Shown here in pieces: positions 1-64,000 of a DNA stretch of 64,000 bases. A program made the position numbers and the translations under genes. The notes below the pieces were generated by a model that had not been told where the DNA came from, did no database searches, and saw only the letters and a list, made by a program, of their open reading frames with translations. Position 1 is the first letter of the stretch. Each line of letters starts with the position of its first letter. The stretch comes from Chryseobacterium camelliae (GTDB lineage Bacteria > Bacteroidota > Bacteroidia > Flavobacteriales > Weeksellaceae): assembly GCF_027920545.1 (NCBI RefSeq), contig NZ_CP115859.1:248001-312000 (forward strand). Reading direction: 5' to 3'.

Positions 1-2
1 AA

Positions 3-341
3 GGCTTGTCACAATCTTCTCAAAACCTGATTAAACTGGTAATTAAGCAAGGTCGTGAAGCTCAGTTAAAAAATATTGCTCAGGAATTCATCAATAAAGT
101 TGAAGATATCAATGGAGTACAGAGACTTACTCTTACTACTGCTTCAGAAATATCGAATGCTAATATTGAAGAGATCTTAAAATCAAGTAAACTTGTCAAT
201 ACAAGCGCCAACTTCGATTTAAAAAGAATTATCAATCCTGAAATTTTAGGAGGATACATTCTAAGAGTAGGAGACCAGCAGATTGATGCGTCTGTAAAAA
301 CTAAGCTTAACCAAGTTAAAAAAGATTTTCAATTAAATTAA
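3..341 (+). CDS. atpH: F1Fo ATP synthase subunit delta (C-terminal part)
   Basis: This is the last ~112 residues of the delta (OSCP-like) stalk subunit, which ties the F1 catalytic head to the peripheral stalk on the inner face of the inner membrane. The reading frame is open to the left edge, so the start lies outside the window; the TTG at position 6 is internal. The C-terminal part of the family is recognisable in the segment ending GGYILRVGDQQIDASVKTKL. A complete family member is about 180 residues. The gene lies 18 nt upstream of atpA in the usual b-delta-alpha-gamma order. Confidence 0.93.
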   Translation, partial: GLSQSSQNLIKLVIKQGREAQLKNIAQEFINKVEDINGVQRLTLTTASEISNANIEEILKSSKLVNTSANFDLKRIINPEILGGYILRVGDQQIDASVKTKLNQVKKDFQLN

Positions 342-359
342 GAAAAAAACAACCATACA

Positions 360-1937
360 ATGGCAGAAATAAATCCGGCAGAAGTATCTGCGATCTTAAA
401 ACAGCAATTGGCCAACTTCGACACTCAATCTAATGTTGAGGAAGTAGGTACAGTTTTAACCATCGGTGATGGTATCGCTCGTGTATACGGGTTAGAAAAC
501 GTACAATACGGAGAGTTGGTGAAATTTTCTAGTGATGTAGAAGGTATTGTACTAAACCTTGAAGAAGACAACGTAGGTGTTGCTTTGCTAGGTGAAAGTA
601 AATTAGTAAAAGAAGGAGATACAGTAACAAGAACAAACAGAATTTCTTCTATCAAAGTAGGAGAAGGAATGTTAGGAAGAGTAGTGGATACTCTAGGTAA
701 CCCTATCGATGGTAAAGGTCCTATTACTGGGGAATTATACGAAATGCCATTGGAAAGAAAAGCTCCCGGAGTTATTTACAGACAACCGGTAACTGAGCCT
801 TTACAGTCTGGTATCGTTGCTATTGACGCGATGATTCCTGTAGGAAGAGGGCAAAGAGAGCTTATCATTGGTGACAGACAGACAGGTAAAACTACTGTTG
901 CGATCGATACGATCATCAACCAAAAAGAATTTTTTGATGCTGGTAAACCAGTATATTGTATATATGTTGCTATTGGTCAGAAAGCTTCTACTGTAGCACA
1001 AATCGTTAAAACCCTTTCTGATAAAGGAGCTTTAGCATATACGGTAATTGTTGCGGCTAACGCATCGGATCCGGTTCCAATGCAGGTATATTCTGCGATG
1101 GCAGGTGCTGCGATCGGAGAGTTCTTCAGAGACACCGGTAGACCAGCTTTGATTGTTTATGATGATTTATCTAAACAAGCGGTTGCTTACCGTGAGCTTT
1201 CTCTACTATTGAGAAGACCACCGGGTCGTGAGGCTTATCCTGGAGACGTTTTCTATCTTCACTCAAGATTATTGGAAAGAGCGGCAAAAGTTATCGCTGA
1301 TGATAATATCGCAAGCCAAATGAACGACTTACCTGAATCTTTGAAGCCAATCGTAAAAGGGGGTGGTTCATTAACGGCACTTCCGATCATTGAAACTCAG
1401 GCTGGAGATGTTTCTGCATATATCCCTACCAACGTAATCTCTATTACAGACGGACAGATCTTCTTGGAGTCTGATCTATTCAACTCAGGGGTTCGTCCTG
1501 CAATCAACGTAGGTATCTCTGTATCAAGGGTAGGAGGTAATGCTCAGATCAAATCAATGAAAAAAGTTTCTGGTACTCTTAAATTAGACCAGGCTCAGTA
1601 TAAAGAATTAGAAGCGTTTGCTAAGTTCGGATCTGATCTTGATGCTGCTACTTTAGCGGTAATCTCTAAAGGAGAAAGAAACGTAGAAATCCTTAAGCAG
1701 CCGGTAAATGCACCACTTCCTGTAGACAGTCAGGTAGCGATCGTATATGCCGGAACAGAAAACTTAATGAGAAACGTTCCTATCAGAAAAATTAAAGAAT
1801 TCCAACACGAATATATCGAGTTCCTAAGATCTAAGCACCCTGAAACAATGGCTGCAATTAAAGCTGGAAAAATCGATAACGAGATTACAGGAGTTCTTAA
1901 GCAGGCAGCTAACGATTTAGCTTCTAAATATAACTAA
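360..1937 (+). CDS. atpA: F1Fo ATP synthase subunit alpha
   Basis: The non-catalytic nucleotide-binding subunit of the F1 hexamer, 525 residues, which is full family length. The N-terminal beta-barrel covers roughly residues 25-95. The Walker A loop GDRQTGKT is at 171-178, followed by the central ATPase domain and a helical C-terminal domain. The signature [14 protein letters not shown] near residue 380 is typical of alpha subunits. It is in operon with atpH upstream and atpG downstream. The atpA-atpG gap is unusually long and holds an inverted repeat (1941-2016). atpD and atpC are not adjacent, which is usual for Bacteroidota. Confidence 0.98.
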
Positions 1938-1940
1938 AAA

Positions 1941-2016
1941 TTAGTTGATGGTTTTTGGTTGATAGTTGACAGAATTTTCTAAAACTAGCAACCAACAACC
2001 GACAACCAACAACTAA
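1941..2016. repeat. Imperfect inverted repeat inside the atp operon
   Basis: The spacer between atpA and atpG is a near-palindrome. The left arm (1941-1971), built of GTTG/GGTTG steps, matches the reverse complement of the right arm (1985-2016), built of CAAC/CCAAC steps, at about 25 of 32 positions, with a short AT-rich loop. Each arm is internally repetitive at 6-8 nt spacing. No gene fits. The transcript could fold into a long hairpin between two co-transcribed genes. Confidence 0.7.
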
Positions 2017-2023
2017 CCCAAAT

Positions 2024-2887
2024 ATGGCAAACTTAAAAGAAATACGAGGTAGAATCAGTTCAATTTCATCTACGATGCAAATTACACGTGCTATGAAAAT
2101 GGTTTCGGCAGCGAAACTAAAGAAGGCACAAGATGCTATCGTAATGTTGAGACCATATTCTGAAAAGCTTCAGGAGATTATCCAGAATGTAAATTCAAGC
2201 TCAGATCCTGATCAGGTTTCTATTTATGCTCAGAAAAGAGAGGTGAAAAGAGTGCTTTTTATTGCGGTAACTTCTAACAGAGGTTTGGCAGGAGCTTTCA
2301 ACTCATCTATCGTAAAAGAGCTTAACAGTCAGTTTCAGAATAATTCTCAGTACGAAATTGAGGTTCTTACCATTGGTAAAAAAGTTTTTGATGCTGTAAG
2401 AAAAAACAGAACGGTATTTTCTAACGAAAGTGCAGTATATGATAATCTTACATTCGACAGAGTTGCTAATGTTACAGAAGGGGTAATGAAGAGCTTCAGA
2501 GATGGTAAATTTGATGAAGTGTATTTGATTTACAATAAATTTGTAAACGCTGCAACCCAGGAGGTCATTGCAGAACAGCTTCTTCCTATTTCAATGCCTG
2601 AAACACAAAAAACAGAAGTAGAAACTGATTATATCTTTGAACCTAACAAAAATGAGATTTTAGATAATTTGATTCCAAAATCAATTAAAACTCAGGTTTT
2701 CAAAGCGGTTTTAGATTCTGTAGCCTCTGAACACGGAGCAAGAATGACGGCAATGCATAAAGCAACAGATAATGCACAAGCATTGAAAAACGATCTTGTG
2801 ATTTTCTACAACAAAGCAAGACAGGCTGCTATTACAAACGAAATCTTAGAAATCGTTTCAGGAGCTGAAGCTTTAAAGAATTCATAA
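2024..2887 (+). CDS. atpG: F1Fo ATP synthase subunit gamma
   Basis: The central rotating shaft of F1, 287 residues, full length. The N-terminal signature (IRGRISSISSTMQITRAMKM) and the C-terminal helix ending ARQAAITNEILEIVSGAEAL are the two coiled-coil strands that enter the alpha/beta ring. A strong intrinsic terminator follows at once, so this is the last gene of the operon. Confidence 0.97.
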   Translation: MANLKEIRGRISSISSTMQITRAMKMVSAAKLKKAQDAIVMLRPYSEKLQEIIQNVNSSSDPDQVSIYAQKREVKRVLFIAVTSNRGLAGAFNSSIVKELNSQFQNNSQYEIEVLTIGKKVFDAVRKNRTVFSNESAVYDNLTFDRVANVTEGVMKSFRDGKFDEVYLIYNKFVNAATQEVIAEQLLPISMPETQKTEVETDYIFEPNKNEILDNLIPKSIKTQVFKAVLDSVASEHGARMTAMHKATDNAQALKNDLVIFYNKARQAAITNEILEIVSGAEALKNS

Positions 2888-2918
2888 ATGAACTAGTATT
2901 TATAAAATCTATAATACT

Positions 2919-2949
2919 GAAAGCATCGAATATTTTCGATGCTTTTTTT
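2919..2949 (+). terminator. Intrinsic terminator of the atp operon
   Basis: An 11-bp stem (AAAGCATCGAA / TTCGATGCTTT) with a 4-nt loop is followed by a run of T, 32 nt after the atpG stop codon. Confidence 0.85.
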
Positions 2950-2990
2950 GTTTTCGGGAATTCCCTACTATAGAAATGGGATTTTTACGA

Positions 2991-3021
2991 TTGTGATATT
3001 TTCGGTTTAAGTGTAAATTTG
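2991..3021 (+). promoter_or_regulatory. Candidate Bacteroidota sigma-A promoter
   Basis: TTG at 2991-2993, 20-nt spacer, then TAAATTTG at 3014-3021, fitting the flavobacterial -33 TTG / -7 TAnnTTTG consensus. It lies 31 nt upstream of the T9SS gene at 3053 and just after the atp terminator. Confidence 0.6.
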
Positions 3022-3052
3022 TTGAATTAAAAACTAAAAAACCAACTTATCC

Positions 3053-3529
3053 ATGAAAACAAAATTCTATTTTTCGTTTTTTTTGTTGTTATTTTCTTTC
3101 GTGAGCTTTGCTCAGATGTCAGTAAATGCTTCTGGAGGGGGTGTTGCGAATGTTAACAATACAATTTCATATTCGATAGGTCAGCCTTTTTATCATCAGG
3201 TAAACGGAGGAGGGTTCATACTCATAGAAGGTGTTCAGCAGCCTTATGAAATTATAACCATGGGAACAAGCGATTACTCCGGTATAGAATTGGGGATGAA
3301 AGTTTATCCTAATCCAACTTCTTCATTACTTTTTCTTAAAATAGACGGTATGGCTCTTAAAGATTTGAGCTACCAGTTGTTCGATTCTTCCGGACGAAAT
3401 ATTTTCCATGAAAAAATAAGACAGGTTGAAACATCTATTGACCTGGGTTCAAAACCTTCCGGGGTTTACATCTTAAGTGTATTTAATACTGAAAAAAATA
3501 TTAAAACCTTCAAAATCATTAAAAACTAA
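3053..3529 (+). CDS. Small secreted protein with T9SS type A sorting domain
   Basis: 158 residues. An N-terminal signal peptide ends near SFVSFAQ, then comes a short body (about 22-75) rich in Gly/Asn with GGGVANVNNTISYSIGQPF. The C-terminal ~75-residue T9SS type A sorting domain contains the hallmark VYPNPTSS and ends in a basic strand (KTFKIIKN). The protein should be exported by the Sec route and then through the type IX secretion system to the cell surface. The function of the short body is not recognised. The next gene starts 16 nt downstream on the same strand, so the two are probably co-transcribed. Confidence 0.85.
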   Translation: MKTKFYFSFFLLLFSFVSFAQMSVNASGGGVANVNNTISYSIGQPFYHQVNGGGFILIEGVQQPYEIITMGTSDYSGIELGMKVYPNPTSSLLFLKIDGMALKDLSYQLFDSSGRNIFHEKIRQVETSIDLGSKPSGVYILSVFNTEKNIKTFKIIKN

Positions 3530-3545
3530 TACAAAAATAAGGATC

Positions 3546-5480
3546 ATGAAAAAAATCTCTCACTTAGTGAAAATGGCCGTATTGGCTTATTTTTTCTTAT
3601 TATTTCAAAACTTTTATGCTCAGGCACCCGATAAAATGAGCTATCAGGCAGTAGTAAGAAATGCAAGCAATGCTTTGATAACGAACCAGGCTATCGGAGT
3701 AAGAATAAGTATTTTAAGAACATCTCCAGCAGGAACAGAAATATACAAAGAAGTTTTCGCTCCTAATCCGACAACCAGCGCAAGTGGACTTTTGTCGTTG
3801 GAAATAGGTTCCGGAACACCGGTTACAGGTACTTTTGCAGCTATTGACTGGGCTCAGGGTCCTTATTTTGCTAAAGTGGAAATTGATCCTGCAGGAGGCA
3901 CAAACTATACACTTACTTCAAATTCTCAACTTTTAAGCGTGCCTTATGCGTTATTTGCTAAATCTACATCAGGAGTAAGCGGTACAGCCAATACAGTACC
4001 AAAATTTACTTCTGCCAATGCCATTGGTAATTCACAATTAACAGATGATGGAACAAGTGTGGGAGTAAATACGGGTACATTAAGTCCTAATATAAAATTT
4101 CAGGTCACCGCCGGTTCAATTGGTAATACAATCAGAGGAACTTTAATTGGAACTCCATCCACTTCTATTGCTACGGCCGGCTCTATCTATGGTGAATCAA
4201 CCACAGGAATCGGAGTGATTGGAGTGAGTGGTTCTCAAAACGGAGTGTATGGTTTATCCACCGGAACGTTAGGAGGCACAGTTGGGGTAAGTACAGGAAC
4301 CGGAAACGGAATCTGGGGAGTTGCAACCGGAGCGGGTGTTGCAGGTTTTTTTGACGGCGGAACAACAGGACGCGGAATTATTGTATCCACTGGAGCTTCA
4401 GGATTCGGAACAAGCACTCCTACGGGTAGACTTACAGTTATGCAACCAGCGACTCCACTTGCGGGAGTAGATGATTTCCCTGCTATATCAGGATATTCTT
4501 ATACAGTACAAGGAGCGCTTAAAGGTGGGGTTTATGGATATTATAACGGAAGCAACTACGGAACAGGTCTGCAAGGTACTGGTTACAATGGAGTAAATAA
4601 TACAGATGCCAATACAATTTTCGGTGTAGGAAATCAGGATTTGGGAGTTTATGGTTCTGCTAATACGGCAGGTGTAATGGGTGGTTCGATAGGAGGAATA
4701 GGAGTGGTGGGATATAATAAAAACGCATCTTTTGCAGCAACTACCGGTATTGGAAATACCTATGGAGTCTATGGAAATTCTCAAACTGTAGGTGGTGCTA
4801 CCGTTCCGAATGTACGTTACGGAGTCTATGGATTTGCTTCAGGTGCTACTACAAATTATGCGGGCTATTTCTCTGGAAACGTTAATGTTACAGGGTCTAT
4901 TTCCAAAGGAAGTGGAACCTTTAAAATCGATCACCCTGTTGACCCAGAAAATAAATATCTGTATCATAGTTTTGTTGAAAGTCCGGATATGATGAATGTA
5001 TATAATGGAAATATTGCGACTGATGCTAATGGCTATGCAACCGTAAAATTGCCAGGATATTTTGATGCATTAAACAAGGACTTCCGTTATCAGTTGACTG
5101 TAATAGGAACCTTTGCAAATGCTATTGTTTCTCAGGAAGTAAATAATAATACTTTTGTGATCAGAACAGATAAACCTTCAGTGAAAGTAAGCTGGCAGGT
5201 GACAGGAATAAGAAATGACGGTTATGCCAAAGCGCACCGCATTATTCCTGAAGTAGACAAAGAGCCGGAAATGAAAGGTAAATATCTACATCCTGTGGAA
5301 ATGGGTAAATCTCCACGCCTAGGCATTGACGAATATACCCGTCCTAAAGATCCTTCTGAAATCAAAAAAGATAAAGAAGTAAAAAGTAGTAGTGATGCAG
5401 AAAAATCGATTTCAATCCAGCAGAATAAAGATGAAATAGCGGGAGTACATATTAAAAATCAAACTGCAGAAAAACAGTAG
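3546..5480 (+). CDS. Large secreted glycine-rich protein with tail-fibre-like repeats
   Basis: 644 residues from the ATG at 3546, chosen because it begins a clean signal peptide (MKKISHLVKMAVLAYFFLLF...YAQ). A longer frame from 3477 would overlap the previous gene. Residues ~30-130 form a conserved N-terminal domain starting DKMSYQAVVRN, common in Bacteroidota surface proteins. Residues ~170-455 carry many GVYG/GVVG/GVMG turns, about every 15-25 residues, suggesting a beta-helical or trimeric fibre stalk. The conserved C-terminal block begins GTFKIDHPVDPENKYLYHSF. The last ~40 residues are charged and low in complexity. No T9SS tail is present. Surface adhesion or a fibre role is inference. 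Confidence 0.75.
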   Translation: MKKISHLVKMAVLAYFFLLFQNFYAQAPDKMSYQAVVRNASNALITNQAIGVRISILRTSPAGTEIYKEVFAPNPTTSASGLLSLEIGSGTPVTGTFAAIDWAQGPYFAKVEIDPAGGTNYTLTSNSQLLSVPYALFAKSTSGVSGTANTVPKFTSANAIGNSQLTDDGTSVGVNTGTLSPNIKFQVTAGSIGNTIRGTLIGTPSTSIATAGSIYGESTTGIGVIGVSGSQNGVYGLSTGTLGGTVGVSTGTGNGIWGVATGAGVAGFFDGGTTGRGIIVSTGASGFGTSTPTGRLTVMQPATPLAGVDDFPAISGYSYTVQGALKGGVYGYYNGSNYGTGLQGTGYNGVNNTDANTIFGVGNQDLGVYGSANTAGVMGGSIGGIGVVGYNKNASFAATTGIGNTYGVYGNSQTVGGATVPNVRYGVYGFASGATTNYAGYFSGNVNVTGSISKGSGTFKIDHPVDPENKYLYHSFVESPDMMNVYNGNIATDANGYATVKLPGYFDALNKDFRYQLTVIGTFANAIVSQEVNNNTFVIRTDKPSVKVSWQVTGIRNDGYAKAHRIIPEVDKEPEMKGKYLHPVEMGKSPRLGIDEYTRPKDPSEIKKDKEVKSSSDAEKSISIQQNKDEIAGVHIKNQTAEKQ

Positions 5481-5503
5481 TTTTCTTCATATTAATTTTT
5501 TTC

Positions 5504-5541
5504 AAAGAATCAGCTATTCAGATGGTATAGCTGATTCTTTT
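5504..5541 (+). terminator. Intrinsic terminator
   Basis: A stem of about 14 bp (AAAGAATCAGCTAT / ATAGCTGATTCTTT) with a 9-nt loop and T tail follows the tail-fibre-like gene. The remaining space to 5726 shows only a -7-like box. Confidence 0.8.
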
Positions 5542-5693
5542 ATATTTAAAAAAAGCGGATTATGAAGCTGAGCTTTTCAAAAAAGAAAAGAAACTGGAAT
5601 ATATCACTGTTTTTCAATAGGTAAGAGATTGATTCTATTAGCTGTTTTTAAGATTTCTAAGGAATAGGCAAGATTTAATTGTTTTATTTTGTA

Positions 5694-5701
5694 TATCTTT
5701 G
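5694..5701 (+). promoter_or_regulatory. Candidate -7 element
   Basis: TATCTTTG matches TAnnTTTG, 25 nt upstream of the CNNM/CBS gene. No TTG sits at the preferred 17-20 nt spacing, so support is partial. Confidence 0.4.
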
Positions 5702-5726
5702 TATTTAAATTTATATTAATTTCTAA

Positions 5727-7085
5727 ATGGATTCGGACATAGTCAGGCTTTTGTTGGCCTTATTACTTGTTTTACTTAATGGCTTTTTCGTAGCCGCAGA
5801 ATTTTCAATTGTTAAAGTTCGTTATTCACAAATACAGCTAAAAGCCGCAGAAGGTAACTCTATGGCAAAGCAGGCAGAGCATATCATCAAGCATCTTGAT
5901 GAGTATTTATCTGCAACGCAATTAGGAATTACACTGGCTTCCCTGGCTTTAGGTTGGGTAGGGGAAAGTGCTTTGCACCATATCGTAGCAAATATTTTTA
6001 ACTCTCTTAGCATTAATCTTAGCGAATCATCCATAACTTCGGTTTCATTGATAATTAGCTTTGTATTAATTACCATTATGCACATTGTCTTTGGGGAACT
6101 TATTCCTAAGTCAATTGCGATCAGAAAGTCGGAAGCGACAACAATGGCAACAGCAGTTCCTTTGAGAGTTTTCTATACCATCTTCAAACCGTTTATCTGG
6201 TTGATGAACTCTATGTCGAATGCTTTTTTAAGAATCGTAAAAATTCATCCGGCTTCGGAGCAGGAAATCCACTCTACGGAAGAATTGCAGCTTTTGGTAA
6301 AGCAAAGTGCCGATAGCGGAGAAATTGAGGAGGAGAACTATGAAATCATTAAGAACGCGTTTGATTTTACGGATCACTCTGCAAAACAGATTATGGTTCC
6401 CCGTCAGAATATAACTTCTATTGATTTTGAAGAAGATATCAACGAGATTATCAACAAAATTATGGACAGCGGGTATTCCCGTATTCCTGTTTATGAAGAT
6501 TCAATAGATAATGTGGTTGGTATTTTATATACAAAAGAAATCATCAGAGAATTTGTAAAAAGAAAAGGAGAGCTGAATCATGATGATTTAAAAGAACTGA
6601 TGCGTGATGCGTTCTTTGTGGTGGGAAGTAAGAAGATTTCAGATTTATTGAAAATTTTCCAGCAGAAGAAGCAGCATTTGGCAATCGTAATCGATGAATT
6701 CGGAGGAACGGAAGGAATTATTACTCTTGAAGATATTTTAGAGGAGCTTGTTGGAGAAATCCAGGATGAAGAGGATGACGAGGAAAAGATTGTCGATAAA
6801 ATCGGTGAAAATATTTATTGGGTTCAGGCAACTCAGCCATTGGATGAAATTAATGAGTTTTTACCTAAGAAATTACCTCTTTCAGAAGAAAGTGAATACA
6901 ATACATTAGCAGGATTTATTCTTCATGCGTTGGAGGATATTCCGGAGGAAAACCAGGAGTTCGACTTAGACAGCTATCATTTCAAAATTCTGAAAATGAA
7001 TAATAAAAGTGTCGAGCTTGTGGAATTGGTGTATGTACAGCCTAATAATACAAATGAATTGGCAGATAAATTAGGAGAAGTTTAA
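5727..7085 (+). CDS. Hemolysin-family CNNM/CBS/CorC membrane protein
   Basis: 452 residues. The N-terminal CNNM (DUF21) domain, about residues 1-190, has three or four hydrophobic segments, beginning LLLALLLVLLNGFFVAAEFS. A pair of CBS motifs follows at about 210-335 (IMVPRQNITSIDF..., GGTEGIITLEDILEELVGEI), then a CorC_HlyC domain to about residue 430. Family members are linked to Mg2+/Co2+ efflux, and the hemolysin name is historical. The fused architecture resembles GldE, but no gliding-gene context is seen, so that name is not used. clpS follows 11 nt later, possibly co-transcribed. Confidence 0.9.
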   Translation: MDSDIVRLLLALLLVLLNGFFVAAEFSIVKVRYSQIQLKAAEGNSMAKQAEHIIKHLDEYLSATQLGITLASLALGWVGESALHHIVANIFNSLSINLSESSITSVSLIISFVLITIMHIVFGELIPKSIAIRKSEATTMATAVPLRVFYTIFKPFIWLMNSMSNAFLRIVKIHPASEQEIHSTEELQLLVKQSADSGEIEEENYEIIKNAFDFTDHSAKQIMVPRQNITSIDFEEDINEIINKIMDSGYSRIPVYEDSIDNVVGILYTKEIIREFVKRKGELNHDDLKELMRDAFFVVGSKKISDLLKIFQQKKQHLAIVIDEFGGTEGIITLEDILEELVGEIQDEEDDEEKIVDKIGENIYWVQATQPLDEINEFLPKKLPLSEESEYNTLAGFILHALEDIPEENQEFDLDSYHFKILKMNNKSVELVELVYVQPNNTNELADKLGEV

Positions 7086-7096
7086 AATTAGGGAAT

Positions 7097-7402
7097 ATGT
7101 TTTTTCATAACCATATAGAAGATTACGAAAACCCGAAACGACAGTATGAAGAAGAAGTACTTGTACTGGATGATTTGGATGAAGTGTACAAGCTGGTATT
7201 GCATAATGACGATGTACATACTTTCGATTATGTGATAGATTCTCTGATCGAGATTTGTAAGCATACACTGGAACAGGCTGAACAATGTACCATATTAGTA
7301 CATTTCAAGGGCAAATGCACTGTAAAAACAGGCTCAATGGATCTTTTGAAGCCTATGCATGAAAAATTGATTTCAAGGGAATTAACAAGTGAAATTGTGT
7401 AA
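7097..7402 (+). CDS. clpS: ATP-dependent Clp protease adaptor ClpS
   Basis: 101 residues. ClpS binds N-end-rule substrates and delivers them to ClpA/ClpC with ClpP. The family core is visible: YKLVLHNDDVHTFDYVIDSL, with the conserved HNDD motif that caps the substrate N-terminus, then the helix-strand region with CTILVHFKG, and a C-terminal LISRELTSEIV. The N-terminal ~20 residues are variable, as in other members. A hairpin terminator follows. Confidence 0.93.
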   Translation: MFFHNHIEDYENPKRQYEEEVLVLDDLDEVYKLVLHNDDVHTFDYVIDSLIEICKHTLEQAEQCTILVHFKGKCTVKTGSMDLLKPMHEKLISRELTSEIV

Positions 7403-7433
7403 GATTTTTTTAATCTTTATTAATGATAAAATA

Positions 7434-7466
7434 AAAAGAGTTCAGGATTTCCTAAACTCTTTTTTA
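7434..7466 (+). terminator. Intrinsic terminator after clpS
   Basis: AGAGTTCAGG / CCTAAACTCT stem with one mismatch, a short loop, and a following T run. Confidence 0.7.
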
Positions 7467-7510
7467 TTTAAAACTTATTCAATAGTTCTGTTATACTAAG
7501 CAGATAAAAT

Positions 7511-7585
7511 GTCATTCCGACGGAGGAGGAATCTTTTGATAGTAGTTTGAGATTCTTCACTTCACCCTATTACGTTCAGAATGAC
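7511..7585. repeat. 75-bp palindromic intergenic repeat (GTCATTC ends)
   Basis: Bounded by GTCATTC (7511-7517) and GAATGAC (7579-7585). Inside it carries GAGGAATCTT on the left and GAGATTCTTCACTTC on the right, so the element can fold on itself. A second copy lies at 40858-40928 and a related core at 17421-17443. No coding potential was seen. Confidence 0.7.
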
Positions 7586-7590
7586 AAGTT

Positions 7591-7630
7591 ATCTATAACA
7601 TTTTGATTCTTGTTATAGATAGTAGTTTTT
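7591..7630 (+). terminator. Hairpin next to the repeat, terminator-like
   Basis: ATCTATAACA (7591-7600) pairs with TGTTATAGAT (7611-7620) and a T run follows at about 7625 on the plus strand. It could be part of the neighbouring repeat or a second terminator for clpS. The rest of 7403-7677 holds nothing recognisable. Confidence 0.45.
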
Positions 7631-7677
7631 TTAAGTCTTCTAACTCTTCTTTTATTCTGTATCAAGAATTAAAATGA

Positions 7678-9033
7678 TTACCAGTTTTTATCCACCATAT
7701 AAATAAGCTGGGTCATTACCGTAGCACCAAGAAGTAATTCTCTTCTGTTAACTTTCTCAAAAGTATCTTCTTCGGTATGGTGAATATCAAAATATCTCTG
7801 AGAATCCGGAACAAGCTCAGCAGTGGGAACTCCCATATCCCGAAGCGGGTAAATATCAGTTCCGGAATATTGATTTTCAAAATCATAAGCTCCGTAAGGA
7901 AGAAACAGGCTTTTCCAGCCTTGAATCTGTTTTCTTTTCGTTTCATCCATTTCCAGAGCAACTCCTCTCGGAGTAAATCCTCCTGCATCAGATTCTATGG
8001 CGAAAATGTGTTTTTCGTTGTTTTCTTTAGCTGTTTTACCATATTGTATTCCGCCTTTTACTCCATTTTCTTCGTTAGCGAAACAAACCACCCGAATCGT
8101 ATGATTATTTTGAATTCCCAATTTTTTGAATGTTCTCAACACTTCAATACTTTGAACAATTCCGGCTCCGTCATCATGAGCGCCCTCACCGACATCCCAG
8201 GAGTCTAAGTGCCCCCCCACAACGATTACATTTTGATCTTTTTTTCCTGTGATTTCACCAATAACAGAATGGGAGAGTCTTTCTCCTTTCATGCCACAGT
8301 TGGAGTTAAGTTTTGCCGTAACTTTTTGAGATTTCAAAAGCTTTTCAAGCTCATCGGCAACGGTATTTCCAATGGCAACCGCAGGAATTTTTTTATCATC
8401 CTGATAACGCATGGCTCCGGTATGCGGAACATCATCAAAAGCTGAGGAAAGAGATCTGATAATGGCAAATTTTCCGCCTTTTTTTGCTGTTAATGAAGCG
8501 GCTGTTGTTCTGTATTTTGCCGCATCACTATATCCTTTAAACGTTTCGATATAAGACTGACTAAACGGATAGTTGAAGAAAACAATTTTATCTTTTACCT
8601 TTTCTGCAGGTAGTTTTTCATACTCATCCATAGATTTTACCATGATAATTTCTCCCGAAATGTTTTTACCGCCTGTTCCTTCGGAATTTCCTAAAGAAAG
8701 CATTTTTAAGCTTTTCCATTTTCCCGCATCGGTTTTGATCTGTAAAGATTCTTTGCCTCTTTCCCAAACCGGAATCATGACCTCCTGTAACCAGACTTTA
8801 TCGGCTCCTGCATCACGAAGCTGTTGTGCAGCCCATTGAACGGATTTTTCATAAGCTGCAGAACCGCTCAGGCGATGTCCTATATTTTTAGTTAAATCTC
8901 TGAGTTCATTATAAGCTTTTCCGTTATTTAAAATTTCTGTTGAAATCTTACTGAATTGTATTGAATCTTCTTTGGTCTGTGCTACAGCGGCGAGATTCAA
9001 TACGATGCATATTGTTCCTAAAACTTTTTTCAT
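7678..9033 (-). CDS. Secreted M28-family zinc peptidase (active copy)
   Basis: 451 residues with a signal peptide (…LAAVAQ). Signs of an M28 aminopeptidase/carboxypeptidase: a PA-like insert at about 125-245, then a catalytic domain with H275 in GGHLDSWD, D287 in HDDGAG, catalytic base and ligand E321-E322 in ANEENG, D349 in ESDAGG and a final His near 418 in DIHHTEED. All five metal ligands and the base are present. It would cleave peptides in the periplasm or at the surface. It starts 1 nt after the stop of the upstream paralogue, so both are surely co-transcribed. Confidence 0.9.
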   Translation of the reverse strand: MKKVLGTICIVLNLAAVAQTKEDSIQFSKISTEILNNGKAYNELRDLTKNIGHRLSGSAAYEKSVQWAAQQLRDAGADKVWLQEVMIPVWERGKESLQIKTDAGKWKSLKMLSLGNSEGTGGKNISGEIIMVKSMDEYEKLPAEKVKDKIVFFNYPFSQSYIETFKGYSDAAKYRTTAASLTAKKGGKFAIIRSLSSAFDDVPHTGAMRYQDDKKIPAVAIGNTVADELEKLLKSQKVTAKLNSNCGMKGERLSHSVIGEITGKKDQNVIVVGGHLDSWDVGEGAHDDGAGIVQSIEVLRTFKKLGIQNNHTIRVVCFANEENGVKGGIQYGKTAKENNEKHIFAIESDAGGFTPRGVALEMDETKRKQIQGWKSLFLPYGAYDFENQYSGTDIYPLRDMGVPTAELVPDSQRYFDIHHTEEDTFEKVNRRELLLGATVMTQLIYMVDKNW

Positions 9034-9034
9034 T

Positions 9035-10432
9035 TTACCAGTTTTGATCGATCATAAGTACCATTTGTGTCATAACCACCGAACCTAAAAGGAGTTCACG
9101 TTTATTTACTTTATCATAAGTGTCCTGAACAGAGTGGTGGTAATCGAAATATCTTTGTGTGTCTACTACAAGCTCAGCCAGAGGAATATCCAGTTTTTTC
9201 AATGGAGAAATATCCTGAATCGCATCGGTCTGGTCAAAATCGTAAACACCGTAAGGAAGGAAGTAATTTTTCCATTCGAAAATCTGTCTTCTTCTTTGTG
9301 GCGACATATCCAATGAGAATCCTCTCGGAGAATATCCTCCTGCATCGGTTCCTAATGCAAAAATGTGCTTCTCATCCTTCTTTTTAACAGAAGAAGCATA
9401 CATTTCACGGCCTTGTCCGCCGTTTTCACTGTTAGCAAACAAAACCACTCTTATCGTATGGTTATTTTCATAGCCAAGAGCTTTCAATGTTCTTAAGACT
9501 TCGATACATTGTACAACACCGGTCCCGTCGTCAATAGCGCCTTCCCCAAAATCCCAGGAATCCAGCTGGGCACCTAAAAGAATTACCTTAGCATCTTTTT
9601 TACCGGGAATTTCAGCAATAATATTAGGATTAACAGTCTCACCTTTTGATTCGGCAGACATATTGATCTTTGCCGTAATTTTTTGCTTGCTTACTAATTT
9701 TTCAAGATCATCTGCAGATTTCGCACCGATTGACAAAGCCGGAATTCGGGCCTTATCATCCGGTTCATAATAGACCATTTTAGCGTGGGGAATATCGTTG
9801 TAAGCCGTGGTTAATGATCTTATGATTAAAGCCTTTGCTCCTGTTTTAGCAATTACAGAAGCTGAAATGAGTTTTGATTTTGCAGTAATTAAATAAGAAT
9901 CGCTGGTATTAACGATGGTTGGATCTAAAGGCAGGTTGACGAAGACAATTTTGTCTTTTAACTGTCCTAATGATAAAGAATTCAGCTCGGAAGTCGTATT
10001 AATTAAAACAATTTCACCGGTAAGATCTTTTCCTCCGGTTCCTTCAGAATTTCCGAAGGAAAGCATTTTAATACTTTTCCACTCGCCATTTCCTGTTTTT
10101 ATCTGCAGAGATTCCCTTCCCCTGATCCAGATCGGAGCTTTTGCATCCTGTTTCCAGATGGTTTCAATTCCGATTTCTTTAAACTGTTTTTCAGCCCAGT
10201 CAACCGCTTTTGCATATCCCGGAGTTGCGCTGAAACGTGATCCTATGCCTTTTGTAAGCTCACCCAAGTTATTATAGGCTGTTCCGTTGGTCAGAATCTC
10301 ATCCGAGATTCTTTTAAATTCAGTATGATAATTATATTTAGGAGTAGGAATTGTTTTTTTTACCTGCTTCTTTTGAGAAAATAAAAATCCACCCAAAAAG
10401 AGTGGAAATATGATAAGCAATGATTTCTTCAT
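9035..10432 (-). CDS. Secreted M28-family peptidase paralogue, probably inactive
   Basis: 465 residues with a signal peptide (…GGFLFSQ). It aligns along its length with the downstream M28 protein, sharing for example ESLQIKT, SFGNSEGTGGK and NNHTIRVV. Key catalytic positions differ: the first metal His is Gln289 (GAQLDSWD) and the general-base Glu is Ser335 (ANSENG). Asp301, Glu336, Asp363 and the final HH remain. From M28 chemistry, loss of one zinc ligand plus the base predicts a pseudopeptidase. A binding, chaperone or decoy role is conceivable but is inference. Confidence 0.85.
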   Translation of the reverse strand: MKKSLLIIFPLFLGGFLFSQKKQVKKTIPTPKYNYHTEFKRISDEILTNGTAYNNLGELTKGIGSRFSATPGYAKAVDWAEKQFKEIGIETIWKQDAKAPIWIRGRESLQIKTGNGEWKSIKMLSFGNSEGTGGKDLTGEIVLINTTSELNSLSLGQLKDKIVFVNLPLDPTIVNTSDSYLITAKSKLISASVIAKTGAKALIIRSLTTAYNDIPHAKMVYYEPDDKARIPALSIGAKSADDLEKLVSKQKITAKINMSAESKGETVNPNIIAEIPGKKDAKVILLGAQLDSWDFGEGAIDDGTGVVQCIEVLRTLKALGYENNHTIRVVLFANSENGGQGREMYASSVKKKDEKHIFALGTDAGGYSPRGFSLDMSPQRRRQIFEWKNYFLPYGVYDFDQTDAIQDISPLKKLDIPLAELVVDTQRYFDYHHSVQDTYDKVNKRELLLGSVVMTQMVLMIDQNW

Positions 10433-10486
10433 TTTTATACTGACCTTTTTCTTTTCAAAGCATAAAAATAAATAAAAAATTATGAA

Positions 10487-11731
10487 TTAAGGCTTCATAT
10501 CGTACATTAATAATGCAGTGATCAGTTTTGGTTCAATAAAAGTGCATTTTGGAGGCATGCTTAATTTAAGATCAGAAATTTTAATCATATCGTTGAAACT
10601 TACAGGATAGATCCCGAATCCGACTTTGCCTTCTCCGTTGTCAATATTTTCTTTGAGTAATTTAATTCCTTCAAGATTGGAAGTTCCTTTGATATAATTG
10701 ATTTTATCGGAGCTGTCAGAGTTTTCGATGTTAAGGATATCTTTAATAATATACTTATCCAAAAGGTGATGATCAAGATTTTCTAAAGACATTTCCTGAG
10801 AACGGAGATCATGCTTTACATGTAGGGAATAAAACTTCCCGTCAAGATACATCGAAATATGAAATTTCTGAGAAGGGTAGTACGGAGTTTCTCCTTTTTC
10901 GTGAATTAAAAAATACTTTTCGATTTTTGCCAAAAACTCTTCGCTGGTCAACCCGTTTAAATCACTGATAATTCTATTGTAATCGTGAATTTTTATAGAC
11001 TGGTTGGAAACAATAAAACTATAGACAAAATTATAAGTTTCGGTTCCGTTGTGTTTTTTGTTTTTATCTTTCAGGCGTTTTGCGTTCAATGCGGTAGATC
11101 CGATTCTGTGGTGTCCGTCTGCAATATAAAATGAATCTATCTGATCGATAACTTCCTTGAACTGCTGTAATTTTAAACGATTGTCAATCCTCCAGATTTT
11201 GTGACGTATTCCGATACTGTCTACATGATTGAAAATAGGAACATTTTTCTCCTCATGATTCATCAATAATTCTATTTTTGAATTAGAAGGATAGGTTAAC
11301 AATACCGGTTCTGCCTGGATGTTTACTTTTTCAAGGTAATGAGCCAGTTTTTCCTTTTTTTGTGGAATTGTACTTTCGTGCCTTTTAATTTTCCCGTTCC
11401 AGAAATCTTCAATGCTGCTTAAACCTAAAAGACCTCTGAATACCTGTTTGTTAGGGTAGATTTGTACATAAAGATAATAGGAAGAACTGTCCTGAACCAA
11501 TATTTTTTCATTCAGAAGCTCTTCGAAGGTAGTTCGGATTTTCCTTAGATTTCTGTCAACATCTTTAGATTTACTTACAACATATGGCTTTATCATATTG
11601 ATATAAGTATTTTCAACCTGTGCTTTTTCCGCAATTTCAGATTGGGTAAAATTGTCTAGAGGATGTGTAGGAAAAGTTGATTCATAATCTTTATGAGGTC
11701 TTATTCCACGAAAAGGTTTAAAAACAGGCAT
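10487..11731 (-). CDS. DUF1015 family protein
   Basis: 414 residues. It begins MPVFKPFRGIRPHKDY and contains IADGHHRIGSTAL near residue 200, the central motif of DUF1015, a soluble family of unknown chemistry. It ends 54 nt from the start of the M28 pair and begins 8 nt downstream of serA, so it is the third gene of a serC-serA-DUF1015 unit. That conserved position suggests a link to serine or phosphoserine metabolism, but no activity can be read from the sequence. Confidence 0.88.
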   Translation of the reverse strand: MPVFKPFRGIRPHKDYESTFPTHPLDNFTQSEIAEKAQVENTYINMIKPYVVSKSKDVDRNLRKIRTTFEELLNEKILVQDSSSYYLYVQIYPNKQVFRGLLGLSSIEDFWNGKIKRHESTIPQKKEKLAHYLEKVNIQAEPVLLTYPSNSKIELLMNHEEKNVPIFNHVDSIGIRHKIWRIDNRLKLQQFKEVIDQIDSFYIADGHHRIGSTALNAKRLKDKNKKHNGTETYNFVYSFIVSNQSIKIHDYNRIISDLNGLTSEEFLAKIEKYFLIHEKGETPYYPSQKFHISMYLDGKFYSLHVKHDLRSQEMSLENLDHHLLDKYIIKDILNIENSDSSDKINYIKGTSNLEGIKLLKENIDNGEGKVGFGIYPVSFNDMIKISDLKLSMPPKCTFIEPKLITALLMYDMKP

Positions 11732-11739
11732 ATTTTCTT

Positions 11740-12699
11740 TTATAGTTCGTTTTTTAACTTAATAATTTGTTCTGCAAGCTCAAGTCCTATTTTTTCCTGA
11801 GCATCCACTGTATTTCCACCTACGTGAGGAGACAGTGATAGAGCAGGGTTCATCAATAAAGGCAGTTCAGGATTGGGTTCGTTTTCAAAAACATCCAAAG
11901 CTGCTCCGGCTACTTTTCCGGACTCAATAAAGTCGATGAGTGTCACTTCATTAAGTACTCCGCCTCTTGCAGTATTCACAATATAAACACCGTCTTTCAT
12001 TTTTTCAAATTGAGGCGTGTCTATAATATATTCGTTCGTTTTAGGAGTATTGATACTGATAAAATCCGCTTCTTTCAGGAATGCATTCATATCATTATCA
12101 GAAGTGATTTCGAACTTAACACTTTGTCCGTCGAAAAATTCTAAAGTAAGCACTTCCGTTTTAGGTTTTCTGGTTAAAACTTTAACCTTCATTCCTAAAG
12201 AAATTCCTATTTTCACTACTTCCTGACCAATACTTCCGAAGCCAATAACTCCTAATGTTTTCCCTGAAAGTTCATAGGCATTACTGAACGATTTTTTCAT
12301 GGCGTTGAAGTGAGTGTCTCCTTCCAAAGGCATCAACCTGTTGGATTCGTGAAGAAATCTTGCCAGAGAAAAGAAATGCCCGAAAACCAATTCTGCAACC
12401 GATTTTGAGGATGCGGTCGGTGTATTGATAATGTATTTTCCCTTTTCAATAGCATGTTCAACGTCAATATTATCCATTCCGATGCCGCCTCTTCCGATGA
12501 TTTTCAGATTCGGACAAGCATCAATAAGATCTTGCCTTACTTTCGTCGCACTTCTTACCAAAAGCACATCTACATTATTCTCGTTGATGAAGCTGATTAC
12601 ATGGTCTTGTGCAACCCTGTTGTCTAATACTTCAATTCCTGCATTTTTCAATGCCTGTTCGCCTGCTTTCGAAATTCCGTCGTTAGCTAAAACTTTCAT
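11740..12699 (-). CDS. serA: D-3-phosphoglycerate dehydrogenase (short form)
   Basis: 319 residues. It oxidises 3-phosphoglycerate to 3-phosphohydroxypyruvate, the first step of serine synthesis. The Rossmann motif GFGSIG is at 153-158, a catalytic Arg lies in NTARGGVLNE and a catalytic His in LSPHVGGNT near residue 292. It has no C-terminal ACT domain, so allosteric serine feedback of the E. coli type is not expected. The partner serC lies 122 nt upstream and DUF1015 8 nt downstream. Confidence 0.92.
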   Translation of the reverse strand: MKVLANDGISKAGEQALKNAGIEVLDNRVAQDHVISFINENNVDVLLVRSATKVRQDLIDACPNLKIIGRGGIGMDNIDVEHAIEKGKYIINTPTASSKSVAELVFGHFFSLARFLHESNRLMPLEGDTHFNAMKKSFSNAYELSGKTLGVIGFGSIGQEVVKIGISLGMKVKVLTRKPKTEVLTLEFFDGQSVKFEITSDNDMNAFLKEADFISINTPKTNEYIIDTPQFEKMKDGVYIVNTARGGVLNEVTLIDFIESGKVAGAALDVFENEPNPELPLLMNPALSLSPHVGGNTVDAQEKIGLELAEQIIKLKNEL

Positions 12700-12821
12700 G
12701 GTTTTTATTTTAATTTAAATATTCAATTGGTGAATTATTAAAATTTAAATAGTTGCGCAAATTAAGAAAATTTAAAATAATACTCAATTGTTGTTTAAAT
12801 ATCTGAATTTTAGTTCTTTAC

Positions 12822-13886
12822 TTATTTTATAGATCTCATTACATCTACTAAAACCTGTACGCTTTCAATAGGTAAAGCATTGTATAAACTAGCTCTGTAA
12901 CCGCCCAGACTTCTGTGTCCGTTTAATCCGCTGATTCCTGCAGCTTTCCATGCATTATCAAATGCTTCTTTTTTGCTTTCGTCCGTAATTTTGAAAGATA
13001 CATTCATTAATGAACGGTCTTCTTTTACACAGAACGTTTCAAATAAAGGATTGTTGTCTATTTCGTCGTATAAAAGTTTTGCTTTTGCTTCGTTTCTTGC
13101 TTCAGCTGCTGCAATTCCTCCATTGTTTTCCAAATATTGTAAGGTAAGCAAAGATGCATAAACAGGGAACACCGGTGGTGTATTGTACATAGATTCTTTA
13201 GCGATATGCTGAGAATAATCCAGGATTGAGAACATATTGTCTCTTCCGGTCTTACCTAAGATTTCTTTTTTCACGACTACTAAAGTTACTCCTGCAGGTC
13301 CCATATTTTTCTGAGCTCCGGCGTAGATCAAATCGAATTTGGAGAAGTCCAGCTGTCTTGAAAAAATATCCGAACTCATATCGCAAACCATTAACGTATC
13401 AACTTCAGGGAAAGATTTCATCTGAGTTCCGTAGATCGTATTGTTGGAAGTACAGTGAAAATAATCGTATTCTGAACCTACCGTATAGTTTTTCGGAATG
13501 AAAGAGTAGTTCTCTTCTTTTGAAGAACCTACAACGTCTACTGTTCCTACTTTTTTTGCTTCTTTTATAGCTCCTGCAGCCCAGGTTCCCGTATCAAGAT
13601 AAGCTGCTTTTCCGCCCACTTTCATCAAATTGTAAGGGACCATTGCAAATTGCAGACTGGCACCGCCCCCTAAATATAAAACTTCGTAATCATCACCCAA
13701 ATTCATCAATCTTTTTACGATGGCACGAGCTTCGTCCATTACGGCAACGAAATCTTTGCTTCTGTGCGAAATTTCAAGAAGTGACAATCCGATTCCATTG
13801 AAATCTAAAATCGCCTGTGCCGATTTTTCGAAAACTTCCTGAGGTAAGATACATGGTCCCGCGCTAAAGTTGTGCTTTTTGCTCAT
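12822..13886 (-). CDS. serC: Phosphoserine aminotransferase
   Basis: 354 residues, full length for the family. It is a PLP enzyme converting 3-phosphohydroxypyruvate and glutamate to phosphoserine, and it also serves PLP synthesis in some bacteria. The N-terminus HNFSAGPCILPQEV and the PLP lysine K193 in AGAQKNMGPAG are diagnostic. It is first gene of the serC-serA-DUF1015 group on the minus strand. The gene for the last step (serB) is not in this window. Confidence 0.95.
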   Translation of the reverse strand: MSKKHNFSAGPCILPQEVFEKSAQAILDFNGIGLSLLEISHRSKDFVAVMDEARAIVKRLMNLGDDYEVLYLGGGASLQFAMVPYNLMKVGGKAAYLDTGTWAAGAIKEAKKVGTVDVVGSSKEENYSFIPKNYTVGSEYDYFHCTSNNTIYGTQMKSFPEVDTLMVCDMSSDIFSRQLDFSKFDLIYAGAQKNMGPAGVTLVVVKKEILGKTGRDNMFSILDYSQHIAKESMYNTPPVFPVYASLLTLQYLENNGGIAAAEARNEAKAKLLYDEIDNNPLFETFCVKEDRSLMNVSFKITDESKKEAFDNAWKAAGISGLNGHRSLGGYRASLYNALPIESVQVLVDVMRSIK

Positions 13887-13966
13887 ATTTTTATTTTTTG
13901 GTTTTGTAAACGGCAGTGTTTACAGTTGTACTTTTAGTTTTGCTTGAGAGAGTTGAAATATTTGGT

Positions 13967-13997
13967 AAAAAAAACCGTCTCATGATGTATGAGACGG
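13967..13997 (-). terminator. Intrinsic terminator of the ferredoxin gene
   Basis: A perfect 8-bp stem CCGTCTCA / TGAGACGG lies 7 nt beyond the ferredoxin stop. Read on the minus strand it is followed by a run of eight T. Confidence 0.8.
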
Positions 13998-14003
13998 CGT
14001 ATT

Positions 14004-14354
14004 TTATTCACCGTGTAAGAATGCTTTTTTATTAAGCAATGCTTCTTCAGATTCTACATGATCCTCATCCGGAACACAGCAATCTACAGGGCAAACTGCT
14101 GCACACTGTGGCTCTTCATGGAAGCCTTTACATTCTGTACACTTATCTGTTACAATGAAATAAACATCATCACTTACAGGCTCTTGTGGTGCATCTGCAT
14201 CTACGGTAAGACCTGATGGTAATGTTACGGTACCTTTCAGTTCAGTACCTTCGGAAGCTTTCCAGTCTACTGCTCCTTCATAAATTGCATTGTTTGGACA
14301 TTCTGGTTCACAAGCTCCGCAATTAATGCATTCATCAGTTATTTTAATAGCCAT
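14004..14354 (-). CDS. 2[4Fe-4S] ferredoxin
   Basis: 116 residues. It contains CINCGACEPECP for one cluster and, after an acidic insertion, CTECKGFHEEPQCAAVCP for the second. The CX2C(X8)CX3CP spacing is that of the longer, Alvin-type 2[4Fe-4S] ferredoxins. It should be a low-potential cytosolic electron carrier. It is divergent from the acyl-CoA reductase gene across 59 nt, with both -7 boxes packed in that gap. Confidence 0.9.
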   Translation of the reverse strand: MAIKITDECINCGACEPECPNNAIYEGAVDWKASEGTELKGTVTLPSGLTVDADAPQEPVSDDVYFIVTDKCTECKGFHEEPQCAAVCPVDCCVPDEDHVESEEALLNKKAFLHGE

Positions 14355-14367
14355 CGCTAATTTTTTT

Positions 14368-14385
14368 TAAATTTGCACAAAATTA
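14368..14385. promoter_or_regulatory. Back-to-back -7 elements between ferredoxin and acyl-CoA reductase
   Basis: TAAATTTG (14368-14375, plus strand, toward the reductase) and CAAAATTA (14378-14385, i.e. TAATTTTG on the minus strand, toward the ferredoxin) are 2 nt apart. Both fit TAnnTTTG. No clear TTG at the ideal distance was seen for either. The two promoters could not be occupied at the same time. Confidence 0.4.
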
Positions 14386-14413
14386 CAAAATATTCCCCAA
14401 TTTAAAAGTAATT

Positions 14414-15448
14414 ATGAATATTGAAAATCAAGTTTTAGGACTTATAAGGCTTAGTGGATATCTTAAAGAGTTTTTATCAAAGAAAACGGAAGATTATAAC
14501 GATAACGATGTGAATTTTGAGTTATTGTTGAAAAAGTCTGAAATTGAAAACCCGTGGTTCACTATTGAAAACCAAAAATTTGCTTTACAGCAATGGGCGG
14601 ATTTATTGACTGAAGATAATATAAAGGATTGGCTGAAAGAATATTCTCCTTCTACAACCTCAAAAAGAGTGGGGCTGATTTTGGCCGGAAATATTCCTTT
14701 GGTTGGATTTCATGATGTGATTTCCGTAGTGTTGAGCAATCATATTCCTGTCATTAAATTGTCTTCAAAAGACAGATATATGATTCCGTTTTTATTAAAA
14801 AAATGGAATGAATTTTCAGAGGGAAACATCCAATTCGAATTTGTTGAAAAACTGGAGAATTTTGATGCAGTAATCGCTACAGGAAGCAATAATACAGCAC
14901 GGTACCTGGAATATTACTTTAAGGACCGTTTGAATATCATCAGAAAAAACAGAACCTCAATCGCTGTGTTGAAAGGTGATGAAACGGACGAAGAATTACA
15001 ATTATTAGCAAAAGATATCTTTCAGTATTTCGGATTGGGATGCAGAAATGTTACCCGATTGTTTATCCCGCAGGATTTTGTAATCGACAGACTGTTTGAA
15101 AATTTTTTAGGGTTCCAGGATGTCATTAATCATAATAAATATGCGAATAATTATGATTATAACAGAGCAATTTACTTGCTGAATCAGGATAAATTCTGGG
15201 ATAATAATTTCGTGATGCTGAAAGAGGATGATAAATTGTTCAGTCCGCTTTCTGTGATTAATTTCAGCAGATATTCTTCTTTGGAGGATGTTAAAAACTT
15301 TATTGCAGAAAATGAAGAAAACATTCAGTGTGTCGTGGCAAAAGATGAATTGGGACTGGATTCCATCCGATTGGGAGAGGCGCAAAATCCGGGGTTAAAT
15401 ACCTATGCCGATAATGTGGATACGATGAAATTCTTAGAAGTTATTTAA
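14414..15448 (+). CDS. Acyl-CoA reductase (LuxC-like)
   Basis: 344 residues. It belongs to the aldehyde-dehydrogenase-fold LuxC family, which reduces acyl-CoA or acyl-ACP to fatty aldehyde with NADPH. It shows the Rossmann-like stretch VGLILAGNIPLVGFHDV at about 86-102, TGSNNTARY near 156, and the presumed thioester Cys210 in FGLGCRNVTRL. It is shorter than luminous LuxC (~480). No lux genes are nearby, so the product is probably for lipid metabolism rather than light. Confidence 0.82.
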   Translation: MNIENQVLGLIRLSGYLKEFLSKKTEDYNDNDVNFELLLKKSEIENPWFTIENQKFALQQWADLLTEDNIKDWLKEYSPSTTSKRVGLILAGNIPLVGFHDVISVVLSNHIPVIKLSSKDRYMIPFLLKKWNEFSEGNIQFEFVEKLENFDAVIATGSNNTARYLEYYFKDRLNIIRKNRTSIAVLKGDETDEELQLLAKDIFQYFGLGCRNVTRLFIPQDFVIDRLFENFLGFQDVINHNKYANNYDYNRAIYLLNQDKFWDNNFVMLKEDDKLFSPLSVINFSRYSSLEDVKNFIAENEENIQCVVAKDELGLDSIRLGEAQNPGLNTYADNVDTMKFLEVI

Positions 15449-15485
15449 TTCTTTGTATCTTCATCCCTTTAATCAACAAAATTAT

Positions 15486-15932
15486 ATGAAAAAAATAGTT
15501 CTTGTATTGGCTGTTTTCTGTATTCAGCTTGGTTTTTCACAAAAAGTGAAAAGTCTTAAGATTGAAAATACTGAACGACAAGAAAAGCTGATAGAATTGA
15601 GTGGAAATCAACTTACATCTTATAATAATAATTTTTTAAAGTTTTTAGCTGCATTAAAATCTTCTGATCGAAAAGGGTCGAATGAACTGTTATCTGCTAA
15701 AGCTAAAGAAATTGTAACGGATAAAGTGTATAAAAAGCTTTCTGAAGATATTCATTTCGACAGGACTTTGAAAATTTTTAAATCCGGCTACAAACCTATG
15801 ATCGACGGGAACTCATATCCTATGATTCAGTATAAATATGCTGATGATAAATCTTCAGTTCCTAATGAACTGGTGACGGTAGTATTTGAAGAAAGCGGGA
15901 AGATTCTTGGAGTGAAGCCTTTTAAGAAATAA
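15486..15932 (+). CDS. Small secreted protein of unknown function
   Basis: 148 residues from the ATG at 15486, which starts a signal peptide (MKKIVLVLAVFCIQLGFSQ). The frame also opens at 15453, but that would add a non-signal-like extension. After cleavage the protein is mostly polar, helical in its first half (EKLIELSGNQLTSYNNNF), then forms a strand-rich end with VTVVFEESGKILGVKPF. No known catalytic motif is visible. It sits between the acyl-CoA reductase and the Bax-inhibitor-like gene on the same strand. Confidence 0.7.
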   Translation: MKKIVLVLAVFCIQLGFSQKVKSLKIENTERQEKLIELSGNQLTSYNNNFLKFLAALKSSDRKGSNELLSAKAKEIVTDKVYKKLSEDIHFDRTLKIFKSGYKPMIDGNSYPMIQYKYADDKSSVPNELVTVVFEESGKILGVKPFKK

Positions 15933-15962
15933 ATTAATATTTTAATCATAAAAACATTTACT

Positions 15963-16652
15963 ATGATGACAGATGCATTAGTCGCTCATTCTTCAGAAAT
16001 AGAAAAAGCGAATTTTTACAAAAAAACCTATCTGCACGTTGCTTTATCGATATTGGCCTTTATTGGTGTGGAAACGGTGTTGTTAAATATAGTTCCGGTA
16101 GAAATTATTGCCATGATGTTTGGGCAAAAATACACTTGGTTATTGATTATCGGTGTTTTTTGGTTGGCTTCTATTTTGGCTAATAAATGGTCTTTATCTC
16201 AAAGCAGATCAACCCAGTATTTAGGGTTAGGATTTTATATTGTACTGGAAGCTGTTATTTTTCTTCCTTTACTTTATATGGCAGTTGGGTACTCAGGAGG
16301 AGGAACGGTAATCTTTCAGGCAGCAATGCTTACTATTGCAATGTTTGCAGGATTATCTTTGGTAGCATTTACTTCAAAAAAGGATTTTTCTTTCTTAAGA
16401 AACATCATTATTATCGGTGGTTTCCTTGCTTTAGGATTAATCGTTGCCGGAGCCATTTTCGGATTCAATTTAGGACTTTGGTTCTCTGTTGGGATGGTTG
16501 TTCTGGCTTCTGCAAGTATTTTGTATGAAACAAGTAAACTGAAAAATGTATATACAACCGGTCAGTACGTAGGAGCTTCTTTACAGCTTTTTGCTTCTAT
16601 TATGCTACTGTTCTGGTATATTTTAAGAATTTTAATGAGCAGAAGAAGCTAA
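15963..16652 (+). CDS. Bax inhibitor-1 / YccA family membrane protein
   Basis: 229 residues with about seven hydrophobic segments. The family pattern is clear: a short polar N-terminus, FYKKTYLHVALSILAFIGVE, then FQAAMLTIAMFAGLSLVAF and the final YVGASLQLFASIMLLFWYILRIL. BI-1/YccA proteins are inner-membrane proteins tied to Ca2+ leak and to FtsH regulation in some bacteria. A hairpin terminator follows. Confidence 0.9.
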   Translation: MMTDALVAHSSEIEKANFYKKTYLHVALSILAFIGVETVLLNIVPVEIIAMMFGQKYTWLLIIGVFWLASILANKWSLSQSRSTQYLGLGFYIVLEAVIFLPLLYMAVGYSGGGTVIFQAAMLTIAMFAGLSLVAFTSKKDFSFLRNIIIIGGFLALGLIVAGAIFGFNLGLWFSVGMVVLASASILYETSKLKNVYTTGQYVGASLQLFASIMLLFWYILRILMSRRS

Positions 16653-16680
16653 TTGGAATTAAAGAAATTTTATAAACCCA

Positions 16681-16713
16681 AAAAATCCTGATGTCTTTTC
16701 ATCGGGATTTTTT
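16681..16713. terminator. Bidirectional intrinsic terminator
   Basis: AATCCTGATG / CATCGGGATT stem (one G-T pair) flanked by A and T runs, between two convergent genes. Confidence 0.75.
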
Positions 16714-16747
16714 ATTGTAAGAAATCAATTCTTAAATATATATGATA

Positions 16748-16996
16748 TTATCTGTCAATAGATCCTAAAACCTTTTGAGCGAATGAATTCAAAGCATCTT
16801 TTTCACTCATTCCGTTTTGTACGTTAGCGTGAACTTCCAAAGCACCGCAGATGTTGGTAATTAACTCTCCAGCTACGTTTAAATCCTCTTCACTTGTTCC
16901 TCTGAACTCACAAAAACTTTCCAAAACTTCTAATGTCTTTTCAAGGTTTTCAGGAGTCTGATTCTGATAAAATTGTCTGATTACGGGTAATTTCAT
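16748..16996 (-). CDS. DUF6952 family small protein
   Basis: 82 residues, acidic and probably all-helical. It begins MKLPVIRQFYQNQTPENLE and matches the small Bacteroidota family DUF6952 as I remember it. It is encoded directly after thioredoxin and peroxiredoxin on the same strand, so it is probably expressed with an antioxidant system. The single Cys pair (CEF, CGA) is not a CXXC motif. The function is unknown. Confidence 0.75.
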   Translation of the reverse strand: MKLPVIRQFYQNQTPENLEKTLEVLESFCEFRGTSEEDLNVAGELITNICGALEVHANVQNGMSEKDALNSFAQKVLGSIDR

Positions 16997-17051
16997 GCGT
17001 AATTTTTATTTTTTTATTTGTCACACGGATTCGCATAAAGCGAATTCATAA

Positions 17052-17357
17052 TTACAATTCGTTAAATAAGTTAATTAAACTTTCTGCCTGATTAGACTGA
17101 ACCTGGTTTACCAATTCACCGTTTCTGAAGATCGCAAAAGTAGGTAAGTTGTCAACTTTAGCTAATTTTCTGCTTTCCGGTAATTTTTCTGCATCTACAT
17201 AAAGGAAAGGAATGTTGTCGTTTTCAGAAGCCAGTTTTTTGAATTTAGGTTTCATAATTCTGCAGTTTCCGCACCATGTAGCTCCGTATTGTACCACAAC
17301 TTTTTCATTATCGCTTACAATATTCTGTAGCGTATCTTCTGTTAATTCTGTATACAT
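17052..17357 (-). CDS. Thioredoxin-family protein
   Basis: 101 residues from the ATG at 17357, chosen because the 12 extra residues from an upstream start (17393) run into an intergenic repeat and do not fit the fold. The active site is WCGNC (28-32), a variant of WCGPC, and the cis-Pro loop is LPTFAIF. It is cytosolic, with no signal peptide. The peroxiredoxin gene upstream and DUF6952 downstream suggest it reduces the peroxiredoxin. Confidence 0.9.
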   Translation of the reverse strand: MYTELTEDTLQNIVSDNEKVVVQYGATWCGNCRIMKPKFKKLASENDNIPFLYVDAEKLPESRKLAKVDNLPTFAIFRNGELVNQVQSNQAESLINLFNEL

Positions 17358-17380
17358 AAGTTTGTTTTTTAGAAAAAATA

Positions 17381-17470
17381 AACAATGTAGCAATCTAATG
17401 ATTTAACAGTGTAACAATGAGATTCTTCACTTCGTTCAGAATTGTTACATTGTTAGATTGCTACATTGTT
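17381..17470. repeat. Long inverted repeat between peroxiredoxin and thioredoxin genes
   Basis: AACAATGTAGCAATCTAA (17381-17398) is matched exactly by the reverse complement of 17453-17470. A second, inner pair (GTGTAACAAT / ATTGTTACAT) extends the stem. The loop holds GAGATTCTTCACTTCGTTC, the core of the element at 7511-7585. A related degenerate copy lies at 58245-58329. It fills most of the gap between two co-oriented genes. Confidence 0.8.
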
Positions 17471-17486
17471 AGATTAAATTAATTTA

Positions 17487-18119
17487 TTAATTTTTTGCTA
17501 AATACTCAGCAGTAGAAGTTCTGTCAGCTTTCATCGCTTCTTTTCCTTCTTCCCAGTTTGCAGGGCAAACTTCACCGTGCTTCTGAACGTGAGTATAAGC
17601 GTCGATTAGTCTTACATATTCTTTTACGTTTCTACCCAGAGGCATATCGTTTACAGACTCGTGGAAGATTTTTCCGGTTTCGTCGATAAGGTAAGTTGCT
17701 CTGTAAGTAACGTTAGAACCAGTGAAAACTTCTTCACCTTCTTCATTGTATTCGAAATCCTGATCTACAATTCCTAAAATGTTTGCCAATTGTCTGTGTG
17801 TATCAGCTAAAAGTGGGTAAGTAACTCCTTCAATACCACCGTTGTCTTTTGAAACGTTCAACCAAGCGAAGTGTACTTCGTTAGTATCGCAAGAAGCACC
17901 GATTACTTTTGTGTTTCTTTTTTCGAATTCACCTAAAGCTTCCTGGAAAGCGTGAAGCTCAGTCGGGCAAACGAAAGTGAAATCTTTCGGGTACCAGAAC
18001 AAAAGAACTTTTTGCTGGTTTTCTGTAGCTTCCTGGAAGATGTTGATTCTAAGATCGTCACCCATTTCAGACATTGCATCTACTGTTACATTCGGGAATT
18101 TTTTTCCTACTAAAGACAT
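17487..18119 (-). CDS. 2-Cys peroxiredoxin (AhpC/TSA family)
   Basis: 210 residues. It reduces H2O2 and organic peroxides. The peroxidatic Cys51 is in FTFVCPTELHAFQ, and the resolving Cys lies in GEVCPANW near residue 175. This spacing is that of typical dimeric 2-Cys peroxiredoxins. It is upstream of thioredoxin and DUF6952, its likely reductant and an unknown partner. No AhpF-like reductase is adjacent. Confidence 0.94.
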   Translation of the reverse strand: MSLVGKKFPNVTVDAMSEMGDDLRINIFQEATENQQKVLLFWYPKDFTFVCPTELHAFQEALGEFEKRNTKVIGASCDTNEVHFAWLNVSKDNGGIEGVTYPLLADTHRQLANILGIVDQDFEYNEEGEEVFTGSNVTYRATYLIDETGKIFHESVNDMPLGRNVKEYVRLIDAYTHVQKHGEVCPANWEEGKEAMKADRTSTAEYLAKN

Positions 18120-18320
18120 AATTTTCTCGTTTTTATATTTAAATTTTTCTGGTGCAAATATATAAATATTTCATCTATCGAACAAATTGATTTTGATAAA
18201 TAAAATCTATAATTATTTTGGGCCTTATTTTTATAAAATTTATTAATAAATAAATATTCTCTTGACTGTGAATAAAAAATAATTTGTATTATTATATAAT
18301 GACAATTAAACAAAATTACT

Positions 18321-18476
18321 ATGAAAAACCTTAAAAAAATTTCAAGAAATGATTTAAAAAATGTACAAGGTAGTAAACTTTATCCTGGAGGTTCTGGTGA
18401 TAGTTGTGCACAATTCGGATTAACATGTGGTTTTTTCCAAGACTCAAATGGCAATTTGTGTAACAGATGTATGTAA
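18321..18476 (+). CDS. Bacteriocin-like peptide with double-glycine-type leader
   Basis: 51 residues. The leader MKNLKKISRNDLKNVQGS has the spacing and hydrophobic pattern (L4, I7, L12, V15) of Bacteroidota leader peptides cut after a GG/GS pair by C39-type transporters. The predicted core of ~33 residues begins KLYPGG and has four Cys (29, 36, 47, 50), ending LCNRCM. No transporter or modifying enzyme is adjacent. The GLPGLI gene starts 77 nt downstream on the same strand without a clear terminator between. A weak TTG / TAATTTG pair lies at 18262-18286. The bacteriocin label is a family convention; activity is unproven. Confidence 0.75.
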   Translation: MKNLKKISRNDLKNVQGSKLYPGGSGDSCAQFGLTCGFFQDSNGNLCNRCM

Positions 18477-18553
18477 TACAGCAAAATCATTCAAAAGACA
18501 GGTTCTGAGATTGTTTCTGAGAATTTTTTATTTTTACTAAAAGTTCAAGTTAT

Positions 18554-19366
18554 ATGTATTTTAATAGATTGATTTTAATTATAATAGTTTTCTTGTCTTT
18601 TTATGCCTCAGCTCAAAATAAAGTTTTTTTATATGAGATGAAATATAAGCCAAACCGATCTAAAGACAGTATTATTACAGATAAAACTGTTTTAGATATA
18701 ACAACAGAAGGTTTATCCGTCTTCAGAACTCTACATGATAAAGTATCAGATTCACTTAAAGCTAAAACAGGTTTAGGGTTGGGTCGGAAAAATAGATTTG
18801 AAAATCAATTTTATATTGTTAAAAAGCTAAATGTTAATGAAATTCAAAAAATTGTTCAAAACATATATTCTGATGTATACTTTATTAAAAATGATGAAAA
18901 ATTAATTTGGAAAATATATTCTGAGAAGAGCAAATTAGAAAAATTTGATATTCAAAAAGCTGAAGTTAACTATGGAGGCAGAAAATGGATAGCTTGGTTT
19001 GCTCCTGATATTCCGATAAATGACGGTCCTTATGTGTTCTATGGCCTACCAGGTTTAATTGTCAAAATAGAAGATGAAGAAAGAAATTTTTCTTTTAACT
19101 TGATAGAAGTTCAAAACTCTAGTGGGACGGTTAATTACAGAAATAAAGGCATAATGATATCTTGGACAGATTTTCAAAAAATTGCATTAGATTATTATGC
19201 AGATCCTTTTGCTCCGGCAAAATCACTTGGTATCCCCATCCGTGTAGATGACGGTCAGGGAAATGCTATTAAACCCAATATGAGAAATTTGATAATGAAA
19301 GTACAAAAAGACATTAGAGAAAACAACAATCCAATAGAATTAGATAAAATTATTCTATATAAATAA
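18554..19366 (+). CDS. GLPGLI family secreted protein (copy 1)
   Basis: 270 residues with a signal peptide (…SFYASAQ). The naming motif GLPGLIVKI is at about residue 165, preceded by AWFAPDIPINDGPYVFY. GLPGLI (TIGR01200) is a Bacteroidota-specific family of unknown function, probably periplasmic or outer-membrane associated. It lies downstream of the double-glycine peptide gene on the same strand, so the two may form a unit. A second member is at 23687. Confidence 0.88.
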   Translation: MYFNRLILIIIVFLSFYASAQNKVFLYEMKYKPNRSKDSIITDKTVLDITTEGLSVFRTLHDKVSDSLKAKTGLGLGRKNRFENQFYIVKKLNVNEIQKIVQNIYSDVYFIKNDEKLIWKIYSEKSKLEKFDIQKAEVNYGGRKWIAWFAPDIPINDGPYVFYGLPGLIVKIEDEERNFSFNLIEVQNSSGTVNYRNKGIMISWTDFQKIALDYYADPFAPAKSLGIPIRVDDGQGNAIKPNMRNLIMKVQKDIRENNNPIELDKIILYK

Positions 19367-19396
19367 AAAAACAGCTAAGTTGAATAGCTGTTTTTT
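19365..19396. terminator. Bidirectional intrinsic terminator
   Basis: AAAAAACAGCTA / TAGCTGTTTTTT, a 12-bp stem with a 7-nt loop, between the convergent GLPGLI and M16 genes. Confidence 0.85.
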
Positions 19397-19400
19397 ATTT

Positions 19401-22340
19401 TTAATAACCAAATATTTCAGTTAAACTTAATTTTTTTACTTCACCGAGCTTCTTCATGTCGGTTTCGTTTACTTTATCCTGAGAGGCAACAATACAGTAA
19501 GTATAGTTTTTATCTTTCATTTCCTTATCGTGGAAGTTGTTGATATCAGTAAAAGAAAGTTTCGGAGCCTGATCGTACACATTTTTTCTAATGTCAAGAT
19601 TGTTTCCGAGTCTTTGAGCCTTTAAGTAAGAGAAAATGATTCCGTCCTGCGTAATTCTTTCGGAAGCGATAGATTTTCTTAATCCGCTTTTGGCAGTTTC
19701 AAATAACTGCTCAGATTTAGGAAGCGTAGTCAAAAGCTCATTCATTGCTGTTGTCGATTCATTGAACTTATCAGCCTGAGTTCCTACATATGCCAAAACC
19801 ATATCTTTATCTTCTTTTTTGCTAGGAAGTGCAAAATAAGAATACGTAGAGTAGGCTAAAGCTTTAGATTCTCTGATGGTCTGGAAAACGATAGATCCCA
19901 TTCCGCCACCAAAATAATTATTGAATAAATTAACGGTCGGTGTTGTAGAAGAATTGTATTGATCTGCGTTTCTTACCCAGAAAATTTCAGACTGTACCAT
20001 ATCATAATGAGCAAACAGAACTTTATTTTTATCGGTAGGAACCTGTACAAACGTTTTTGTTTTGGTTAGTTCTTTAAGATCCTTCGGAAGTGTGTGGATA
20101 GGTTTTAAAGATGCCGTTACTTCATTTCCTGATTTTGGACCGTAATACAACACTTTGTGCTTGTAATTGAATAAATCATGAAGAACATTAATCAAGTCTT
20201 CAGCTTTTAAAGCATCCAGTTCTGCATCACTCAATACATTGTTGAACGGGTTTTGAGGGCCGTATTGTGCATAACTTCTCAGTCCTGACATGATCGCACC
20301 TTTACTCTGTTTTGCATCGGCTCTTGCTTTTTTTAATCTTGCTTTATAAGCATCCAAAGCGCTTTGATCAGCTTGGCAGTTTTTAATCAGTTCTTCGAAA
20401 AGAGCAGCCGTTTTATCAAAATTTTCATTAAGACCTTCCAAAGTAACATAGGTTTCCTCATTACCTGCACTTACATTGAAACTGGAAGCTAACTTATAAA
20501 ACTCTTTACTGATCGTTTCAGAAGATTTATTTTGTGTTCCTAAATACTGAAGATATTCTGCAGCTAGCGGAAGGATTTTATTGTTCCATTTTCCGGAATC
20601 GAAGTGGTAATAAAGACGGAATAAAGCATTATCTGTGTTTTTTACAGACAATACATCAATGCTTCCTAATTTATTTTTGGTAATATCCTTATCATAGTTC
20701 AGCCAAACCGGGGAAATAGCATTTTCAGGCATTTCGTCGATTTTCTTCAGGAAAGGAGACTGGTCTTCTCTGTTTACGGAAACCGGTGTTATGGTAGGTT
20801 TGTCAACTTTTACAATGCTTTTGTCTTCTCCCTTTCTTTTGTAGATGGCAACGTAATTATTGGACTGCAAATATTTTGTAGCGAAATCCATAATGTCTTT
20901 CTTGGTAAGCTTAGAAATTTCTTCTAAATATTCAAGAGAAACTTTATGGTCGATATCAGAAGTAAATTCATCCATTAAAATACTTGCCCTGGAAGAGTAT
21001 TTTTCATCTTTCTGAATAATATTTTTCTTTTCATTATTCACAATAGATTCGATAAGATCATCTGAAAATTTTCCTTTTCTTAATTTGTCAATTTCCTGAA
21101 GCAAAAGATTCCTGACTTCATCCAGAGATTGTCCTTTAGTAGGTCTTCCCTGTAATAAAAGTACAGAATAATCTTTCAAAACATAAGGAGAAGCATAAGC
21201 TGCCAAAAGTTTTTGTTTTTTTACCAGATCCAAATCAATTAAACCTGCTTGTCCGTTGGTAAGCATATTTCCAACTAAATTAAGCAATCTCGCATCTTTA
21301 GTCGTTGCTCCCGGAAATCTGAATCCCAGCATTACGTTTTCAGGATTAGGGCCAACTACTTCCTTTACGATAGGAGAGGTAATAGGCTTTTCCTGTCCGA
21401 TTTTGTATTCCGGAATCGCTTTAGGCTTCATATAAGAAAAAGCCTTGTCGATTTTAGCGATGATTTCATCAGGATTAAAATCTCCGGACATGATGATTCC
21501 CATATTGTTCGGAACATAATAAGTGTCAAAATACTGACGGATTGCCTTTAAAGAAGGGTTTTTAAGATGTTCGATAGTTCCTATCGTGGTTTGCTTTCCG
21601 TAATTGTTATTTGGAAAAAGACTGGCAAACATCATATCATATACTTTGTCCCCGTCATCATCCAACGATCTGTTTTTCTCTTCGTACACTGCTTCAAGCT
21701 CAGTATGGAAAAGTCTTAAAACAGGCTGTCTGAATCTTTCTGATTGTACTGTAAGGAACTTATCCACAACGTTCGCAGGGATATCTTCCGTGTAAACGGT
21801 TTGCTCAAAAGAAGTGAATGCATTGGTTCCGTCTGCGCCCATTCCTGCAAGCATTTTGTCATACTCATTGGCAATGGCGAATTTTGCAGCTTCTCCGGAA
21901 ACCCGGTCTATTTCTTTATAGATCTCTTTTCTTTTTGCTTCGTCTTTTGTAGAATTGTATTTTTCATAAAGCGCATCAATCTGATCCAGAATTGGCTTTT
22001 CTTTTGCCCAGTCTTTAGAACCAAACTTATCGGTTCCTTTGAAAAGCATATGCTCAAGATAATGTGCTAAGCCTGTATGATCTGCAGGATCTGTTTTACT
22101 TCCTGCCTTGGTCGCAATGTAAGTCTGGATTCTGGGATCTTTGTTGGTAGGGCTTAGAATAACAGTAAGCCCGTTTTTTAACGTATAATATCTTGCGGAA
22201 GTGGGATCGTTGGTTACATACTTATACGTGTATCCGTTTGATTTCGCTTCTTTCCACTGGAAATCCTGTCCGTAAGCATAACCCACAAAACTTGCTGCTG
22301 CAATACTGGTTACAATACTGATCTTTTTGAAAAAGTTCAT
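19401..22340 (-). CDS. M16 family zinc metalloprotease (pitrilysin-like)
   Basis: 979 residues with a signal peptide (…VGYAYGQ). It is a full two-halved M16 protein: the inverted zinc motif H93-YL-E96-H97 in LAHYLEHMLFKGT, a downstream glutamate ligand in ELEAVYEEKNR, and a C-terminal inactive-half repeat with YFGGGMGSIVFQTIRESKALAYS. It should be periplasmic or surface-exposed and degrade short peptides. It starts 14 nt after the aminotransferase stop, so the two are likely one operon on the minus strand. Confidence 0.93.
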   Translation of the reverse strand: MNFFKKISIVTSIAAASFVGYAYGQDFQWKEAKSNGYTYKYVTNDPTSARYYTLKNGLTVILSPTNKDPRIQTYIATKAGSKTDPADHTGLAHYLEHMLFKGTDKFGSKDWAKEKPILDQIDALYEKYNSTKDEAKRKEIYKEIDRVSGEAAKFAIANEYDKMLAGMGADGTNAFTSFEQTVYTEDIPANVVDKFLTVQSERFRQPVLRLFHTELEAVYEEKNRSLDDDGDKVYDMMFASLFPNNNYGKQTTIGTIEHLKNPSLKAIRQYFDTYYVPNNMGIIMSGDFNPDEIIAKIDKAFSYMKPKAIPEYKIGQEKPITSPIVKEVVGPNPENVMLGFRFPGATTKDARLLNLVGNMLTNGQAGLIDLDLVKKQKLLAAYASPYVLKDYSVLLLQGRPTKGQSLDEVRNLLLQEIDKLRKGKFSDDLIESIVNNEKKNIIQKDEKYSSRASILMDEFTSDIDHKVSLEYLEEISKLTKKDIMDFATKYLQSNNYVAIYKRKGEDKSIVKVDKPTITPVSVNREDQSPFLKKIDEMPENAISPVWLNYDKDITKNKLGSIDVLSVKNTDNALFRLYYHFDSGKWNNKILPLAAEYLQYLGTQNKSSETISKEFYKLASSFNVSAGNEETYVTLEGLNENFDKTAALFEELIKNCQADQSALDAYKARLKKARADAKQSKGAIMSGLRSYAQYGPQNPFNNVLSDAELDALKAEDLINVLHDLFNYKHKVLYYGPKSGNEVTASLKPIHTLPKDLKELTKTKTFVQVPTDKNKVLFAHYDMVQSEIFWVRNADQYNSSTTPTVNLFNNYFGGGMGSIVFQTIRESKALAYSTYSYFALPSKKEDKDMVLAYVGTQADKFNESTTAMNELLTTLPKSEQLFETAKSGLRKSIASERITQDGIIFSYLKAQRLGNNLDIRKNVYDQAPKLSFTDINNFHDKEMKDKNYTYCIVASQDKVNETDMKKLGEVKKLSLTEIFGY

Positions 22341-22354
22341 TTTTAAAATTTTGT

Positions 22355-23548
22355 TTAATTGAGTTGGTCTAATAAGTTTTTAATTCGTTTCATAGCTTCC
22401 CTTAAATCCTCTTCTGAAGCAGCATATGAAAATCTGATGCATTCCGGGCTTCCGAAGGAAACACCGCCAACGCAGCCAACATGAGCATTTTCTAAGATAA
22501 ACATTGCGAAATCATCAGAATTATTAATCACGGTTCCGTTTAATGTTTTTCCGATATAATGAGAGATGTCCGGGAAGAAATAGAAAGCAGCTTTCGGTAG
22601 TACCACTTTAAATCCCGGAATTTCCTTCATCAGATCATAGACAAGATCCCTTCTTTTCTTGAAAGCATCAATCATATATCTGTATTCAGAAGGATCAGTT
22701 TTTAAAGCGGTAATAGAAGCTCTTTGAGCCATTGTATTCGCACCGCTCGTCATTTGCCCCTGAATTTTTTCACAAGCTTTTGCCAGCCATTCCGGACATG
22801 CGGAGTAACCGATTCTCCATCCTGTCATGGCGAAAGCTTTAGACATTCCGTTGATTACGGCTGTCTGTTCATATACTTCAGGAAACTGAGCAATTGATGT
22901 TGTTTTTGTTTCATAATTAATGTATTCGTAGATCTCGTCGGAAATTACCGTTACGTGAGGATATTTAGCAATTACTTTTGACAAAGATTTCAACTCATCG
23001 TATGTGTAATATCCACCGGAAGGATTACAAGGCGAACTGAATAAAACTGCTTTGGTTTTATCTGTAATGGCTTCTTCTAACTGTTCTGCTGTAATTTTAA
23101 AATCTGTAACATAAGAGGTGGGAAGCATCACGGATTTTCCACCCATCATTTTTACCATTTCATCATAACTTACCCAGAAAGGATTAGGAAGAATTACTTC
23201 ATCACCATCATTAAGAATGGCTGCCAAAACATTTAAAATAGCTTGTTTGGCACCATTGGAAACACAGATTTGAGTAGGTTTATATTCTAAATTGTTGTCT
23301 CTTTTGAGCTTATGGGCAATTGCTTCACGAAGTTCCAAAAATCCCGGAACAGGAGAGTAATGGCTGTAGTTTTCGTTGATGGCATCAAATGCAGCTTGCT
23401 TTATGTTGTCGGGAACATCAAAATCCGGTTCTCCTAATGTTAAACTGATTACGTTAATGCCGTTGGCTTTCATTTCTCTGGCCTTGTTAGACATTACGAA
23501 AGTCTGTGAGTAACCTAATCTGTTCACTCTATCTGAAAGTTTGTTCAT
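22355..23548 (-). CDS. Pyridoxal-phosphate aminotransferase (class I aspartate type)
   Basis: 397 residues. It has the class I/II fold signatures: LGEPDFDVPDNIK near 39-50, NPFWVSYDEM near 122, CNPSGG near 174, SDEIYEYI near 203 and the PLP lysine K237 in NGMSKAFAMTGWR. It is closest in look to Ib-type aspartate/prephenate aminotransferases. It is first in a two-gene minus-strand unit with the M16 protease. A TAnnTTTG box reads on the minus strand at 23568-23575, 20 nt upstream. Confidence 0.92.
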   Translation of the reverse strand: MNKLSDRVNRLGYSQTFVMSNKAREMKANGINVISLTLGEPDFDVPDNIKQAAFDAINENYSHYSPVPGFLELREAIAHKLKRDNNLEYKPTQICVSNGAKQAILNVLAAILNDGDEVILPNPFWVSYDEMVKMMGGKSVMLPTSYVTDFKITAEQLEEAITDKTKAVLFSSPCNPSGGYYTYDELKSLSKVIAKYPHVTVISDEIYEYINYETKTTSIAQFPEVYEQTAVINGMSKAFAMTGWRIGYSACPEWLAKACEKIQGQMTSGANTMAQRASITALKTDPSEYRYMIDAFKKRRDLVYDLMKEIPGFKVVLPKAAFYFFPDISHYIGKTLNGTVINNSDDFAMFILENAHVGCVGGVSFGSPECIRFSYAASEEDLREAMKRIKNLLDQLN

Positions 23549-23567
23549 GAATGTTTTTGAATTTTAA

Positions 23568-23575
23568 CAAATATA
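23568..23575 (-). promoter_or_regulatory. Candidate -7 element for the aminotransferase-M16 unit
   Basis: CAAATATA on the plus strand is TATATTTG on the minus strand, matching TAnnTTTG. No TTG at ideal spacing was found. Confidence 0.4.
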
Positions 23576-23686
23576 AATAATAAAATTCTCTCAGGAAACA
23601 GAAATACACCGGGATTGATTTTTTTTGAATTTTAATCACTAGATTTGGAGATATTATGAATATTAATTGATAAAAAACATTTTAAA

Positions 23687-24508
23687 ATGTATAAAATTTT
23701 ATTTTTATTACTGGCTTCTTTTTGCTCGGCGCAGAGCTATCGTTTTGTGTATGAGTACAAAATGAAGCCGGACCGTAAAATAGATTCCCTTGTTACGGAT
23801 TATATGAATCTGGATTCGGATGGGAAAAAATCTTATTTCTATAATGCGGCGAAATATGAAAGAGATTCCGCTTATAACGTTACAAAAAACAATGCAACAA
23901 TGTACAACGGCAAAAAATATGATCAGAATCTGGGCTATCTGGTTGAGAAGAATTATGCTCAGAAAAACATAAAGTTTTATGATAAATATAAAACAGCCAA
24001 TCTTTTAGTAATTGAAGACGAAGCTCCAAAATGGAATATTGAAAAAGAATTTTTAGCAATCAATAATATCAATTGCCAAAAGGCAACTGCCAACTATAAA
24101 GGGAGAGTTTGGGAAGTCTGGTTCAGCAAGGAATATCCCATCAACGACGGACCTTACAAATTTGTAGGACTTCCGGGGCTGATTGTAAGTCTTAAGGATA
24201 GTGAAGGAAATCATACTTTTAATTTAATTCAGATCAAAAAAATCAAGAGCGTCCTTGCTTTTCTTCCCAAGAATAGCAAGGAAATGAGCTGGAAAGATTA
24301 CAGGAAAACCTTAATGACTTATACGCCAAATCTTGCCGATGATATAGAAGCTATGAGCGTTGACAAAAATGCAGGAGCCATGAATTTGCAGTTTAAAGAT
24401 GGATATGTTGCAAAATTTGATCTTAAAGAGCTGAAAAGAAACGGTAATCCGGATGATGAAATTGCTAAAAGGCTTCGTAGAACCAATAACCCAATTGAAA
24501 AAGAATAA
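23687..24508 (+). CDS. GLPGLI family secreted protein (copy 2)
   Basis: 273 residues with a short signal peptide (…LASFCSAQ). The motif FVGLPGLIVSLKDSEGNH is preceded by VWFSKEYPINDGPYK, aligning closely with copy 1 at 18554. The N-terminal half (YEYKMKPDRKIDSL) is also alike. No bacteriocin-like peptide was found next to this copy. The function is unknown. It is a single-gene unit with its own terminator. Confidence 0.88.
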   Translation: MYKILFLLLASFCSAQSYRFVYEYKMKPDRKIDSLVTDYMNLDSDGKKSYFYNAAKYERDSAYNVTKNNATMYNGKKYDQNLGYLVEKNYAQKNIKFYDKYKTANLLVIEDEAPKWNIEKEFLAINNINCQKATANYKGRVWEVWFSKEYPINDGPYKFVGLPGLIVSLKDSEGNHTFNLIQIKKIKSVLAFLPKNSKEMSWKDYRKTLMTYTPNLADDIEAMSVDKNAGAMNLQFKDGYVAKFDLKELKRNGNPDDEIAKRLRRTNNPIEKE

Positions 24509-24519
24509 AAGTAAACGAG

Positions 24520-24546
24520 AAGACTATCTGTTGATAGTCTTTTTTT
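24520..24546 (+). terminator. Intrinsic terminator
   Basis: AAGACTATC / GATAGTCTT, a 9-bp stem with a 4-nt loop and a T run, just after the second GLPGLI gene. Confidence 0.85.
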
Positions 24547-24576
24547 ATGAAATGGAACCAGATAAAATTTAAATAT

Positions 24577-24606
24577 TTGACCAAAGCCAATAAAAACTTA
24601 TTTTTG
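24577..24606 (+). promoter_or_regulatory. Candidate sigma-A promoter of rsmG
   Basis: TTG (24577-24579), a 19-nt spacer and TATTTTTG (24599-24606) match the flavobacterial consensus. It lies 18 nt upstream of the ATG at 24625 and inside the longer open frame, which supports the shorter rsmG start. Confidence 0.65.
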
Positions 24607-24624
24607 CAGATTATAATAATTGAT

Positions 24625-25260
24625 ATGTCTACATCGTTACTATTAAAATATTTTCCCGATCTTACCGAAACGCAGATTGAACAATTTTCAAAATTGGAAG
24701 CTCTTTATAATGAGTGGAATGAAAAGATCAATGTAATTTCCAGAAAAGATATGGAATCATTGTATGAAAAACATATTCTGCACTCTTTAGGAATTGCGAA
24801 GGTGATGGAATTTGCTCCGGGTACAAAAGTCCTGGATATAGGAACGGGAGGCGGCTTTCCGGGAATTCCTTTGGCGATATTGTTTCCGGAATCGGAATTT
24901 ACCTTGATTGACTCCATCGGGAAAAAAATAAGCGTTGTAAATGCTGTTGCAGAAGGTGTAGGACTGAAAAATGTAACCGCTATCCACGGAAGAGCAGAGA
25001 AACTGAAAGAAAAATTTCATTTTGTAGTAAGCAGGGCTGTTACCCAAATGCCGGAATTCCTTAGATGGCTGAAAGGAAAGTTTGAAAAAGAACAGTTCAA
25101 TGCAAAACATAATGGCGTTCTTTACCTAAAAGGCGGTGATCTTGCGGAAGAGCTTGCAGGGCTTAAATGCGAGATTTTTAATCTTAAAAATTATTTTGAA
25201 GGCGAGTTCTTCGATACAAAAAAAGTAGTTTACCTGTCAAAAGGTAATTTTAATTCGTAA
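24625..25260 (+). CDS. rsmG: 16S rRNA (guanine-527-N7)-methyltransferase
   Basis: 211 residues from the ATG at 24625. The upstream start at 24547 would place a promoter inside the coding region. The family hallmarks are LEALYNEWNEKINVISRKD (about 25-43), the SAM loop DIGTGGGFPG (71-80) and VSRAV near 140. It methylates G527 of 16S rRNA using S-adenosylmethionine. Length is usual for the family. Confidence 0.94.
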   Translation: MSTSLLLKYFPDLTETQIEQFSKLEALYNEWNEKINVISRKDMESLYEKHILHSLGIAKVMEFAPGTKVLDIGTGGGFPGIPLAILFPESEFTLIDSIGKKISVVNAVAEGVGLKNVTAIHGRAEKLKEKFHFVVSRAVTQMPEFLRWLKGKFEKEQFNAKHNGVLYLKGGDLAEELAGLKCEIFNLKNYFEGEFFDTKKVVYLSKGNFNS

Positions 25261-25295
25261 ATTTATACTTGTAAATCAAAATTAATATACTTGCT

Positions 25296-25703
25296 ATGAA
25301 AAAAATTATCAATATTGGAATTTCTGCGGTAGTGTTAGGGTTAATTTTGGCATCATGTAACAATGACGATAACTATCAAACCCTGGAATCGGTAAATAAG
25401 GTAAAGATTGACAGTGTGAAGATTATTAATGATACTATGGATGTTTTTACGGTTCAGAGTATTAAAACCTATTCTGCTTATCAGTCTAATTGTGAAGGCT
25501 TTTACGGCTATGATTATATTCATGATGATAATGTAACGAGAACGATAACTGCCTATAAATTTACAACAGACGGAGCTTGTGAGCCGTCCACAAAAACGAT
25601 TGCAAGTCAGATTAATTTCAGTCCGCAACAACCAGGAACCTATACTTTAAAATTCTGGAATGGCGGAAGTACTTGGATTACCAAAACAATTGTAGTAGAG
25701 TAA
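25296..25703 (+). CDS. Small lipoprotein of unknown function
   Basis: 135 residues. The N-terminus MKKIINIGISAVVLGLILAS ends in a lipobox (LASC, Cys21) followed by NNDDN. The acidic residues after Cys and the Bacteroidota setting may favour surface export. The remainder is strand-rich and ends in a compact beta domain (PGTYTLKFWNGGSTWITKTI), immunoglobulin-like in feel. No family was recognised. The next gene starts 6 nt downstream, so it is probably co-transcribed with the DUF922 and nuclease genes. Confidence 0.75.
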   Translation: MKKIINIGISAVVLGLILASCNNDDNYQTLESVNKVKIDSVKIINDTMDVFTVQSIKTYSAYQSNCEGFYGYDYIHDDNVTRTITAYKFTTDGACEPSTKTIASQINFSPQQPGTYTLKFWNGGSTWITKTIVVE

Positions 25704-25709
25704 ATAAAT

Positions 25710-26249
25710 ATGTTGAAACTCATTGTTTTACTATGTTCTGTATTCTCAATTCAGGCATTGGGGCAGAAAATAAGCTGGAGGGAAGATCTGAAACTTAAAT
25801 GGGAAAATTTTCAAAGCCCGGTTAACAGAAAAAATCATCCAGATGTAGTTGCTTACACCCATTGCGGATGGGAATATTCCGTAATAAAATCCAGTGATCC
25901 CAAAGCGGCGATTGAATTTAATGTAGAAACCATATTTAACGAAGATAAATCCTGGAAAGACACCAAAAGAATCAATGATTATGTGCTTTTACACGAACAA
26001 AAGCATTTTGATATAGCTGAAATATTTGCCAGAAAATTAAGAAAAGAAGTTAAAGAGAAAATTAAGACTTCTTCTGATTACGATAAATATTTTAAAGGAA
26101 TTTACAATACGATTTCAAACGATTACAAAAATTTTCAGATTACCTACGATAAGGCTACCGATCACGGCATTAATAAAGAAAAGCAGGCGGAATACAACGA
26201 ATTAATATCTTCCGAACTGGAAAATTTAAAAAACTTTAAAACCTCTTGA
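25710..26249 (+). CDS. DUF922 family zinc-protease-like protein
   Basis: 179 residues with a signal peptide (…SIQALGQ). It carries LLHEQKHFDIAEIFARKLRK, an HExxH motif (H95, E96, H99) typical of DUF922, a predicted secreted zinc peptidase family. The N-terminal part KLKWENFQSPV fits the same family. Its stop overlaps the presumed TTG start of the nuclease gene, suggesting coupled translation. Confidence 0.8.
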   Translation: MLKLIVLLCSVFSIQALGQKISWREDLKLKWENFQSPVNRKNHPDVVAYTHCGWEYSVIKSSDPKAAIEFNVETIFNEDKSWKDTKRINDYVLLHEQKHFDIAEIFARKLRKEVKEKIKTSSDYDKYFKGIYNTISNDYKNFQITYDKATDHGINKEKQAEYNELISSELENLKNFKTS

Positions 26250-28939
26250 AGTTCCTCAACAAAATTATTCACGAATTATTAGCTCAAAGTTCTGATCTTT
26301 CCGAGTTTAATATTGTATTGCCGGGAAAACGTCCCATCGTTTTTATCAGAAGCATTTTAGAGGAAAATAACTATTCGGGGTTTTTGCCCAACTTTTTTAC
26401 GGTAGAGGAACTCATCAATCAGATTGCAGATAAACAGCTGATCCAGGGGATTCCGTTGTGGCTTTTTGCTTATGATGTCTATAAAAGCCTTAATCTGATT
26501 CCAAGAGACAGCTTTTCAGACTTTTTAAAATGGTTCCCCACGTTACAGAAAGACTGGGACGATATTTTAAAGTTTTCTGAAAGTGATCAGGCGGTTTTGC
26601 AGTATATGTTTGATGAAGAAAGAATTAAAGACTGGGCTCAGGATTTGGGGGAAGACGATGATGTTCCGAGAAAGAAATTTCTGAATTTCTGGAAAAATAT
26701 GAACGTTTTTCTTCCGGCTCTCAAGCAGAAACTGCAGGAGAAAAACTGGGCGACTTCCGGAATGATCCACGAAGCGGCAAAAGCTGAAATTGATCATTTT
26801 GCTAAAAATACGAAAGAAAAGTTTGTTTTTTGCGGGTTTAATGCCTTTACTCCGGTTGAAGAAAAGCTGGTTAGAAGTCTTTTGCAATGGGGTAAAGGAC
26901 AGTGTTTCTTTCAGGCAGATCATTATTATTTTGATGACGAAAGACAGGAAGCAGGGAAGTTTTTACGAAATCATAAAACCTGGAAAGAATTCAATGATCA
27001 CAGAGCTTTTAACTGGATCGAGGATGATTTTAACCAGTCCAAAAACATAAAAGTATACGAAGTCTCAGGAAACATTACCCAAACGAAGGTTTTGCCAGAA
27101 ATTTTTAAGGAAATAGAAAATAAAACCTATTCCAACACAGCTGTTGTGCTCCTGGATGAAAATTTGCTTCCGGCAAGTTTAGATGTGATGCATGGTGTTC
27201 AGAATCTGAATATTACGATGGGATTTCCATTGAAGAACCTTTCGTTTTCAAATGCCGTTAAACAGCTTTTTTATCTTCAGAAACAGCTTGAAAAGAATAA
27301 ATCTTCTTACTATTACCGTGATGTTTTTCCGATACTTGAAGAACTTCCGAAATCTGCTGAAGACGAATTGGTGATCAATCAGTTTAAAGCAAAAGTAGAA
27401 GAGAGGAATATCGTTTATATATCAAGAAAGCTATTGCAGGAACTTTTAGGAAATCTTTCTTATTATAATTTGTTGCAGAAAGCTGACTCCACGAATGTGT
27501 ATTTAGATTCTTTAATTGATTTTTGCAAGAAAGTAAAATGGTTGGAAATAGATGATATTCAATACGAAAATGTTTCTCACTTCGAGAATTCCTTTAGAAT
27601 TATAAAAAACCAGCTGAGTCCGTATGATTTTGAAATTACGATGGAAACACTGGAGGTTTTAATCAATCAGCATATCAATTCTGAGAGCATAGATTTTCAA
27701 GGAGAACCCTTACGAGGACTTCAGATTATGGGGCTTTTGGAAACCCGTTTGTTGAATTTTGAAAATGTAATCCTGCTTTCTGTGAATGAAGGGAAATTAC
27801 CACTTGGAAACTCTCAGAACACTTATATTCCGTTTGATATCCGGAAATTCTTTGATCTTCATACATTCTTGGAAAACGACAGTATTTATGCCTATCATTT
27901 TTATCGTTTGATTCAGGATTCCCGGAATGTGCATCTGCTGTTCAATGCGCTGAGTTCGGGAGTGAATTCAGGGGAAAAAAGCAGGTTTATCACTCAGGTC
28001 GAAATGGAAAGTTCTCATACCATTGAACATTTGATTATTGAAAATTCATCTGAACCTATCATTACAGAACCGATTGAGTTTTCTAAAACTCCCATTGTCT
28101 TAGAAAAGCTTGAAAAATGGAAAGAAAAAGTTTCGGCTTCACACCTTACGAGTTACCTGTACAATCCTGTCGATTTTTATCTTTCCAAGATTTTAAATAC
28201 TTCCGAAAACGATGAAATTGAAGAAGAATTATCCGTTAAAAATTACGGAAATCTGGTGCATTATACTCTTCAAGAAGTATATGAAGTTTTAAAAGGTAAA
28301 GTATTAAAAGAAAGTGATTTAAAGTATTTAATTAAAGAAATAGATAAATATATAGGTATTGCGATCGATAAGCTGAAACATCAACCGGAATTCTATGAAA
28401 AAGGAATGAATTTCATTCATAAAGCCATTGCTAAAAAAGTGATTGAAAGTATTCTGAATTATGACCTTGATCTGGTGAAAAATGGAAATAAACTCGAAAT
28501 TTTAGATATTGAAAAACGATTTGAAAATGTAGATTTTTATCTTGATGCATCACAGAAAATTTCATTTTTTGGATTTATTGACCGGATCGACCGACTGAAT
28601 GGAACCCTGAGAATTATCGATTATAAAACTGCAAAAATCAAAAATCTGATCGTTAAAATTGATCAGGATAATGTGGAAGAATATTTCCATAACAGCGATC
28701 GAAAACAAGCCTTGCAGCTGTGTATTTACCAATATGTGGTACAGAATCTTCCTGAATTTTGGGGACTTCCGATTGAAACCGGAATCTGGAGTTTTGCCGA
28801 AGCGAAGAAAGGAGTGGTTTCTCTGCAGTTTGAGAAAGGAAATATTGATGATGCGATGAAATCTGTTAAAAGTTTAATTGAAGAAATTCTGAATCCGGAC
28901 ATTAACTTTATTGAAGAGATTAAGACTTATTCTATTTAA
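26246..28939 (+). CDS. AddB-like PD-(D/E)XK nuclease/helicase-fold protein
   Basis: 897 residues. The C-terminal ~200 residues form a RecB-type nuclease domain: a conserved His in YGNLVHYTLQEVYEVL, FGFIDRIDRL and then IIDYKTAK near residue 790 supplying the catalytic Asp and Lys. The N-terminal ~650 residues look like the helicase-fold half of AddB (VILLSVNEGKLPLG, FYRLIQDSRNVHLLF). It should act in double-strand break processing with an AddA partner not in this window. The start appears to be TTG within TTGA shared with the upstream stop; no nearby ATG keeps the N-terminal block (IVLPGKRP). Confidence 0.85.
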   Translation: MKFLNKIIHELLAQSSDLSEFNIVLPGKRPIVFIRSILEENNYSGFLPNFFTVEELINQIADKQLIQGIPLWLFAYDVYKSLNLIPRDSFSDFLKWFPTLQKDWDDILKFSESDQAVLQYMFDEERIKDWAQDLGEDDDVPRKKFLNFWKNMNVFLPALKQKLQEKNWATSGMIHEAAKAEIDHFAKNTKEKFVFCGFNAFTPVEEKLVRSLLQWGKGQCFFQADHYYFDDERQEAGKFLRNHKTWKEFNDHRAFNWIEDDFNQSKNIKVYEVSGNITQTKVLPEIFKEIENKTYSNTAVVLLDENLLPASLDVMHGVQNLNITMGFPLKNLSFSNAVKQLFYLQKQLEKNKSSYYYRDVFPILEELPKSAEDELVINQFKAKVEERNIVYISRKLLQELLGNLSYYNLLQKADSTNVYLDSLIDFCKKVKWLEIDDIQYENVSHFENSFRIIKNQLSPYDFEITMETLEVLINQHINSESIDFQGEPLRGLQIMGLLETRLLNFENVILLSVNEGKLPLGNSQNTYIPFDIRKFFDLHTFLENDSIYAYHFYRLIQDSRNVHLLFNALSSGVNSGEKSRFITQVEMESSHTIEHLIIENSSEPIITEPIEFSKTPIVLEKLEKWKEKVSASHLTSYLYNPVDFYLSKILNTSENDEIEEELSVKNYGNLVHYTLQEVYEVLKGKVLKESDLKYLIKEIDKYIGIAIDKLKHQPEFYEKGMNFIHKAIAKKVIESILNYDLDLVKNGNKLEILDIEKRFENVDFYLDASQKISFFGFIDRIDRLNGTLRIIDYKTAKIKNLIVKIDQDNVEEYFHNSDRKQALQLCIYQYVVQNLPEFWGLPIETGIWSFAEAKKGVVSLQFEKGNIDDAMKSVKSLIEEILNPDINFIEEIKTYSI

Positions 28940-28964
28940 TTTTTTAATATCCATTGGATTTTTA

Positions 28965-29128
28965 TTTTAACGCAAAGTTTAAATCGTTTATTGATTATAA
29001 TTTAAATGAGCAAAGATGGAATCAACAAGTTGATTGGATGAAGCTTCCGCTATAGCTTCGCGAAGGAATTTATTTGCCTTTGTTTTCTGAAATAAAAAAT
29101 ATTACTAATCACACTCTTTGCGTTTAAA
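28965..29128. repeat. 164-bp MITE-like element with terminal inverted repeats
   Basis: TTTTAACGCAAAG (28965-28977) and CTTTGCGTTTAAA (29116-29128) are inverted copies, 12 of 13 matching. Inside lie a 7-bp palindrome AATCAAC-AA-GTTGATT and a stretch GCTTCCGCTATAGCTTCGCG that is GC-richer than its surroundings. No open frame is present. It fills most of the 250-nt gap between two convergent genes. Confidence 0.6.
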
Positions 29129-29130
29129 CA

Positions 29131-29168
29131 AACAAAAAAGAGCATGACTAGTGAATGATCATGCTCTT
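29131..29168 (-). terminator. Intrinsic terminator of the acyl-CoA dehydrogenase gene
   Basis: AGAGCATGA / TCATGCTCT stem (29139-29147 with 29159-29167). Read on the minus strand it is followed by a T run. Confidence 0.75.
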
Positions 29169-29189
29169 GTATATTTAGACTTCTAGCTT

Positions 29190-30368
29190 CTAGAATGCGT
29201 TGATTCCTGTAATATCTAAACCTGTAATCAATAAATGAACATCGTGCGTTCCTTCATAAGTAATTACAGATTCTAAGTTCGCAGCGTGTCTCATCATCGG
29301 GAATTCTCCCATGATTCCCATTCCGCCAAGGATCTGACGAGATTCTCTTGCAATATCAATAGCCATTTTCACATTGTTTCTTTTTGCCATTGAAATCTGT
29401 GCAGGAGTTGCTTTATGTGCATTTTTAAGAGTCCCCAATTGCAGGCAAAGTAACTGAGCCTTAGTGATTTCAGTTAAAAATTCTGCTAATTTTTTCTGTT
29501 GTAACTGGTAAGAACCGATGGGTTTTCCAAATTGTTTTCTTTCTTTAGAATACTGAACAGCAGTGCAATAGCAATCGATAGCCGCTCCGATTACACCCCA
29601 TGAAATTCCATATCTCGCTGAATTTAAACAAGATAAAGGTCCTTTTAATCCTGTAACTCCTGGAAGAAGATTTTCTTTCGGTACTTTTACATCATTAAAA
29701 ACCAGTTCACCCGTTTTTGAAGCTCTTAAACTCCATTTATTATGAGTTTCAGGAGTGGTGAAACCTTCCATTCCTCTTTCAACGATTAATCCCTGAACTT
29801 TACCTTCTTCATTTTTAGCCCAAACTACGGCGATATCGCAAAGCGGAGAGTTGGTAATCCACATTTTGGCTCCATTCAAAAGATAATGATCTCCCATATC
29901 TTTAAAATAGGTTTCCATAGAACCCGGATCCGAACCATGATTAGGTTCTGTTAACCCAAAAGAACCGATCATTTCTCCGGATGCTAACTTTGGTAAATAT
30001 TTTCTTTTTTGCTCCTCAGAACCGAATTCGTTAATCGGGAACATTACTAAAGAACTCTGTACAGAAGCGGCAGAACGAACGGCAGAATCTCCTCTTTCCA
30101 ATTCTTGCATAATTAAACCGTAAGAAATCTGATCAAGACCAGAACCTCCATACTCAACCGGAATATAAGGACCCAATGCTCCAGCTTTTCCCAATTCTCT
30201 CATTAAACCGGGAATATCTGTATGATTTTGTGCAGCATGATCGATCTGTGGCATTACAAAACTTTCTACCCATTCTCTGATCGATTGGCGTATAAGCTTG
30301 TGTTCTTCGGTAAGTAAGGCATCTATTCCGTAATAATCTGGAATGGATGTAAGGGGATAATATGACAT
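29190..30368 (-). CDS. gcdH: Glutaryl-CoA-dehydrogenase-like acyl-CoA dehydrogenase
   Basis: 392 residues. It is a FAD flavoenzyme with N-terminal helical, central beta (FGLTEPNHGSDPGSM) and C-terminal helical domains. The catalytic base is Glu near 372 in TYEGTHDVHLLI, a context characteristic of glutaryl-CoA dehydrogenases among acyl-CoA dehydrogenases. It would oxidise and decarboxylate glutaryl-CoA to crotonyl-CoA in lysine and tryptophan breakdown. It is a single-gene unit. The substrate is inferred from motif context only. Confidence 0.87.
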   Translation of the reverse strand: MSYYPLTSIPDYYGIDALLTEEHKLIRQSIREWVESFVMPQIDHAAQNHTDIPGLMRELGKAGALGPYIPVEYGGSGLDQISYGLIMQELERGDSAVRSAASVQSSLVMFPINEFGSEEQKRKYLPKLASGEMIGSFGLTEPNHGSDPGSMETYFKDMGDHYLLNGAKMWITNSPLCDIAVVWAKNEEGKVQGLIVERGMEGFTTPETHNKWSLRASKTGELVFNDVKVPKENLLPGVTGLKGPLSCLNSARYGISWGVIGAAIDCYCTAVQYSKERKQFGKPIGSYQLQQKKLAEFLTEITKAQLLCLQLGTLKNAHKATPAQISMAKRNNVKMAIDIARESRQILGGMGIMGEFPMMRHAANLESVITYEGTHDVHLLITGLDITGINAF

Positions 30369-30470
30369 TGTAATTTAATTTTTCTAAAAATAGTACTTTT
30401 CGCTATTCCAGAAAAATTTTTTTTAAATGCCTTTTGATAATTGATTTTTTAAACTTTTTTGAAGGCAAAA

Positions 30471-31265
30471 TCAAATCTCATCATCCTTATCATTTGAGAT
30501 AGGGTACTGGTTGGGAGAATTATGAACTTTGCTTTTAAATTTATAGAGATAAGGCGCTTTGTTGGCAGAACCGTCATAGAGTTTTTCCAGTCTGTCAAGA
30601 ATATTAAGGCTCAATATTTTACGCTGAAAATTATTTCTTCTGAATTTTTCTCCTAAGATGGTTTCATACAAAGACTGGAGATCTTTCATGGTAAACTTTT
30701 CAGGAAGAAGATTACTGGCTGCAACTTCAGTATTGATATTCATTCTCAGATATTCGAGTCCTGTTTCTATAATTCTGTCATGATCGAATGCCATTTGGGG
30801 AAGATTATTCACCTCAAACCATTCACAGGTTTCATTAAAAGCATCCGGAAAGGTATTGGCAATGGAAAAATCGATTAGGCTGCAATAACCGACAGTGATA
30901 AAACGTTGGAAAATCCAGTGGTCTTTCGGAACTTCAATTCCTTTGTTTTGAAGCAAAATCTGGTGTACATTGTTTTCAGTGCGATCAATTCTTCCGAAGG
31001 TATGAAACTGTTTTAAAAAAATATCCTTCAGATGTGTTCTTTCAAATAAAACACGTGCGGCTGCTTCTCTGAGATCTTCATCATTGAATACAAACCCGCC
31101 CGGAAGAGACCACAAATCAAGATCATGGTACTTTAAAAGCAATACTTTCAGGATATTATTATGAAAACCAAATATGGTGCAATCTACAGATATGTGAGCT
31201 ACAAAGTCTTTTGTATCAATAAGTTCCTGAAGGTTTTGTTTGTTTTTTGTGTTTTTGATTTTCAT
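30471..31265 (-). CDS. Nudix-fold transcriptional regulator (AraR/NrtR type)
   Basis: 264 residues from the ATG at 31265; a start at 31292 would overlap the transporter stop by 11 nt. The N-terminal Nudix domain has GGFVFNDEDLREAAARVL, but the REUxEExGU part reads RVLFERTHL, so the metal-binding glutamates are mostly gone. The C-terminal ~100 residues (LLPEKFTMKDLQSLYETILG) match the winged-helix part of Nudix-related regulators such as Bacteroides AraR. It is likely a sugar-responsive repressor of the divergent PUL. The effector is unknown. Confidence 0.8.
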   Translation of the reverse strand: MKIKNTKNKQNLQELIDTKDFVAHISVDCTIFGFHNNILKVLLLKYHDLDLWSLPGGFVFNDEDLREAAARVLFERTHLKDIFLKQFHTFGRIDRTENNVHQILLQNKGIEVPKDHWIFQRFITVGYCSLIDFSIANTFPDAFNETCEWFEVNNLPQMAFDHDRIIETGLEYLRMNINTEVAASNLLPEKFTMKDLQSLYETILGEKFRRNNFQRKILSLNILDRLEKLYDGSANKAPYLYKFKSKVHNSPNQYPISNDKDDEI

Positions 31266-31281
31266 GACTGTAAAAATAAAA

Positions 31282-32496
31282 TTATTTTTCAAATGTTTTT
31301 CTACTTGTCGAAAAATACAGTAAACTTATTGAAAACAAGACCAGTACGGCAAGTAAAATATAGACTGAATAATAGTTGAGTAGCTGGTTTCCAAATAAAA
31401 TTGACATCATAATCGAACTGACAGAACTGCCTAAAGAGGAGAAAATAACGATTAACGAAGTAAAAAGATTTACTTTTTCTTTTTCAATCCGGGGAATCAT
31501 TTTTGAATTAATAACCGGGTAAAGCGGCGATAAAAAAAGACCGATTACAGGAAATAAAAACAGCAGGATTCTTGAATTTTCTGTATCCAAAAATTGTATT
31601 CCAATAATAATGGATAATACACAAACAATCAGGATCAGGCATAAAATATAATATTTTGATAAAGAGAACCTGTGGATAATATTGGAGGTAATCATTCGTC
31701 CTACATAGGAGAAAAGAGCTAGAAAAGACGAAGCCTGAAGAGCGAAAAATGAATTAACTTTTAAATGGTTTTTATAAAAAGAAGGTAACCAGGAATTAAA
31801 ACTCTGTTCAACAAAAACAATGGAGAACAGAACGGCTAAAAAAATAATAATCAAAGGATTAATAAATTCCGAAAGTTCTTTAATAAGATTTTCCTTTTCT
31901 TTTTTTACAGGTTCAGCAATTTCAAGCCTTGAAAATAAAATAATTGTAATGGCACATAAAGCAGAGATTGCGAAAAAGCCAAATTTCCAGAATTGTGAAA
32001 ACTGGCTGGAAATAAGCCATCCAAAGCCTGTATTCACTACAAAAATCCCGATCATAAAGGAAGCTTCCACACTGTTCATTGTTTTGGCAAGGGACTTTTC
32101 ATCCGAAATATTGTTACGGATCACTCCAAACACACATATTTTACCAATGGCAAAACAGGTTCCTATAATGGCAAACCAGAGTTTATAAAACCAGAATACT
32201 TCTACAAAAGGTAAGATTATTGAGCAGATTCCCACAATACTCAACGCTGAAATCAAAGATTTTTTTGTGCCGAACTTACTGATAAAGTTAACGGCGAAAA
32301 GTGAAATAAGGGCAACCGGAATATCTTTAAAAGATTCTAAAAAACCTAATTTATCATACGTGATTTTTGCCTCGGATAGCTGCAGAATTACAATGCCCAT
32401 ACAGTTTAAGACCATTGAAAAAATCAGGAAAGTCAGTTTTAATGGAAGCGAAATTTTAGACAGCTTAGTCGTCATTTTGGGGATTTTTTTATTCAA
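31282..32496 (-). CDS. MFS transporter, probable sugar permease
   Basis: 404 residues with about 12 hydrophobic segments and a charged loop near the middle (FSRLEIAEPVKKEKENL). It is a major facilitator protein of the inner membrane. It is encoded just upstream of the Nudix regulator and divergent from SusC, so import of the PUL end product (glucose or a gluco-oligosaccharide) is inferred. The start could also be the ATG at 32475 (MTTKLSKISLPL). No substrate motif was recognised. Confidence 0.82.
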   Translation of the reverse strand: MNKKIPKMTTKLSKISLPLKLTFLIFSMVLNCMGIVILQLSEAKITYDKLGFLESFKDIPVALISLFAVNFISKFGTKKSLISALSIVGICSIILPFVEVFWFYKLWFAIIGTCFAIGKICVFGVIRNNISDEKSLAKTMNSVEASFMIGIFVVNTGFGWLISSQFSQFWKFGFFAISALCAITIILFSRLEIAEPVKKEKENLIKELSEFINPLIIIFLAVLFSIVFVEQSFNSWLPSFYKNHLKVNSFFALQASSFLALFSYVGRMITSNIIHRFSLSKYYILCLILIVCVLSIIIGIQFLDTENSRILLFLFPVIGLFLSPLYPVINSKMIPRIEKEKVNLFTSLIVIFSSLGSSVSSIMMSILFGNQLLNYYSVYILLAVLVLFSISLLYFSTSRKTFEK

Positions 32497-32620
32497 TTTT
32501 ACAAAAAAGAACGGTTGATTTTAATAAAAAATTATGCCTTTGAAGTCCCAAAAATAAACGAAATATTAAAATAGTTATTAATAAAATGTTAATTATTTAA
32601 AAAAAAATATATTTTTATTG

Positions 32621-32633
32621 TCTCAATTTGAGA
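32621..32633. promoter_or_regulatory. Palindrome upstream of susC, candidate operator
   Basis: TCTCAA-T-TTGAGA is a perfect 6-bp inverted repeat 20 nt before the SusC ATG, in the divergent region of the PUL. Its place near the expected transcription start suits a repressor site, possibly for the Nudix regulator encoded divergently. No second copy was noticed nearby. Confidence 0.4.
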
Positions 32634-32653
32634 ATTAAAAAAACTAACTGTAT

Positions 32654-35566
32654 ATGAAGGTAAAAATATCAAGAAGTTTAGGGTTGATTGCAGCACTTTA
32701 TTTTACTGCAAACTTCAGTGCCCAAAACACCAAGAAAGACACGCTTCCCAAGGAACAAAAAATTGAAGAAGTGGTAATGATCGGTTATGGTAGCCAAAAG
32801 AAAAGTAATGTGACCGGAGCAATCTCAAGTATTAAAGCATCAGATATTGCGGCTGTTCCTGCCGGAAGACCTGAGCAGGTTTTACAGGGGAGAGCAGCAG
32901 GTGTTACCGTAATTTCAAACTCAGGACAGCCTGGATCAGCAGCCTCAGTAAGGGTACGTGGTATAACTAGTTTTGGAGCTGGTAGTAACAATCCTTTATG
33001 GGTAGTTGATGGGATTGTCGTAGATAACATAGGCTGGCTAAACCAATCGGATATTGAAAATATTGAAGTATTAAAAGATGGTGCCTCTGCTGCAATCTAT
33101 GGTGTTTCTGCAGCTAAAGGAGTAATTCTCGTTACAACAAAAAAGGGTACTAAAGGAAGATTAAACCTTAGCTATAATGGTTTTTACGGTTTTGGAAATG
33201 CAGCTAAAAAGTTGGATCTTTTGAATGCTACGCAATATGCCACTATAATTAATGAAGGGTTTATCAATGACGGACAGGCCCCGAGATACACAAATCCGGC
33301 ACAATTTGGAATAGGTACAGATTGGCAGGATGTAGTTTTTAATACCGCAGAGAGAAAATCTCATGAATTCAGTATAAGTGGAGGAAACGATAAATCTACG
33401 TTTTACTCATCTTTTGGCTATTACGAACAGGATGGTATCGTAATGAGGGATATTTCAAATTATAAAAGACTTAACGCCAGACTTAATTCAACTCATAAAG
33501 TTTTGGATTGGTTAACTGTTGGTCAAACATTATCATATACTCATAATAGAAATCAAGGGATTAATGCGAATAATGAATTTGGAGGACCATTAAGTTCAGC
33601 TATCAATTTAGACCCGATTACTCAGGCTGTTGTTAGAGATATGTCAACAGTAGATCCGGGAGATTATACAAACCCATATATTGTAAGGGATCCGAATGGT
33701 AATCCATACGGAATTTCAGAATATGTAAATCAGGAAATGGCAAATCCATTAGCATTTAGATATACTCAACTGGGAAGAAAGAACTGGTCTGATGATATTG
33801 TAGCCAATGCTTTTGTTGAAATTAAACCTGTAAAACATTTTACATTCAAATCAAGTATAAACGGAAAACTTTCTTATTGGGGTAATGAAGGATTCACTCC
33901 CTTATTTTATTTAAGCCCTACTTACAGCAACACAGCTCAGAATAATTTATCCAGAGAGACAAACAAAAAACTGGAATGGAGTATGGAAAACATACTTACT
34001 TATCAGAATAAATGGGGTAAACATAACCTTAATGTTATGATTGGGCAGGGTGTTTATGAATACAATATAGGTTATAAAGAAAATATTACATACAGCGGGC
34101 TTCCTGTAAATAATTATCAGGATGCATCATTCAATTTCTTCTTAGACCCAAGCAAAAGACTTGTGACAGCCGAAGATGGTATAGAAACTCATAAAGCTTC
34201 ATATTTTGGTAGAATTATTTATGACTACGACAACAGATATCTATTTACAGGAACAATAAGACGAGACGGTTCTTCTAAATTCGGACCGAATCACCAATGG
34301 GGAACTTTCCCTGCTGCTTCATTAGGATGGAATATTTCAAATGAAAGTTTTTGGCCTGAAAATAAATATGTTAATAGTTTAAAACTAAGAGGGGGATATG
34401 GGATATTGGGTAATGATGCTATAGATGATTTTATGTATAGAAGTACAATGGTTTCGGGAAGTAACTATAGTCTTGGTGCAGGAAATGATAACGTTATTTA
34501 CACAGGCTATGCTGCCAGAACATTGGAAAACCCCGATCTTCATTGGGAAGAAACATCCCAGTTTAATATCGCAGCGGACTTAAAAATATTAACTAATTTT
34601 ACTTTAACGGTTGACTACTACAGGAAAAAAAGTACAGATATTTTAAGAAGAGTTGCAATTCCTGGATATGTTGGGGTAACGAATAATCCTTTCAAGAATG
34701 TTGGGGATATGAATAATACTGGTGTTGAAGTAGAATTAGGATACAAAAAGAACTGGGGAGACTTTGGATTCTCAGCAAACGGAAACTTTGCATATTTAAA
34801 AAATGAGATATTAAGACTTGAAGATAATCTTAAATTTGTCAATGGTGCAGGTTTCCAGTCTATGGGTGCTGTAAATAGATTCCAAGTAGGTTATCCTTAT
34901 GCTTCATTCTTTGGATATCAAAATGCCGGAATCTTCCAGACTCAGGCCGAAATCAATGCGTATACAAACTCTAATGGAGGTCTTATCCAGCCAAATGCTA
35001 AACCAGGGGATTTTAAAAGAATTGACGTGAATGGGGATGGTAAAATCACAGAAGACGATTACGTTTATTTAGGAAATTCTTTACCTAAATATACTTTTGG
35101 GATAACAGTTAATTTAAATTATAAAAACTTTGATCTGATGATTTTCGGTCAGGGCCAGGCTGGAAATAAAATCTTTCAGGGATTGAGAAGACTTGATATT
35201 CAAGATGCGAATTATCAGACTGCAATTTTAAACCGTTGGACGGGTGAAGGTACTTCAAATACAATTCCAAGAATGACTAGAGCAGATCTTAATCAAAATC
35301 TCACCAGAATGTCAGATTACTATCTACAAAAAGGAGATTATTTTAGAATAAAGCTTGTTCAGTTGGGGTTTACACTTCCTAAAGAAGTTGTATCAACTAT
35401 TGGAGCAAGTAAGGTGAGATTTTACGTAACGGGAGAAAACCTTATAACTTTCACAAAATATACAGGATACGACCCTGAAATTGCATCAAATGATGAATTC
35501 GGTATAGATAGAGCATATTATCCACAAGCAAGAACATTTATTTTCGGAGCAAATATTCAATTCTAA
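32654..35566 (+). CDS. SusC-family TonB-dependent outer-membrane transporter
   Basis: 970 residues with a signal peptide (…ANFSAQ). The TonB box-like EEVVMIGYGSQ is followed by the plug domain (VQNV-type SVRVRGITSFG, DGIVVDNIGWL) and a 22-strand barrel ending in GANIQF. It lacks the usual ~90-residue carboxypeptidase-regulatory-like domain before the plug. It should import oligosaccharides captured with SusD. It is first gene of the susC-susD-GH30-GH3-GH16-GH30 run. Confidence 0.95.
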   Translation: MKVKISRSLGLIAALYFTANFSAQNTKKDTLPKEQKIEEVVMIGYGSQKKSNVTGAISSIKASDIAAVPAGRPEQVLQGRAAGVTVISNSGQPGSAASVRVRGITSFGAGSNNPLWVVDGIVVDNIGWLNQSDIENIEVLKDGASAAIYGVSAAKGVILVTTKKGTKGRLNLSYNGFYGFGNAAKKLDLLNATQYATIINEGFINDGQAPRYTNPAQFGIGTDWQDVVFNTAERKSHEFSISGGNDKSTFYSSFGYYEQDGIVMRDISNYKRLNARLNSTHKVLDWLTVGQTLSYTHNRNQGINANNEFGGPLSSAINLDPITQAVVRDMSTVDPGDYTNPYIVRDPNGNPYGISEYVNQEMANPLAFRYTQLGRKNWSDDIVANAFVEIKPVKHFTFKSSINGKLSYWGNEGFTPLFYLSPTYSNTAQNNLSRETNKKLEWSMENILTYQNKWGKHNLNVMIGQGVYEYNIGYKENITYSGLPVNNYQDASFNFFLDPSKRLVTAEDGIETHKASYFGRIIYDYDNRYLFTGTIRRDGSSKFGPNHQWGTFPAASLGWNISNESFWPENKYVNSLKLRGGYGILGNDAIDDFMYRSTMVSGSNYSLGAGNDNVIYTGYAARTLENPDLHWEETSQFNIAADLKILTNFTLTVDYYRKKSTDILRRVAIPGYVGVTNNPFKNVGDMNNTGVEVELGYKKNWGDFGFSANGNFAYLKNEILRLEDNLKFVNGAGFQSMGAVNRFQVGYPYASFFGYQNAGIFQTQAEINAYTNSNGGLIQPNAKPGDFKRIDVNGDGKITEDDYVYLGNSLPKYTFGITVNLNYKNFDLMIFGQGQAGNKIFQGLRRLDIQDANYQTAILNRWTGEGTSNTIPRMTRADLNQNLTRMSDYYLQKGDYFRIKLVQLGFTLPKEVVSTIGASKVRFYVTGENLITFTKYTGYDPEIASNDEFGIDRAYYPQARTFIFGANIQF

Positions 35567-35576
35567 AACTTTAAAA

Positions 35577-37109
35577 ATGAAAAATAAAATATATAAAAGT
35601 ATATTACTGACTCTTTTGGCAGGGGTAAGCTTAGTAACAGTGGGATCTTGTAACAGTGATTATTTAGAGGATGTTCAGAATAAAGGAGCATTCGACACTG
35701 AAAACTATTTTCAGAATGAACAGCAATCATTCAGTGCATTAGTGGGAGTTTATGATATTTTAAGAAAATATGCTGGAGGTTTTGAAAACAATGTTACTTT
35801 CTTCAATGCTGCTTCCGATGACTTCTATTCCGGAGGAGGAAGCTCTACTGACGGAGCAGGAATTCAGGGTTTTTCAAACTATACAATCAATCCGATTATC
35901 ATGCCACAAAGTTATTGGATCAACTATTATCAAGGGATTTCAAGAGCAAACCTTCTAGTAGACAGAATTCCGAAAGCTTCTATGGATGAAACGACAAGAA
36001 AAAGATTTGTAGCAGAAGCTAAAACACTAAGAGCTTTATATTATTTTGAGCTTCTAAGAATTTTTAAAAATATTCCTTTGATATTAAAGCCGATATCTGC
36101 CGGAGATGATTATTATAATATTCCTCAGGCAAAACCAGCGGAAGTATATGCTCAGATTGAAGGGGATCTTATGGAATCAATTCCAAACTTACCAATGACA
36201 GTTGATAATTTTAACAAAGGAAGAATTACACAAGGAGCTGCACGTGCTATTTTAGGTAAAATATACCTTTACGATAACAAAAAAGATCTTGCTACAGCTC
36301 AATTTGCAGAGGTAAATGGTACACCAGGACAAACCAGTCAGTACGGATATCATTTAATAAGTAATTATGCAGATTTATGGAAAGTAGATAATAAATATAC
36401 TACAGAATCTATCTTGGAAGTAATGCATACAAATAAAGCCAGCTCAGACTGGTCATTCTGGGGACAGGGGAACGATGAAGGAAATTCGATTTGTATTATG
36501 GTAGGTTTAAGATCTTATTCTCTTAAAAATATCCAGAATAATGATGCTCCGGATTTGGTTTCTGGATGGGCATTCAATACTGTCACAGATGATTTATTCA
36601 ATTTTATGCAAGGAGATCCACGTTTAGATGCTACTATATTTAATGCTAAGAAATTGGTTCAGGAAGGTAAGATTTCTTACTCACCAGCTTACAAAGATAC
36701 TGGCTATTTCTTAAATAAATATTTACCAAGAACAGCAGACAAAACAAACTTGCCAGGTCCTATAGAATTGAATTTTCGCCAGAATTATATTGCAATAAGG
36801 TTAGCAGATACCTACTTAATGGAAGCAGAAGCACTTAATGGAACAGGAGCAAGAGCTCAAGCTTTATTAGATGCAGTAAGAGCAAGAGTTGGGCTGGCTT
36901 CAGTTCCGGTTTCTATGCAGGCAATAAAAGACGAAAGAAGAAGAGAACTTGCAGGAGAAGGTCACAGATGGTTTGACCTGGTAAGATGGGGCGATGCTCC
37001 GGCTAAATTAGGTTCAAGAGGATTTACAGCAAATAAAAATGAGATATTGCCAATTCCTTTTAATGAATTAGTAAATACTGCTTTAAAACAAAACCCTGGC
37101 TACAATTAA
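35577..37109 (+). CDS. SusD/RagB-family glycan-binding lipoprotein
   Basis: 510 residues. A lipobox (VGSC, Cys near 26) gives a surface lipoprotein. It has the SusD helical core with ARAILGKIYLY and the near-invariant C-terminal motif GEGHRWFDLVRWGDA. It caps the SusC barrel and binds the glycan. It begins 10 nt after susC and ends 4 nt before the GH30 gene, indicating tight co-transcription. Confidence 0.95.
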   Translation: MKNKIYKSILLTLLAGVSLVTVGSCNSDYLEDVQNKGAFDTENYFQNEQQSFSALVGVYDILRKYAGGFENNVTFFNAASDDFYSGGGSSTDGAGIQGFSNYTINPIIMPQSYWINYYQGISRANLLVDRIPKASMDETTRKRFVAEAKTLRALYYFELLRIFKNIPLILKPISAGDDYYNIPQAKPAEVYAQIEGDLMESIPNLPMTVDNFNKGRITQGAARAILGKIYLYDNKKDLATAQFAEVNGTPGQTSQYGYHLISNYADLWKVDNKYTTESILEVMHTNKASSDWSFWGQGNDEGNSICIMVGLRSYSLKNIQNNDAPDLVSGWAFNTVTDDLFNFMQGDPRLDATIFNAKKLVQEGKISYSPAYKDTGYFLNKYLPRTADKTNLPGPIELNFRQNYIAIRLADTYLMEAEALNGTGARAQALLDAVRARVGLASVPVSMQAIKDERRRELAGEGHRWFDLVRWGDAPAKLGSRGFTANKNEILPIPFNELVNTALKQNPGYN

Positions 37110-37113
37110 TCAC

Positions 37114-38544
37114 ATGAAACTTCACGGTTTATATAGTTTCTTTTTAAAAAGTACTGCACTGCTATTGAGCGGTGTGGTACTTTTATCTTTATCGTCATGC
37201 AAATCATCGGTTAATACAAAAGGCCAGGTTCAGTCTTGGCTGACAAAAGGAGATGAAAGTATAAAATTGAAGCAACAATTGCCATTAGCTTTTGTAAATA
37301 CAGCCAATAATTTTCAAAATATTGAAATAGATGATACTCAGAAGTTTCAATATATTGATGGATTTGGATTTACATTGACGGGTGGAAGTGTTGAAGTAAT
37401 GAATCGTCTTTCTCCAGCAAAAAGAAAAGCTTTACTGAATGAACTTTTCGGAAAGGGAGAAAACTCTATTTCCTTAAGTTATTTAAGATTAAGTATTGGT
37501 GCCTCCGATCTGGATAGCGAAGTTTTTTCTTATAATGATTTACCTCAAGGAGAAACCGATCTTACATTATCAAAATTCAGCTTGGAAAGGGATAAAGAGC
37601 TGATTGCAATGCTTAAAGAAATCTTAGCAATTAATCCAAAGATTAAAATCATTGCTGCTCCTTGGTCACCACCAGTTTGGATGAAAAATAATGGAAACTC
37701 AAAAGGGGGAAGTTTAAAACCGGAATATTATGATGTATATGCAAAATACTTTGTCAAATATATACAGGGAATGCAGAAGGAAGGGATTACAATTGATGCG
37801 ATCACGCCGCAAAATGAGCCTTTACATCCGGGAAATAATCCGAGTTTACTGATGCCTTCGGATCAGCAGAGAGATTTTATCAAACAAAGTTTAGGTCCGG
37901 TTTTTAAATCCAATATGATTAAAACCAAGATTGTGGTTTACGATCACAATTGCAATAAGCCTGAATATGTAACAAATATTTTAAGTGATTCGGAAGCCGC
38001 AAAATACATTGACGGCTCAGCTTTTCATTTGTATGAAGGAGATATTTCCGCTTTATCTACAGTTCATAATGCTTTTCCGGATAAAAATTTATACTTTACA
38101 GAACAATGGACGGGCGCTAAAGGAACTTTCAATGAAGATCTGAATTGGCACACCAAAAACGTAATTATCGGTTCTATGAGAAATTGGAGTAAAATCGCTT
38201 TAGAATGGAATCTTGCCAACGATGCAGAGTATAAACCGCACACTTCGGGAGGCTGTACAGAATGTAAAGGTGCCATTACCGTTTCGGATAAAGAAAATTT
38301 CACCCGAAATGTAGCATATTACATTATCGCTCATACTTCGAAATTTGTCCCTGTAAACTCTCAGAGAATTGCCTCTACACAAGGGGATAATCTCTCGACA
38401 GTAGCTTTTAAAACACCGGATGGGAAAACAGTTTTGATCGTTCAGAATAGTAATTCTGCAGATAAGACATTTAATATTAAATATAAACAGAAAACAGCCC
38501 CGGTAACTATTACAGGAAGTTCGGTGGCTACTTATATATTTTAA
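37114..38544 (+). CDS. GH30 lipoprotein, probable beta-1,6-glucanase
   Basis: 476 residues. The lipobox LSSC (Cys29) anchors it to a membrane, probably the surface. The (beta/alpha)8 barrel shows AAPWSPPVWMKNNG, the acid/base E235 in TPQNEPLHPG and the nucleophile E330 in YFTEQWTG, followed by the small beta domain typical of GH30. Its place next to SusC/D and GH3 mirrors the Bacteroides beta-1,6-glucan locus with a GH30_3 enzyme. The subfamily is inferred by eye. Confidence 0.88.
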   Translation: MKLHGLYSFFLKSTALLLSGVVLLSLSSCKSSVNTKGQVQSWLTKGDESIKLKQQLPLAFVNTANNFQNIEIDDTQKFQYIDGFGFTLTGGSVEVMNRLSPAKRKALLNELFGKGENSISLSYLRLSIGASDLDSEVFSYNDLPQGETDLTLSKFSLERDKELIAMLKEILAINPKIKIIAAPWSPPVWMKNNGNSKGGSLKPEYYDVYAKYFVKYIQGMQKEGITIDAITPQNEPLHPGNNPSLLMPSDQQRDFIKQSLGPVFKSNMIKTKIVVYDHNCNKPEYVTNILSDSEAAKYIDGSAFHLYEGDISALSTVHNAFPDKNLYFTEQWTGAKGTFNEDLNWHTKNVIIGSMRNWSKIALEWNLANDAEYKPHTSGGCTECKGAITVSDKENFTRNVAYYIIAHTSKFVPVNSQRIASTQGDNLSTVAFKTPDGKTVLIVQNSNSADKTFNIKYKQKTAPVTITGSSVATYIF

Positions 38545-38554
38545 AAATTGAACC

Positions 38555-40777
38555 ATGAAAAGACTTTATTTCATATTAGCATTTACAGTATTCGGAATTA
38601 ATGCATTCGGACAAAAGACCATTGATCAGAAAGTTTCTGAGCTGTTATCGAAAATGACGCTGGAAGAAAAAGTTGGGCAATTGGTTCAATACAGTGGTTT
38701 TGAATATGCAACAGGTCCTCAGAATTCTAATTCGGCAACGGTTTTAAATGAAATAAAGCAAGGCAAAGTAGGCTCCATGCTTAATGTAGCGGGAGCTGAT
38801 GAGACCAGGAAGTTTCAGGAATTAGCTTTAAAATCGAGATTAAGAATTCCTTTATTGTTTGGCCAGGATGTAATTCATGGGTACAGAACAACATTTCCCG
38901 TGAATTTGGGACAGGCTGCAAGCTGGGATTTAAAATTAATTGAAAAGTCTGAGAGAATTGCAGCGACAGAAGCTTCTGCTTACGGAATTCACTGGACTTT
39001 TGCTCCGATGGTTGATGTTGCGAGAGACCCGAGATGGGGAAGAGTAATGGAAGGTTCAGGTGAGGATACATATTTGGGAACGCAGATTGGCTTGGCAAGA
39101 ATTAAAGGTTTTCAGGGAAAAGGTCTTGGAAATCTTGACGCAATTATGGCTTGTGCAAAACATTTTGCAGCGTATGGAGCGGCAGTAGGTGGAAGAGATT
39201 ACAACTCCGTTGATATGAGCTTAAGACAATTAAATGAAACGTACTTGCCTCCTTTCAAAGCTGCGGCTGAAGCAGGAGTAGCGACTTTCATGAATTCTTT
39301 TAACGATATTAATGGAATTCCGGCAACGGCGAACAAATATATTCTGAGAGACCTGTTAAAAGGGAAATGGAATTTCAAAGGTTTTGTGGTTTCGGATTGG
39401 GGAAGTATCGGCGAAATGGTTCCTCACGGATATGCAAAAGACAATAAAGAAGCTGCGGAAAAAGCAATCCTGGCAGGAAGTGATATGGATATGGAAAGCC
39501 GAGCTTACATGGCTGAACTTCCAAAACTGGTTCAGGAAGGAAAAGTGAATACTAAGTTGATTGACGATGCGGCGAGAAGGATTTTGATTAAAAAATTTGA
39601 AATGGGATTATTTGATGATCCTTACAGATTTAGTAACGAGAAAAGACAAAAAGAGCAATTAAACAATCAGGAAAACAGAAAATTCGGAAGAGAATTTGGT
39701 TCAAAATCTATTGTTTTGCTTAAAAATCAGAAGAATATTTTACCGCTTTCAAGATCAACAAAGACAGTTGCTTTAATTGGTCCTTTCGGAAAAGAAACTT
39801 CTGCTAATCACGGATTCTGGTCGATTGCCTTTAAAGACGATAATCAGAGAATTATCACTCAGTTTGACGGAATTAAAAATCAATTGGACAAAAATTCCAC
39901 ATTGTTGTACGCAAAAGGTGCTAATGTGGATGATCAGGACAGATCGATGTTTGCGGAGGCAGTGGAAACGGCTAAAAAAGCGGACGTTGTCATCATGACT
40001 TTAGGTGAAGGCCACGCGATGAGCGGTGAGGCGAAAAGCAGAAGTAATATTCATTTTTCGGGAGTTCAGGAAGATCTTTTGAAAGAAATTGCAAAAACAG
40101 GAAAACCGATTGTTTTAATGATCAATGCGGGAAGACCGTTGGTTTTTGATTGGGCGGCAGACAATATTCCTACAATCCTATACACTTGGTGGCTGGGAAC
40201 GGAAGCAGGAAATTCTATCGCAGATGTACTTTTCGGAACCGTAAACCCGGGAGGGAAACTTCCGATGACATTCCCGAGAACTGAAGGACAAATTCCTGTA
40301 TATTACAATCATTATAACACGGGGAGACCTGCCAAAAATAATACGGACAGAAATTATGTTTCGGCCTATATCGATTTGGATAATGACCCGAAATTTCCGT
40401 TTGGTTTTGGCTTAAGTTATACTCAGTTTAAATACGCAGATATGAATTTGAGTTCAACTAACCTTAAAGGGAATCAGACTTTAAATATCAATGTAAATGT
40501 TACCAATACAGGAAAATACGATGGGGAAGAAGTTGTGCAATTGTACATCAGAGATCTTTTCGGAAAAGTGGTGAGACCTGTGAAAGAGTTAAAGAGTTTT
40601 CAAAAAGTTTTCATTAAAAAAGGAGAAACTAAAACGGTCAGCTTTACTTTAACTCCGGAAAATCTGAAATTCTATGATGACAAACTGAATTTTGATTGGG
40701 AATCCGGAGAATTCGATATCATGGTCGGAACCGATTCTCAGAATGTTCAGACAAAAAGAATTAATTGGTCAAAATAA
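38555..40777 (+). CDS. bglX: GH3 periplasmic beta-glucosidase
   Basis: 740 residues with a signal peptide (…GINAFGQ). It is a GH3 family enzyme with N-terminal barrel, alpha/beta sandwich and C-terminal fibronectin-like domain. The nucleophile D281 lies in KGFVVSDWGS, substrate-pocket residues in HGYRTTFP and KHFAAYGA, and the acid/base region around GEGHAMSGEAKSRS. It would release glucose from beta-gluco-oligosaccharides after import. It starts 10 nt after the GH30 stop and has a terminator downstream. Confidence 0.94.
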   Translation: MKRLYFILAFTVFGINAFGQKTIDQKVSELLSKMTLEEKVGQLVQYSGFEYATGPQNSNSATVLNEIKQGKVGSMLNVAGADETRKFQELALKSRLRIPLLFGQDVIHGYRTTFPVNLGQAASWDLKLIEKSERIAATEASAYGIHWTFAPMVDVARDPRWGRVMEGSGEDTYLGTQIGLARIKGFQGKGLGNLDAIMACAKHFAAYGAAVGGRDYNSVDMSLRQLNETYLPPFKAAAEAGVATFMNSFNDINGIPATANKYILRDLLKGKWNFKGFVVSDWGSIGEMVPHGYAKDNKEAAEKAILAGSDMDMESRAYMAELPKLVQEGKVNTKLIDDAARRILIKKFEMGLFDDPYRFSNEKRQKEQLNNQENRKFGREFGSKSIVLLKNQKNILPLSRSTKTVALIGPFGKETSANHGFWSIAFKDDNQRIITQFDGIKNQLDKNSTLLYAKGANVDDQDRSMFAEAVETAKKADVVIMTLGEGHAMSGEAKSRSNIHFSGVQEDLLKEIAKTGKPIVLMINAGRPLVFDWAADNIPTILYTWWLGTEAGNSIADVLFGTVNPGGKLPMTFPRTEGQIPVYYNHYNTGRPAKNNTDRNYVSAYIDLDNDPKFPFGFGLSYTQFKYADMNLSSTNLKGNQTLNINVNVTNTGKYDGEEVVQLYIRDLFGKVVRPVKELKSFQKVFIKKGETKTVSFTLTPENLKFYDDKLNFDWESGEFDIMVGTDSQNVQTKRINWSK

Positions 40778-40794
40778 ATAGTATTTACTTACTA

Positions 40795-40818
40795 AGAGCG
40801 GGATAAAACCCGCTTTTG
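40795..40818 (+). terminator. Intrinsic terminator after GH3
   Basis: AGCGGG / CCCGCT stem (40797-40802 with 40809-40814) with a 6-nt loop and four T, 20 nt after the GH3 stop. It may separate GH16 and the second GH30 from the first part of the PUL. Confidence 0.7.
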
Positions 40819-40857
40819 GCGGTAAAAGACATGGGTTTTAAAATAAACTGGGTCTTT

Positions 40858-40928
40858 GTCATTCTGAAAGAAGGGAAGTGGAGTGAAGAATCTTAATCAT
40901 TACTATTAACCAGATTCCTTGGAATGAC
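40858..40928. repeat. 71-bp palindromic intergenic repeat (GTCATTC ends)
   Basis: Begins GTCATTC (40858-40864) and ends GAATGAC (40922-40928), with GTGAAGAATCTTAA and CCAGATTCCTTG inside. It is the same family as 7511-7585, in the other orientation of its inner cores. It ends only 5 nt before the presumed TTG start of the GH16 gene. Confidence 0.7.
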
Positions 40929-40933
40929 AAACT

Positions 40934-41758
40934 TTGAAAACAATAAACAATAAATTCAAAACATTGAAAATAAAACTTCAACATATTTTCCATTTAATCA
41001 TCGGAGGAACACTAGTTTTTTCATCGTTAAATTGTGCTTCCAACCAACTGGCTTCAAACAGAAAACTCATTTGGAATGATGAATTTAATGGTAAAGGATT
41101 ACCTGATTCATCCAAATGGAATTATGATGTCGGAGGCCATGGTTTTGGGAATGAAGAAGCTCAGTTTTATACCAAAGACCGGTTGGAAAATGCAAGAGTA
41201 GAAAATGGAAATTTAATTATTGAAGCCCGAAAAGAAAACTGGGAAGGAAGTAAATATACTTCTGCAAGGCTTCTTACGAAAGGTAAATTTGCATTTAAGT
41301 ATGGAACCATTGAGGTGAGAGCCAAGCTTCCCAAAGGTCGAGGAACCTGGCCTGCCATCTGGATGCTAAGCGAAGATTTGAAACAATGGCCTAATGACGG
41401 GGAAATAGATATTATGGAACATGTGGGTTACAATCAGGGATTTATTCATGCTTCCATTCACACCAAAAATTACAATCATTTACAGGCGACACAAAAAACA
41501 GATACTTTAAAAGTAGATGATGCCAGTGAAAAATTTCATGTCTATAAAGCTGACTGGACCCCGGAAAAAATTGATTTTTATATTGACAACCAAAAATTCT
41601 TCTCTTATGAGAATGAAACCTGGCCTTTTGATAAACCCTATTTAATCATTTTAAATTTGGCTGTCGGAGGATTTTGGGGCGGAAAAGAAGGAATTGATGA
41701 TACGATCTTTCCCCAGAAATATTACATAGACTACGTAAGAGTCTATCAAAACAAATAA
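40934..41758 (+). CDS. GH16 beta-glucanase (laminarinase-like) lipoprotein
   Basis: 274 residues. The catalytic motif GEIDIMEHVG gives nucleophile E157, assisting D159 and acid/base E162, the pattern of laminarinase-type GH16_3, predicting beta-1,3-glucan cleavage. The N-terminal hydrophobic stretch ends SLNC (Cys34), a relaxed lipobox. No ATG exists upstream of the mature part: the frame closes at a TGA (40925-40927) inside the neighbouring repeat, leaving TTG at 40934 or 40964 as starts. Confidence 0.87.
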   Translation: MKTINNKFKTLKIKLQHIFHLIIGGTLVFSSLNCASNQLASNRKLIWNDEFNGKGLPDSSKWNYDVGGHGFGNEEAQFYTKDRLENARVENGNLIIEARKENWEGSKYTSARLLTKGKFAFKYGTIEVRAKLPKGRGTWPAIWMLSEDLKQWPNDGEIDIMEHVGYNQGFIHASIHTKNYNHLQATQKTDTLKVDDASEKFHVYKADWTPEKIDFYIDNQKFFSYENETWPFDKPYLIILNLAVGGFWGGKEGIDDTIFPQKYYIDYVRVYQNK

Positions 41759-41767
41759 TGCACACTG

Positions 41768-41828
41768 CCAAATTCCCCTCCTCCGGAGGGGTGGATAAAT
41801 TTTCAATGAAAATTTAGACGGGGTGGTT
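41768..41828. repeat. Palindromic intergenic repeat (CCGGAGGGG / AAATTTTC)
   Basis: Contains the palindromic core CTCCGGAG, then AAATTTTC-AAT-GAAAATTT (8-bp perfect arms) and a closing GACGGGGTGG matching the opening CCCC/GGGGTGG tract. It is non-coding and sits between GH16 and the second GH30. It looks like a dispersed repeat of a kind known from flavobacterial genomes. Confidence 0.6.
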
Positions 41829-41857
41829 AAACATAAAGAAAAAAGAAGAAGAAATAA

Positions 41858-43297
41858 ATGAAAAAGCTAATCGTAAGCTGCTTTGTAATAGGGATAACCT
41901 TCAATGCAAATGCACAAAATTATTGGAAAAAGAATGCAGGGAAAACGGCAAAAGTTTTCCTTACGAATTCTAAAACCAACGAAAAAATGGTTGAGAAAGG
42001 AACAGTAAAGTTCGAAAAATTTGGTCAGCCTAAAGAAACGGATGCCTGCATTTTTGTAGATCCGGATTTTAAATATCAGAAATTGATAGGAATAGGAGGA
42101 GCCATTACAGATGCTTCTGCAGAAACCTTTTATAAAATGCCTAAGGAGAAACAGAAAGAAATTCTGGAGGCTTATTACGGGAAAAGTGGGTTGGGATATA
42201 CGGTTGTCCGTACCAATATGAATTCTTGTGACTTTTCAAGTGACTCCTATACCTATATTCAGGATAATGATGTTGCTTTAAAAACATTCAATGTCGCTCA
42301 TGATGAAAAGTATAAAATTCCCATGATTAAAGAAGCTCAAAAGGCAATTGGGAAAGATTTTACATTTTATTTTTCACCCTGGAGTCCGCCTGCCTGGATG
42401 AAATCTAATAAGAGTCTATATAAAGGAGGAAGGTTAGAAAATCAGTATTATCAGACATGGGCAGATTATTATATTAAATTCATCAAAGAATACGAAAAAA
42501 GAGGCATCAATATTTGGGGATTGACGGTTCAGAACGAACCTATGGCAACGCAGAGTTGGGAATCTTGTATCTATACAGCTGAAGAAGAAGGTGATTTTCT
42601 GAAAAATAATTTAGGACCAACACTTTGGAAAAATGGGTATAAGGATAAAAAAGTAATGATCTGGGATCATAACAGGGATTTAATCTACCAAAGAGCGACA
42701 ACGACCTTAGGTGATCCGGAAACCGCAAAATTTGCATCAGGAATCGGATATCACTGGTATGAAACATGGAATAACAAGACTCAGCTTTTCGACAATTTAG
42801 CAGAAACGCAAAGGGCTTTCCCCGATAAGTTCTTAGCTTTTACAGAAGGTTGTAAGGAACAGTTTGATCTTTCTAAAATTTACGATGTAAAACTGGGAGA
42901 ATTGTATGGCAGAAATATGATTAATGATTTCAATAAAGGAACCGCCTTATGGACAGACTGGAATGTACTTCTTGATGAAACCGGAGGTCCAAACCATGTC
43001 GGAAATTATTGTTTTGCCCCGATTATTGCAGATACAAAAACCGGAGAAGTTCATTATACCTATGAATATTATTATGTAGGACACGTTTCAAAATTCATTA
43101 AACCCAATGCCCGGAGAATCGGAAGCTCATCAAATAGAGTTGCTTTAACTTCAACCTCTTTTATGAATGAAAACGGACAGTTGGTTACCGTGATCATGAA
43201 CGATACGGATAATGATATCGATGCCAATTTGTGGATTGAAGGAAGGGCGACCAAACTTGCTGCACCTGCACATTCTATACAGACTGTAATTTTATAA
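41858..43297 (+). CDS. GH30 family glycoside hydrolase (second copy)
   Basis: 479 residues with a signal peptide (…NANAQ) and no lipobox, so it is periplasmic or secreted. It shows PWSPPAWMKSN, acid/base E227 in TVQNEPMA, and nucleophile E330 in AFTEGCKEQ, the pattern of the glucosylceramidase-like GH30 group (subfamily 1 type), unlike the first GH30 (YFTEQWTG). It probably acts on beta-linked gluco-oligosaccharides, complementing GH30/GH3. It is the last gene of the PUL. Confidence 0.88.
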   Translation: MKKLIVSCFVIGITFNANAQNYWKKNAGKTAKVFLTNSKTNEKMVEKGTVKFEKFGQPKETDACIFVDPDFKYQKLIGIGGAITDASAETFYKMPKEKQKEILEAYYGKSGLGYTVVRTNMNSCDFSSDSYTYIQDNDVALKTFNVAHDEKYKIPMIKEAQKAIGKDFTFYFSPWSPPAWMKSNKSLYKGGRLENQYYQTWADYYIKFIKEYEKRGINIWGLTVQNEPMATQSWESCIYTAEEEGDFLKNNLGPTLWKNGYKDKKVMIWDHNRDLIYQRATTTLGDPETAKFASGIGYHWYETWNNKTQLFDNLAETQRAFPDKFLAFTEGCKEQFDLSKIYDVKLGELYGRNMINDFNKGTALWTDWNVLLDETGGPNHVGNYCFAPIIADTKTGEVHYTYEYYYVGHVSKFIKPNARRIGSSSNRVALTSTSFMNENGQLVTVIMNDTDNDIDANLWIEGRATKLAAPAHSIQTVIL

Positions 43298-43322
43298 ACT
43301 TCATATTAATATTATTTTTTAA

Positions 43323-43353
43323 GACTCGGCGGAGCCAAAGGCTCCGCCGAGTC
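43323..43353. terminator. GC-rich perfect hairpin after the PUL
   Basis: A 14-bp perfect stem (GACTCGGCGGAGCC / GGCTCCGCCGAGTC) with an AAA loop, followed by an AT tract. It is GC-rich in an AT-rich region. It can serve as terminator of the second GH30 gene, or be a dispersed repeat. Confidence 0.65.
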
Positions 43354-43374
43354 GATTTTATTTATTTTTTTATT

Positions 43375-43409
43375 AAAAAAACCGAAGCAATGAGTTACTT
43401 CGGTTTTAT
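43375..43409. terminator. Bidirectional intrinsic terminator
   Basis: ACCGAAG / CTTCGGT stem (43381-43387 with 43398-43404), flanked by A and T runs, between the PUL and the convergent fabI gene. Confidence 0.75.
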
Positions 43410-43433
43410 ATATTATTTAGGAGAATAATTTAA

Positions 43434-44243
43434 TTATTCAGCATCATATTTACTGATCACTTTCTGAGTAACCCCTGAACTGCTGAATCCACCGTCATGG
43501 AAAAGGTTCTGCATCGTTACTTTCTTGGTAAGATCTGAGAAAAGAGTAACACAATAATCTGCACATTCAAGAGCTGTAGCATTTCCTAGTGGAGACATAT
43601 CTTCAGCATATCCCATGAACCCTCCGAAACCTTTAACTCCGCTTCCTGCAGTAGTCATAGTTGGAGACTGAGAAACCGTATTTACACGTACTTTTCTTTC
43701 TCCCCAGTAGTTTCCGAATGTTCTTGCGATACTTTCAAGATAAGCTTTGTTATCAGACATGTCGTTATAATCCGGGAATGTTCTCTGAGCCGCAATATAC
43801 GTAAGCGCCAAAATACTTCCCCATTCGTTCATACAGTCTTTTTCCCAAGCCACACGCATTACTTTATGGAAAGAAACCGCTGAAATATCCCAGCCTTTTT
43901 CCAACCAATCATAGTTCATTTCTGTATAATGTTTTCCTTTTCTCACATTGATAGACATTCCAATAGAGTGAAGGATAAAGTCGATTTTTCCAAATTTTGC
44001 TACTGCAGCATCAAAAAGTTTTTCAAGATCTTCAACAGAAGTGGCATCTGCACCAATTACTTCAGACCCGGTTTTTTCTGCTAAACCGTTAAGTTCGCCC
44101 ATTCTCAAAGCGATAGGAGCATTAGACAAGATAAACTCAGCACCTTCTTCATGACATCTTTCTGCAACTTTCCATGCGATTGATTGTTCATTAAGGGCTC
44201 CAAAAATAATTCCCTTTTTGCCTTTAAGTAAACCGTATGACAT
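43434..44243 (-). CDS. fabI: Enoyl-[acyl-carrier-protein] reductase [NADH]
   Basis: 269 residues. It is a short-chain dehydrogenase-fold enzyme for the last reduction in each fatty acid elongation cycle. It has GIIFGALNEQSIAW at the nucleotide site, HSIGMS near 92, and the catalytic Tyr/Lys in FPDYNDMSDNKAYLES (YxxMxxxK). Length and motifs are those of FabI, not of FabG or FabL. A candidate -7 box lies 25 nt upstream (44268-44275, minus strand). Confidence 0.95.
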   Translation of the reverse strand: MSYGLLKGKKGIIFGALNEQSIAWKVAERCHEEGAEFILSNAPIALRMGELNGLAEKTGSEVIGADATSVEDLEKLFDAAVAKFGKIDFILHSIGMSINVRKGKHYTEMNYDWLEKGWDISAVSFHKVMRVAWEKDCMNEWGSILALTYIAAQRTFPDYNDMSDNKAYLESIARTFGNYWGERKVRVNTVSQSPTMTTAGSGVKGFGGFMGYAEDMSPLGNATALECADYCVTLFSDLTKKVTMQNLFHDGGFSSSGVTQKVISKYDAE

Positions 44244-44267
44244 AATTTTTTAATGTTTATTTACCTA

Positions 44268-44275
44268 CAAATGTA
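44268..44275 (-). promoter_or_regulatory. Candidate -7 element of fabI
   Basis: CAAATGTA on the plus strand is TACATTTG on the minus strand, matching TAnnTTTG. The -33 TTG is not clear. Confidence 0.4.
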
Positions 44276-44297
44276 GCAATAATTGTGTTTAGAACAT

Positions 44298-44337
44298 AAT
44301 AAAAACGAAGCCTTCTATAAAAAGACTCCGTTTTTCT
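44298..44337 (-). terminator. Imperfect hairpin between the LEA-like gene and fabI
   Basis: Read on the minus strand, AAAAACGGAGTCTT and GAAGGCTTCGTTTTT pair with a few mismatches and end in a T run, suitable to end the upstream minus-strand gene before fabI. Confidence 0.55.
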
Positions 44338-44362
44338 TGAAAATATTTATATAACTGAAATT

Positions 44363-44662
44363 TTAATTGGTTTTCTTATTCCATTCTGCTTTTACATCTT
44401 CTGCAGCATCTTTTGTTTTTTCCCAGGCATCATTGGCTTTATCTTTAATGTCATCCCATGCATCGGAAACATTGTTTTTCACTCTGTCGAACCAATCTTC
44501 CTGTTGTGCCTCCTCATCGTTGGCTCTTTTTTCATTAATATAATCCTTTGCTCTGTCTGCCAGTTCTTCAACTTTCCATTTTGCATTGTCTGCTGCATTT
44601 TTTAAAGAGTTTTCAGTCTTACTGACTGCGTTTTCTGCTTTGTTATATTCTGAATTATTCAT
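44363..44662 (-). CDS. Small charged helical protein (LEA-like)
   Basis: 99 residues from the ATG at 44662 (MNNSEYNKAEN); an upstream start adds a poor 16-residue extension. It has no signal or membrane segment. It is extremely rich in Ala, Lys, Glu and Asp, with repeating patterns such as DAWDDIKDKANDAWEKTKDA every ~11 residues, similar to group 3 LEA or YtxH/CsbD-like stress proteins. A desiccation or envelope stress role is inference. Conserved family unknown. Confidence 0.7.
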   Translation of the reverse strand: MNNSEYNKAENAVSKTENSLKNAADNAKWKVEELADRAKDYINEKRANDEEAQQEDWFDRVKNNVSDAWDDIKDKANDAWEKTKDAAEDVKAEWNKKTN

Positions 44663-44802
44663 AATATCAATATTTATGGTGTTGGTTCTTATGAAGTAAA
44701 CAAGAACCATTCCTAAAATCAGAGGATGATGTTAAATTTTTCATAAACTTCTGTTATCTTTTTACAATGAATCCTATCTTTAAGTTAAAAAAATAAACAG
44801 CT

Positions 44803-45369
44803 ATGGAAAAAATGCGTTGCGGATGGTGCGAAAAAGATGATCTGTACAGAAAATATCATGATGAAGAATGGGGAAAACCAATATATGATGATGAAACTAT
44901 TTTTGAATTTTTGATCCTGGAAAGCTTTCAGGCGGGATTGAGCTGGTATACCATTCTTTCAAAAAGGGAAAATTTTAGAAAGGCTTTTGATGATTTTAAT
45001 TATAAAAAAATTGCAAAGTATTCGGATGAAAAAGTAGAAGAACTGATGCAGAATCCAGGAATCATAAGAAACAGGCTGAAAGTTTTGGCAACGATTACCA
45101 ATGCACAGAAGTTTCAGGAAGTTCAAAAAGAGTTCGGAAGCTTTTCAAATTATATCTGGGGGTTTGTAGACGGAAAACCAATTGATAATACCCCTCAAAC
45201 ACTGAAAGACGTCCCTGCCACAACAGCAATTTCAGATGCTTTATCCAAAGACCTGAAAAAAAGAGGATTTAAGTTTATGGGTTCCACCGTTGTGTATGCT
45301 CACATGCAGGCAACCGGAATGGTGAATGATCATGTGAAAGGCTGTTTTTTGAGAAATTATAATTTATAA
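44803..45369 (+). CDS. tag: DNA-3-methyladenine glycosylase I
   Basis: 188 residues, full length. It excises 3-methyladenine from alkylated DNA. The N-terminal CGWCEKDDLYRKYHDEEWG and C-terminal HMQATGMVNDHVKGCF provide the Cys and His ligands of the structural zinc snap. The core FEFLILESFQAGLSW is the usual Tag signature. It is a single gene, divergent from the LEA-like gene. Confidence 0.95.
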   Translation: MEKMRCGWCEKDDLYRKYHDEEWGKPIYDDETIFEFLILESFQAGLSWYTILSKRENFRKAFDDFNYKKIAKYSDEKVEELMQNPGIIRNRLKVLATITNAQKFQEVQKEFGSFSNYIWGFVDGKPIDNTPQTLKDVPATTAISDALSKDLKKRGFKFMGSTVVYAHMQATGMVNDHVKGCFLRNYNL

Positions 45370-45390
45370 TATTTTCTTACATTAGCCAGT

Positions 45391-46251
45391 ATGAAGAAAA
45401 TTTATTATCTAAGCATAGCTTTATTGGCTTTTAACTCGTTTAATGCTCAAAATAAAAAGAAAGATGCAGAATTTATTCCTGTAGAAATCACTAAAGAAAA
45501 TGGAGAAACAGAAAATATTCTGCTAAGAGGAGTGTATTCTCCCAGACATGAATCTTATGTGGGAGTTATAGGCCAATCGTACAAACCCAATGGCATGTAT
45601 CCGATGAATCTCCACTTTGAATATAAAAACATTGAAGATATTGATGAAGAATCGGATAAGAAACCTGAAATTAAAAAAATTAAGTTTAATGATCTAAAGA
45701 AAATAAGGGTTTTAGATTATCAGCAGGATGATATTGTTGGCTATGAAAAACTGAAAATTCTGGAATTTGATTCCGATATGAAGCTTGGGCACAAGAATTA
45801 TGAAATTTTGGCTCCTATTCTTAGTGAAGGAAAAATTAATATGTACGGTTTTGATTTGTATATTAATAATTTTTACATGTCAACATTGATATATTTGAAA
45901 AAAGACGGAGATCCTTATGCAGTAATGCCGATTGATTATGATAGAAATTCAATTTTAAAAATGAAAGCATCCAGCGAGCGTTTTATTAAGAGTTTAAGAC
46001 AGATAGGCGGGAAATGTACACCGTTTTCAAATTATATAAACGAGCTTGAAAAGAAATTTGAAAAAGAAAGTGTTACTAAGGAAATGGCAAGAGGATCTTG
46101 GGAATATTCTAAAAAAGTAAGGAATGAAAATAAGGAAACCAATGTGCCGCTTTCAAAAAGAAGAAGAGAATTAGATAAAGGAAGTCATGATTATACAGTC
46201 AATTATATTCAGGAAATTGTTGATGTCTATGAAAAAAATTGCTCTAATTAA
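45391..46251 (+). CDS. Secreted protein of unknown function
   Basis: 286 residues with a signal peptide (…FNSFNAQ). After it comes a highly charged mixed alpha/beta protein, with acidic stretches (DIDEESDKKPEIKK) and a Lys/Arg-rich end (NVPLSKRRRELDKG). No enzyme motif, lipobox or T9SS tail was found. It follows tag by 21 nt but may be independent. The family was not recognised; it appears to be a Flavobacteriia-restricted type. Confidence 0.65.
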   Translation: MKKIYYLSIALLAFNSFNAQNKKKDAEFIPVEITKENGETENILLRGVYSPRHESYVGVIGQSYKPNGMYPMNLHFEYKNIEDIDEESDKKPEIKKIKFNDLKKIRVLDYQQDDIVGYEKLKILEFDSDMKLGHKNYEILAPILSEGKINMYGFDLYINNFYMSTLIYLKKDGDPYAVMPIDYDRNSILKMKASSERFIKSLRQIGGKCTPFSNYINELEKKFEKESVTKEMARGSWEYSKKVRNENKETNVPLSKRRRELDKGSHDYTVNYIQEIVDVYEKNCSN

Positions 46252-46255
46252 TATT

Positions 46256-46288
46256 TAAAAAGCTATTCCAAAACCGGAATAGCTTTTT
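46256..46288. terminator. Bidirectional intrinsic terminator
   Basis: AAAAAGCTATTCC / GGAATAGCTTTTT, a 13-bp stem with a 6-nt loop, between convergent genes. Confidence 0.85.
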
Positions 46289-46293
46289 AAATA

Positions 46294-46815
46294 TTAATTC
46301 ATAGAGAATGGTTCATACTGTAGAAAAAGTGATTTAATTTCTTCAATAATTATCTCATATTGTGATTGTGTAATATATATTGAGGTAATATGAAAAATAT
46401 TGGGCAATCCTGTTTTTTCATCTTCTTCATAGAAATGTATTTTGCCTAGTGTTTTTTCTTTATCAATTAGAAAGTTTTGGAAATGAGTACTTAAATTTTG
46501 ATAAGTTGTTGTCGTTAAATTGTTTCTTATAAAACCATAATCATATTGATAGCTGATAGATTTTCGATTAATCACCAGTGTTTCTTTTCCAAAAACATTC
46601 CAAAGAGCATATTTTAAGGGAAATAAAGCCATAAGAATTATATAAACTACAAAAACCATTATTTTATCAACAGTAATTTTTGCAGTGTTTAATAATGGTA
46701 AAAACATAGCAATAACAATTAAAGATAATAAAATATAAGCGTAAAATTTAGGTTTTGCGCTTAATGAAATTATAATCGAATTATGAATTCTCCTAATGTT
46801 AAAATTGCTTTCCAA
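46294..46815 (-). CDS. Membrane protein of unknown function
   Basis: 173 residues. Two hydrophobic segments lie near 24-44 (FYAYILLSLIVIAMFLPLL) and 50-70 (KIMVFVVYIILMALFPL), followed by a soluble ~95-residue domain with strand-rich sequence (GKETLVINRKSISYQYDYGF). The layout resembles YcxB-like or bacterial PH-domain membrane proteins, but no motif confirms it. Its start lies 12 nt from the phosphorylase stop on the same strand. Confidence 0.65.
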   Translation of the reverse strand: MESNFNIRRIHNSIIISLSAKPKFYAYILLSLIVIAMFLPLLNTAKITVDKIMVFVVYIILMALFPLKYALWNVFGKETLVINRKSISYQYDYGFIRNNLTTTTYQNLSTHFQNFLIDKEKTLGKIHFYEEDEKTGLPNIFHITSIYITQSQYEIIIEEIKSLFLQYEPFSMN

Positions 46816-46826
46816 ATAAAGAATAT

Positions 46827-47681
46827 TTACTTAATAATTCTCTCCAACACCCATTCAATCAGATTCTTTTCAGAAGTATGGTGGTCTGCCGAGAATTCTC
46901 CTCGTCTTCTGTTGGCAATTACGTTATTTACCGTGATCGCTTTATGTCCTAAAAGTTTAGATAAAGCATAAATAGCAGAAGTTTCCATTTCGAAATTGGT
47001 AACTCCAAGATTATTTAACGTTTCCAAAAACTTATCGTCAACGGCTTTCAGACGAAGCTGTCTTCCCTGTGGAGCATAAAATCCCGGGAAAGTAGCTGTA
47101 TTTCCGTGGTATTTTGCATCTTTATACAGTTCTCCCAGTTCTTCTGCCCAGTCTGCGAAATAAAGCATCGGTTTGATTTTAGGATAAGGGAATTGCTCTA
47201 AGAAGTTTTTAGAAAACTCGTTCTCAAATTCATAATCCTGATAAAAATGCATCAATCCGTCTAGTCCTACGACATTTTGAGTCACCAGCATATTATCAAC
47301 CTGAACATCAGGATTTACACTTCCGCAGGTTCCCATTCTGAATAATTGAAGTGCAGAATGTTCAGCCTTAAACTCTTTATTTTTAAGATCAATATTGACC
47401 AAAGCATCAAGCTCGTTCATTACAATGTCAATATTCTCTGTTCCGATTCCGGTTGACATTACGGTGATTCTTTCGCCTCGTAACGTTCCTGTGTGCGTAT
47501 AAAATTCTCTTTTATTTTTCTTGACTTCCACTTTGTCAAAATATTTTGAAACTTTTGCCACACGATCCGGATCTCCAACCAGGATGATCTTTTCAGCAAT
47601 GTCTTCAGGTAAAAGATTTAGGTGATACACACTTCCGTCTTCATTCAGAACCAATTCTGAAGCTGCAAGTTTATTTAGCAT
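46827..47681 (-). CDS. udp: Nucleoside (uridine-type) phosphorylase
   Basis: 284 residues. Of the NP-I phosphorylase fold: GDPDRVAKV near the N-terminus (phosphate site), RMGTCGSVNPDVQVDNMLV near residue 113, and FEMETSAIYALSKLLGHKA near 230, which holds the ribose-contacting MET motif. It cleaves uridine or a related nucleoside to base and ribose-1-phosphate. Exact nucleoside preference cannot be read from the sequence. Confidence 0.85.
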   Translation of the reverse strand: MLNKLAASELVLNEDGSVYHLNLLPEDIAEKIILVGDPDRVAKVSKYFDKVEVKKNKREFYTHTGTLRGERITVMSTGIGTENIDIVMNELDALVNIDLKNKEFKAEHSALQLFRMGTCGSVNPDVQVDNMLVTQNVVGLDGLMHFYQDYEFENEFSKNFLEQFPYPKIKPMLYFADWAEELGELYKDAKYHGNTATFPGFYAPQGRQLRLKAVDDKFLETLNNLGVTNFEMETSAIYALSKLLGHKAITVNNVIANRRRGEFSADHHTSEKNLIEWVLERIIK

Positions 47682-47909
47682 AGATATATTTTTATAGTTT
47701 AAATTGTGATTTGATTATTCATTTTAAAAATCCTCCCCAAATATCCCTTCATCATTATTTAAAAACATGGTCATAGAGAAATCGACCGCTTACGTATAAT
47801 GAATTTTGATTTCGGGGTTTAAAATTAATAAAAATTCTTTTATGGAAGAACCTGTTTTCCTTCTATTACCTTCTGAAAAATGTAAACATTAGTTAATCCA
47901 AATTTAAAA

Positions 47910-47937
47910 TTGTCGTAATCTGCGGTCAATAGCTTTG
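47910..47937 (+). promoter_or_regulatory. Candidate sigma-A promoter of the di-haem peroxidase gene
   Basis: TTG at 47910-47912, a 17-nt spacer and TAGCTTTG at 47930-47937, 13 nt before the ATG. The rest of 47682-47950 holds nothing recognisable. Confidence 0.65.
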
Positions 47938-47950
47938 TCGCTAAAAATTC

Positions 47951-49777
47951 ATGAGATTCTATCCGTTACTTATTGTGATCCTTTTGATTGGTTTTGCAAT
48001 AATGTCATTCAATCCTACACATAAAGGAGCTGAAACTGAAAATACCTTTATCAATAGAGGATTAAGCGATTTTAAGACTAATCTTGATCATTTAAAATCA
48101 GATGCTTATCAGTTTTCCGAGGATAAAATCTCTCTTGAAGAACTTCAAAAAACATTAAAAGAAACAAGAAATTCTTTCAAAGAAATAGAATTTTACGTTG
48201 CCTATCATTACCCGGAATTTACAAAAACTCATTTAAATGCGGCGCCTTTATTTCACATCGAAGCGGCAGGAACAGCAGCTTATACGCTTCCTCCGGAAGG
48301 TTTGCAGGTTCTGGATGAACTGATTTTTTCTGATGAAGCTGCCGAACAAAAGGAAAAAATTAAAACGATCACGGATTTTTTATATAACAGTTATGCCAAT
48401 TTTTATCTGAGTGCTGTTAAAAATGGTCTAAGCAAAGGAAATAACAAAACATTACCGTTAAGAATTGAACTGATCAGAATCTACAGTTTAGGAGTTACCG
48501 GTTTTGATACTCCGGGGTCATTGAATGTTTCCGAAGAAGCTAGTCATGCTTTTCTAGGTATGAAAAGATACATTAATGACGATCCTTACTTTAAAAATTA
48601 TACGATTCAAAAAGCGGATTCAATCCTGACAGAAGGAATCGGATATCTTTTAAAGAATACCGACTTTGAAACTTTTGACAGGATAGAGTTTTATAAAAAA
48701 TATATTCAGCCTTTATACGAGGAATTAGGAAAATGGGACGGAAGAAGCGACGATCTGAAAGAATTTTCAGGATGGAATGTCAATAATAAAAACCTGTTCA
48801 GCAGCGATTTTTTGAATCCTTATTTTTTTACTCTGTTAAAGGAAAATGAAGACAATGAAGAACTGAGGAAATTAGGAAAAGAGATTTTCTACGACCAAAA
48901 CTTAAGTAGCAATGGAAAAATGAGTTGTGCAACCTGCCATTTACCGGAAAATGCGTTTACCGATTTAAAAACAAAATCTCAGAGTAATGTAGAAGGAAAA
49001 ACGGTATTGAGAAACTCGCCGTCTTTGTATAATGCTGTTTTTGCGAAAAGATTTTTCTATGATTTAAGAGCTTTTTATCTTGAACAACAGGCAGAACACG
49101 TGATTTATAATGAGGATGAATTCAATACGAGCTATGAAAGTATTATTCAAAAACTAAAAACAAAAAAAGAATACAAGAAAGCTTTTAAAGTTGCATTTAA
49201 AAACGGAACAGTCAATAAAGAAAACTTTTCCAAAGCGTTAAGTTCTTATGTGGCATCGCTATATTCTTATGAAAGTGATTTCGATCAATTCATGAGAAAT
49301 GAAAAAGAAATTTCTTCTGATGCAAAAAAAGGATTCAACCTGTTTATGGGAAAAGCCAATTGTGCAACCTGCCATTTTGCTCCGAACTTCTCAGGATTGG
49401 TTCCGCCGTTCTTTAATGAAAATGAATCTGAGGTCTTAGGAATAACCAAAAAACCGATCAGTCAGAAACCTTTGGAGCTTGATACGGATAAAGGAAGAGT
49501 GAACAGCCCTGTAAAGAAAGAAAATTCATGGATTTACGAAAATTCTTTCAAAACAGTAACGGTAAGAAATATTGCTTTAACAAAACCTTATTTCCATAAC
49601 GGAGCTTTCAATACGCTGGAAGAAGTTATGGACTTTTATAATGAAGGTGGAGGAGAAGGTTTAGGATTAAAGGTGAAGAACCAAACTTTGGCTCCCGATA
49701 AGCTGAATCTGACCCAGACAGAAATCAAACAGATTATCGCCTTTCTGAATTCATTAACCGATGTGAGCAAAAAATAA
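47951..49777 (+). CDS. Di-haem cytochrome c peroxidase with imelysin-like N-terminal half
   Basis: 608 residues. The N-terminus is a hydrophobic anchor or signal. Residues ~30-280 are all-helical and resemble imelysin/EfeO-type iron-handling proteins (LNAAPLFHIEAAGTAAYTLP). Residues ~285-600 are a MauG/CcpA-type peroxidase with two haem c sites, CATCH at 326-330 and at 471-475. It would reduce H2O2 or oxidise a partner in the periplasm. The usual peroxidase is ~330 residues, so this is a fusion. The PhoX gene follows on the same strand. Confidence 0.85.
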   Translation: MRFYPLLIVILLIGFAIMSFNPTHKGAETENTFINRGLSDFKTNLDHLKSDAYQFSEDKISLEELQKTLKETRNSFKEIEFYVAYHYPEFTKTHLNAAPLFHIEAAGTAAYTLPPEGLQVLDELIFSDEAAEQKEKIKTITDFLYNSYANFYLSAVKNGLSKGNNKTLPLRIELIRIYSLGVTGFDTPGSLNVSEEASHAFLGMKRYINDDPYFKNYTIQKADSILTEGIGYLLKNTDFETFDRIEFYKKYIQPLYEELGKWDGRSDDLKEFSGWNVNNKNLFSSDFLNPYFFTLLKENEDNEELRKLGKEIFYDQNLSSNGKMSCATCHLPENAFTDLKTKSQSNVEGKTVLRNSPSLYNAVFAKRFFYDLRAFYLEQQAEHVIYNEDEFNTSYESIIQKLKTKKEYKKAFKVAFKNGTVNKENFSKALSSYVASLYSYESDFDQFMRNEKEISSDAKKGFNLFMGKANCATCHFAPNFSGLVPPFFNENESEVLGITKKPISQKPLELDTDKGRVNSPVKKENSWIYENSFKTVTVRNIALTKPYFHNGAFNTLEEVMDFYNEGGGEGLGLKVKNQTLAPDKLNLTQTEIKQIIAFLNSLTDVSKK

Positions 49778-49806
49778 GAGTTGATTTATCAGTTTTTATA
49801 ATAGCG

Positions 49807-49843
49807 ACAGCCTGCATATTCATTTGAAATGCGGGTTGTTTTT
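49807..49843 (+). terminator. Intrinsic terminator after the peroxidase gene
   Basis: CAGCCTGCAT and ATGCGGGTTG pair with two G-T mismatches over a ~10-nt loop, followed by T residues. Confidence 0.6.
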
Positions 49844-49972
49844 ATTTGAAAAATCACAATGTTTAGACTTAATTAATACTCTGTTAATCTGATTAACATT
49901 GGGTTTTCGATTAATTAATATTAGGTAATATTTATTTAAAATCATATTAATAAAGGGTTCACAGCAATAAAA

Positions 49973-49980
49973 TAGCTTTG
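49973..49980 (+). promoter_or_regulatory. Candidate -7 element of the PhoX gene
   Basis: TAGCTTTG, the same sequence as in the peroxidase promoter, 27 nt before the ATG at 50008. It overlaps an alternative start at 49978, so the later start is preferred. Confidence 0.45.
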
Positions 49981-50007
49981 CAACGTCTAAAAAATCGAAA
50001 TTTAAAA

Positions 50008-52152
50008 ATGAAAAGAAAATTACTAACAGTTGCAGCCCTTGCATTGATGACATGTTCTGTATTTCAGGCACAGACATTCGTTTTTAACACGAACTCAGCC
50101 TGGAAATACAATGACGGTAATACGGCATTGGCAGACCAGTGGAAAAACACAAATTTTGACATCTCTGCTTGGTCACAGGGAAACGGACCTCTTGGATATG
50201 GAGATCCGGTAACGACTACTATAAATACTGGTCTTACTACAGCGTATTTTGCTAAAGATTTTACGGTAAATTTAAATGACCTTTCTGCTACCATGGAATT
50301 AGGGGTGATGAGAGACGACGGAATTGTGGTTTATCTGAATGGGGAAGAAGTAGTGAGAGACAATATGCCGACCGGTACAATTACTTTCAATACGTTTTCC
50401 AGTACAACTATTGACGGTACGGCAGAAAGTGTGTACAATGTGTTTTCTATCCCAAAATCTAAATTTGTAAACGGAAACAACAGAATTTCTATCGAATTGC
50501 ATAACAGAAGTACAACAAGTTCTGATCTAAGAATTGATGCCTATCTAAAAACGGTTGTGACGACAACTCCGGTTCCTTGTAATGCGAATCATATCAGCTG
50601 TTTTACTTCTATTGTTCCTACAGCACAAACCAATAAACTAATTATTCCTACAGAACACAATTATCAGTTGATCCTAAAAGAAGGAGACAGCTATACAGAA
50701 GGAGGAGGATTAGTAGGAGGGCAAAATGACTTTACAGGCTATGTTCCGAAAAACGGAAGTGCTACCAACGGATATCTTTCTGTAAACCACGAAACTAATC
50801 CGGGAGGAGTGACCATGGCCGAAATCAATTATAATGCTTCCACAAAGCTTTGGCAATTGACAAAATCCAGAGCAGTAAGTTTTTCTGCTCCAAGTTTGGT
50901 TCAGACGATCAGAAACTGCTCGGGAGGAGTTACACCTTGGGGAACAATTGTTACTGCTGAAGAACAAACAACTTCAAGTGACGTGAACGCAGACGGAATG
51001 AAAGATTACGGATGGCTGGTAGAAATCGATCCTGCAACCGCTCAGGTAATTTCTCAAAATACAGACGGTTCTAAAGGTAAACTTTGGCAGATGGGAATTA
51101 TGAATCACGAAAATGTAGTGATCAATAGTGCAGGAACTACAGCCTATTTCGGTGAAGACGGAGGAACTCACATGGTATACAAATATGTAATGGATACACC
51201 GAATAACCTTTCTTCAGGGAATTTATATGTTTTAAAACTGGATCAGGGATTAAGCAACGGAGATCCTGTAGCGACTACAGCAGTCTGGATTCAGGTTCCT
51301 AACAAGATAAAAGCGGACCAAAATAATACAACCGCTTTGGCACAATCTTTAGGAGGAACTTCTTTCAACGGAATTGAAGATGTGGAAATAAGCCCGGTCG
51401 ATGGTAAGGTTTACTTTACAGCAAAAGGCTTGAATAAAGTGTACAGATTACAGGATAATGGAACTACGGCTTCTCAGGTTGAAACTTTCGTAGGAGGTCT
51501 TACAACCAATTATTCTTTTGCTACAGCTCAGGGAACAAAAACTGAAGCTTGGGGAGACGGAAACGACAACCTGACTTTTGACGAGCTTGGAAATCTTTGG
51601 GTTCTTCAGGATGGTGGTAAAAACTACATTTGGGTAATCGCTCCGGATCATACTCAGGCAAATCCTAAAGTGAAACTATTCGCTTCTATGCCTGCTGGTT
51701 CAGAACCGACCGGTCTTACCTTTACACCGGATCATAAATTCGGATTCTTTTCCATTCAGCATCCTGATTCAACGATTTCCACGGATATTGATGCAACGGG
51801 AAATACAATCAATTACATAGGGAAATCTGCAACGATTGTAGTAGCTCTTAAAAATAACTTAGGAACTTCGGGATCTTTGGGAACAAGCGAAACTCATGCA
51901 GAAGCTTCGGTTACGGTTGCTCCAAACCCGACTTCAGGAATCGTGAAGATCAATTCTCCGAAAGGGTTGAAAAACATTTCTGTAACGGCTTACAGCATGG
52001 ACGGTAAAATTGTGTTTACTCAGAAATTCTCAGGAACTAACAATGCTTTGGATTTAAACTTCACAAAACAGCTTGAATCTTCAAGAGTTTTAGTTTTAAA
52101 TATCGAAGCTGACGGTGGATTCCAGAAAACGGTAAAACTTTTGAAAAAATAA
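50008..52152 (+). CDS. PhoX-type (DUF839) phosphatase with T9SS sorting domain
   Basis: 714 residues from the ATG at 50008, the first that gives a signal peptide (MKRKLLTVAALALMTCSVFQAQ). Residues ~22-180 are a galactose-binding-like beta domain (GVMRDDGIVVYLNGEEV). Residues ~185-625 are the PhoX beta-propeller, with YLSVNHETN, NCSGGVTPWGTIVTAEEQ and NHENVV metal-site motifs. The last ~75 residues are a T9SS type A tail (VAPNPTSG). PhoX enzymes are Ca/Fe phosphomonoesterases. It should be surface exported. Confidence 0.85.
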   Translation: MKRKLLTVAALALMTCSVFQAQTFVFNTNSAWKYNDGNTALADQWKNTNFDISAWSQGNGPLGYGDPVTTTINTGLTTAYFAKDFTVNLNDLSATMELGVMRDDGIVVYLNGEEVVRDNMPTGTITFNTFSSTTIDGTAESVYNVFSIPKSKFVNGNNRISIELHNRSTTSSDLRIDAYLKTVVTTTPVPCNANHISCFTSIVPTAQTNKLIIPTEHNYQLILKEGDSYTEGGGLVGGQNDFTGYVPKNGSATNGYLSVNHETNPGGVTMAEINYNASTKLWQLTKSRAVSFSAPSLVQTIRNCSGGVTPWGTIVTAEEQTTSSDVNADGMKDYGWLVEIDPATAQVISQNTDGSKGKLWQMGIMNHENVVINSAGTTAYFGEDGGTHMVYKYVMDTPNNLSSGNLYVLKLDQGLSNGDPVATTAVWIQVPNKIKADQNNTTALAQSLGGTSFNGIEDVEISPVDGKVYFTAKGLNKVYRLQDNGTTASQVETFVGGLTTNYSFATAQGTKTEAWGDGNDNLTFDELGNLWVLQDGGKNYIWVIAPDHTQANPKVKLFASMPAGSEPTGLTFTPDHKFGFFSIQHPDSTISTDIDATGNTINYIGKSATIVVALKNNLGTSGSLGTSETHAEASVTVAPNPTSGIVKINSPKGLKNISVTAYSMDGKIVFTQKFSGTNNALDLNFTKQLESSRVLVLNIEADGGFQKTVKLLKK

Positions 52153-52164
52153 TTATTAATAATT

Positions 52165-52201
52165 CTGAGCTGCCGGTAATTTGATTATCGGTGGCTTTTT
52201 C
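52165..52201 (+). terminator. Imperfect terminator hairpin
   Basis: AGCTGCCGGTAAT and ATTATCGGTGGCT pair with mismatches, then T tract, between the PhoX and LRR genes; the LRR start follows 6 nt later. Confidence 0.55.
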
Positions 52202-52206
52202 TCTTT

Positions 52207-53106
52207 ATGAAAAAACTGTTTTTCACTATTTTTATTCTGCTGCTTTCACAGGCAAAAGCTCAGATCGATCCTGTGAAATTTCCTACGTATACCAATGTCG
52301 ATGAGGCTTTAAAGAGTAAACAGGTTGTTTACAGTATGAGTTTCAGAGGAAAAAAAATGTTTAACCTTCCGGTTGAAATTCAAAAGCTAAATTCTATATT
52401 CTTTCTGAATGTAATGGAAAATAAGTTGGAGAAAATGGATGAGTCAATTTTTGCATTAAAGGAACTGACTATTTTAAATCTCAATGAAAACAGTATCAAG
52501 TTCATTCCCAATGAAATTGCAGCACTTCAGAAACTGGAAAGCTTTTCGATGAATTTAAACAGTTTGACAAGTGTTAATCCAAACCTGGCAAAACTTCAAA
52601 AATTAAAGGCCATTCATCTTGATGCCAATAATCTGAATGTTTTTCCTGATGCATTATTACAGATTCCTAATTTGGAAGAAATTAATTTACAGGGAAATCA
52701 GATCAGTTTTATCGCTAAAGATTTAGATGAAATTAAAAACTTAAAATCATTAAATCTGGCTTCCAACCAGATTAAAGATCTTGGAAACTTAGAATTTCCG
52801 AAACTGTTAAAATATCTGGAATTACAGCAGAATTCTATTGTAAAACTGCCGGAAACCTTATTTCAGTCAAAGAATCTGGAGTTTTTAAATGTAAGCGGGA
52901 ACAAGATCAAAGAAATTTCACCCAAAGTAAAAGGGTTGAAGAATGTTGTGAGCATGAATCTGGCAAATAATGATTTAAAAGATCTTCCAATCGAATTTTC
53001 ACAACTGAAAAATCTTAAAACATTAATATTAACGGGCAATCCAATGGAAAAAACAACCATTGAAAAACTAAAAGCCATGATGCCGGAAACCCAAATTTAT
53101 TTCTGA
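52207..53106 (+). CDS. Secreted leucine-rich-repeat protein
   Basis: 299 residues with a signal peptide (…LLSQAKAQ). It is made of about ten leucine-rich repeats of ~23 residues (LxxLNLxxNxIxxIPxxI pattern), for example LTILNLNENSIKFIPNEIAA and LEEINLQGNQISFIAKDL. Such proteins are protein-binding scaffolds. No enzymatic domain or T9SS tail. The binding partner cannot be inferred. It sits close behind the PhoX gene but across a probable terminator. Confidence 0.85.
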   Translation: MKKLFFTIFILLLSQAKAQIDPVKFPTYTNVDEALKSKQVVYSMSFRGKKMFNLPVEIQKLNSIFFLNVMENKLEKMDESIFALKELTILNLNENSIKFIPNEIAALQKLESFSMNLNSLTSVNPNLAKLQKLKAIHLDANNLNVFPDALLQIPNLEEINLQGNQISFIAKDLDEIKNLKSLNLASNQIKDLGNLEFPKLLKYLELQQNSIVKLPETLFQSKNLEFLNVSGNKIKEISPKVKGLKNVVSMNLANNDLKDLPIEFSQLKNLKTLILTGNPMEKTTIEKLKAMMPETQIYF

Positions 53107-53109
53107 AAT

Positions 53110-53433
53110 TTAGCCGCCGACTCTTTTAGTTTTATATCCCATTTCCTTAAGGATATTCATTATTTTATCACGATTATCCCCTTGAATGATAATCGTTCCA
53201 TCCTTTTCAGAACCACCTATTCCAAGTGTGGTTTTTATTTTTTTTGAGATCTTCTTTAGTTCTTCCTCACTTCCTTCCCAACCTTCAACAATCGTTACAG
53301 GTTTACCGTTTCTGCCTTTTTTCTCAAACTTGCACACCAAAGGTTCTTTCTGCTTGAATTGCTCTTCAGGCATCTCAAAATCCTGCTCATCATGATCAGG
53401 AAAAAGGTTCTTTAATTGATCTCTTAAATCCAT
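53110..53433 (-). CDS. SUI1/eIF1-type translation initiation factor (YciH-like)
   Basis: 107 residues. The SUI1 core is clear: GRNGKPVTIVEGWEGSEEELKKI, then LGIGGSEKDGTIIIQGDNRDKI and MGYKTKRVGG at the end. Bacterial YciH/SUI1 proteins affect start-site fidelity. The N-terminal ~35 residues are acidic and variable. It is a single gene, convergent with the LRR gene across 3 nt. Confidence 0.9.
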   Translation of the reverse strand: MDLRDQLKNLFPDHDEQDFEMPEEQFKQKEPLVCKFEKKGRNGKPVTIVEGWEGSEEELKKISKKIKTTLGIGGSEKDGTIIIQGDNRDKIMNILKEMGYKTKRVGG

Positions 53434-53531
53434 AATGCAAAATTAATAAAATATTTAATCAGAAATAACGACAAAGTTAAAAAGGCTGCTCAGGAATTCT
53501 ATTAAAATTAGACAGATGTATAACTATTTCT

Positions 53532-53539
53532 TATTTTTG
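53532..53539 (+). promoter_or_regulatory. Candidate -7 element
   Basis: TATTTTTG matches TAnnTTTG, 35 nt before the ATG at 53575; no clear -33 TTG. Confidence 0.4.
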
Positions 53540-53574
53540 ACCGTTACTAAGTGAAAAACTTTCTCACACCAAAT

Positions 53575-54816
53575 ATGAAACTATTAACACATCATTGTAT
53601 AGCACTTGCTTTATTGACATTCGGAACTGCAAATGCTCAGTTTTCAGATGATCCTTTACATGCTGTTTTAGAAACAAAAGATGCACAGAACTTCTGGAAA
53701 GCATTCGATAAAATGGAAACATCTGCCACCAATCCTTTTACAGATTATATCAATAATGGTTCTCCCGGGTTAAAAGCTTTTATAAAGAACAGGATCATCA
53801 ATGCAGATTCTTTGTACTCAACGGTGAAAAAAAACAAAGAAGAATATCTTAAAACAAGAAATACCTTATCCGGAATTGGCAAAATTGATAAAAAACTAAA
53901 ATCATCATACAGTGCGCTGAAATATTGGTATCCCCAAGCGAAATTCCCGACAGTATATTTTGTGTACGGAAGAATGAATACAGGTGGAAATTCTGCGAGT
54001 GAAGGTATTACGATCGGAACAGAATTGTTTAAAAACCTGGATGGTGTTACTGCGCTTATTGCTCATGAACTGGTCCATTTTCAACAAAATAATAAAGGAG
54101 GCGAAAGTTTATTAAAACAGGCCTTAACGGAAGGAGGTGCCGATTTTATCAGCGAGTTTGTTTCAGGTGAACCTATGAACGTAAAAGCTTTTCAATATGG
54201 TGAAGCCAATGCAGACAGGTTGTATAAGGAATTTGTAACCAGATACAAAAGTGATGATTTAAGAGATTGGTTCTATTGGACTTCCAAAAAAGATGACCGG
54301 CCTAATGATCTGGGATATTGGATAGGATACAAAATCTGTGAAGCCTATTTTAATAAACAAACCGATAAGCATAAAGCCGTACAGGATATTTTAAACATCG
54401 AAGATCCTTTTTTATTCTTACAGGAAAGTGGCTTCCTGGATACTTATATTCAACAATATGCAAAAGAAAAGAATTTAAAATATGATGATTTCTTTAAAGA
54501 GTTTTCAGGTGAGCCTTCTGAAGTGACTTTTGTTGTCAATGTCCCGGATAAAAATGATGAAGTTTATATTGCAGGAAATCAGAAAGGACTGGGAAATTGG
54601 AGCGCATCATCAGTTAAAATGGATCGGAAAAGTGATTTTGAAAGAATTTTAACTTTAAAAATATATTTACCAGCTCAATTGAAACTTACCAAAGGGAATT
54701 GGGATCAGGAAGCGGATGTAAAAGGTCTTGAAAAAGGGCAGAACATCAGAATAGAAAATGGAAAATCAAAGAAGATTTCTTACACTGTTGTTAATTGGTT
54801 TAAAAATTCGAATTAA
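53575..54816 (+). CDS. Secreted HExxH metallopeptidase-like protein with CBM20-like tail
   Basis: 413 residues from the ATG at 53575, which gives a signal peptide (…LTFGTANAQ); the GTG at 53551 is less likely. The central domain has HELVHFQQ (H164, E165, H168) and ALTEGGADFISEF (E186 as third zinc ligand), the pattern of gluzincins related to DUF2268. Residues ~318-400 (VYIAGNQKGLGNW) look like a starch-binding CBM20 or related beta-sandwich. Substrate unknown; the tail suggests glycan or surface binding. Confidence 0.8.
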   Translation: MKLLTHHCIALALLTFGTANAQFSDDPLHAVLETKDAQNFWKAFDKMETSATNPFTDYINNGSPGLKAFIKNRIINADSLYSTVKKNKEEYLKTRNTLSGIGKIDKKLKSSYSALKYWYPQAKFPTVYFVYGRMNTGGNSASEGITIGTELFKNLDGVTALIAHELVHFQQNNKGGESLLKQALTEGGADFISEFVSGEPMNVKAFQYGEANADRLYKEFVTRYKSDDLRDWFYWTSKKDDRPNDLGYWIGYKICEAYFNKQTDKHKAVQDILNIEDPFLFLQESGFLDTYIQQYAKEKNLKYDDFFKEFSGEPSEVTFVVNVPDKNDEVYIAGNQKGLGNWSASSVKMDRKSDFERILTLKIYLPAQLKLTKGNWDQEADVKGLEKGQNIRIENGKSKKISYTVVNWFKNSN

Positions 54817-55016
54817 TAAAAATTGGCAGGTTTAGAAGCTTTCCTCAACTGCTGCAATCCGTTATTGGTCATAATAAGTTGTATCTGTCATTTCGATGAA
54901 GGGGAGAAGTTTATTTCCGAAAAATACTAAAGGTTCATTATTTTTAATCATCGTGAGAAAACTAAATTTTAAACAAAATTTAAGTCCGTCAATTCTTCCA
55001 TTCATTTCAAAATAAA

Positions 55017-55024
55017 TAAATTTG
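55017..55024 (+). promoter_or_regulatory. Candidate -7 element of gpmI
   Basis: TAAATTTG, 19 nt before the ATG. No TTG at the best spacing. The remainder of 54817-55016 holds nothing recognised. Confidence 0.4.
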
Positions 55025-55043
55025 TAGTACAAAAGTTTACATA

Positions 55044-56585
55044 ATGTCGAAAAAAGCAATATTGGCAATCCTTGACGGATGGGGATTGGGAATGAATCCG
55101 GACGTTTCAGCAATTGATAAAGCAAATACACCATTTATAGATAACTGCCTTAAAAACTTTCCTCACACTACGCTTGAAGCAAGCGGTTTGGCGGTAGGTT
55201 TACCGGCTGGACAAATGGGGAACTCAGAAGTAGGGCACATGAATTTGGGAGCGGGAAGAGTTGTTTATCAAAATCTGGTAAAGCTGAATATGGCTGTTGA
55301 AAACGGAACGCTCGGACAGGAAAAAGTGATTCAGGATGCTTTCGAATATGCTAAAAAAGAGAACAAAAAGGTACACTTTATCGGATTGGTTTCCAATGGA
55401 GGAGTACATTCACATATCAATCACTTAAAAGGTCTTTTGACTGCTGCAAAAGAATTCGGATTAAACGAAAATGTTTTTGTTCATGCTTTTACAGACGGTC
55501 GTGACTGTGATCCGCTTTCGGGAAAAGGTTTTATAGAAGAACTTCAGAATCATATGGAAGCGACTACCGGAAAGCTGGCAACAGTGGTAGGAAGATATTA
55601 TGCGATGGACAGAGATAAAAGATGGGAGCGTGTAAAACTGGCTTATGATGCTTTGGTAGAAGGTGTCGGAGAACAATCTACAGATGCGTTGGCTTCTATC
55701 CAGCAATCGTATAATAATAATGTAACGGATGAATTCCTTAAACCTATCATTTTAGTACATACGACCGAAACAGGAAATGTAGTCCCGGTTGCTAAAATTA
55801 TTGATAATGACGTGGTGATCTGTTTCAATTTCCGTACAGACAGAGGTCGTGAGATTACAGAAGTTCTTTGCCAAAAAGATTTCCCGGAATTTTTTATGAG
55901 AAAACTGAATCTTCACTATATCACTCTGACGAATTACGATAAAACCTTCCAGAATGTGCAGGTGGTTTTTGATGAAAATGTGCTTCAGGATACGATGGGA
56001 GAAGTGTTGGAGAGAAATCACAAGACGCAGATCAGAATTGCGGAGACAGAGAAATATCCTCACGTTACCTTCTTCTTTTCAGGAGGCAGAGAAGCTGAGT
56101 TTATTGGTGAAAAAAGATTGCTTTGTCCAAGTCCGAAAGATGTTCCGACTTATGATTTAAAACCGGAAATGTCAGCGTATGACATTACCAATGCAATCGT
56201 TCCTGAGTTGGAAAACGGAACTGCCGATTTTGTTTGTTTAAATTTTGCAAACACAGATATGGTAGGTCATACAGGCGTTTTTTCAGCAGCGGTAAAAGCA
56301 GCGGAAGTGGTGGATTCTTGTATCGAAAAAGTGGCTACGGCGGCTTATGAAAACGGGTATGCAGTGTTCATTCTGGCAGACCATGGAAATTCTGATGTAA
56401 TGATCAATCCGGACGGAACTCCGAATACACAGCACTCTACCAACCTGGTTCCGTTCATTGTAATGGATAAAGAACGCACCTGGAATTTACAACCGGGGAA
56501 ATTAGGAGATGTTGCACCGACTATTTTAAAAGTAATGGGTGTAGAGGCTCCGGAAGCTATGACTGGAAATATTTTAGTGAGCTAA
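55044..56585 (+). CDS. gpmI: 2,3-bisphosphoglycerate-independent phosphoglycerate mutase
   Basis: 513 residues, full length. It interconverts 3- and 2-phosphoglycerate in glycolysis using two Mn2+. The metal site starts with DGWG (D11), the phosphorylated serine is S61 in QMGNSEVGHMNLGAGR, and the C-terminal metal cluster lies in NFANTDMVGHTG and LADHGNSD. Of alkaline-phosphatase fold, unrelated to the BPG-dependent form. It is a single-gene unit. Confidence 0.97.
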   Translation: MSKKAILAILDGWGLGMNPDVSAIDKANTPFIDNCLKNFPHTTLEASGLAVGLPAGQMGNSEVGHMNLGAGRVVYQNLVKLNMAVENGTLGQEKVIQDAFEYAKKENKKVHFIGLVSNGGVHSHINHLKGLLTAAKEFGLNENVFVHAFTDGRDCDPLSGKGFIEELQNHMEATTGKLATVVGRYYAMDRDKRWERVKLAYDALVEGVGEQSTDALASIQQSYNNNVTDEFLKPIILVHTTETGNVVPVAKIIDNDVVICFNFRTDRGREITEVLCQKDFPEFFMRKLNLHYITLTNYDKTFQNVQVVFDENVLQDTMGEVLERNHKTQIRIAETEKYPHVTFFFSGGREAEFIGEKRLLCPSPKDVPTYDLKPEMSAYDITNAIVPELENGTADFVCLNFANTDMVGHTGVFSAAVKAAEVVDSCIEKVATAAYENGYAVFILADHGNSDVMINPDGTPNTQHSTNLVPFIVMDKERTWNLQPGKLGDVAPTILKVMGVEAPEAMTGNILVS

Positions 56586-56605
56586 AATTAATAATATTGT
56601 TAAAG

Positions 56606-56639
56606 AATTACCGTTATTATCTCGATAACGGTAATTTTT
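56606..56639 (+). terminator. Intrinsic terminator after gpmI
   Basis: AATTACCGTTAT / ATAACGGTAATT, a 12-bp stem with a 7-nt loop and T tail. Confidence 0.85.
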
Positions 56640-56697
56640 ATGATTAATATCAGAAAGAGTTAACATAATGTTATGTCTTAAATAATAAATAATATCC

Positions 56698-56705
56698 TAT
56701 CTTTG
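56698..56705 (+). promoter_or_regulatory. Candidate -7 element of the desaturase gene
   Basis: TATCTTTG, 24 nt before the ATG at 56730; no clear -33 TTG. Confidence 0.4.
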
Positions 56706-56729
56706 TAAATTAAAATCTAAATATATATA

Positions 56730-57710
56730 ATGTATCAAACGCTTGTAAGGAAAGAAGTAATGGGAATTTTGGGAAAGGAAGTAGGTTCTTTTCTGGATAA
56801 ATTTTTAACGCCGATTGAAAAAATATGGCAGCCCTCAGATTACCTTCCGGATCCTTCAAGTGAAGATTTTAAACACGATTTAGAAGAAATCCAGACTTTT
56901 GCTCGTGAAATGCCTTATGATTTATTCGTAACATTGATTGGTGATTGTATCACAGAAGAAGCATTACCTTCTTACGAATCTTGGTTGATGGGAGTAGACG
57001 GTATCGATCAGGAAGAGAAAGAAATCGGATGGGCAAACTGGGTGAGAGCATGGACGGCCGAAGAAAACAGACACGGAGATTTGTTGAGCAAATATCTTTA
57101 TTTGTGTGGAAGAGTGAATATGAGGGAAGTAGAAGTAACGACTCAGTATCTAATCAATGATGGTTTCGATTTGGGAACAAGCATGGATCCGTACAGAAAC
57201 TTCGTTTATACAAGCTTTCAGGAAACAGCGACTAATATTTCTCACAGAAGAGTAGGAACATTGGCGAAGCAGTCAGGAAACGGAAAATTAGCTAAAATGT
57301 GTGGAGTTATTGCTGCTGATGAAGCAAGACACGCAAAAGCTTATAAATATTTCGTTGCAAAAATTTTAGAAATTGATCCTTCAGAAATGATTTTGGCATT
57401 TGAAGACATGATGCGCAAAAAAATCGTAATGCCGGCTCACATGATGAGACAGTCTGGTCAGAAAGCGGGGGAGCTTTGGGGACATTTCTCGGATGCTGCA
57501 CAGAGATGTATGGTGTATACAGGACAGGATTATATCAATATCTTAAAAGATCTGTTAGATGAATGGAAGATAGAACACGTAAAAGGTCTTAATGAAAAAG
57601 CTGAAAAAGCTCAGGAATATCTGATGAAACTTCCTTCAAGACTTCAGAAAATTACAGACAGAATTTCAACACCGGATTTACAATTCCAGTTCAATTGGGT
57701 GAAAAGTTAG
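56730..57710 (+). CDS. Soluble acyl-ACP desaturase
   Basis: 326 residues. It is a plant-type di-iron desaturase that puts a double bond into acyl-ACP, probably at C9. The iron ligands are E111/E112 and H115 in AEENRHGD, and E198/H201 in ADEARHAK, separated by ~86 residues as in the stearoyl-ACP desaturases. It needs reduced ferredoxin, plausibly the one at 14004, though it is not adjacent. Terminator follows. Confidence 0.92.
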   Translation: MYQTLVRKEVMGILGKEVGSFLDKFLTPIEKIWQPSDYLPDPSSEDFKHDLEEIQTFAREMPYDLFVTLIGDCITEEALPSYESWLMGVDGIDQEEKEIGWANWVRAWTAEENRHGDLLSKYLYLCGRVNMREVEVTTQYLINDGFDLGTSMDPYRNFVYTSFQETATNISHRRVGTLAKQSGNGKLAKMCGVIAADEARHAKAYKYFVAKILEIDPSEMILAFEDMMRKKIVMPAHMMRQSGQKAGELWGHFSDAAQRCMVYTGQDYINILKDLLDEWKIEHVKGLNEKAEKAQEYLMKLPSRLQKITDRISTPDLQFQFNWVKS

Positions 57711-57738
57711 TTCCATATTTCATTAAATTATAAAGTTA

Positions 57739-57770
57739 AGAGTGCTAAGTATTTTTGGCACTCTTTTTAT
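57739..57770 (+). terminator. Intrinsic terminator after the desaturase gene
   Basis: AGAGTGC / GCACTCT stem with a ~12-nt loop and T5. Its loop and right arm overlap the -33 TTG of the next promoter. Confidence 0.8.
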
Positions 57771-57782
57771 TTCTTATCTTTG
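57755..57782 (+). promoter_or_regulatory. Candidate sigma-A promoter of the HAD gene
   Basis: TTG at 57755-57757, a 17-nt spacer and TATCTTTG at 57775-57782, 21 nt before the ATG. It overlaps the preceding terminator. Confidence 0.65.
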
Positions 57783-57803
57783 CACTTCTAAATCATAATC
57801 GAA

Positions 57804-58235
57804 ATGATGAATAATAAAAAAATTGCGGTTGACTTTGACGGAACTATTGTAGACGATGCATATCCGGCGATTGGAAAACCGAAAATTTTTGCTTTTGAAA
57901 CGTTAAAAAAACTTCAGGCTCAAGGGTACAGACTTATTTTGTGGACTTACAGACACGGACAGGCTCTGGATGAAGCGGTAGAATTTTGTCAGAAAAACGG
58001 AGTTGAATTTTATGCAATCAATTCCAGCTTTGAAGGAGAAGTTTTTGATCCTGAAACACAATCCAGAAAATTAGATGCCGATTGGTTTATTGATGACCGT
58101 AATCTGGGAGGTTTTCCGGGTTGGGGAGAAATCTACAACATTATTCAGGAAAGAATTGAATTTCGTGTAGACGGCAAAGAGGTTTTGGCGTATTCAAAAC
58201 TTAAAAAAGAAAAGAAAAAAGGATTATTCTGGTAG
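57804..58235 (+). CDS. Small HAD-type hydrolase (BT0820-like)
   Basis: 143 residues. It contains VDFDGTIVDD near residue 9 (HAD motif I, nucleophile Asp), LILWTYRHG (motif II), and DADWFIDDRNLGG (motif IV). No cap domain. The family, named for a Bacteroides protein, is a small phosphatase group of unknown substrate. Either of the two adjacent ATG codons could be used. A repeat fills the gap to the map gene. Confidence 0.85.
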   Translation: MMNNKKIAVDFDGTIVDDAYPAIGKPKIFAFETLKKLQAQGYRLILWTYRHGQALDEAVEFCQKNGVEFYAINSSFEGEVFDPETQSRKLDADWFIDDRNLGGFPGWGEIYNIIQERIEFRVDGKEVLAYSKLKKEKKKGLFW

Positions 58236-58244
58236 GAATATAAT

Positions 58245-58329
58245 AATGTAGTAATTTACCAATATAACAATCTGCCAATCAGGATGTACAAATGATTGCT
58301 ACACTGATATACTGTTATATTGTTACATT
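58245..58329. repeat. Degenerate inverted repeat (AATGTA-CAAT type)
   Basis: The left arm beginning AATGTAGTAATTTACCAATA pairs loosely with the reverse complement of the right arm (about two thirds of positions). It shares the AATGTA/GTAACAAT units with the longer element at 17381-17470. No coding potential. It sits between the HAD and map genes. Confidence 0.55.
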
Positions 58330-58341
58330 TTAAATTAGAAC

Positions 58342-59151
58342 ATGATTCAATTAAAAACAATAGACGAATTACGTCTTATGAAGCAAAGTGCTCAGTTGGT
58401 TTCAAGAACATTAGGAATGTTGGCTAAAGAAATCAAACCGGGAATTACCACTTTGTATTTAGATAAACTAGCGCACGATTTCATTAAAGATCACGGTGCA
58501 GAACCTGCTTTTTTAGGGTACGGAGGATTTCCGTATTCTTTGTGTATTTCACCGAACGAACAGGTGGTTCACGGTTTCCCAAGCAAAGAAGAGATTAAGG
58601 AAGGTGATGTGCTTTCTGTAGACTGTGGAGCTATTTTAAACGGTTTTGTGGGAGATCATGCTTATACTTTTGAAATTGGAGAAGTAAAGCCGGAAACCAA
58701 AAAACTGATGAAAGTAGCCAAGGAATCCCTTTATAAAGGAATTGAGCAATGTATCCGAGGAAAAAGAATCGGAGACATTTCTCATGCGATTCAGGCGCAT
58801 TGCGAAAAAGAAGGTTACGGAGTGGTGAGAGAGCTTGTAGGACACGGCGTAGGAAGACAAATGCATGAAGATCCTCAAGTTCCGAATTACGGAAGACAGG
58901 GAAGCGGAAAAGTGATCAAAGACGGTTTAACCATTGCTATTGAGCCGATGATTAATCTTGGAACAGAAAAAGTGAAATTCCATAATGACGGTTGGACAGT
59001 AACGACGTTAGACAACCAGCCTTCTGCGCATTTTGAACACGATGTGGCTGTTATTAACGGAAAACCTGTATTGCTTTCCACATTCCAGTATATTTACGAT
59101 GCTTTAGGTATTGTAAGTGATGAAGAAAAGCCATTCCAATTGGATTTTTAA
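58342..59151 (+). CDS. map: Methionine aminopeptidase type I
   Basis: 269 residues. It removes the N-terminal Met of new proteins. The pita-bread fold motifs are present: SVDCGAILNGFVGDHAYTF with two Asp ligands, ELVGHGVGRQMHEDP with a His ligand, and later Glu ligands in AIEPM and HFEHDVAV. The stop overlaps the start of the methyltransferase by 1 nt, so coupled translation is likely. Confidence 0.96.
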   Translation: MIQLKTIDELRLMKQSAQLVSRTLGMLAKEIKPGITTLYLDKLAHDFIKDHGAEPAFLGYGGFPYSLCISPNEQVVHGFPSKEEIKEGDVLSVDCGAILNGFVGDHAYTFEIGEVKPETKKLMKVAKESLYKGIEQCIRGKRIGDISHAIQAHCEKEGYGVVRELVGHGVGRQMHEDPQVPNYGRQGSGKVIKDGLTIAIEPMINLGTEKVKFHNDGWTVTTLDNQPSAHFEHDVAVINGKPVLLSTFQYIYDALGIVSDEEKPFQLDF

Positions 59152-59918
59152 TGAAAAAAGTAACTAAACTTTTACTAAATAAAATTCCGCGTCCCTTACT
59201 TATAAAAATGAGTATTTGGGCACGTCCGCTTATTTATCAGTTTTTCAAAGGGAATACATTTTATGATCCTATTGATGGCAAATCTTACCGGAAGTTTCTT
59301 CCTTACGGATACGGAAAACAGCGTGAAAATGCTTTGTCTCCCGGAACTTTAAGTTTAGAAAGACACCGCCAGATGTGGTTATATCTTCAGAATGAAACCG
59401 ATTTTTTCATTAAAAACTACAAAGTTTTGCATATTGCTCCTGAACAGGAATTTTTAAGAAAGTTCAAGAGAATGAGAAATCTGGATTATATTTCTGCAGA
59501 TTTATTTTCACCGATCGTTGATGTAAAAGCAGATATTCTGGATCTTCCTTTTGCTGATGAAAGCTTTGATATCATTTTCTGTAACCATGTTTTGGAACAT
59601 ATTGAAGATGATGCAAAAGCTATGAGCGAATTATATAGAGTATTACGACCGGGAGGATGGGGGATTTTACAGGTTCCCATGAAAAATTCTTTGGAAAAGA
59701 CATACGAAGATTTTTCTATAAAAGATCCTAAAGAACGTCAAAAACATTTCGGGCAATACGATCACGTTCGTTGGTACGGGATGGATTACTTTGATCGCTT
59801 GCGAAAAGCAGGTTTTGAGACAGAACCTAATTTTTACTCTCAGAAATTCTCAGAAGAAGAAATTAAAAAATACGGGTTAAGACATAATGAAATCTTACCG
59901 ATCGTTTTGAAAAAATAA
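59151..59918 (+). CDS. Class I SAM-dependent methyltransferase
   Basis: 255 residues. It begins with a polybasic helix (KKVTKLLLNKIPRPLLIKMS). The SAM fold is seen in KVLHIAPEQEFLRKF, VKADILDLPFADESFDIIFCNHVLEHIEDD and LYRVLRPGGWGILQVP. The start overlaps the map stop by 1 nt. The methyl acceptor is unknown, and the N-terminal basic helix may attach it to membrane or RNA. Confidence 0.85.
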   Translation: MKKVTKLLLNKIPRPLLIKMSIWARPLIYQFFKGNTFYDPIDGKSYRKFLPYGYGKQRENALSPGTLSLERHRQMWLYLQNETDFFIKNYKVLHIAPEQEFLRKFKRMRNLDYISADLFSPIVDVKADILDLPFADESFDIIFCNHVLEHIEDDAKAMSELYRVLRPGGWGILQVPMKNSLEKTYEDFSIKDPKERQKHFGQYDHVRWYGMDYFDRLRKAGFETEPNFYSQKFSEEEIKKYGLRHNEILPIVLKK

Positions 59919-59920
59919 TA

Positions 59921-59955
59921 AAAAGCGGCTTCAAATTTTTTGAAGCCGCTTTTTA
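59921..59955. terminator. Bidirectional intrinsic terminator
   Basis: AAAAAGCGGCTTCAAA / TTGAAGCCGCTTTTT, stem of about 15 bp with a short loop, between convergent genes. Confidence 0.9.
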
Positions 59956-59973
59956 TTCATTGAAGTTGAAAAT

Positions 59974-60678
59974 TTATTTCTTGAGAAACAATTCAGGCTT
60001 AAAATTCTCTACACTCAAAATATACTGTCCCTTTTGAAAATCGGTCGTATTTACCCTTAAAGCTTTACCGGAGGATAAGGTTTCAAAAAGAAGCTTTCCG
60101 GACATATCATAGATCTTGACCTTTAAATTCCTTTCTAAATTTTCAACGATTAAAAAATCATTCACAGGATTTGGATAGATTGTAAATGTTTTCTTAAGAG
60201 TATTTTCTTTCGTTCCTAAAAAGGCATTGTTATAAAAGATCTGGGTTCCGGAATTAGGATTAGTAACAATAAGAGTTTTTGATGTTCCGTTAGCTAAAAT
60301 TTGATAATTATAAGTTGTTCCGGGAAGGGCATTGCTTATATAAAAATCACAGTTTTTTTGATCATATTGCTGAACGGCTGTCGTATTTACTCCCCAATAA
60401 TCGGCTAATGTACAACCGCCTCCGATTTTAGTGAAGCTGCTTGTTGCAGCGGAGAAGGTAATATTGATTTGCGCGGTATTGAAATATTTGGAAGCAAAAT
60501 AATAATTAGAGTTGTTTTGGGTAAATAAAGATGGAGAAACAGCGTATGCCATGGACGGAGTTGTTACCGTTTGTCCGTTGGTTACGATTTGCGAAATATA
60601 CCAGTCATTGGTAAAAAGCTCAGAATTTTGAGCAGACAAAAATACACTGCAAAGTAAAAGGAATAAAGTTTTTTTCAT
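59974..60678 (-). CDS. Secreted protein with T9SS type A sorting domain
   Basis: 234 residues with a signal peptide (…SVFLSAQ). A beta-rich N-terminal body of ~140 residues (NSNYYFASKYFNTAQINITF) is followed by a T9SS type A tail with FTIYPNPVNDFL, ending in KPELFLKK. It should be exported by the type IX system. The body is not recognised. Single gene. Confidence 0.82.
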   Translation of the reverse strand: MKKTLFLLLCSVFLSAQNSELFTNDWYISQIVTNGQTVTTPSMAYAVSPSLFTQNNSNYYFASKYFNTAQINITFSAATSSFTKIGGGCTLADYWGVNTTAVQQYDQKNCDFYISNALPGTTYNYQILANGTSKTLIVTNPNSGTQIFYNNAFLGTKENTLKKTFTIYPNPVNDFLIVENLERNLKVKIYDMSGKLLFETLSSGKALRVNTTDFQKGQYILSVENFKPELFLKK

Positions 60679-60723
60679 GATTAATATTTTTGATCAAATT
60701 TATAATAAAAAATACATTTGTTC

Positions 60724-60757
60724 AATAAAAAACCGTTTTCAATCTTTGAAAACGGTT
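60724..60757 (-). terminator. Intrinsic terminator of the SMR gene
   Basis: AACCGTTTTC / GAAAACGGTT, a perfect 10-bp stem with a 7-nt loop. On the minus strand a T run follows. Confidence 0.85.
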
Positions 60758-60799
60758 GTATTTTAGATAATTAATTTAAAGTAAATTCATTTTTGGATT

Positions 60800-61126
60800 T
60801 TAATGAGAAACTGCTTTCAGACCGACCACAGAGCCGATTAAGGTAACGATAAAGAAAATTCTCCAGAAGCTCACCGGATCTTTAAAAAAGAAAATTCCCA
60901 TTAATGCCGTTCCTACGGCACCAATTCCGGTCCATACAGCATAAGCCGTTCCGATTGGCAGGGTTTGTGTTGCTTTGATCAGCAATACCATACTGATAGT
61001 CATGGTGATCAGGAAGCCTGTGAACCAGAGATACATAGGAGTTCCGGTCGTTTCTTTTACTTTCCCCAAGCACGATGCAAATGCCACTTCAAATAATCCT
61101 GCGATAATTAAGATAATCCAATTCAT
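60800..61126 (-). CDS. sugE: Small multidrug resistance (SMR) exporter, guanidinium-type
   Basis: 108 residues with four hydrophobic segments. The catalytic Glu13 is in IIAGLFEVAFA. The segment PIGTAYAVWTGIGAVGTA and the end VVGLKAVSH resemble the SugE/Gdx branch (guanidinium export) more than EmrE. It is an antiparallel-dimer proton antiporter of the inner membrane. It is probably controlled by the Crp-type regulator 113 nt upstream on the same strand. Confidence 0.85.
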   Translation of the reverse strand: MNWIILIIAGLFEVAFASCLGKVKETTGTPMYLWFTGFLITMTISMVLLIKATQTLPIGTAYAVWTGIGAVGTALMGIFFFKDPVSFWRIFFIVTLIGSVVGLKAVSH

Positions 61127-61239
61127 TTTTCATTATTTTCTGCTGCAAAGTTCAGAATTTTGACAGAATTAAAATTTTACAATTGTTAAAAAATAAAAAC
61201 TGAATCTCAATTCCATCACTAACATTTGAAGCATCCGAT

Positions 61240-61803
61240 TTACTTGATCTCCGCCCGGATTCTGCTTAAGCTTACCTGTGTAATGCCTAAATAAGAAGCA
61301 ATATGTCCCAACTGAACCCGTTGCAGAAGATGGGATTTCTCTTTCATCAAGTCTTTGTATCGTTCCAATGCGGTTTTGAACTGCCTTGAAATAATCAATT
61401 CTTCTGTTTTTATAAGCTCCTTTTCTGCAAATTTCCGTCCCCAGTTTGCGATATGAATATCCTTATTGAATAATTCCTTTAAATGAGCGGTTTCCAGTTT
61501 GTATAATTCACAATCTTCTAATGATTCTATATTTTCATATCCGGGTTTGTCTTCCACATAACTTTTCATCGAAATGACGGTATCTCCTTCACTTCCGAAC
61601 CAGAACGTAATATCGTTATCTTCGGTGGAAGCATATGCACGTACGATTCCTTTTTTTACAAAATAAATATAAGGAACCACTTTTAGAGCTTCCATCAGAC
61701 AGCTCCCTTTTGAGTAGGAAACCTCTGTGATATGTTTTTTTAAACTTTGCCTGGAAGAATCGGGAAGAGGATAAATGGTGTTTATGATTTCATCAATTGT
61801 CAT
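61240..61803 (-). CDS. Crp/Fnr-family transcriptional regulator
   Basis: 187 residues. The N-terminal cNMP-binding-like beta-roll spans ~25-115 (YIYFVKKGIVRAYASTEDND). The C-terminal helix-turn-helix is QLGHIASYLGITQVSLSRIRA. The usual cAMP-contacting residues of CRP are not obvious, and no Cys cluster of Fnr type is present. It is common in Bacteroidota next to small transport genes, and here lies upstream of the SMR gene. Confidence 0.85.
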   Translation of the reverse strand: MTIDEIINTIYPLPDSSRQSLKKHITEVSYSKGSCLMEALKVVPYIYFVKKGIVRAYASTEDNDITFWFGSEGDTVISMKSYVEDKPGYENIESLEDCELYKLETAHLKELFNKDIHIANWGRKFAEKELIKTEELIISRQFKTALERYKDLMKEKSHLLQRVQLGHIASYLGITQVSLSRIRAEIK

Positions 61804-62115
61804 AATTGTAAGCTAATTATTGACCTCAAAAATATTAGTTTTTTTAGTGCAAAATTTAAAAAATAGTTAAATAATTGCAGCTAAACGTTTAATCGAAATT
61901 ATCCTATTCTGGAAATACGAATCGTTATTTTCGATGTGTAAAGTGGAGTTATACTTTTTAATTGTTATTTAAGTATTTGATTTTTAATTTTTTAAATTTT
62001 ATTTGAGGTGGTTTTTAAAAAGTTGCGAAAGTACAAATATTTTTAATATATTTAAAGAAAATATCTATTGTTATTAAGCATTTAATAAGATATTTTTGTT
62101 TTATTAATCCATACA
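61804..62115. promoter_or_regulatory. AT-rich divergent regulatory region with LacI-type palindrome and promoter
   Basis: A 312-nt space without any gene, between the divergent Crp-type and LacI genes. It contains TAAACGTTTA (61882-61891), a small palindrome like the core of LacI-family operators, ~225 nt before the LacI gene. A full promoter-like pair lies at the end: TTG 62068-62070, 20 nt, TATTTTTG 62091-62098, 17 nt before the ATG. No other structure was noticed. Confidence 0.5.
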
Positions 62116-63114
62116 ATGAAAAGAGCTTCCATTAAAGATATCGCAAGAATAGCCGGTGTTTCTGTTGCAACAGTTTCTTATGTTCTTAATAAAAAAGAAG
62201 GAAGCAGAATAAGCCAACAAACAAGAGAAAAAATTTTAGAAATTGCCGATTCAATCAATTATGTTCCCAATAAGATTGCTAAAAGCTTAAAAATGAGCAG
62301 AAGCAAACTGATAGGACTTATTTTAGCAGATATTTCAAGCAGTTTTTACTCTTCAATGGCTCGTTGTATTGAAGATGAAGCCATAAAACTGGGGTATACA
62401 CTTATTATTGGAAGTTCAGATGAAAGTCCTGAGAAATTTAAAAAGCTGACAGAACTTTTTGCTGAACATCAGGTTGACGGAATGATTGTAGCACCAATTA
62501 TGGATTCTGATGATACGTTAAAAAAACTGATTAAAGATGAATACCCTGTAATTACAATTGACCGTTATCTTAAAGATATAGATTTACCCGGTGTTTTGGT
62601 TAATAATTTTGAAATTTCAGAACAGATTTTTGACTTTCTGAAAGCTAAGAAGTTTGAAGAAATTCTTTATGTAGGGTACAATACGGAGCTTCCCCATCTT
62701 TTAGACAGGCAACACGGTTTTGATAAACAATTTCCAGAAAGTGGCATAAGCTATAAACAGGTTTTGGTAGGACTGGAAAACAGAAAAGAGGAAATACATA
62801 ACGCTCTTGAAAAAAATCTGAACCTTTCTAAGCGAACAGCGGTCTATTTTGCAAGTAATAAATTAGGAATTGCTGGAATGAGCTATTTTATTAAACATAA
62901 TATTAAGGTTCCTGAAGATCTTTCGATGATTACCTTTGATGAAGCTGAAGCCTATGAACTTTTCCCAATAGAACTTACTTATGTTAAACAGCCTTTAAAG
63001 GATATGGCGAAAATGGCAATAAAGCTTATTGATGATGAGATTACCTGCTATAAAAATAATGGCGAGAGAGTTACTTTTGAGGCTAAATTAATTCAGAAAA
63101 ACTCGGTACAATAA
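62116..63114 (+). CDS. LacI-family transcriptional regulator
   Basis: 332 residues. An N-terminal HTH with the family signature SIKDIARIAGVSVATVSYVLNKK (shown in two parts: SIKDIARIAG and VSVATVSYVL), then a hinge YVPNKIAKSLK, then a periplasmic-binding-protein-like effector domain with IGLILADIS and MITFDEAEAYELFP. It probably responds to a sugar. No sugar genes are adjacent in the window, so the target is unknown; the beta-glucan PUL is ~19 kb away. Confidence 0.88.
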   Translation: MKRASIKDIARIAGVSVATVSYVLNKKEGSRISQQTREKILEIADSINYVPNKIAKSLKMSRSKLIGLILADISSSFYSSMARCIEDEAIKLGYTLIIGSSDESPEKFKKLTELFAEHQVDGMIVAPIMDSDDTLKKLIKDEYPVITIDRYLKDIDLPGVLVNNFEISEQIFDFLKAKKFEEILYVGYNTELPHLLDRQHGFDKQFPESGISYKQVLVGLENRKEEIHNALEKNLNLSKRTAVYFASNKLGIAGMSYFIKHNIKVPEDLSMITFDEAEAYELFPIELTYVKQPLKDMAKMAIKLIDDEITCYKNNGERVTFEAKLIQKNSVQ

Positions 63115-63236
63115 ATTCCTGCAGATTTTAAACTGACTTTTGTTGAAGTATTTTAACAGTTTTTGCTGAGAAGTTTTTTATTAATCGGGAAAGACGATTT
63201 TGTTTTAGTAACTTTGCAGTTCGTAATATAATTTTT

Positions 63237-64000
63237 ATGCACAAAGCAGGATTTGTAAATATAGTTGGAAAGCCAAATGCAGGAAAGTCTACCTTACTTA
63301 ACCAATTGATGGGTGAGAAGTTGGCAATCGTTACTCAGAAGGCTCAGACAACACGTCACAGAATTTTTGGAATTTATAATGAAGAAGATCTTCAGATCGT
63401 ATTTTCGGATACTCCAGGAGTTTTAGATCCTAAATATGGTTTGCAGGAAAAAATGATGGATTTTGTGAAAGATTCTTTACAGGATGCAGATGTTTTTCTT
63501 TTTATTGTAGACGTAACGGATAAGGCAGAACCTTCAGAATTCTTAATTGATAAGTTGAATAAAATTCCGGTTCCTGTTTTATTATTATTGAATAAAGTAG
63601 ACCAAACCAATCAGGAAGGATTGGAAAAACTGGTTTCCGACTGGCATGAAAGAATACCTAAAGCTGAAATTTTACCTATTTCTGCGTTGAATGCCTTTAA
63701 TACGGATGTCATTCTCCCGAAACTAAAATCGATGTTACCGGAAAACCCTGCCTATTATGACAAAGATATGTATACGGATAAACCGGAACGTTTCTTCGTA
63801 AATGAAGCCATAAGAGAGAAAATTCTTTTGAATTATGAAAAAGAAATTCCTTATTCCGTAGAAGTGGTAACAGAAATGTTCAAGGAAAAAGAAGGCATTA
63901 TTTTCATCGATTCTATTATTTATGTAGAAAGAGATACCCAGAAAGGCATTATCATTGGACATAAAGGAGAGGCAATCAAAAAAGTAGGTACGGAAGCAAG
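63237..64000 (+). CDS. era: GTPase Era (N-terminal part, cut by window end)
   Basis: 254 codons are visible and the frame runs off the right edge. G1 is GKPNAGKS (11-18), G3 is DTPG, G4 is NKVD, and the KH domain is beginning at the edge (GIIIGHKGEAIKKVG). It is a 30S ribosome-assembly GTPase; the complete protein is about 295 residues. The ATG at 63237 lies 20 nt after a TAACTTTG box (63209-63216). Confidence 0.95.
   Translation, partial: MHKAGFVNIVGKPNAGKSTLLNQLMGEKLAIVTQKAQTTRHRIFGIYNEEDLQIVFSDTPGVLDPKYGLQEKMMDFVKDSLQDADVFLFIVDVTDKAEPSEFLIDKLNKIPVPVLLLLNKVDQTNQEGLEKLVSDWHERIPKAEILPISALNAFNTDVILPKLKSMLPENPAYYDKDMYTDKPERFFVNEAIREKILLNYEKEIPYSVEVVTEMFKEKEGIIFIDSIIYVERDTQKGIIIGHKGEAIKKVGTEA

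Follow-up and report, generated by a model that had tools for sequence, protein, structure and literature searches.

What keeps a peptidase gene in place when its product lacks catalytic residues of its family? The question is raised by the window, i.e. the 64,000-bp stretch of Chryseobacterium camelliae DNA that was analysed, which holds two minus-strand genes for M28 (carboxypeptidase-Q-type) proteins with 1 nt between them (a TAA stop codon, a single A, then ATG). The upstream protein deviates from the family at the catalytic site.

The M28 pair and the catalytic site of the upstream protein

The locus has the following features (coordinates, strand, description, basis).

7433..7464, minus strand: terminator-like hairpin past the M28 pair (consensus match only)
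7678..9033, minus strand: downstream M28 paralogue, 451 aa, with the full set H275, D287, E321, E322, D349, H419 (ORF and alignment)
9035..10432, minus strand: upstream M28 gene, pseudopeptidase, 465 aa (ORF and family profile)
10373..10432, minus strand: signal-peptide-like N-terminus of the upstream protein, residues 1–20, without a lipobox Cys (read from the sequence by eye)
10487..11731, minus strand: DUF1015 gene, conserved neighbour upstream of the M28 locus (neighbourhood comparison)
11740..12699, minus strand: serA-like 2-hydroxyacid/phosphoglycerate dehydrogenase gene, conserved neighbour (scores under the NCBIfam equivalog cut-off)
12822..13886, minus strand: serC, phosphoserine transaminase, conserved neighbour (NCBIfam and neighbourhood comparison)

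The initial annotation had described the two M28 proteins as alignable and 1 nt apart and the downstream copy as complete. The ORFs and the 53% identity across 428 aligned columns agree with this, and all six expected residues were found in the downstream protein. The upstream protein scores 75.9 bits against Pfam PF04389 (cut-off 21.3) and is predicted to have the M28 fold, with AlphaFold pLDDT below 50 for residues 1–30; the downstream protein is likewise assigned to PF04389. For both, the best PDB relative by sequence is 3iib, an M28 peptidase of Shewanella amazonensis. By protein search, the window's genome has no copies beyond these two. The DUF1015 protein has neither a PDB relative by sequence nor an NCBIfam family; members of the DUF1015 group may be serine kinases.

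In the alignment with 3iib, Q289, D301, S335, E336, D363 and H433 of the upstream protein fall on the family His, Asp, Glu, Glu, Asp and His. The resulting features of its catalytic site are listed below; all lie on the minus strand.

9566..9568, minus strand: Gln289 codon (CAG), replacing the first metal His (codons, 3iib alignment; 170/170 genus copies)
9428..9430, minus strand: Ser335 codon (AGT), replacing the general-base Glu (codons, 3iib alignment; 170/170 genus copies)
9530..9532, minus strand: Asp301, bridging metal ligand, retained (alignment)
9425..9427, minus strand: Glu336, metal ligand, retained (alignment)
9344..9346, minus strand: Asp363, metal ligand, retained (alignment)
9134..9136, minus strand: His433, metal ligand, retained (alignment)
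9350..9352, minus strand: Gly361, replacing a Glu invariant among active groups (alignment; Gly in 169/170 genus copies, Glu in one)
9779..9784, minus strand: Ala217-Lys218, replacing the invariant Thr-Gly of the active HTG motif (alignment)
9872..9874, minus strand: Lys187, replacing an Arg invariant among active groups (alignment; Lys in 167/170, Arg in three)

Thus both substitutions noted at the outset are confirmed by the codons and by the structure alignment. According to a passage in PMC8538779, the metal ligands of human GCPII are His377, Asp387, Glu425, Asp453 and His553 and its catalytic residue is Glu424; as follows from the motif, Q289 and S335 would correspond to His377 and Glu424. 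The five-ligand pattern H-D-E-D-H reads Q-D-E-D-H in all 170 intact genus copies, and the general-base position is Ser in all of them. The change from Glu to Ser (GAA/GAG to AGT/AGC) takes three base changes and is therefore not a single slip.

The rest of the site had been considered intact, which holds for the ligands D301, E336, D363 and H433, but not for four other positions. The four active groups compared share 42 positions that are at least 95% invariant. Of these, the upstream copies retain 36 at 99% or more, and six are replaced (R187K, T217A, G218K, H289Q, E335S, E361G), the new residues being 98–100% conserved. At 19 positions the Gln/Ser copies and the active upstream orthologues are each conserved (thresholds 97% and 90%), yet carry different residues. 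Clustering of these fixed differences in the sequence around the catalytic residues is not significant (10/54 near vs 9/101 far, p = 0.07; with the defining sites 289 and 335 omitted, p = 0.17). The comparison included 170 Gln/Ser rows, one per genome, with the window counted once and C. defluvii represented by its second copy (L161), and 47 active upstream rows, near-duplicates among them.

These residues bear on whether the upstream protein is still an enzyme, namely a hydrolase or transferase that uses one metal and has changed in chemistry or specificity, relying on the kept ligands and the new Gln, Ser and Lys. The four remaining metal ligands are present in 170/170 copies, and six otherwise universal positions hold new fixed residues, both of which fit such an enzyme. 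The general base and one metal His are absent at once, with no evident replacement base seen, and we know of no relative with single-metal altered chemistry of this kind. Removal of the base does not always abolish activity: a passage in PMC8538779 states that Vmax of GCPII Glu424Gln is only 8-fold lower, so that this mutant retains some activity, while Glu424Ala is inactive, and the Glu151His mutant of the Aeromonas aminopeptidase is called 'functional' in the title of structure 2anp. Such cases count against reading the upstream protein as a lost peptidase; on balance we regard an enzyme of altered chemistry as distinctly unlikely.

Distribution within Chryseobacterium and origin of the two copies

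The search with the upstream protein yielded a match in 172 of 173 Chryseobacterium genomes, and an intact upstream copy was found in 170. All 170 read QDSEDH at the six aligned positions, with the other four metal ligands kept; hence the Gln and Ser substitutions are conserved across the genus. In one of the remaining genomes (G284) the upstream copy is split by a frameshift (C114:142226-143622) and two downstream-type copies keep open frames. In G063, whose assembly is 75% complete and breaks across the locus, no intact upstream copy was read, and in G289 (73% complete) nothing was found. In the 57 named loci every upstream copy reads QDSEDH and every downstream copy HDEEDH, except for one downstream copy (L082) cut off ahead of the last residue. 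Among the matches listed, 224 proteins including the window pair comprise 181 QDSEDH, 43 HDEEDH and no intermediate; single-substitution intermediates were likewise absent from the 170 genus genomes and the family loci fetched. In a different genus, the downstream-type copy of L139 (G233, 5014-6400) reads HDEEEH, with Glu for the Asp metal ligand.

The number of active copies varies. In 116 genomes with loci longer than 6 kb, the pseudopeptidase is accompanied by two active copies in 58, by one in 46, by none nearby in nine, and three have other arrangements. An active-type copy is seen in the fetched loci of 157 of the 170 genomes (full HDEEDH in view for 145); the rest are 11 genomes without an active copy and two (G021, G259) with an unread second match. 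Among the named loci, 29 of 57 (e.g. L037 and L048) have two active M28 copies in tandem after the pseudopeptidase. In three genomes sampled, the first of these two makes up a separate branch (100/93) within the active copies of the genus. Chryseobacterium defluvii (L161 in G072; contains P0224) has a second Gln/Ser copy, which lacks the usual neighbours and keeps Glu361. We considered deriving the order of events from this copy and dropped the idea: it is basal in the quick tree and not in the careful one (support 55/76).

Outside the genus the picture differs. We searched 148 family genomes, 128 of them from other genera, and found upstream-type orthologues in 13 of the 128 (L115–L127); ten further genomes with matches of at most 54% identity were left unfetched. 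All 13 fetched orthologues are HDEEDH. Orthologues with His and Glu restored in most genomes would have contradicted the retained-pseudopeptidase reading, and they are found only outside Chryseobacterium, not within it. With 13 of 128 genomes, the active upstream copy is patchy outside the genus, and the inactive one is nearly universal inside. In two of the other-genus loci (L116, L117) the same tandem occurs with both copies intact.

In the careful tree, built without the six diagnostic columns, the Gln/Ser copies group in a single clade (100/100) whose sister is formed by the active upstream orthologues (support for the two together 100/99); the active copies of the genus stand apart (100/100). 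The genus stem branch is 0.30. The careful tree included 76 of the 96 rows of the quick tree. This topology implies that the two paralogues predate the genus and that the loss occurred once, on the genus stem. The HDEEDH orthologues outside the genus and the lack of intermediates likewise date both losses to the Chryseobacterium stem.

The block serC-serA-DUF1015 precedes the M28 locus in 13/13 other-genus upstream-type loci and in 169 of the 170 genus copies (one with a gap above 1 kb; the exception is G259). In 19 of 27 other loci (L128–L154) a downstream-type active copy occupies the slot after this block. The slot holds an apparently decayed 108-residue M28 remnant in L130 (G226, 4828-5152), from another genus. 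The order serC-serA-DUF1015-M28 (7678-13886 in the window) is common across much of the family, a secreted-peptidase slot beside serine biosynthesis.

Selective constraint and persistence without the active copy

The median nearest-neighbour dN/dS is 0.031 in 159 pseudopeptidase genomes vs 0.042 in 100 active copies (from 100 of 202 rows). In the 159-genome set the median dS is 0.6, with dS above 1 in 28 comparisons; the 71 comparisons at dS below 0.5 give dN/dS of 0.030. As judged from these ratios, the upstream pseudopeptidase is constrained as tightly as the active copy. A passively kept or slowly decaying duplicate, of which the frameshift-split gene in G284 could be an example, is thus extremely improbable: the copy is intact in 170/173 genomes, always with Gln and Ser, its dN/dS (about 0.03) is no looser than that of the active copy, and it is the active copy that is more often missing. 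The earlier assertion that the gene is retained rather than decaying therefore stands.

In 11 of 173 genomes (G035, G053, G060, G067, G079, G088, G235, G239, G276, G277, G291), all 99–100% complete, the upstream protein has a single match. The search with the active protein in these genomes hits only the same locus, apart from short matches with E no better than 1e-4. The assemblies of G035, G060, G079, G235 and G291 are contiguous (1–3 contigs each). Seven of the 11 were read with longer flanks and have serC-serA-DUF1015 with no M28 gene after. The G053 contig ends about 1.2 kb past the gene, so absence of the active copy there leans on completeness. On the tree of 170 copies this absence requires a minimum of five changes, four of them forced by well-supported branches; the active copy would have been lost separately about four to five times. 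Overall, no more than three of 173 genomes lack the inactive copy or have it broken, and at least 11 lack the active copy.

Constraint on the pseudopeptidase continues in these 11 genomes: the median dN/dS is 0.027 (range 0.017–0.093, dS above 1 in 6/11). Pairs in which both genomes lack the active copy give 0.017–0.043, the closest (G239-G276, dS 0.17) giving 0.026. Values above 0.06 are found in three of the 11 (G277, G053, G067; maximum 0.093) and in 13 of the 159 others; in the three they could reflect mild relaxation or saturated dS.

The initial annotation had proposed that the upstream protein is a partner or regulator of its active paralogue. Specifically, it could form a heterodimer with the downstream peptidase or regulate it allosterically, as in M16 active/inactive pairs, and a passage in PMC11266112 provides a precedent in M16 pseudopeptidase subunits encoded in two-gene operons. 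The genes are adjacent, as in that arrangement: with start codons chosen roughly, the gap, with the inactive copy first, is estimated at no more than 20 nt in 118 of the 150 genomes measured, and co-expression of the pair is plausible. The gap exceeds 200 nt in 28 of the 150, and the inactive subunit does not always occur with an active one, since at least 11/173 genomes keep the pseudopeptidase under continued constraint, and no active carboxypeptidase-Q-type copy was found in their assemblies. As an obligate role and a general explanation, partnership fails for this reason, and we consider it rather unlikely; the protein may act as a facultative partner where both copies occur.

Proposed function and comparison with known systems

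We propose that the upstream copy is a secreted former peptidase recruited in the Chryseobacterium ancestor to a function that does not need the active sister (probability roughly 0.6). The protein has probably acquired a separate function, because it has changed little since the genus ancestor, even in species without the active sister. Two paralogous clades emerge from the sequence comparison, both intact in other genera and in tandem in some. On the genus stem the first zinc His of the upstream copy became Gln and its general-base Glu became Ser, together with more fixed changes, and tight conservation followed. The protein would be secreted by its putative signal peptide. The two residues suggest that conventional peptidase chemistry was lost, and the complete Asp301/Glu336/His433 site and invariant ligands suggest that the fold and at least one metal were kept. 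The protein may be a periplasmic binding protein or sensor whose altered pocket takes up a small peptide or an amino acid and leaves it uncut. The conservation and the 11 genomes point to a role in binding that does not require the active copy, beside which the protein may work where both exist, without depending on it.

The serine-biosynthesis neighbourhood is a lead to this function, not evidence. A more specific version is offered only tentatively, at odds well short of even: a bacterial M28 scaffold that ceased to be a peptidase at the genus root, still holds a metal and took on a new function by itself, either ligand sensing or new chemistry. Gene order would tie it to serine biosynthesis, and it would have become more indispensable than the active sister.

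Compared with carboxypeptidase-Q-type M28 peptidases (3iib; PF04389), the upstream protein differs by Gln and Ser and by the replaced R187, T217, G218 and E361. Transferrin receptor 1, a non-enzymatic animal protein of the M28B branch, shares the fold alone (15% identity), and the upstream protein, unlike it, retains every metal ligand except one. Both exchanges, Gln for the first zinc His and Ser for the catalytic Glu, are also given for ADAM22, ADAM23 and unc-71 (M12) in the part of PMC11266112 containing Table 2; these belong to a different peptidase family and the likeness is convergent. MPP alpha and the bacterial M16 heterosubunit peptidases pair an active with an inactive homologue, and in prokaryotes a two-gene operon encodes both (passage in PMC11266112). 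The inactive subunit of MPP is essential to the enzyme, whereas the inactive copy of Chryseobacterium survives in genomes that lack an active one.

The main text of this 2024 review of pseudo-metallopeptidases never mentions the word M28, and its Table 1 passage has no M28 entry. The open-licence literature searched, outside which most subscription papers lie, yielded no paper on this Chryseobacterium protein and no genus-wide bacterial M28 pseudopeptidase persisting without an active partner. Non-peptidase members of peptidase families are already known as a kind. The present one, a bacterial M28 protein, occurs throughout a genus; neighbouring genera have active orthologues, and some species naturally lack the active partner. 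It thus provides a clean natural experiment on how an enzyme fold can acquire a role other than catalysis and on whether pseudoenzymes must serve active relatives.
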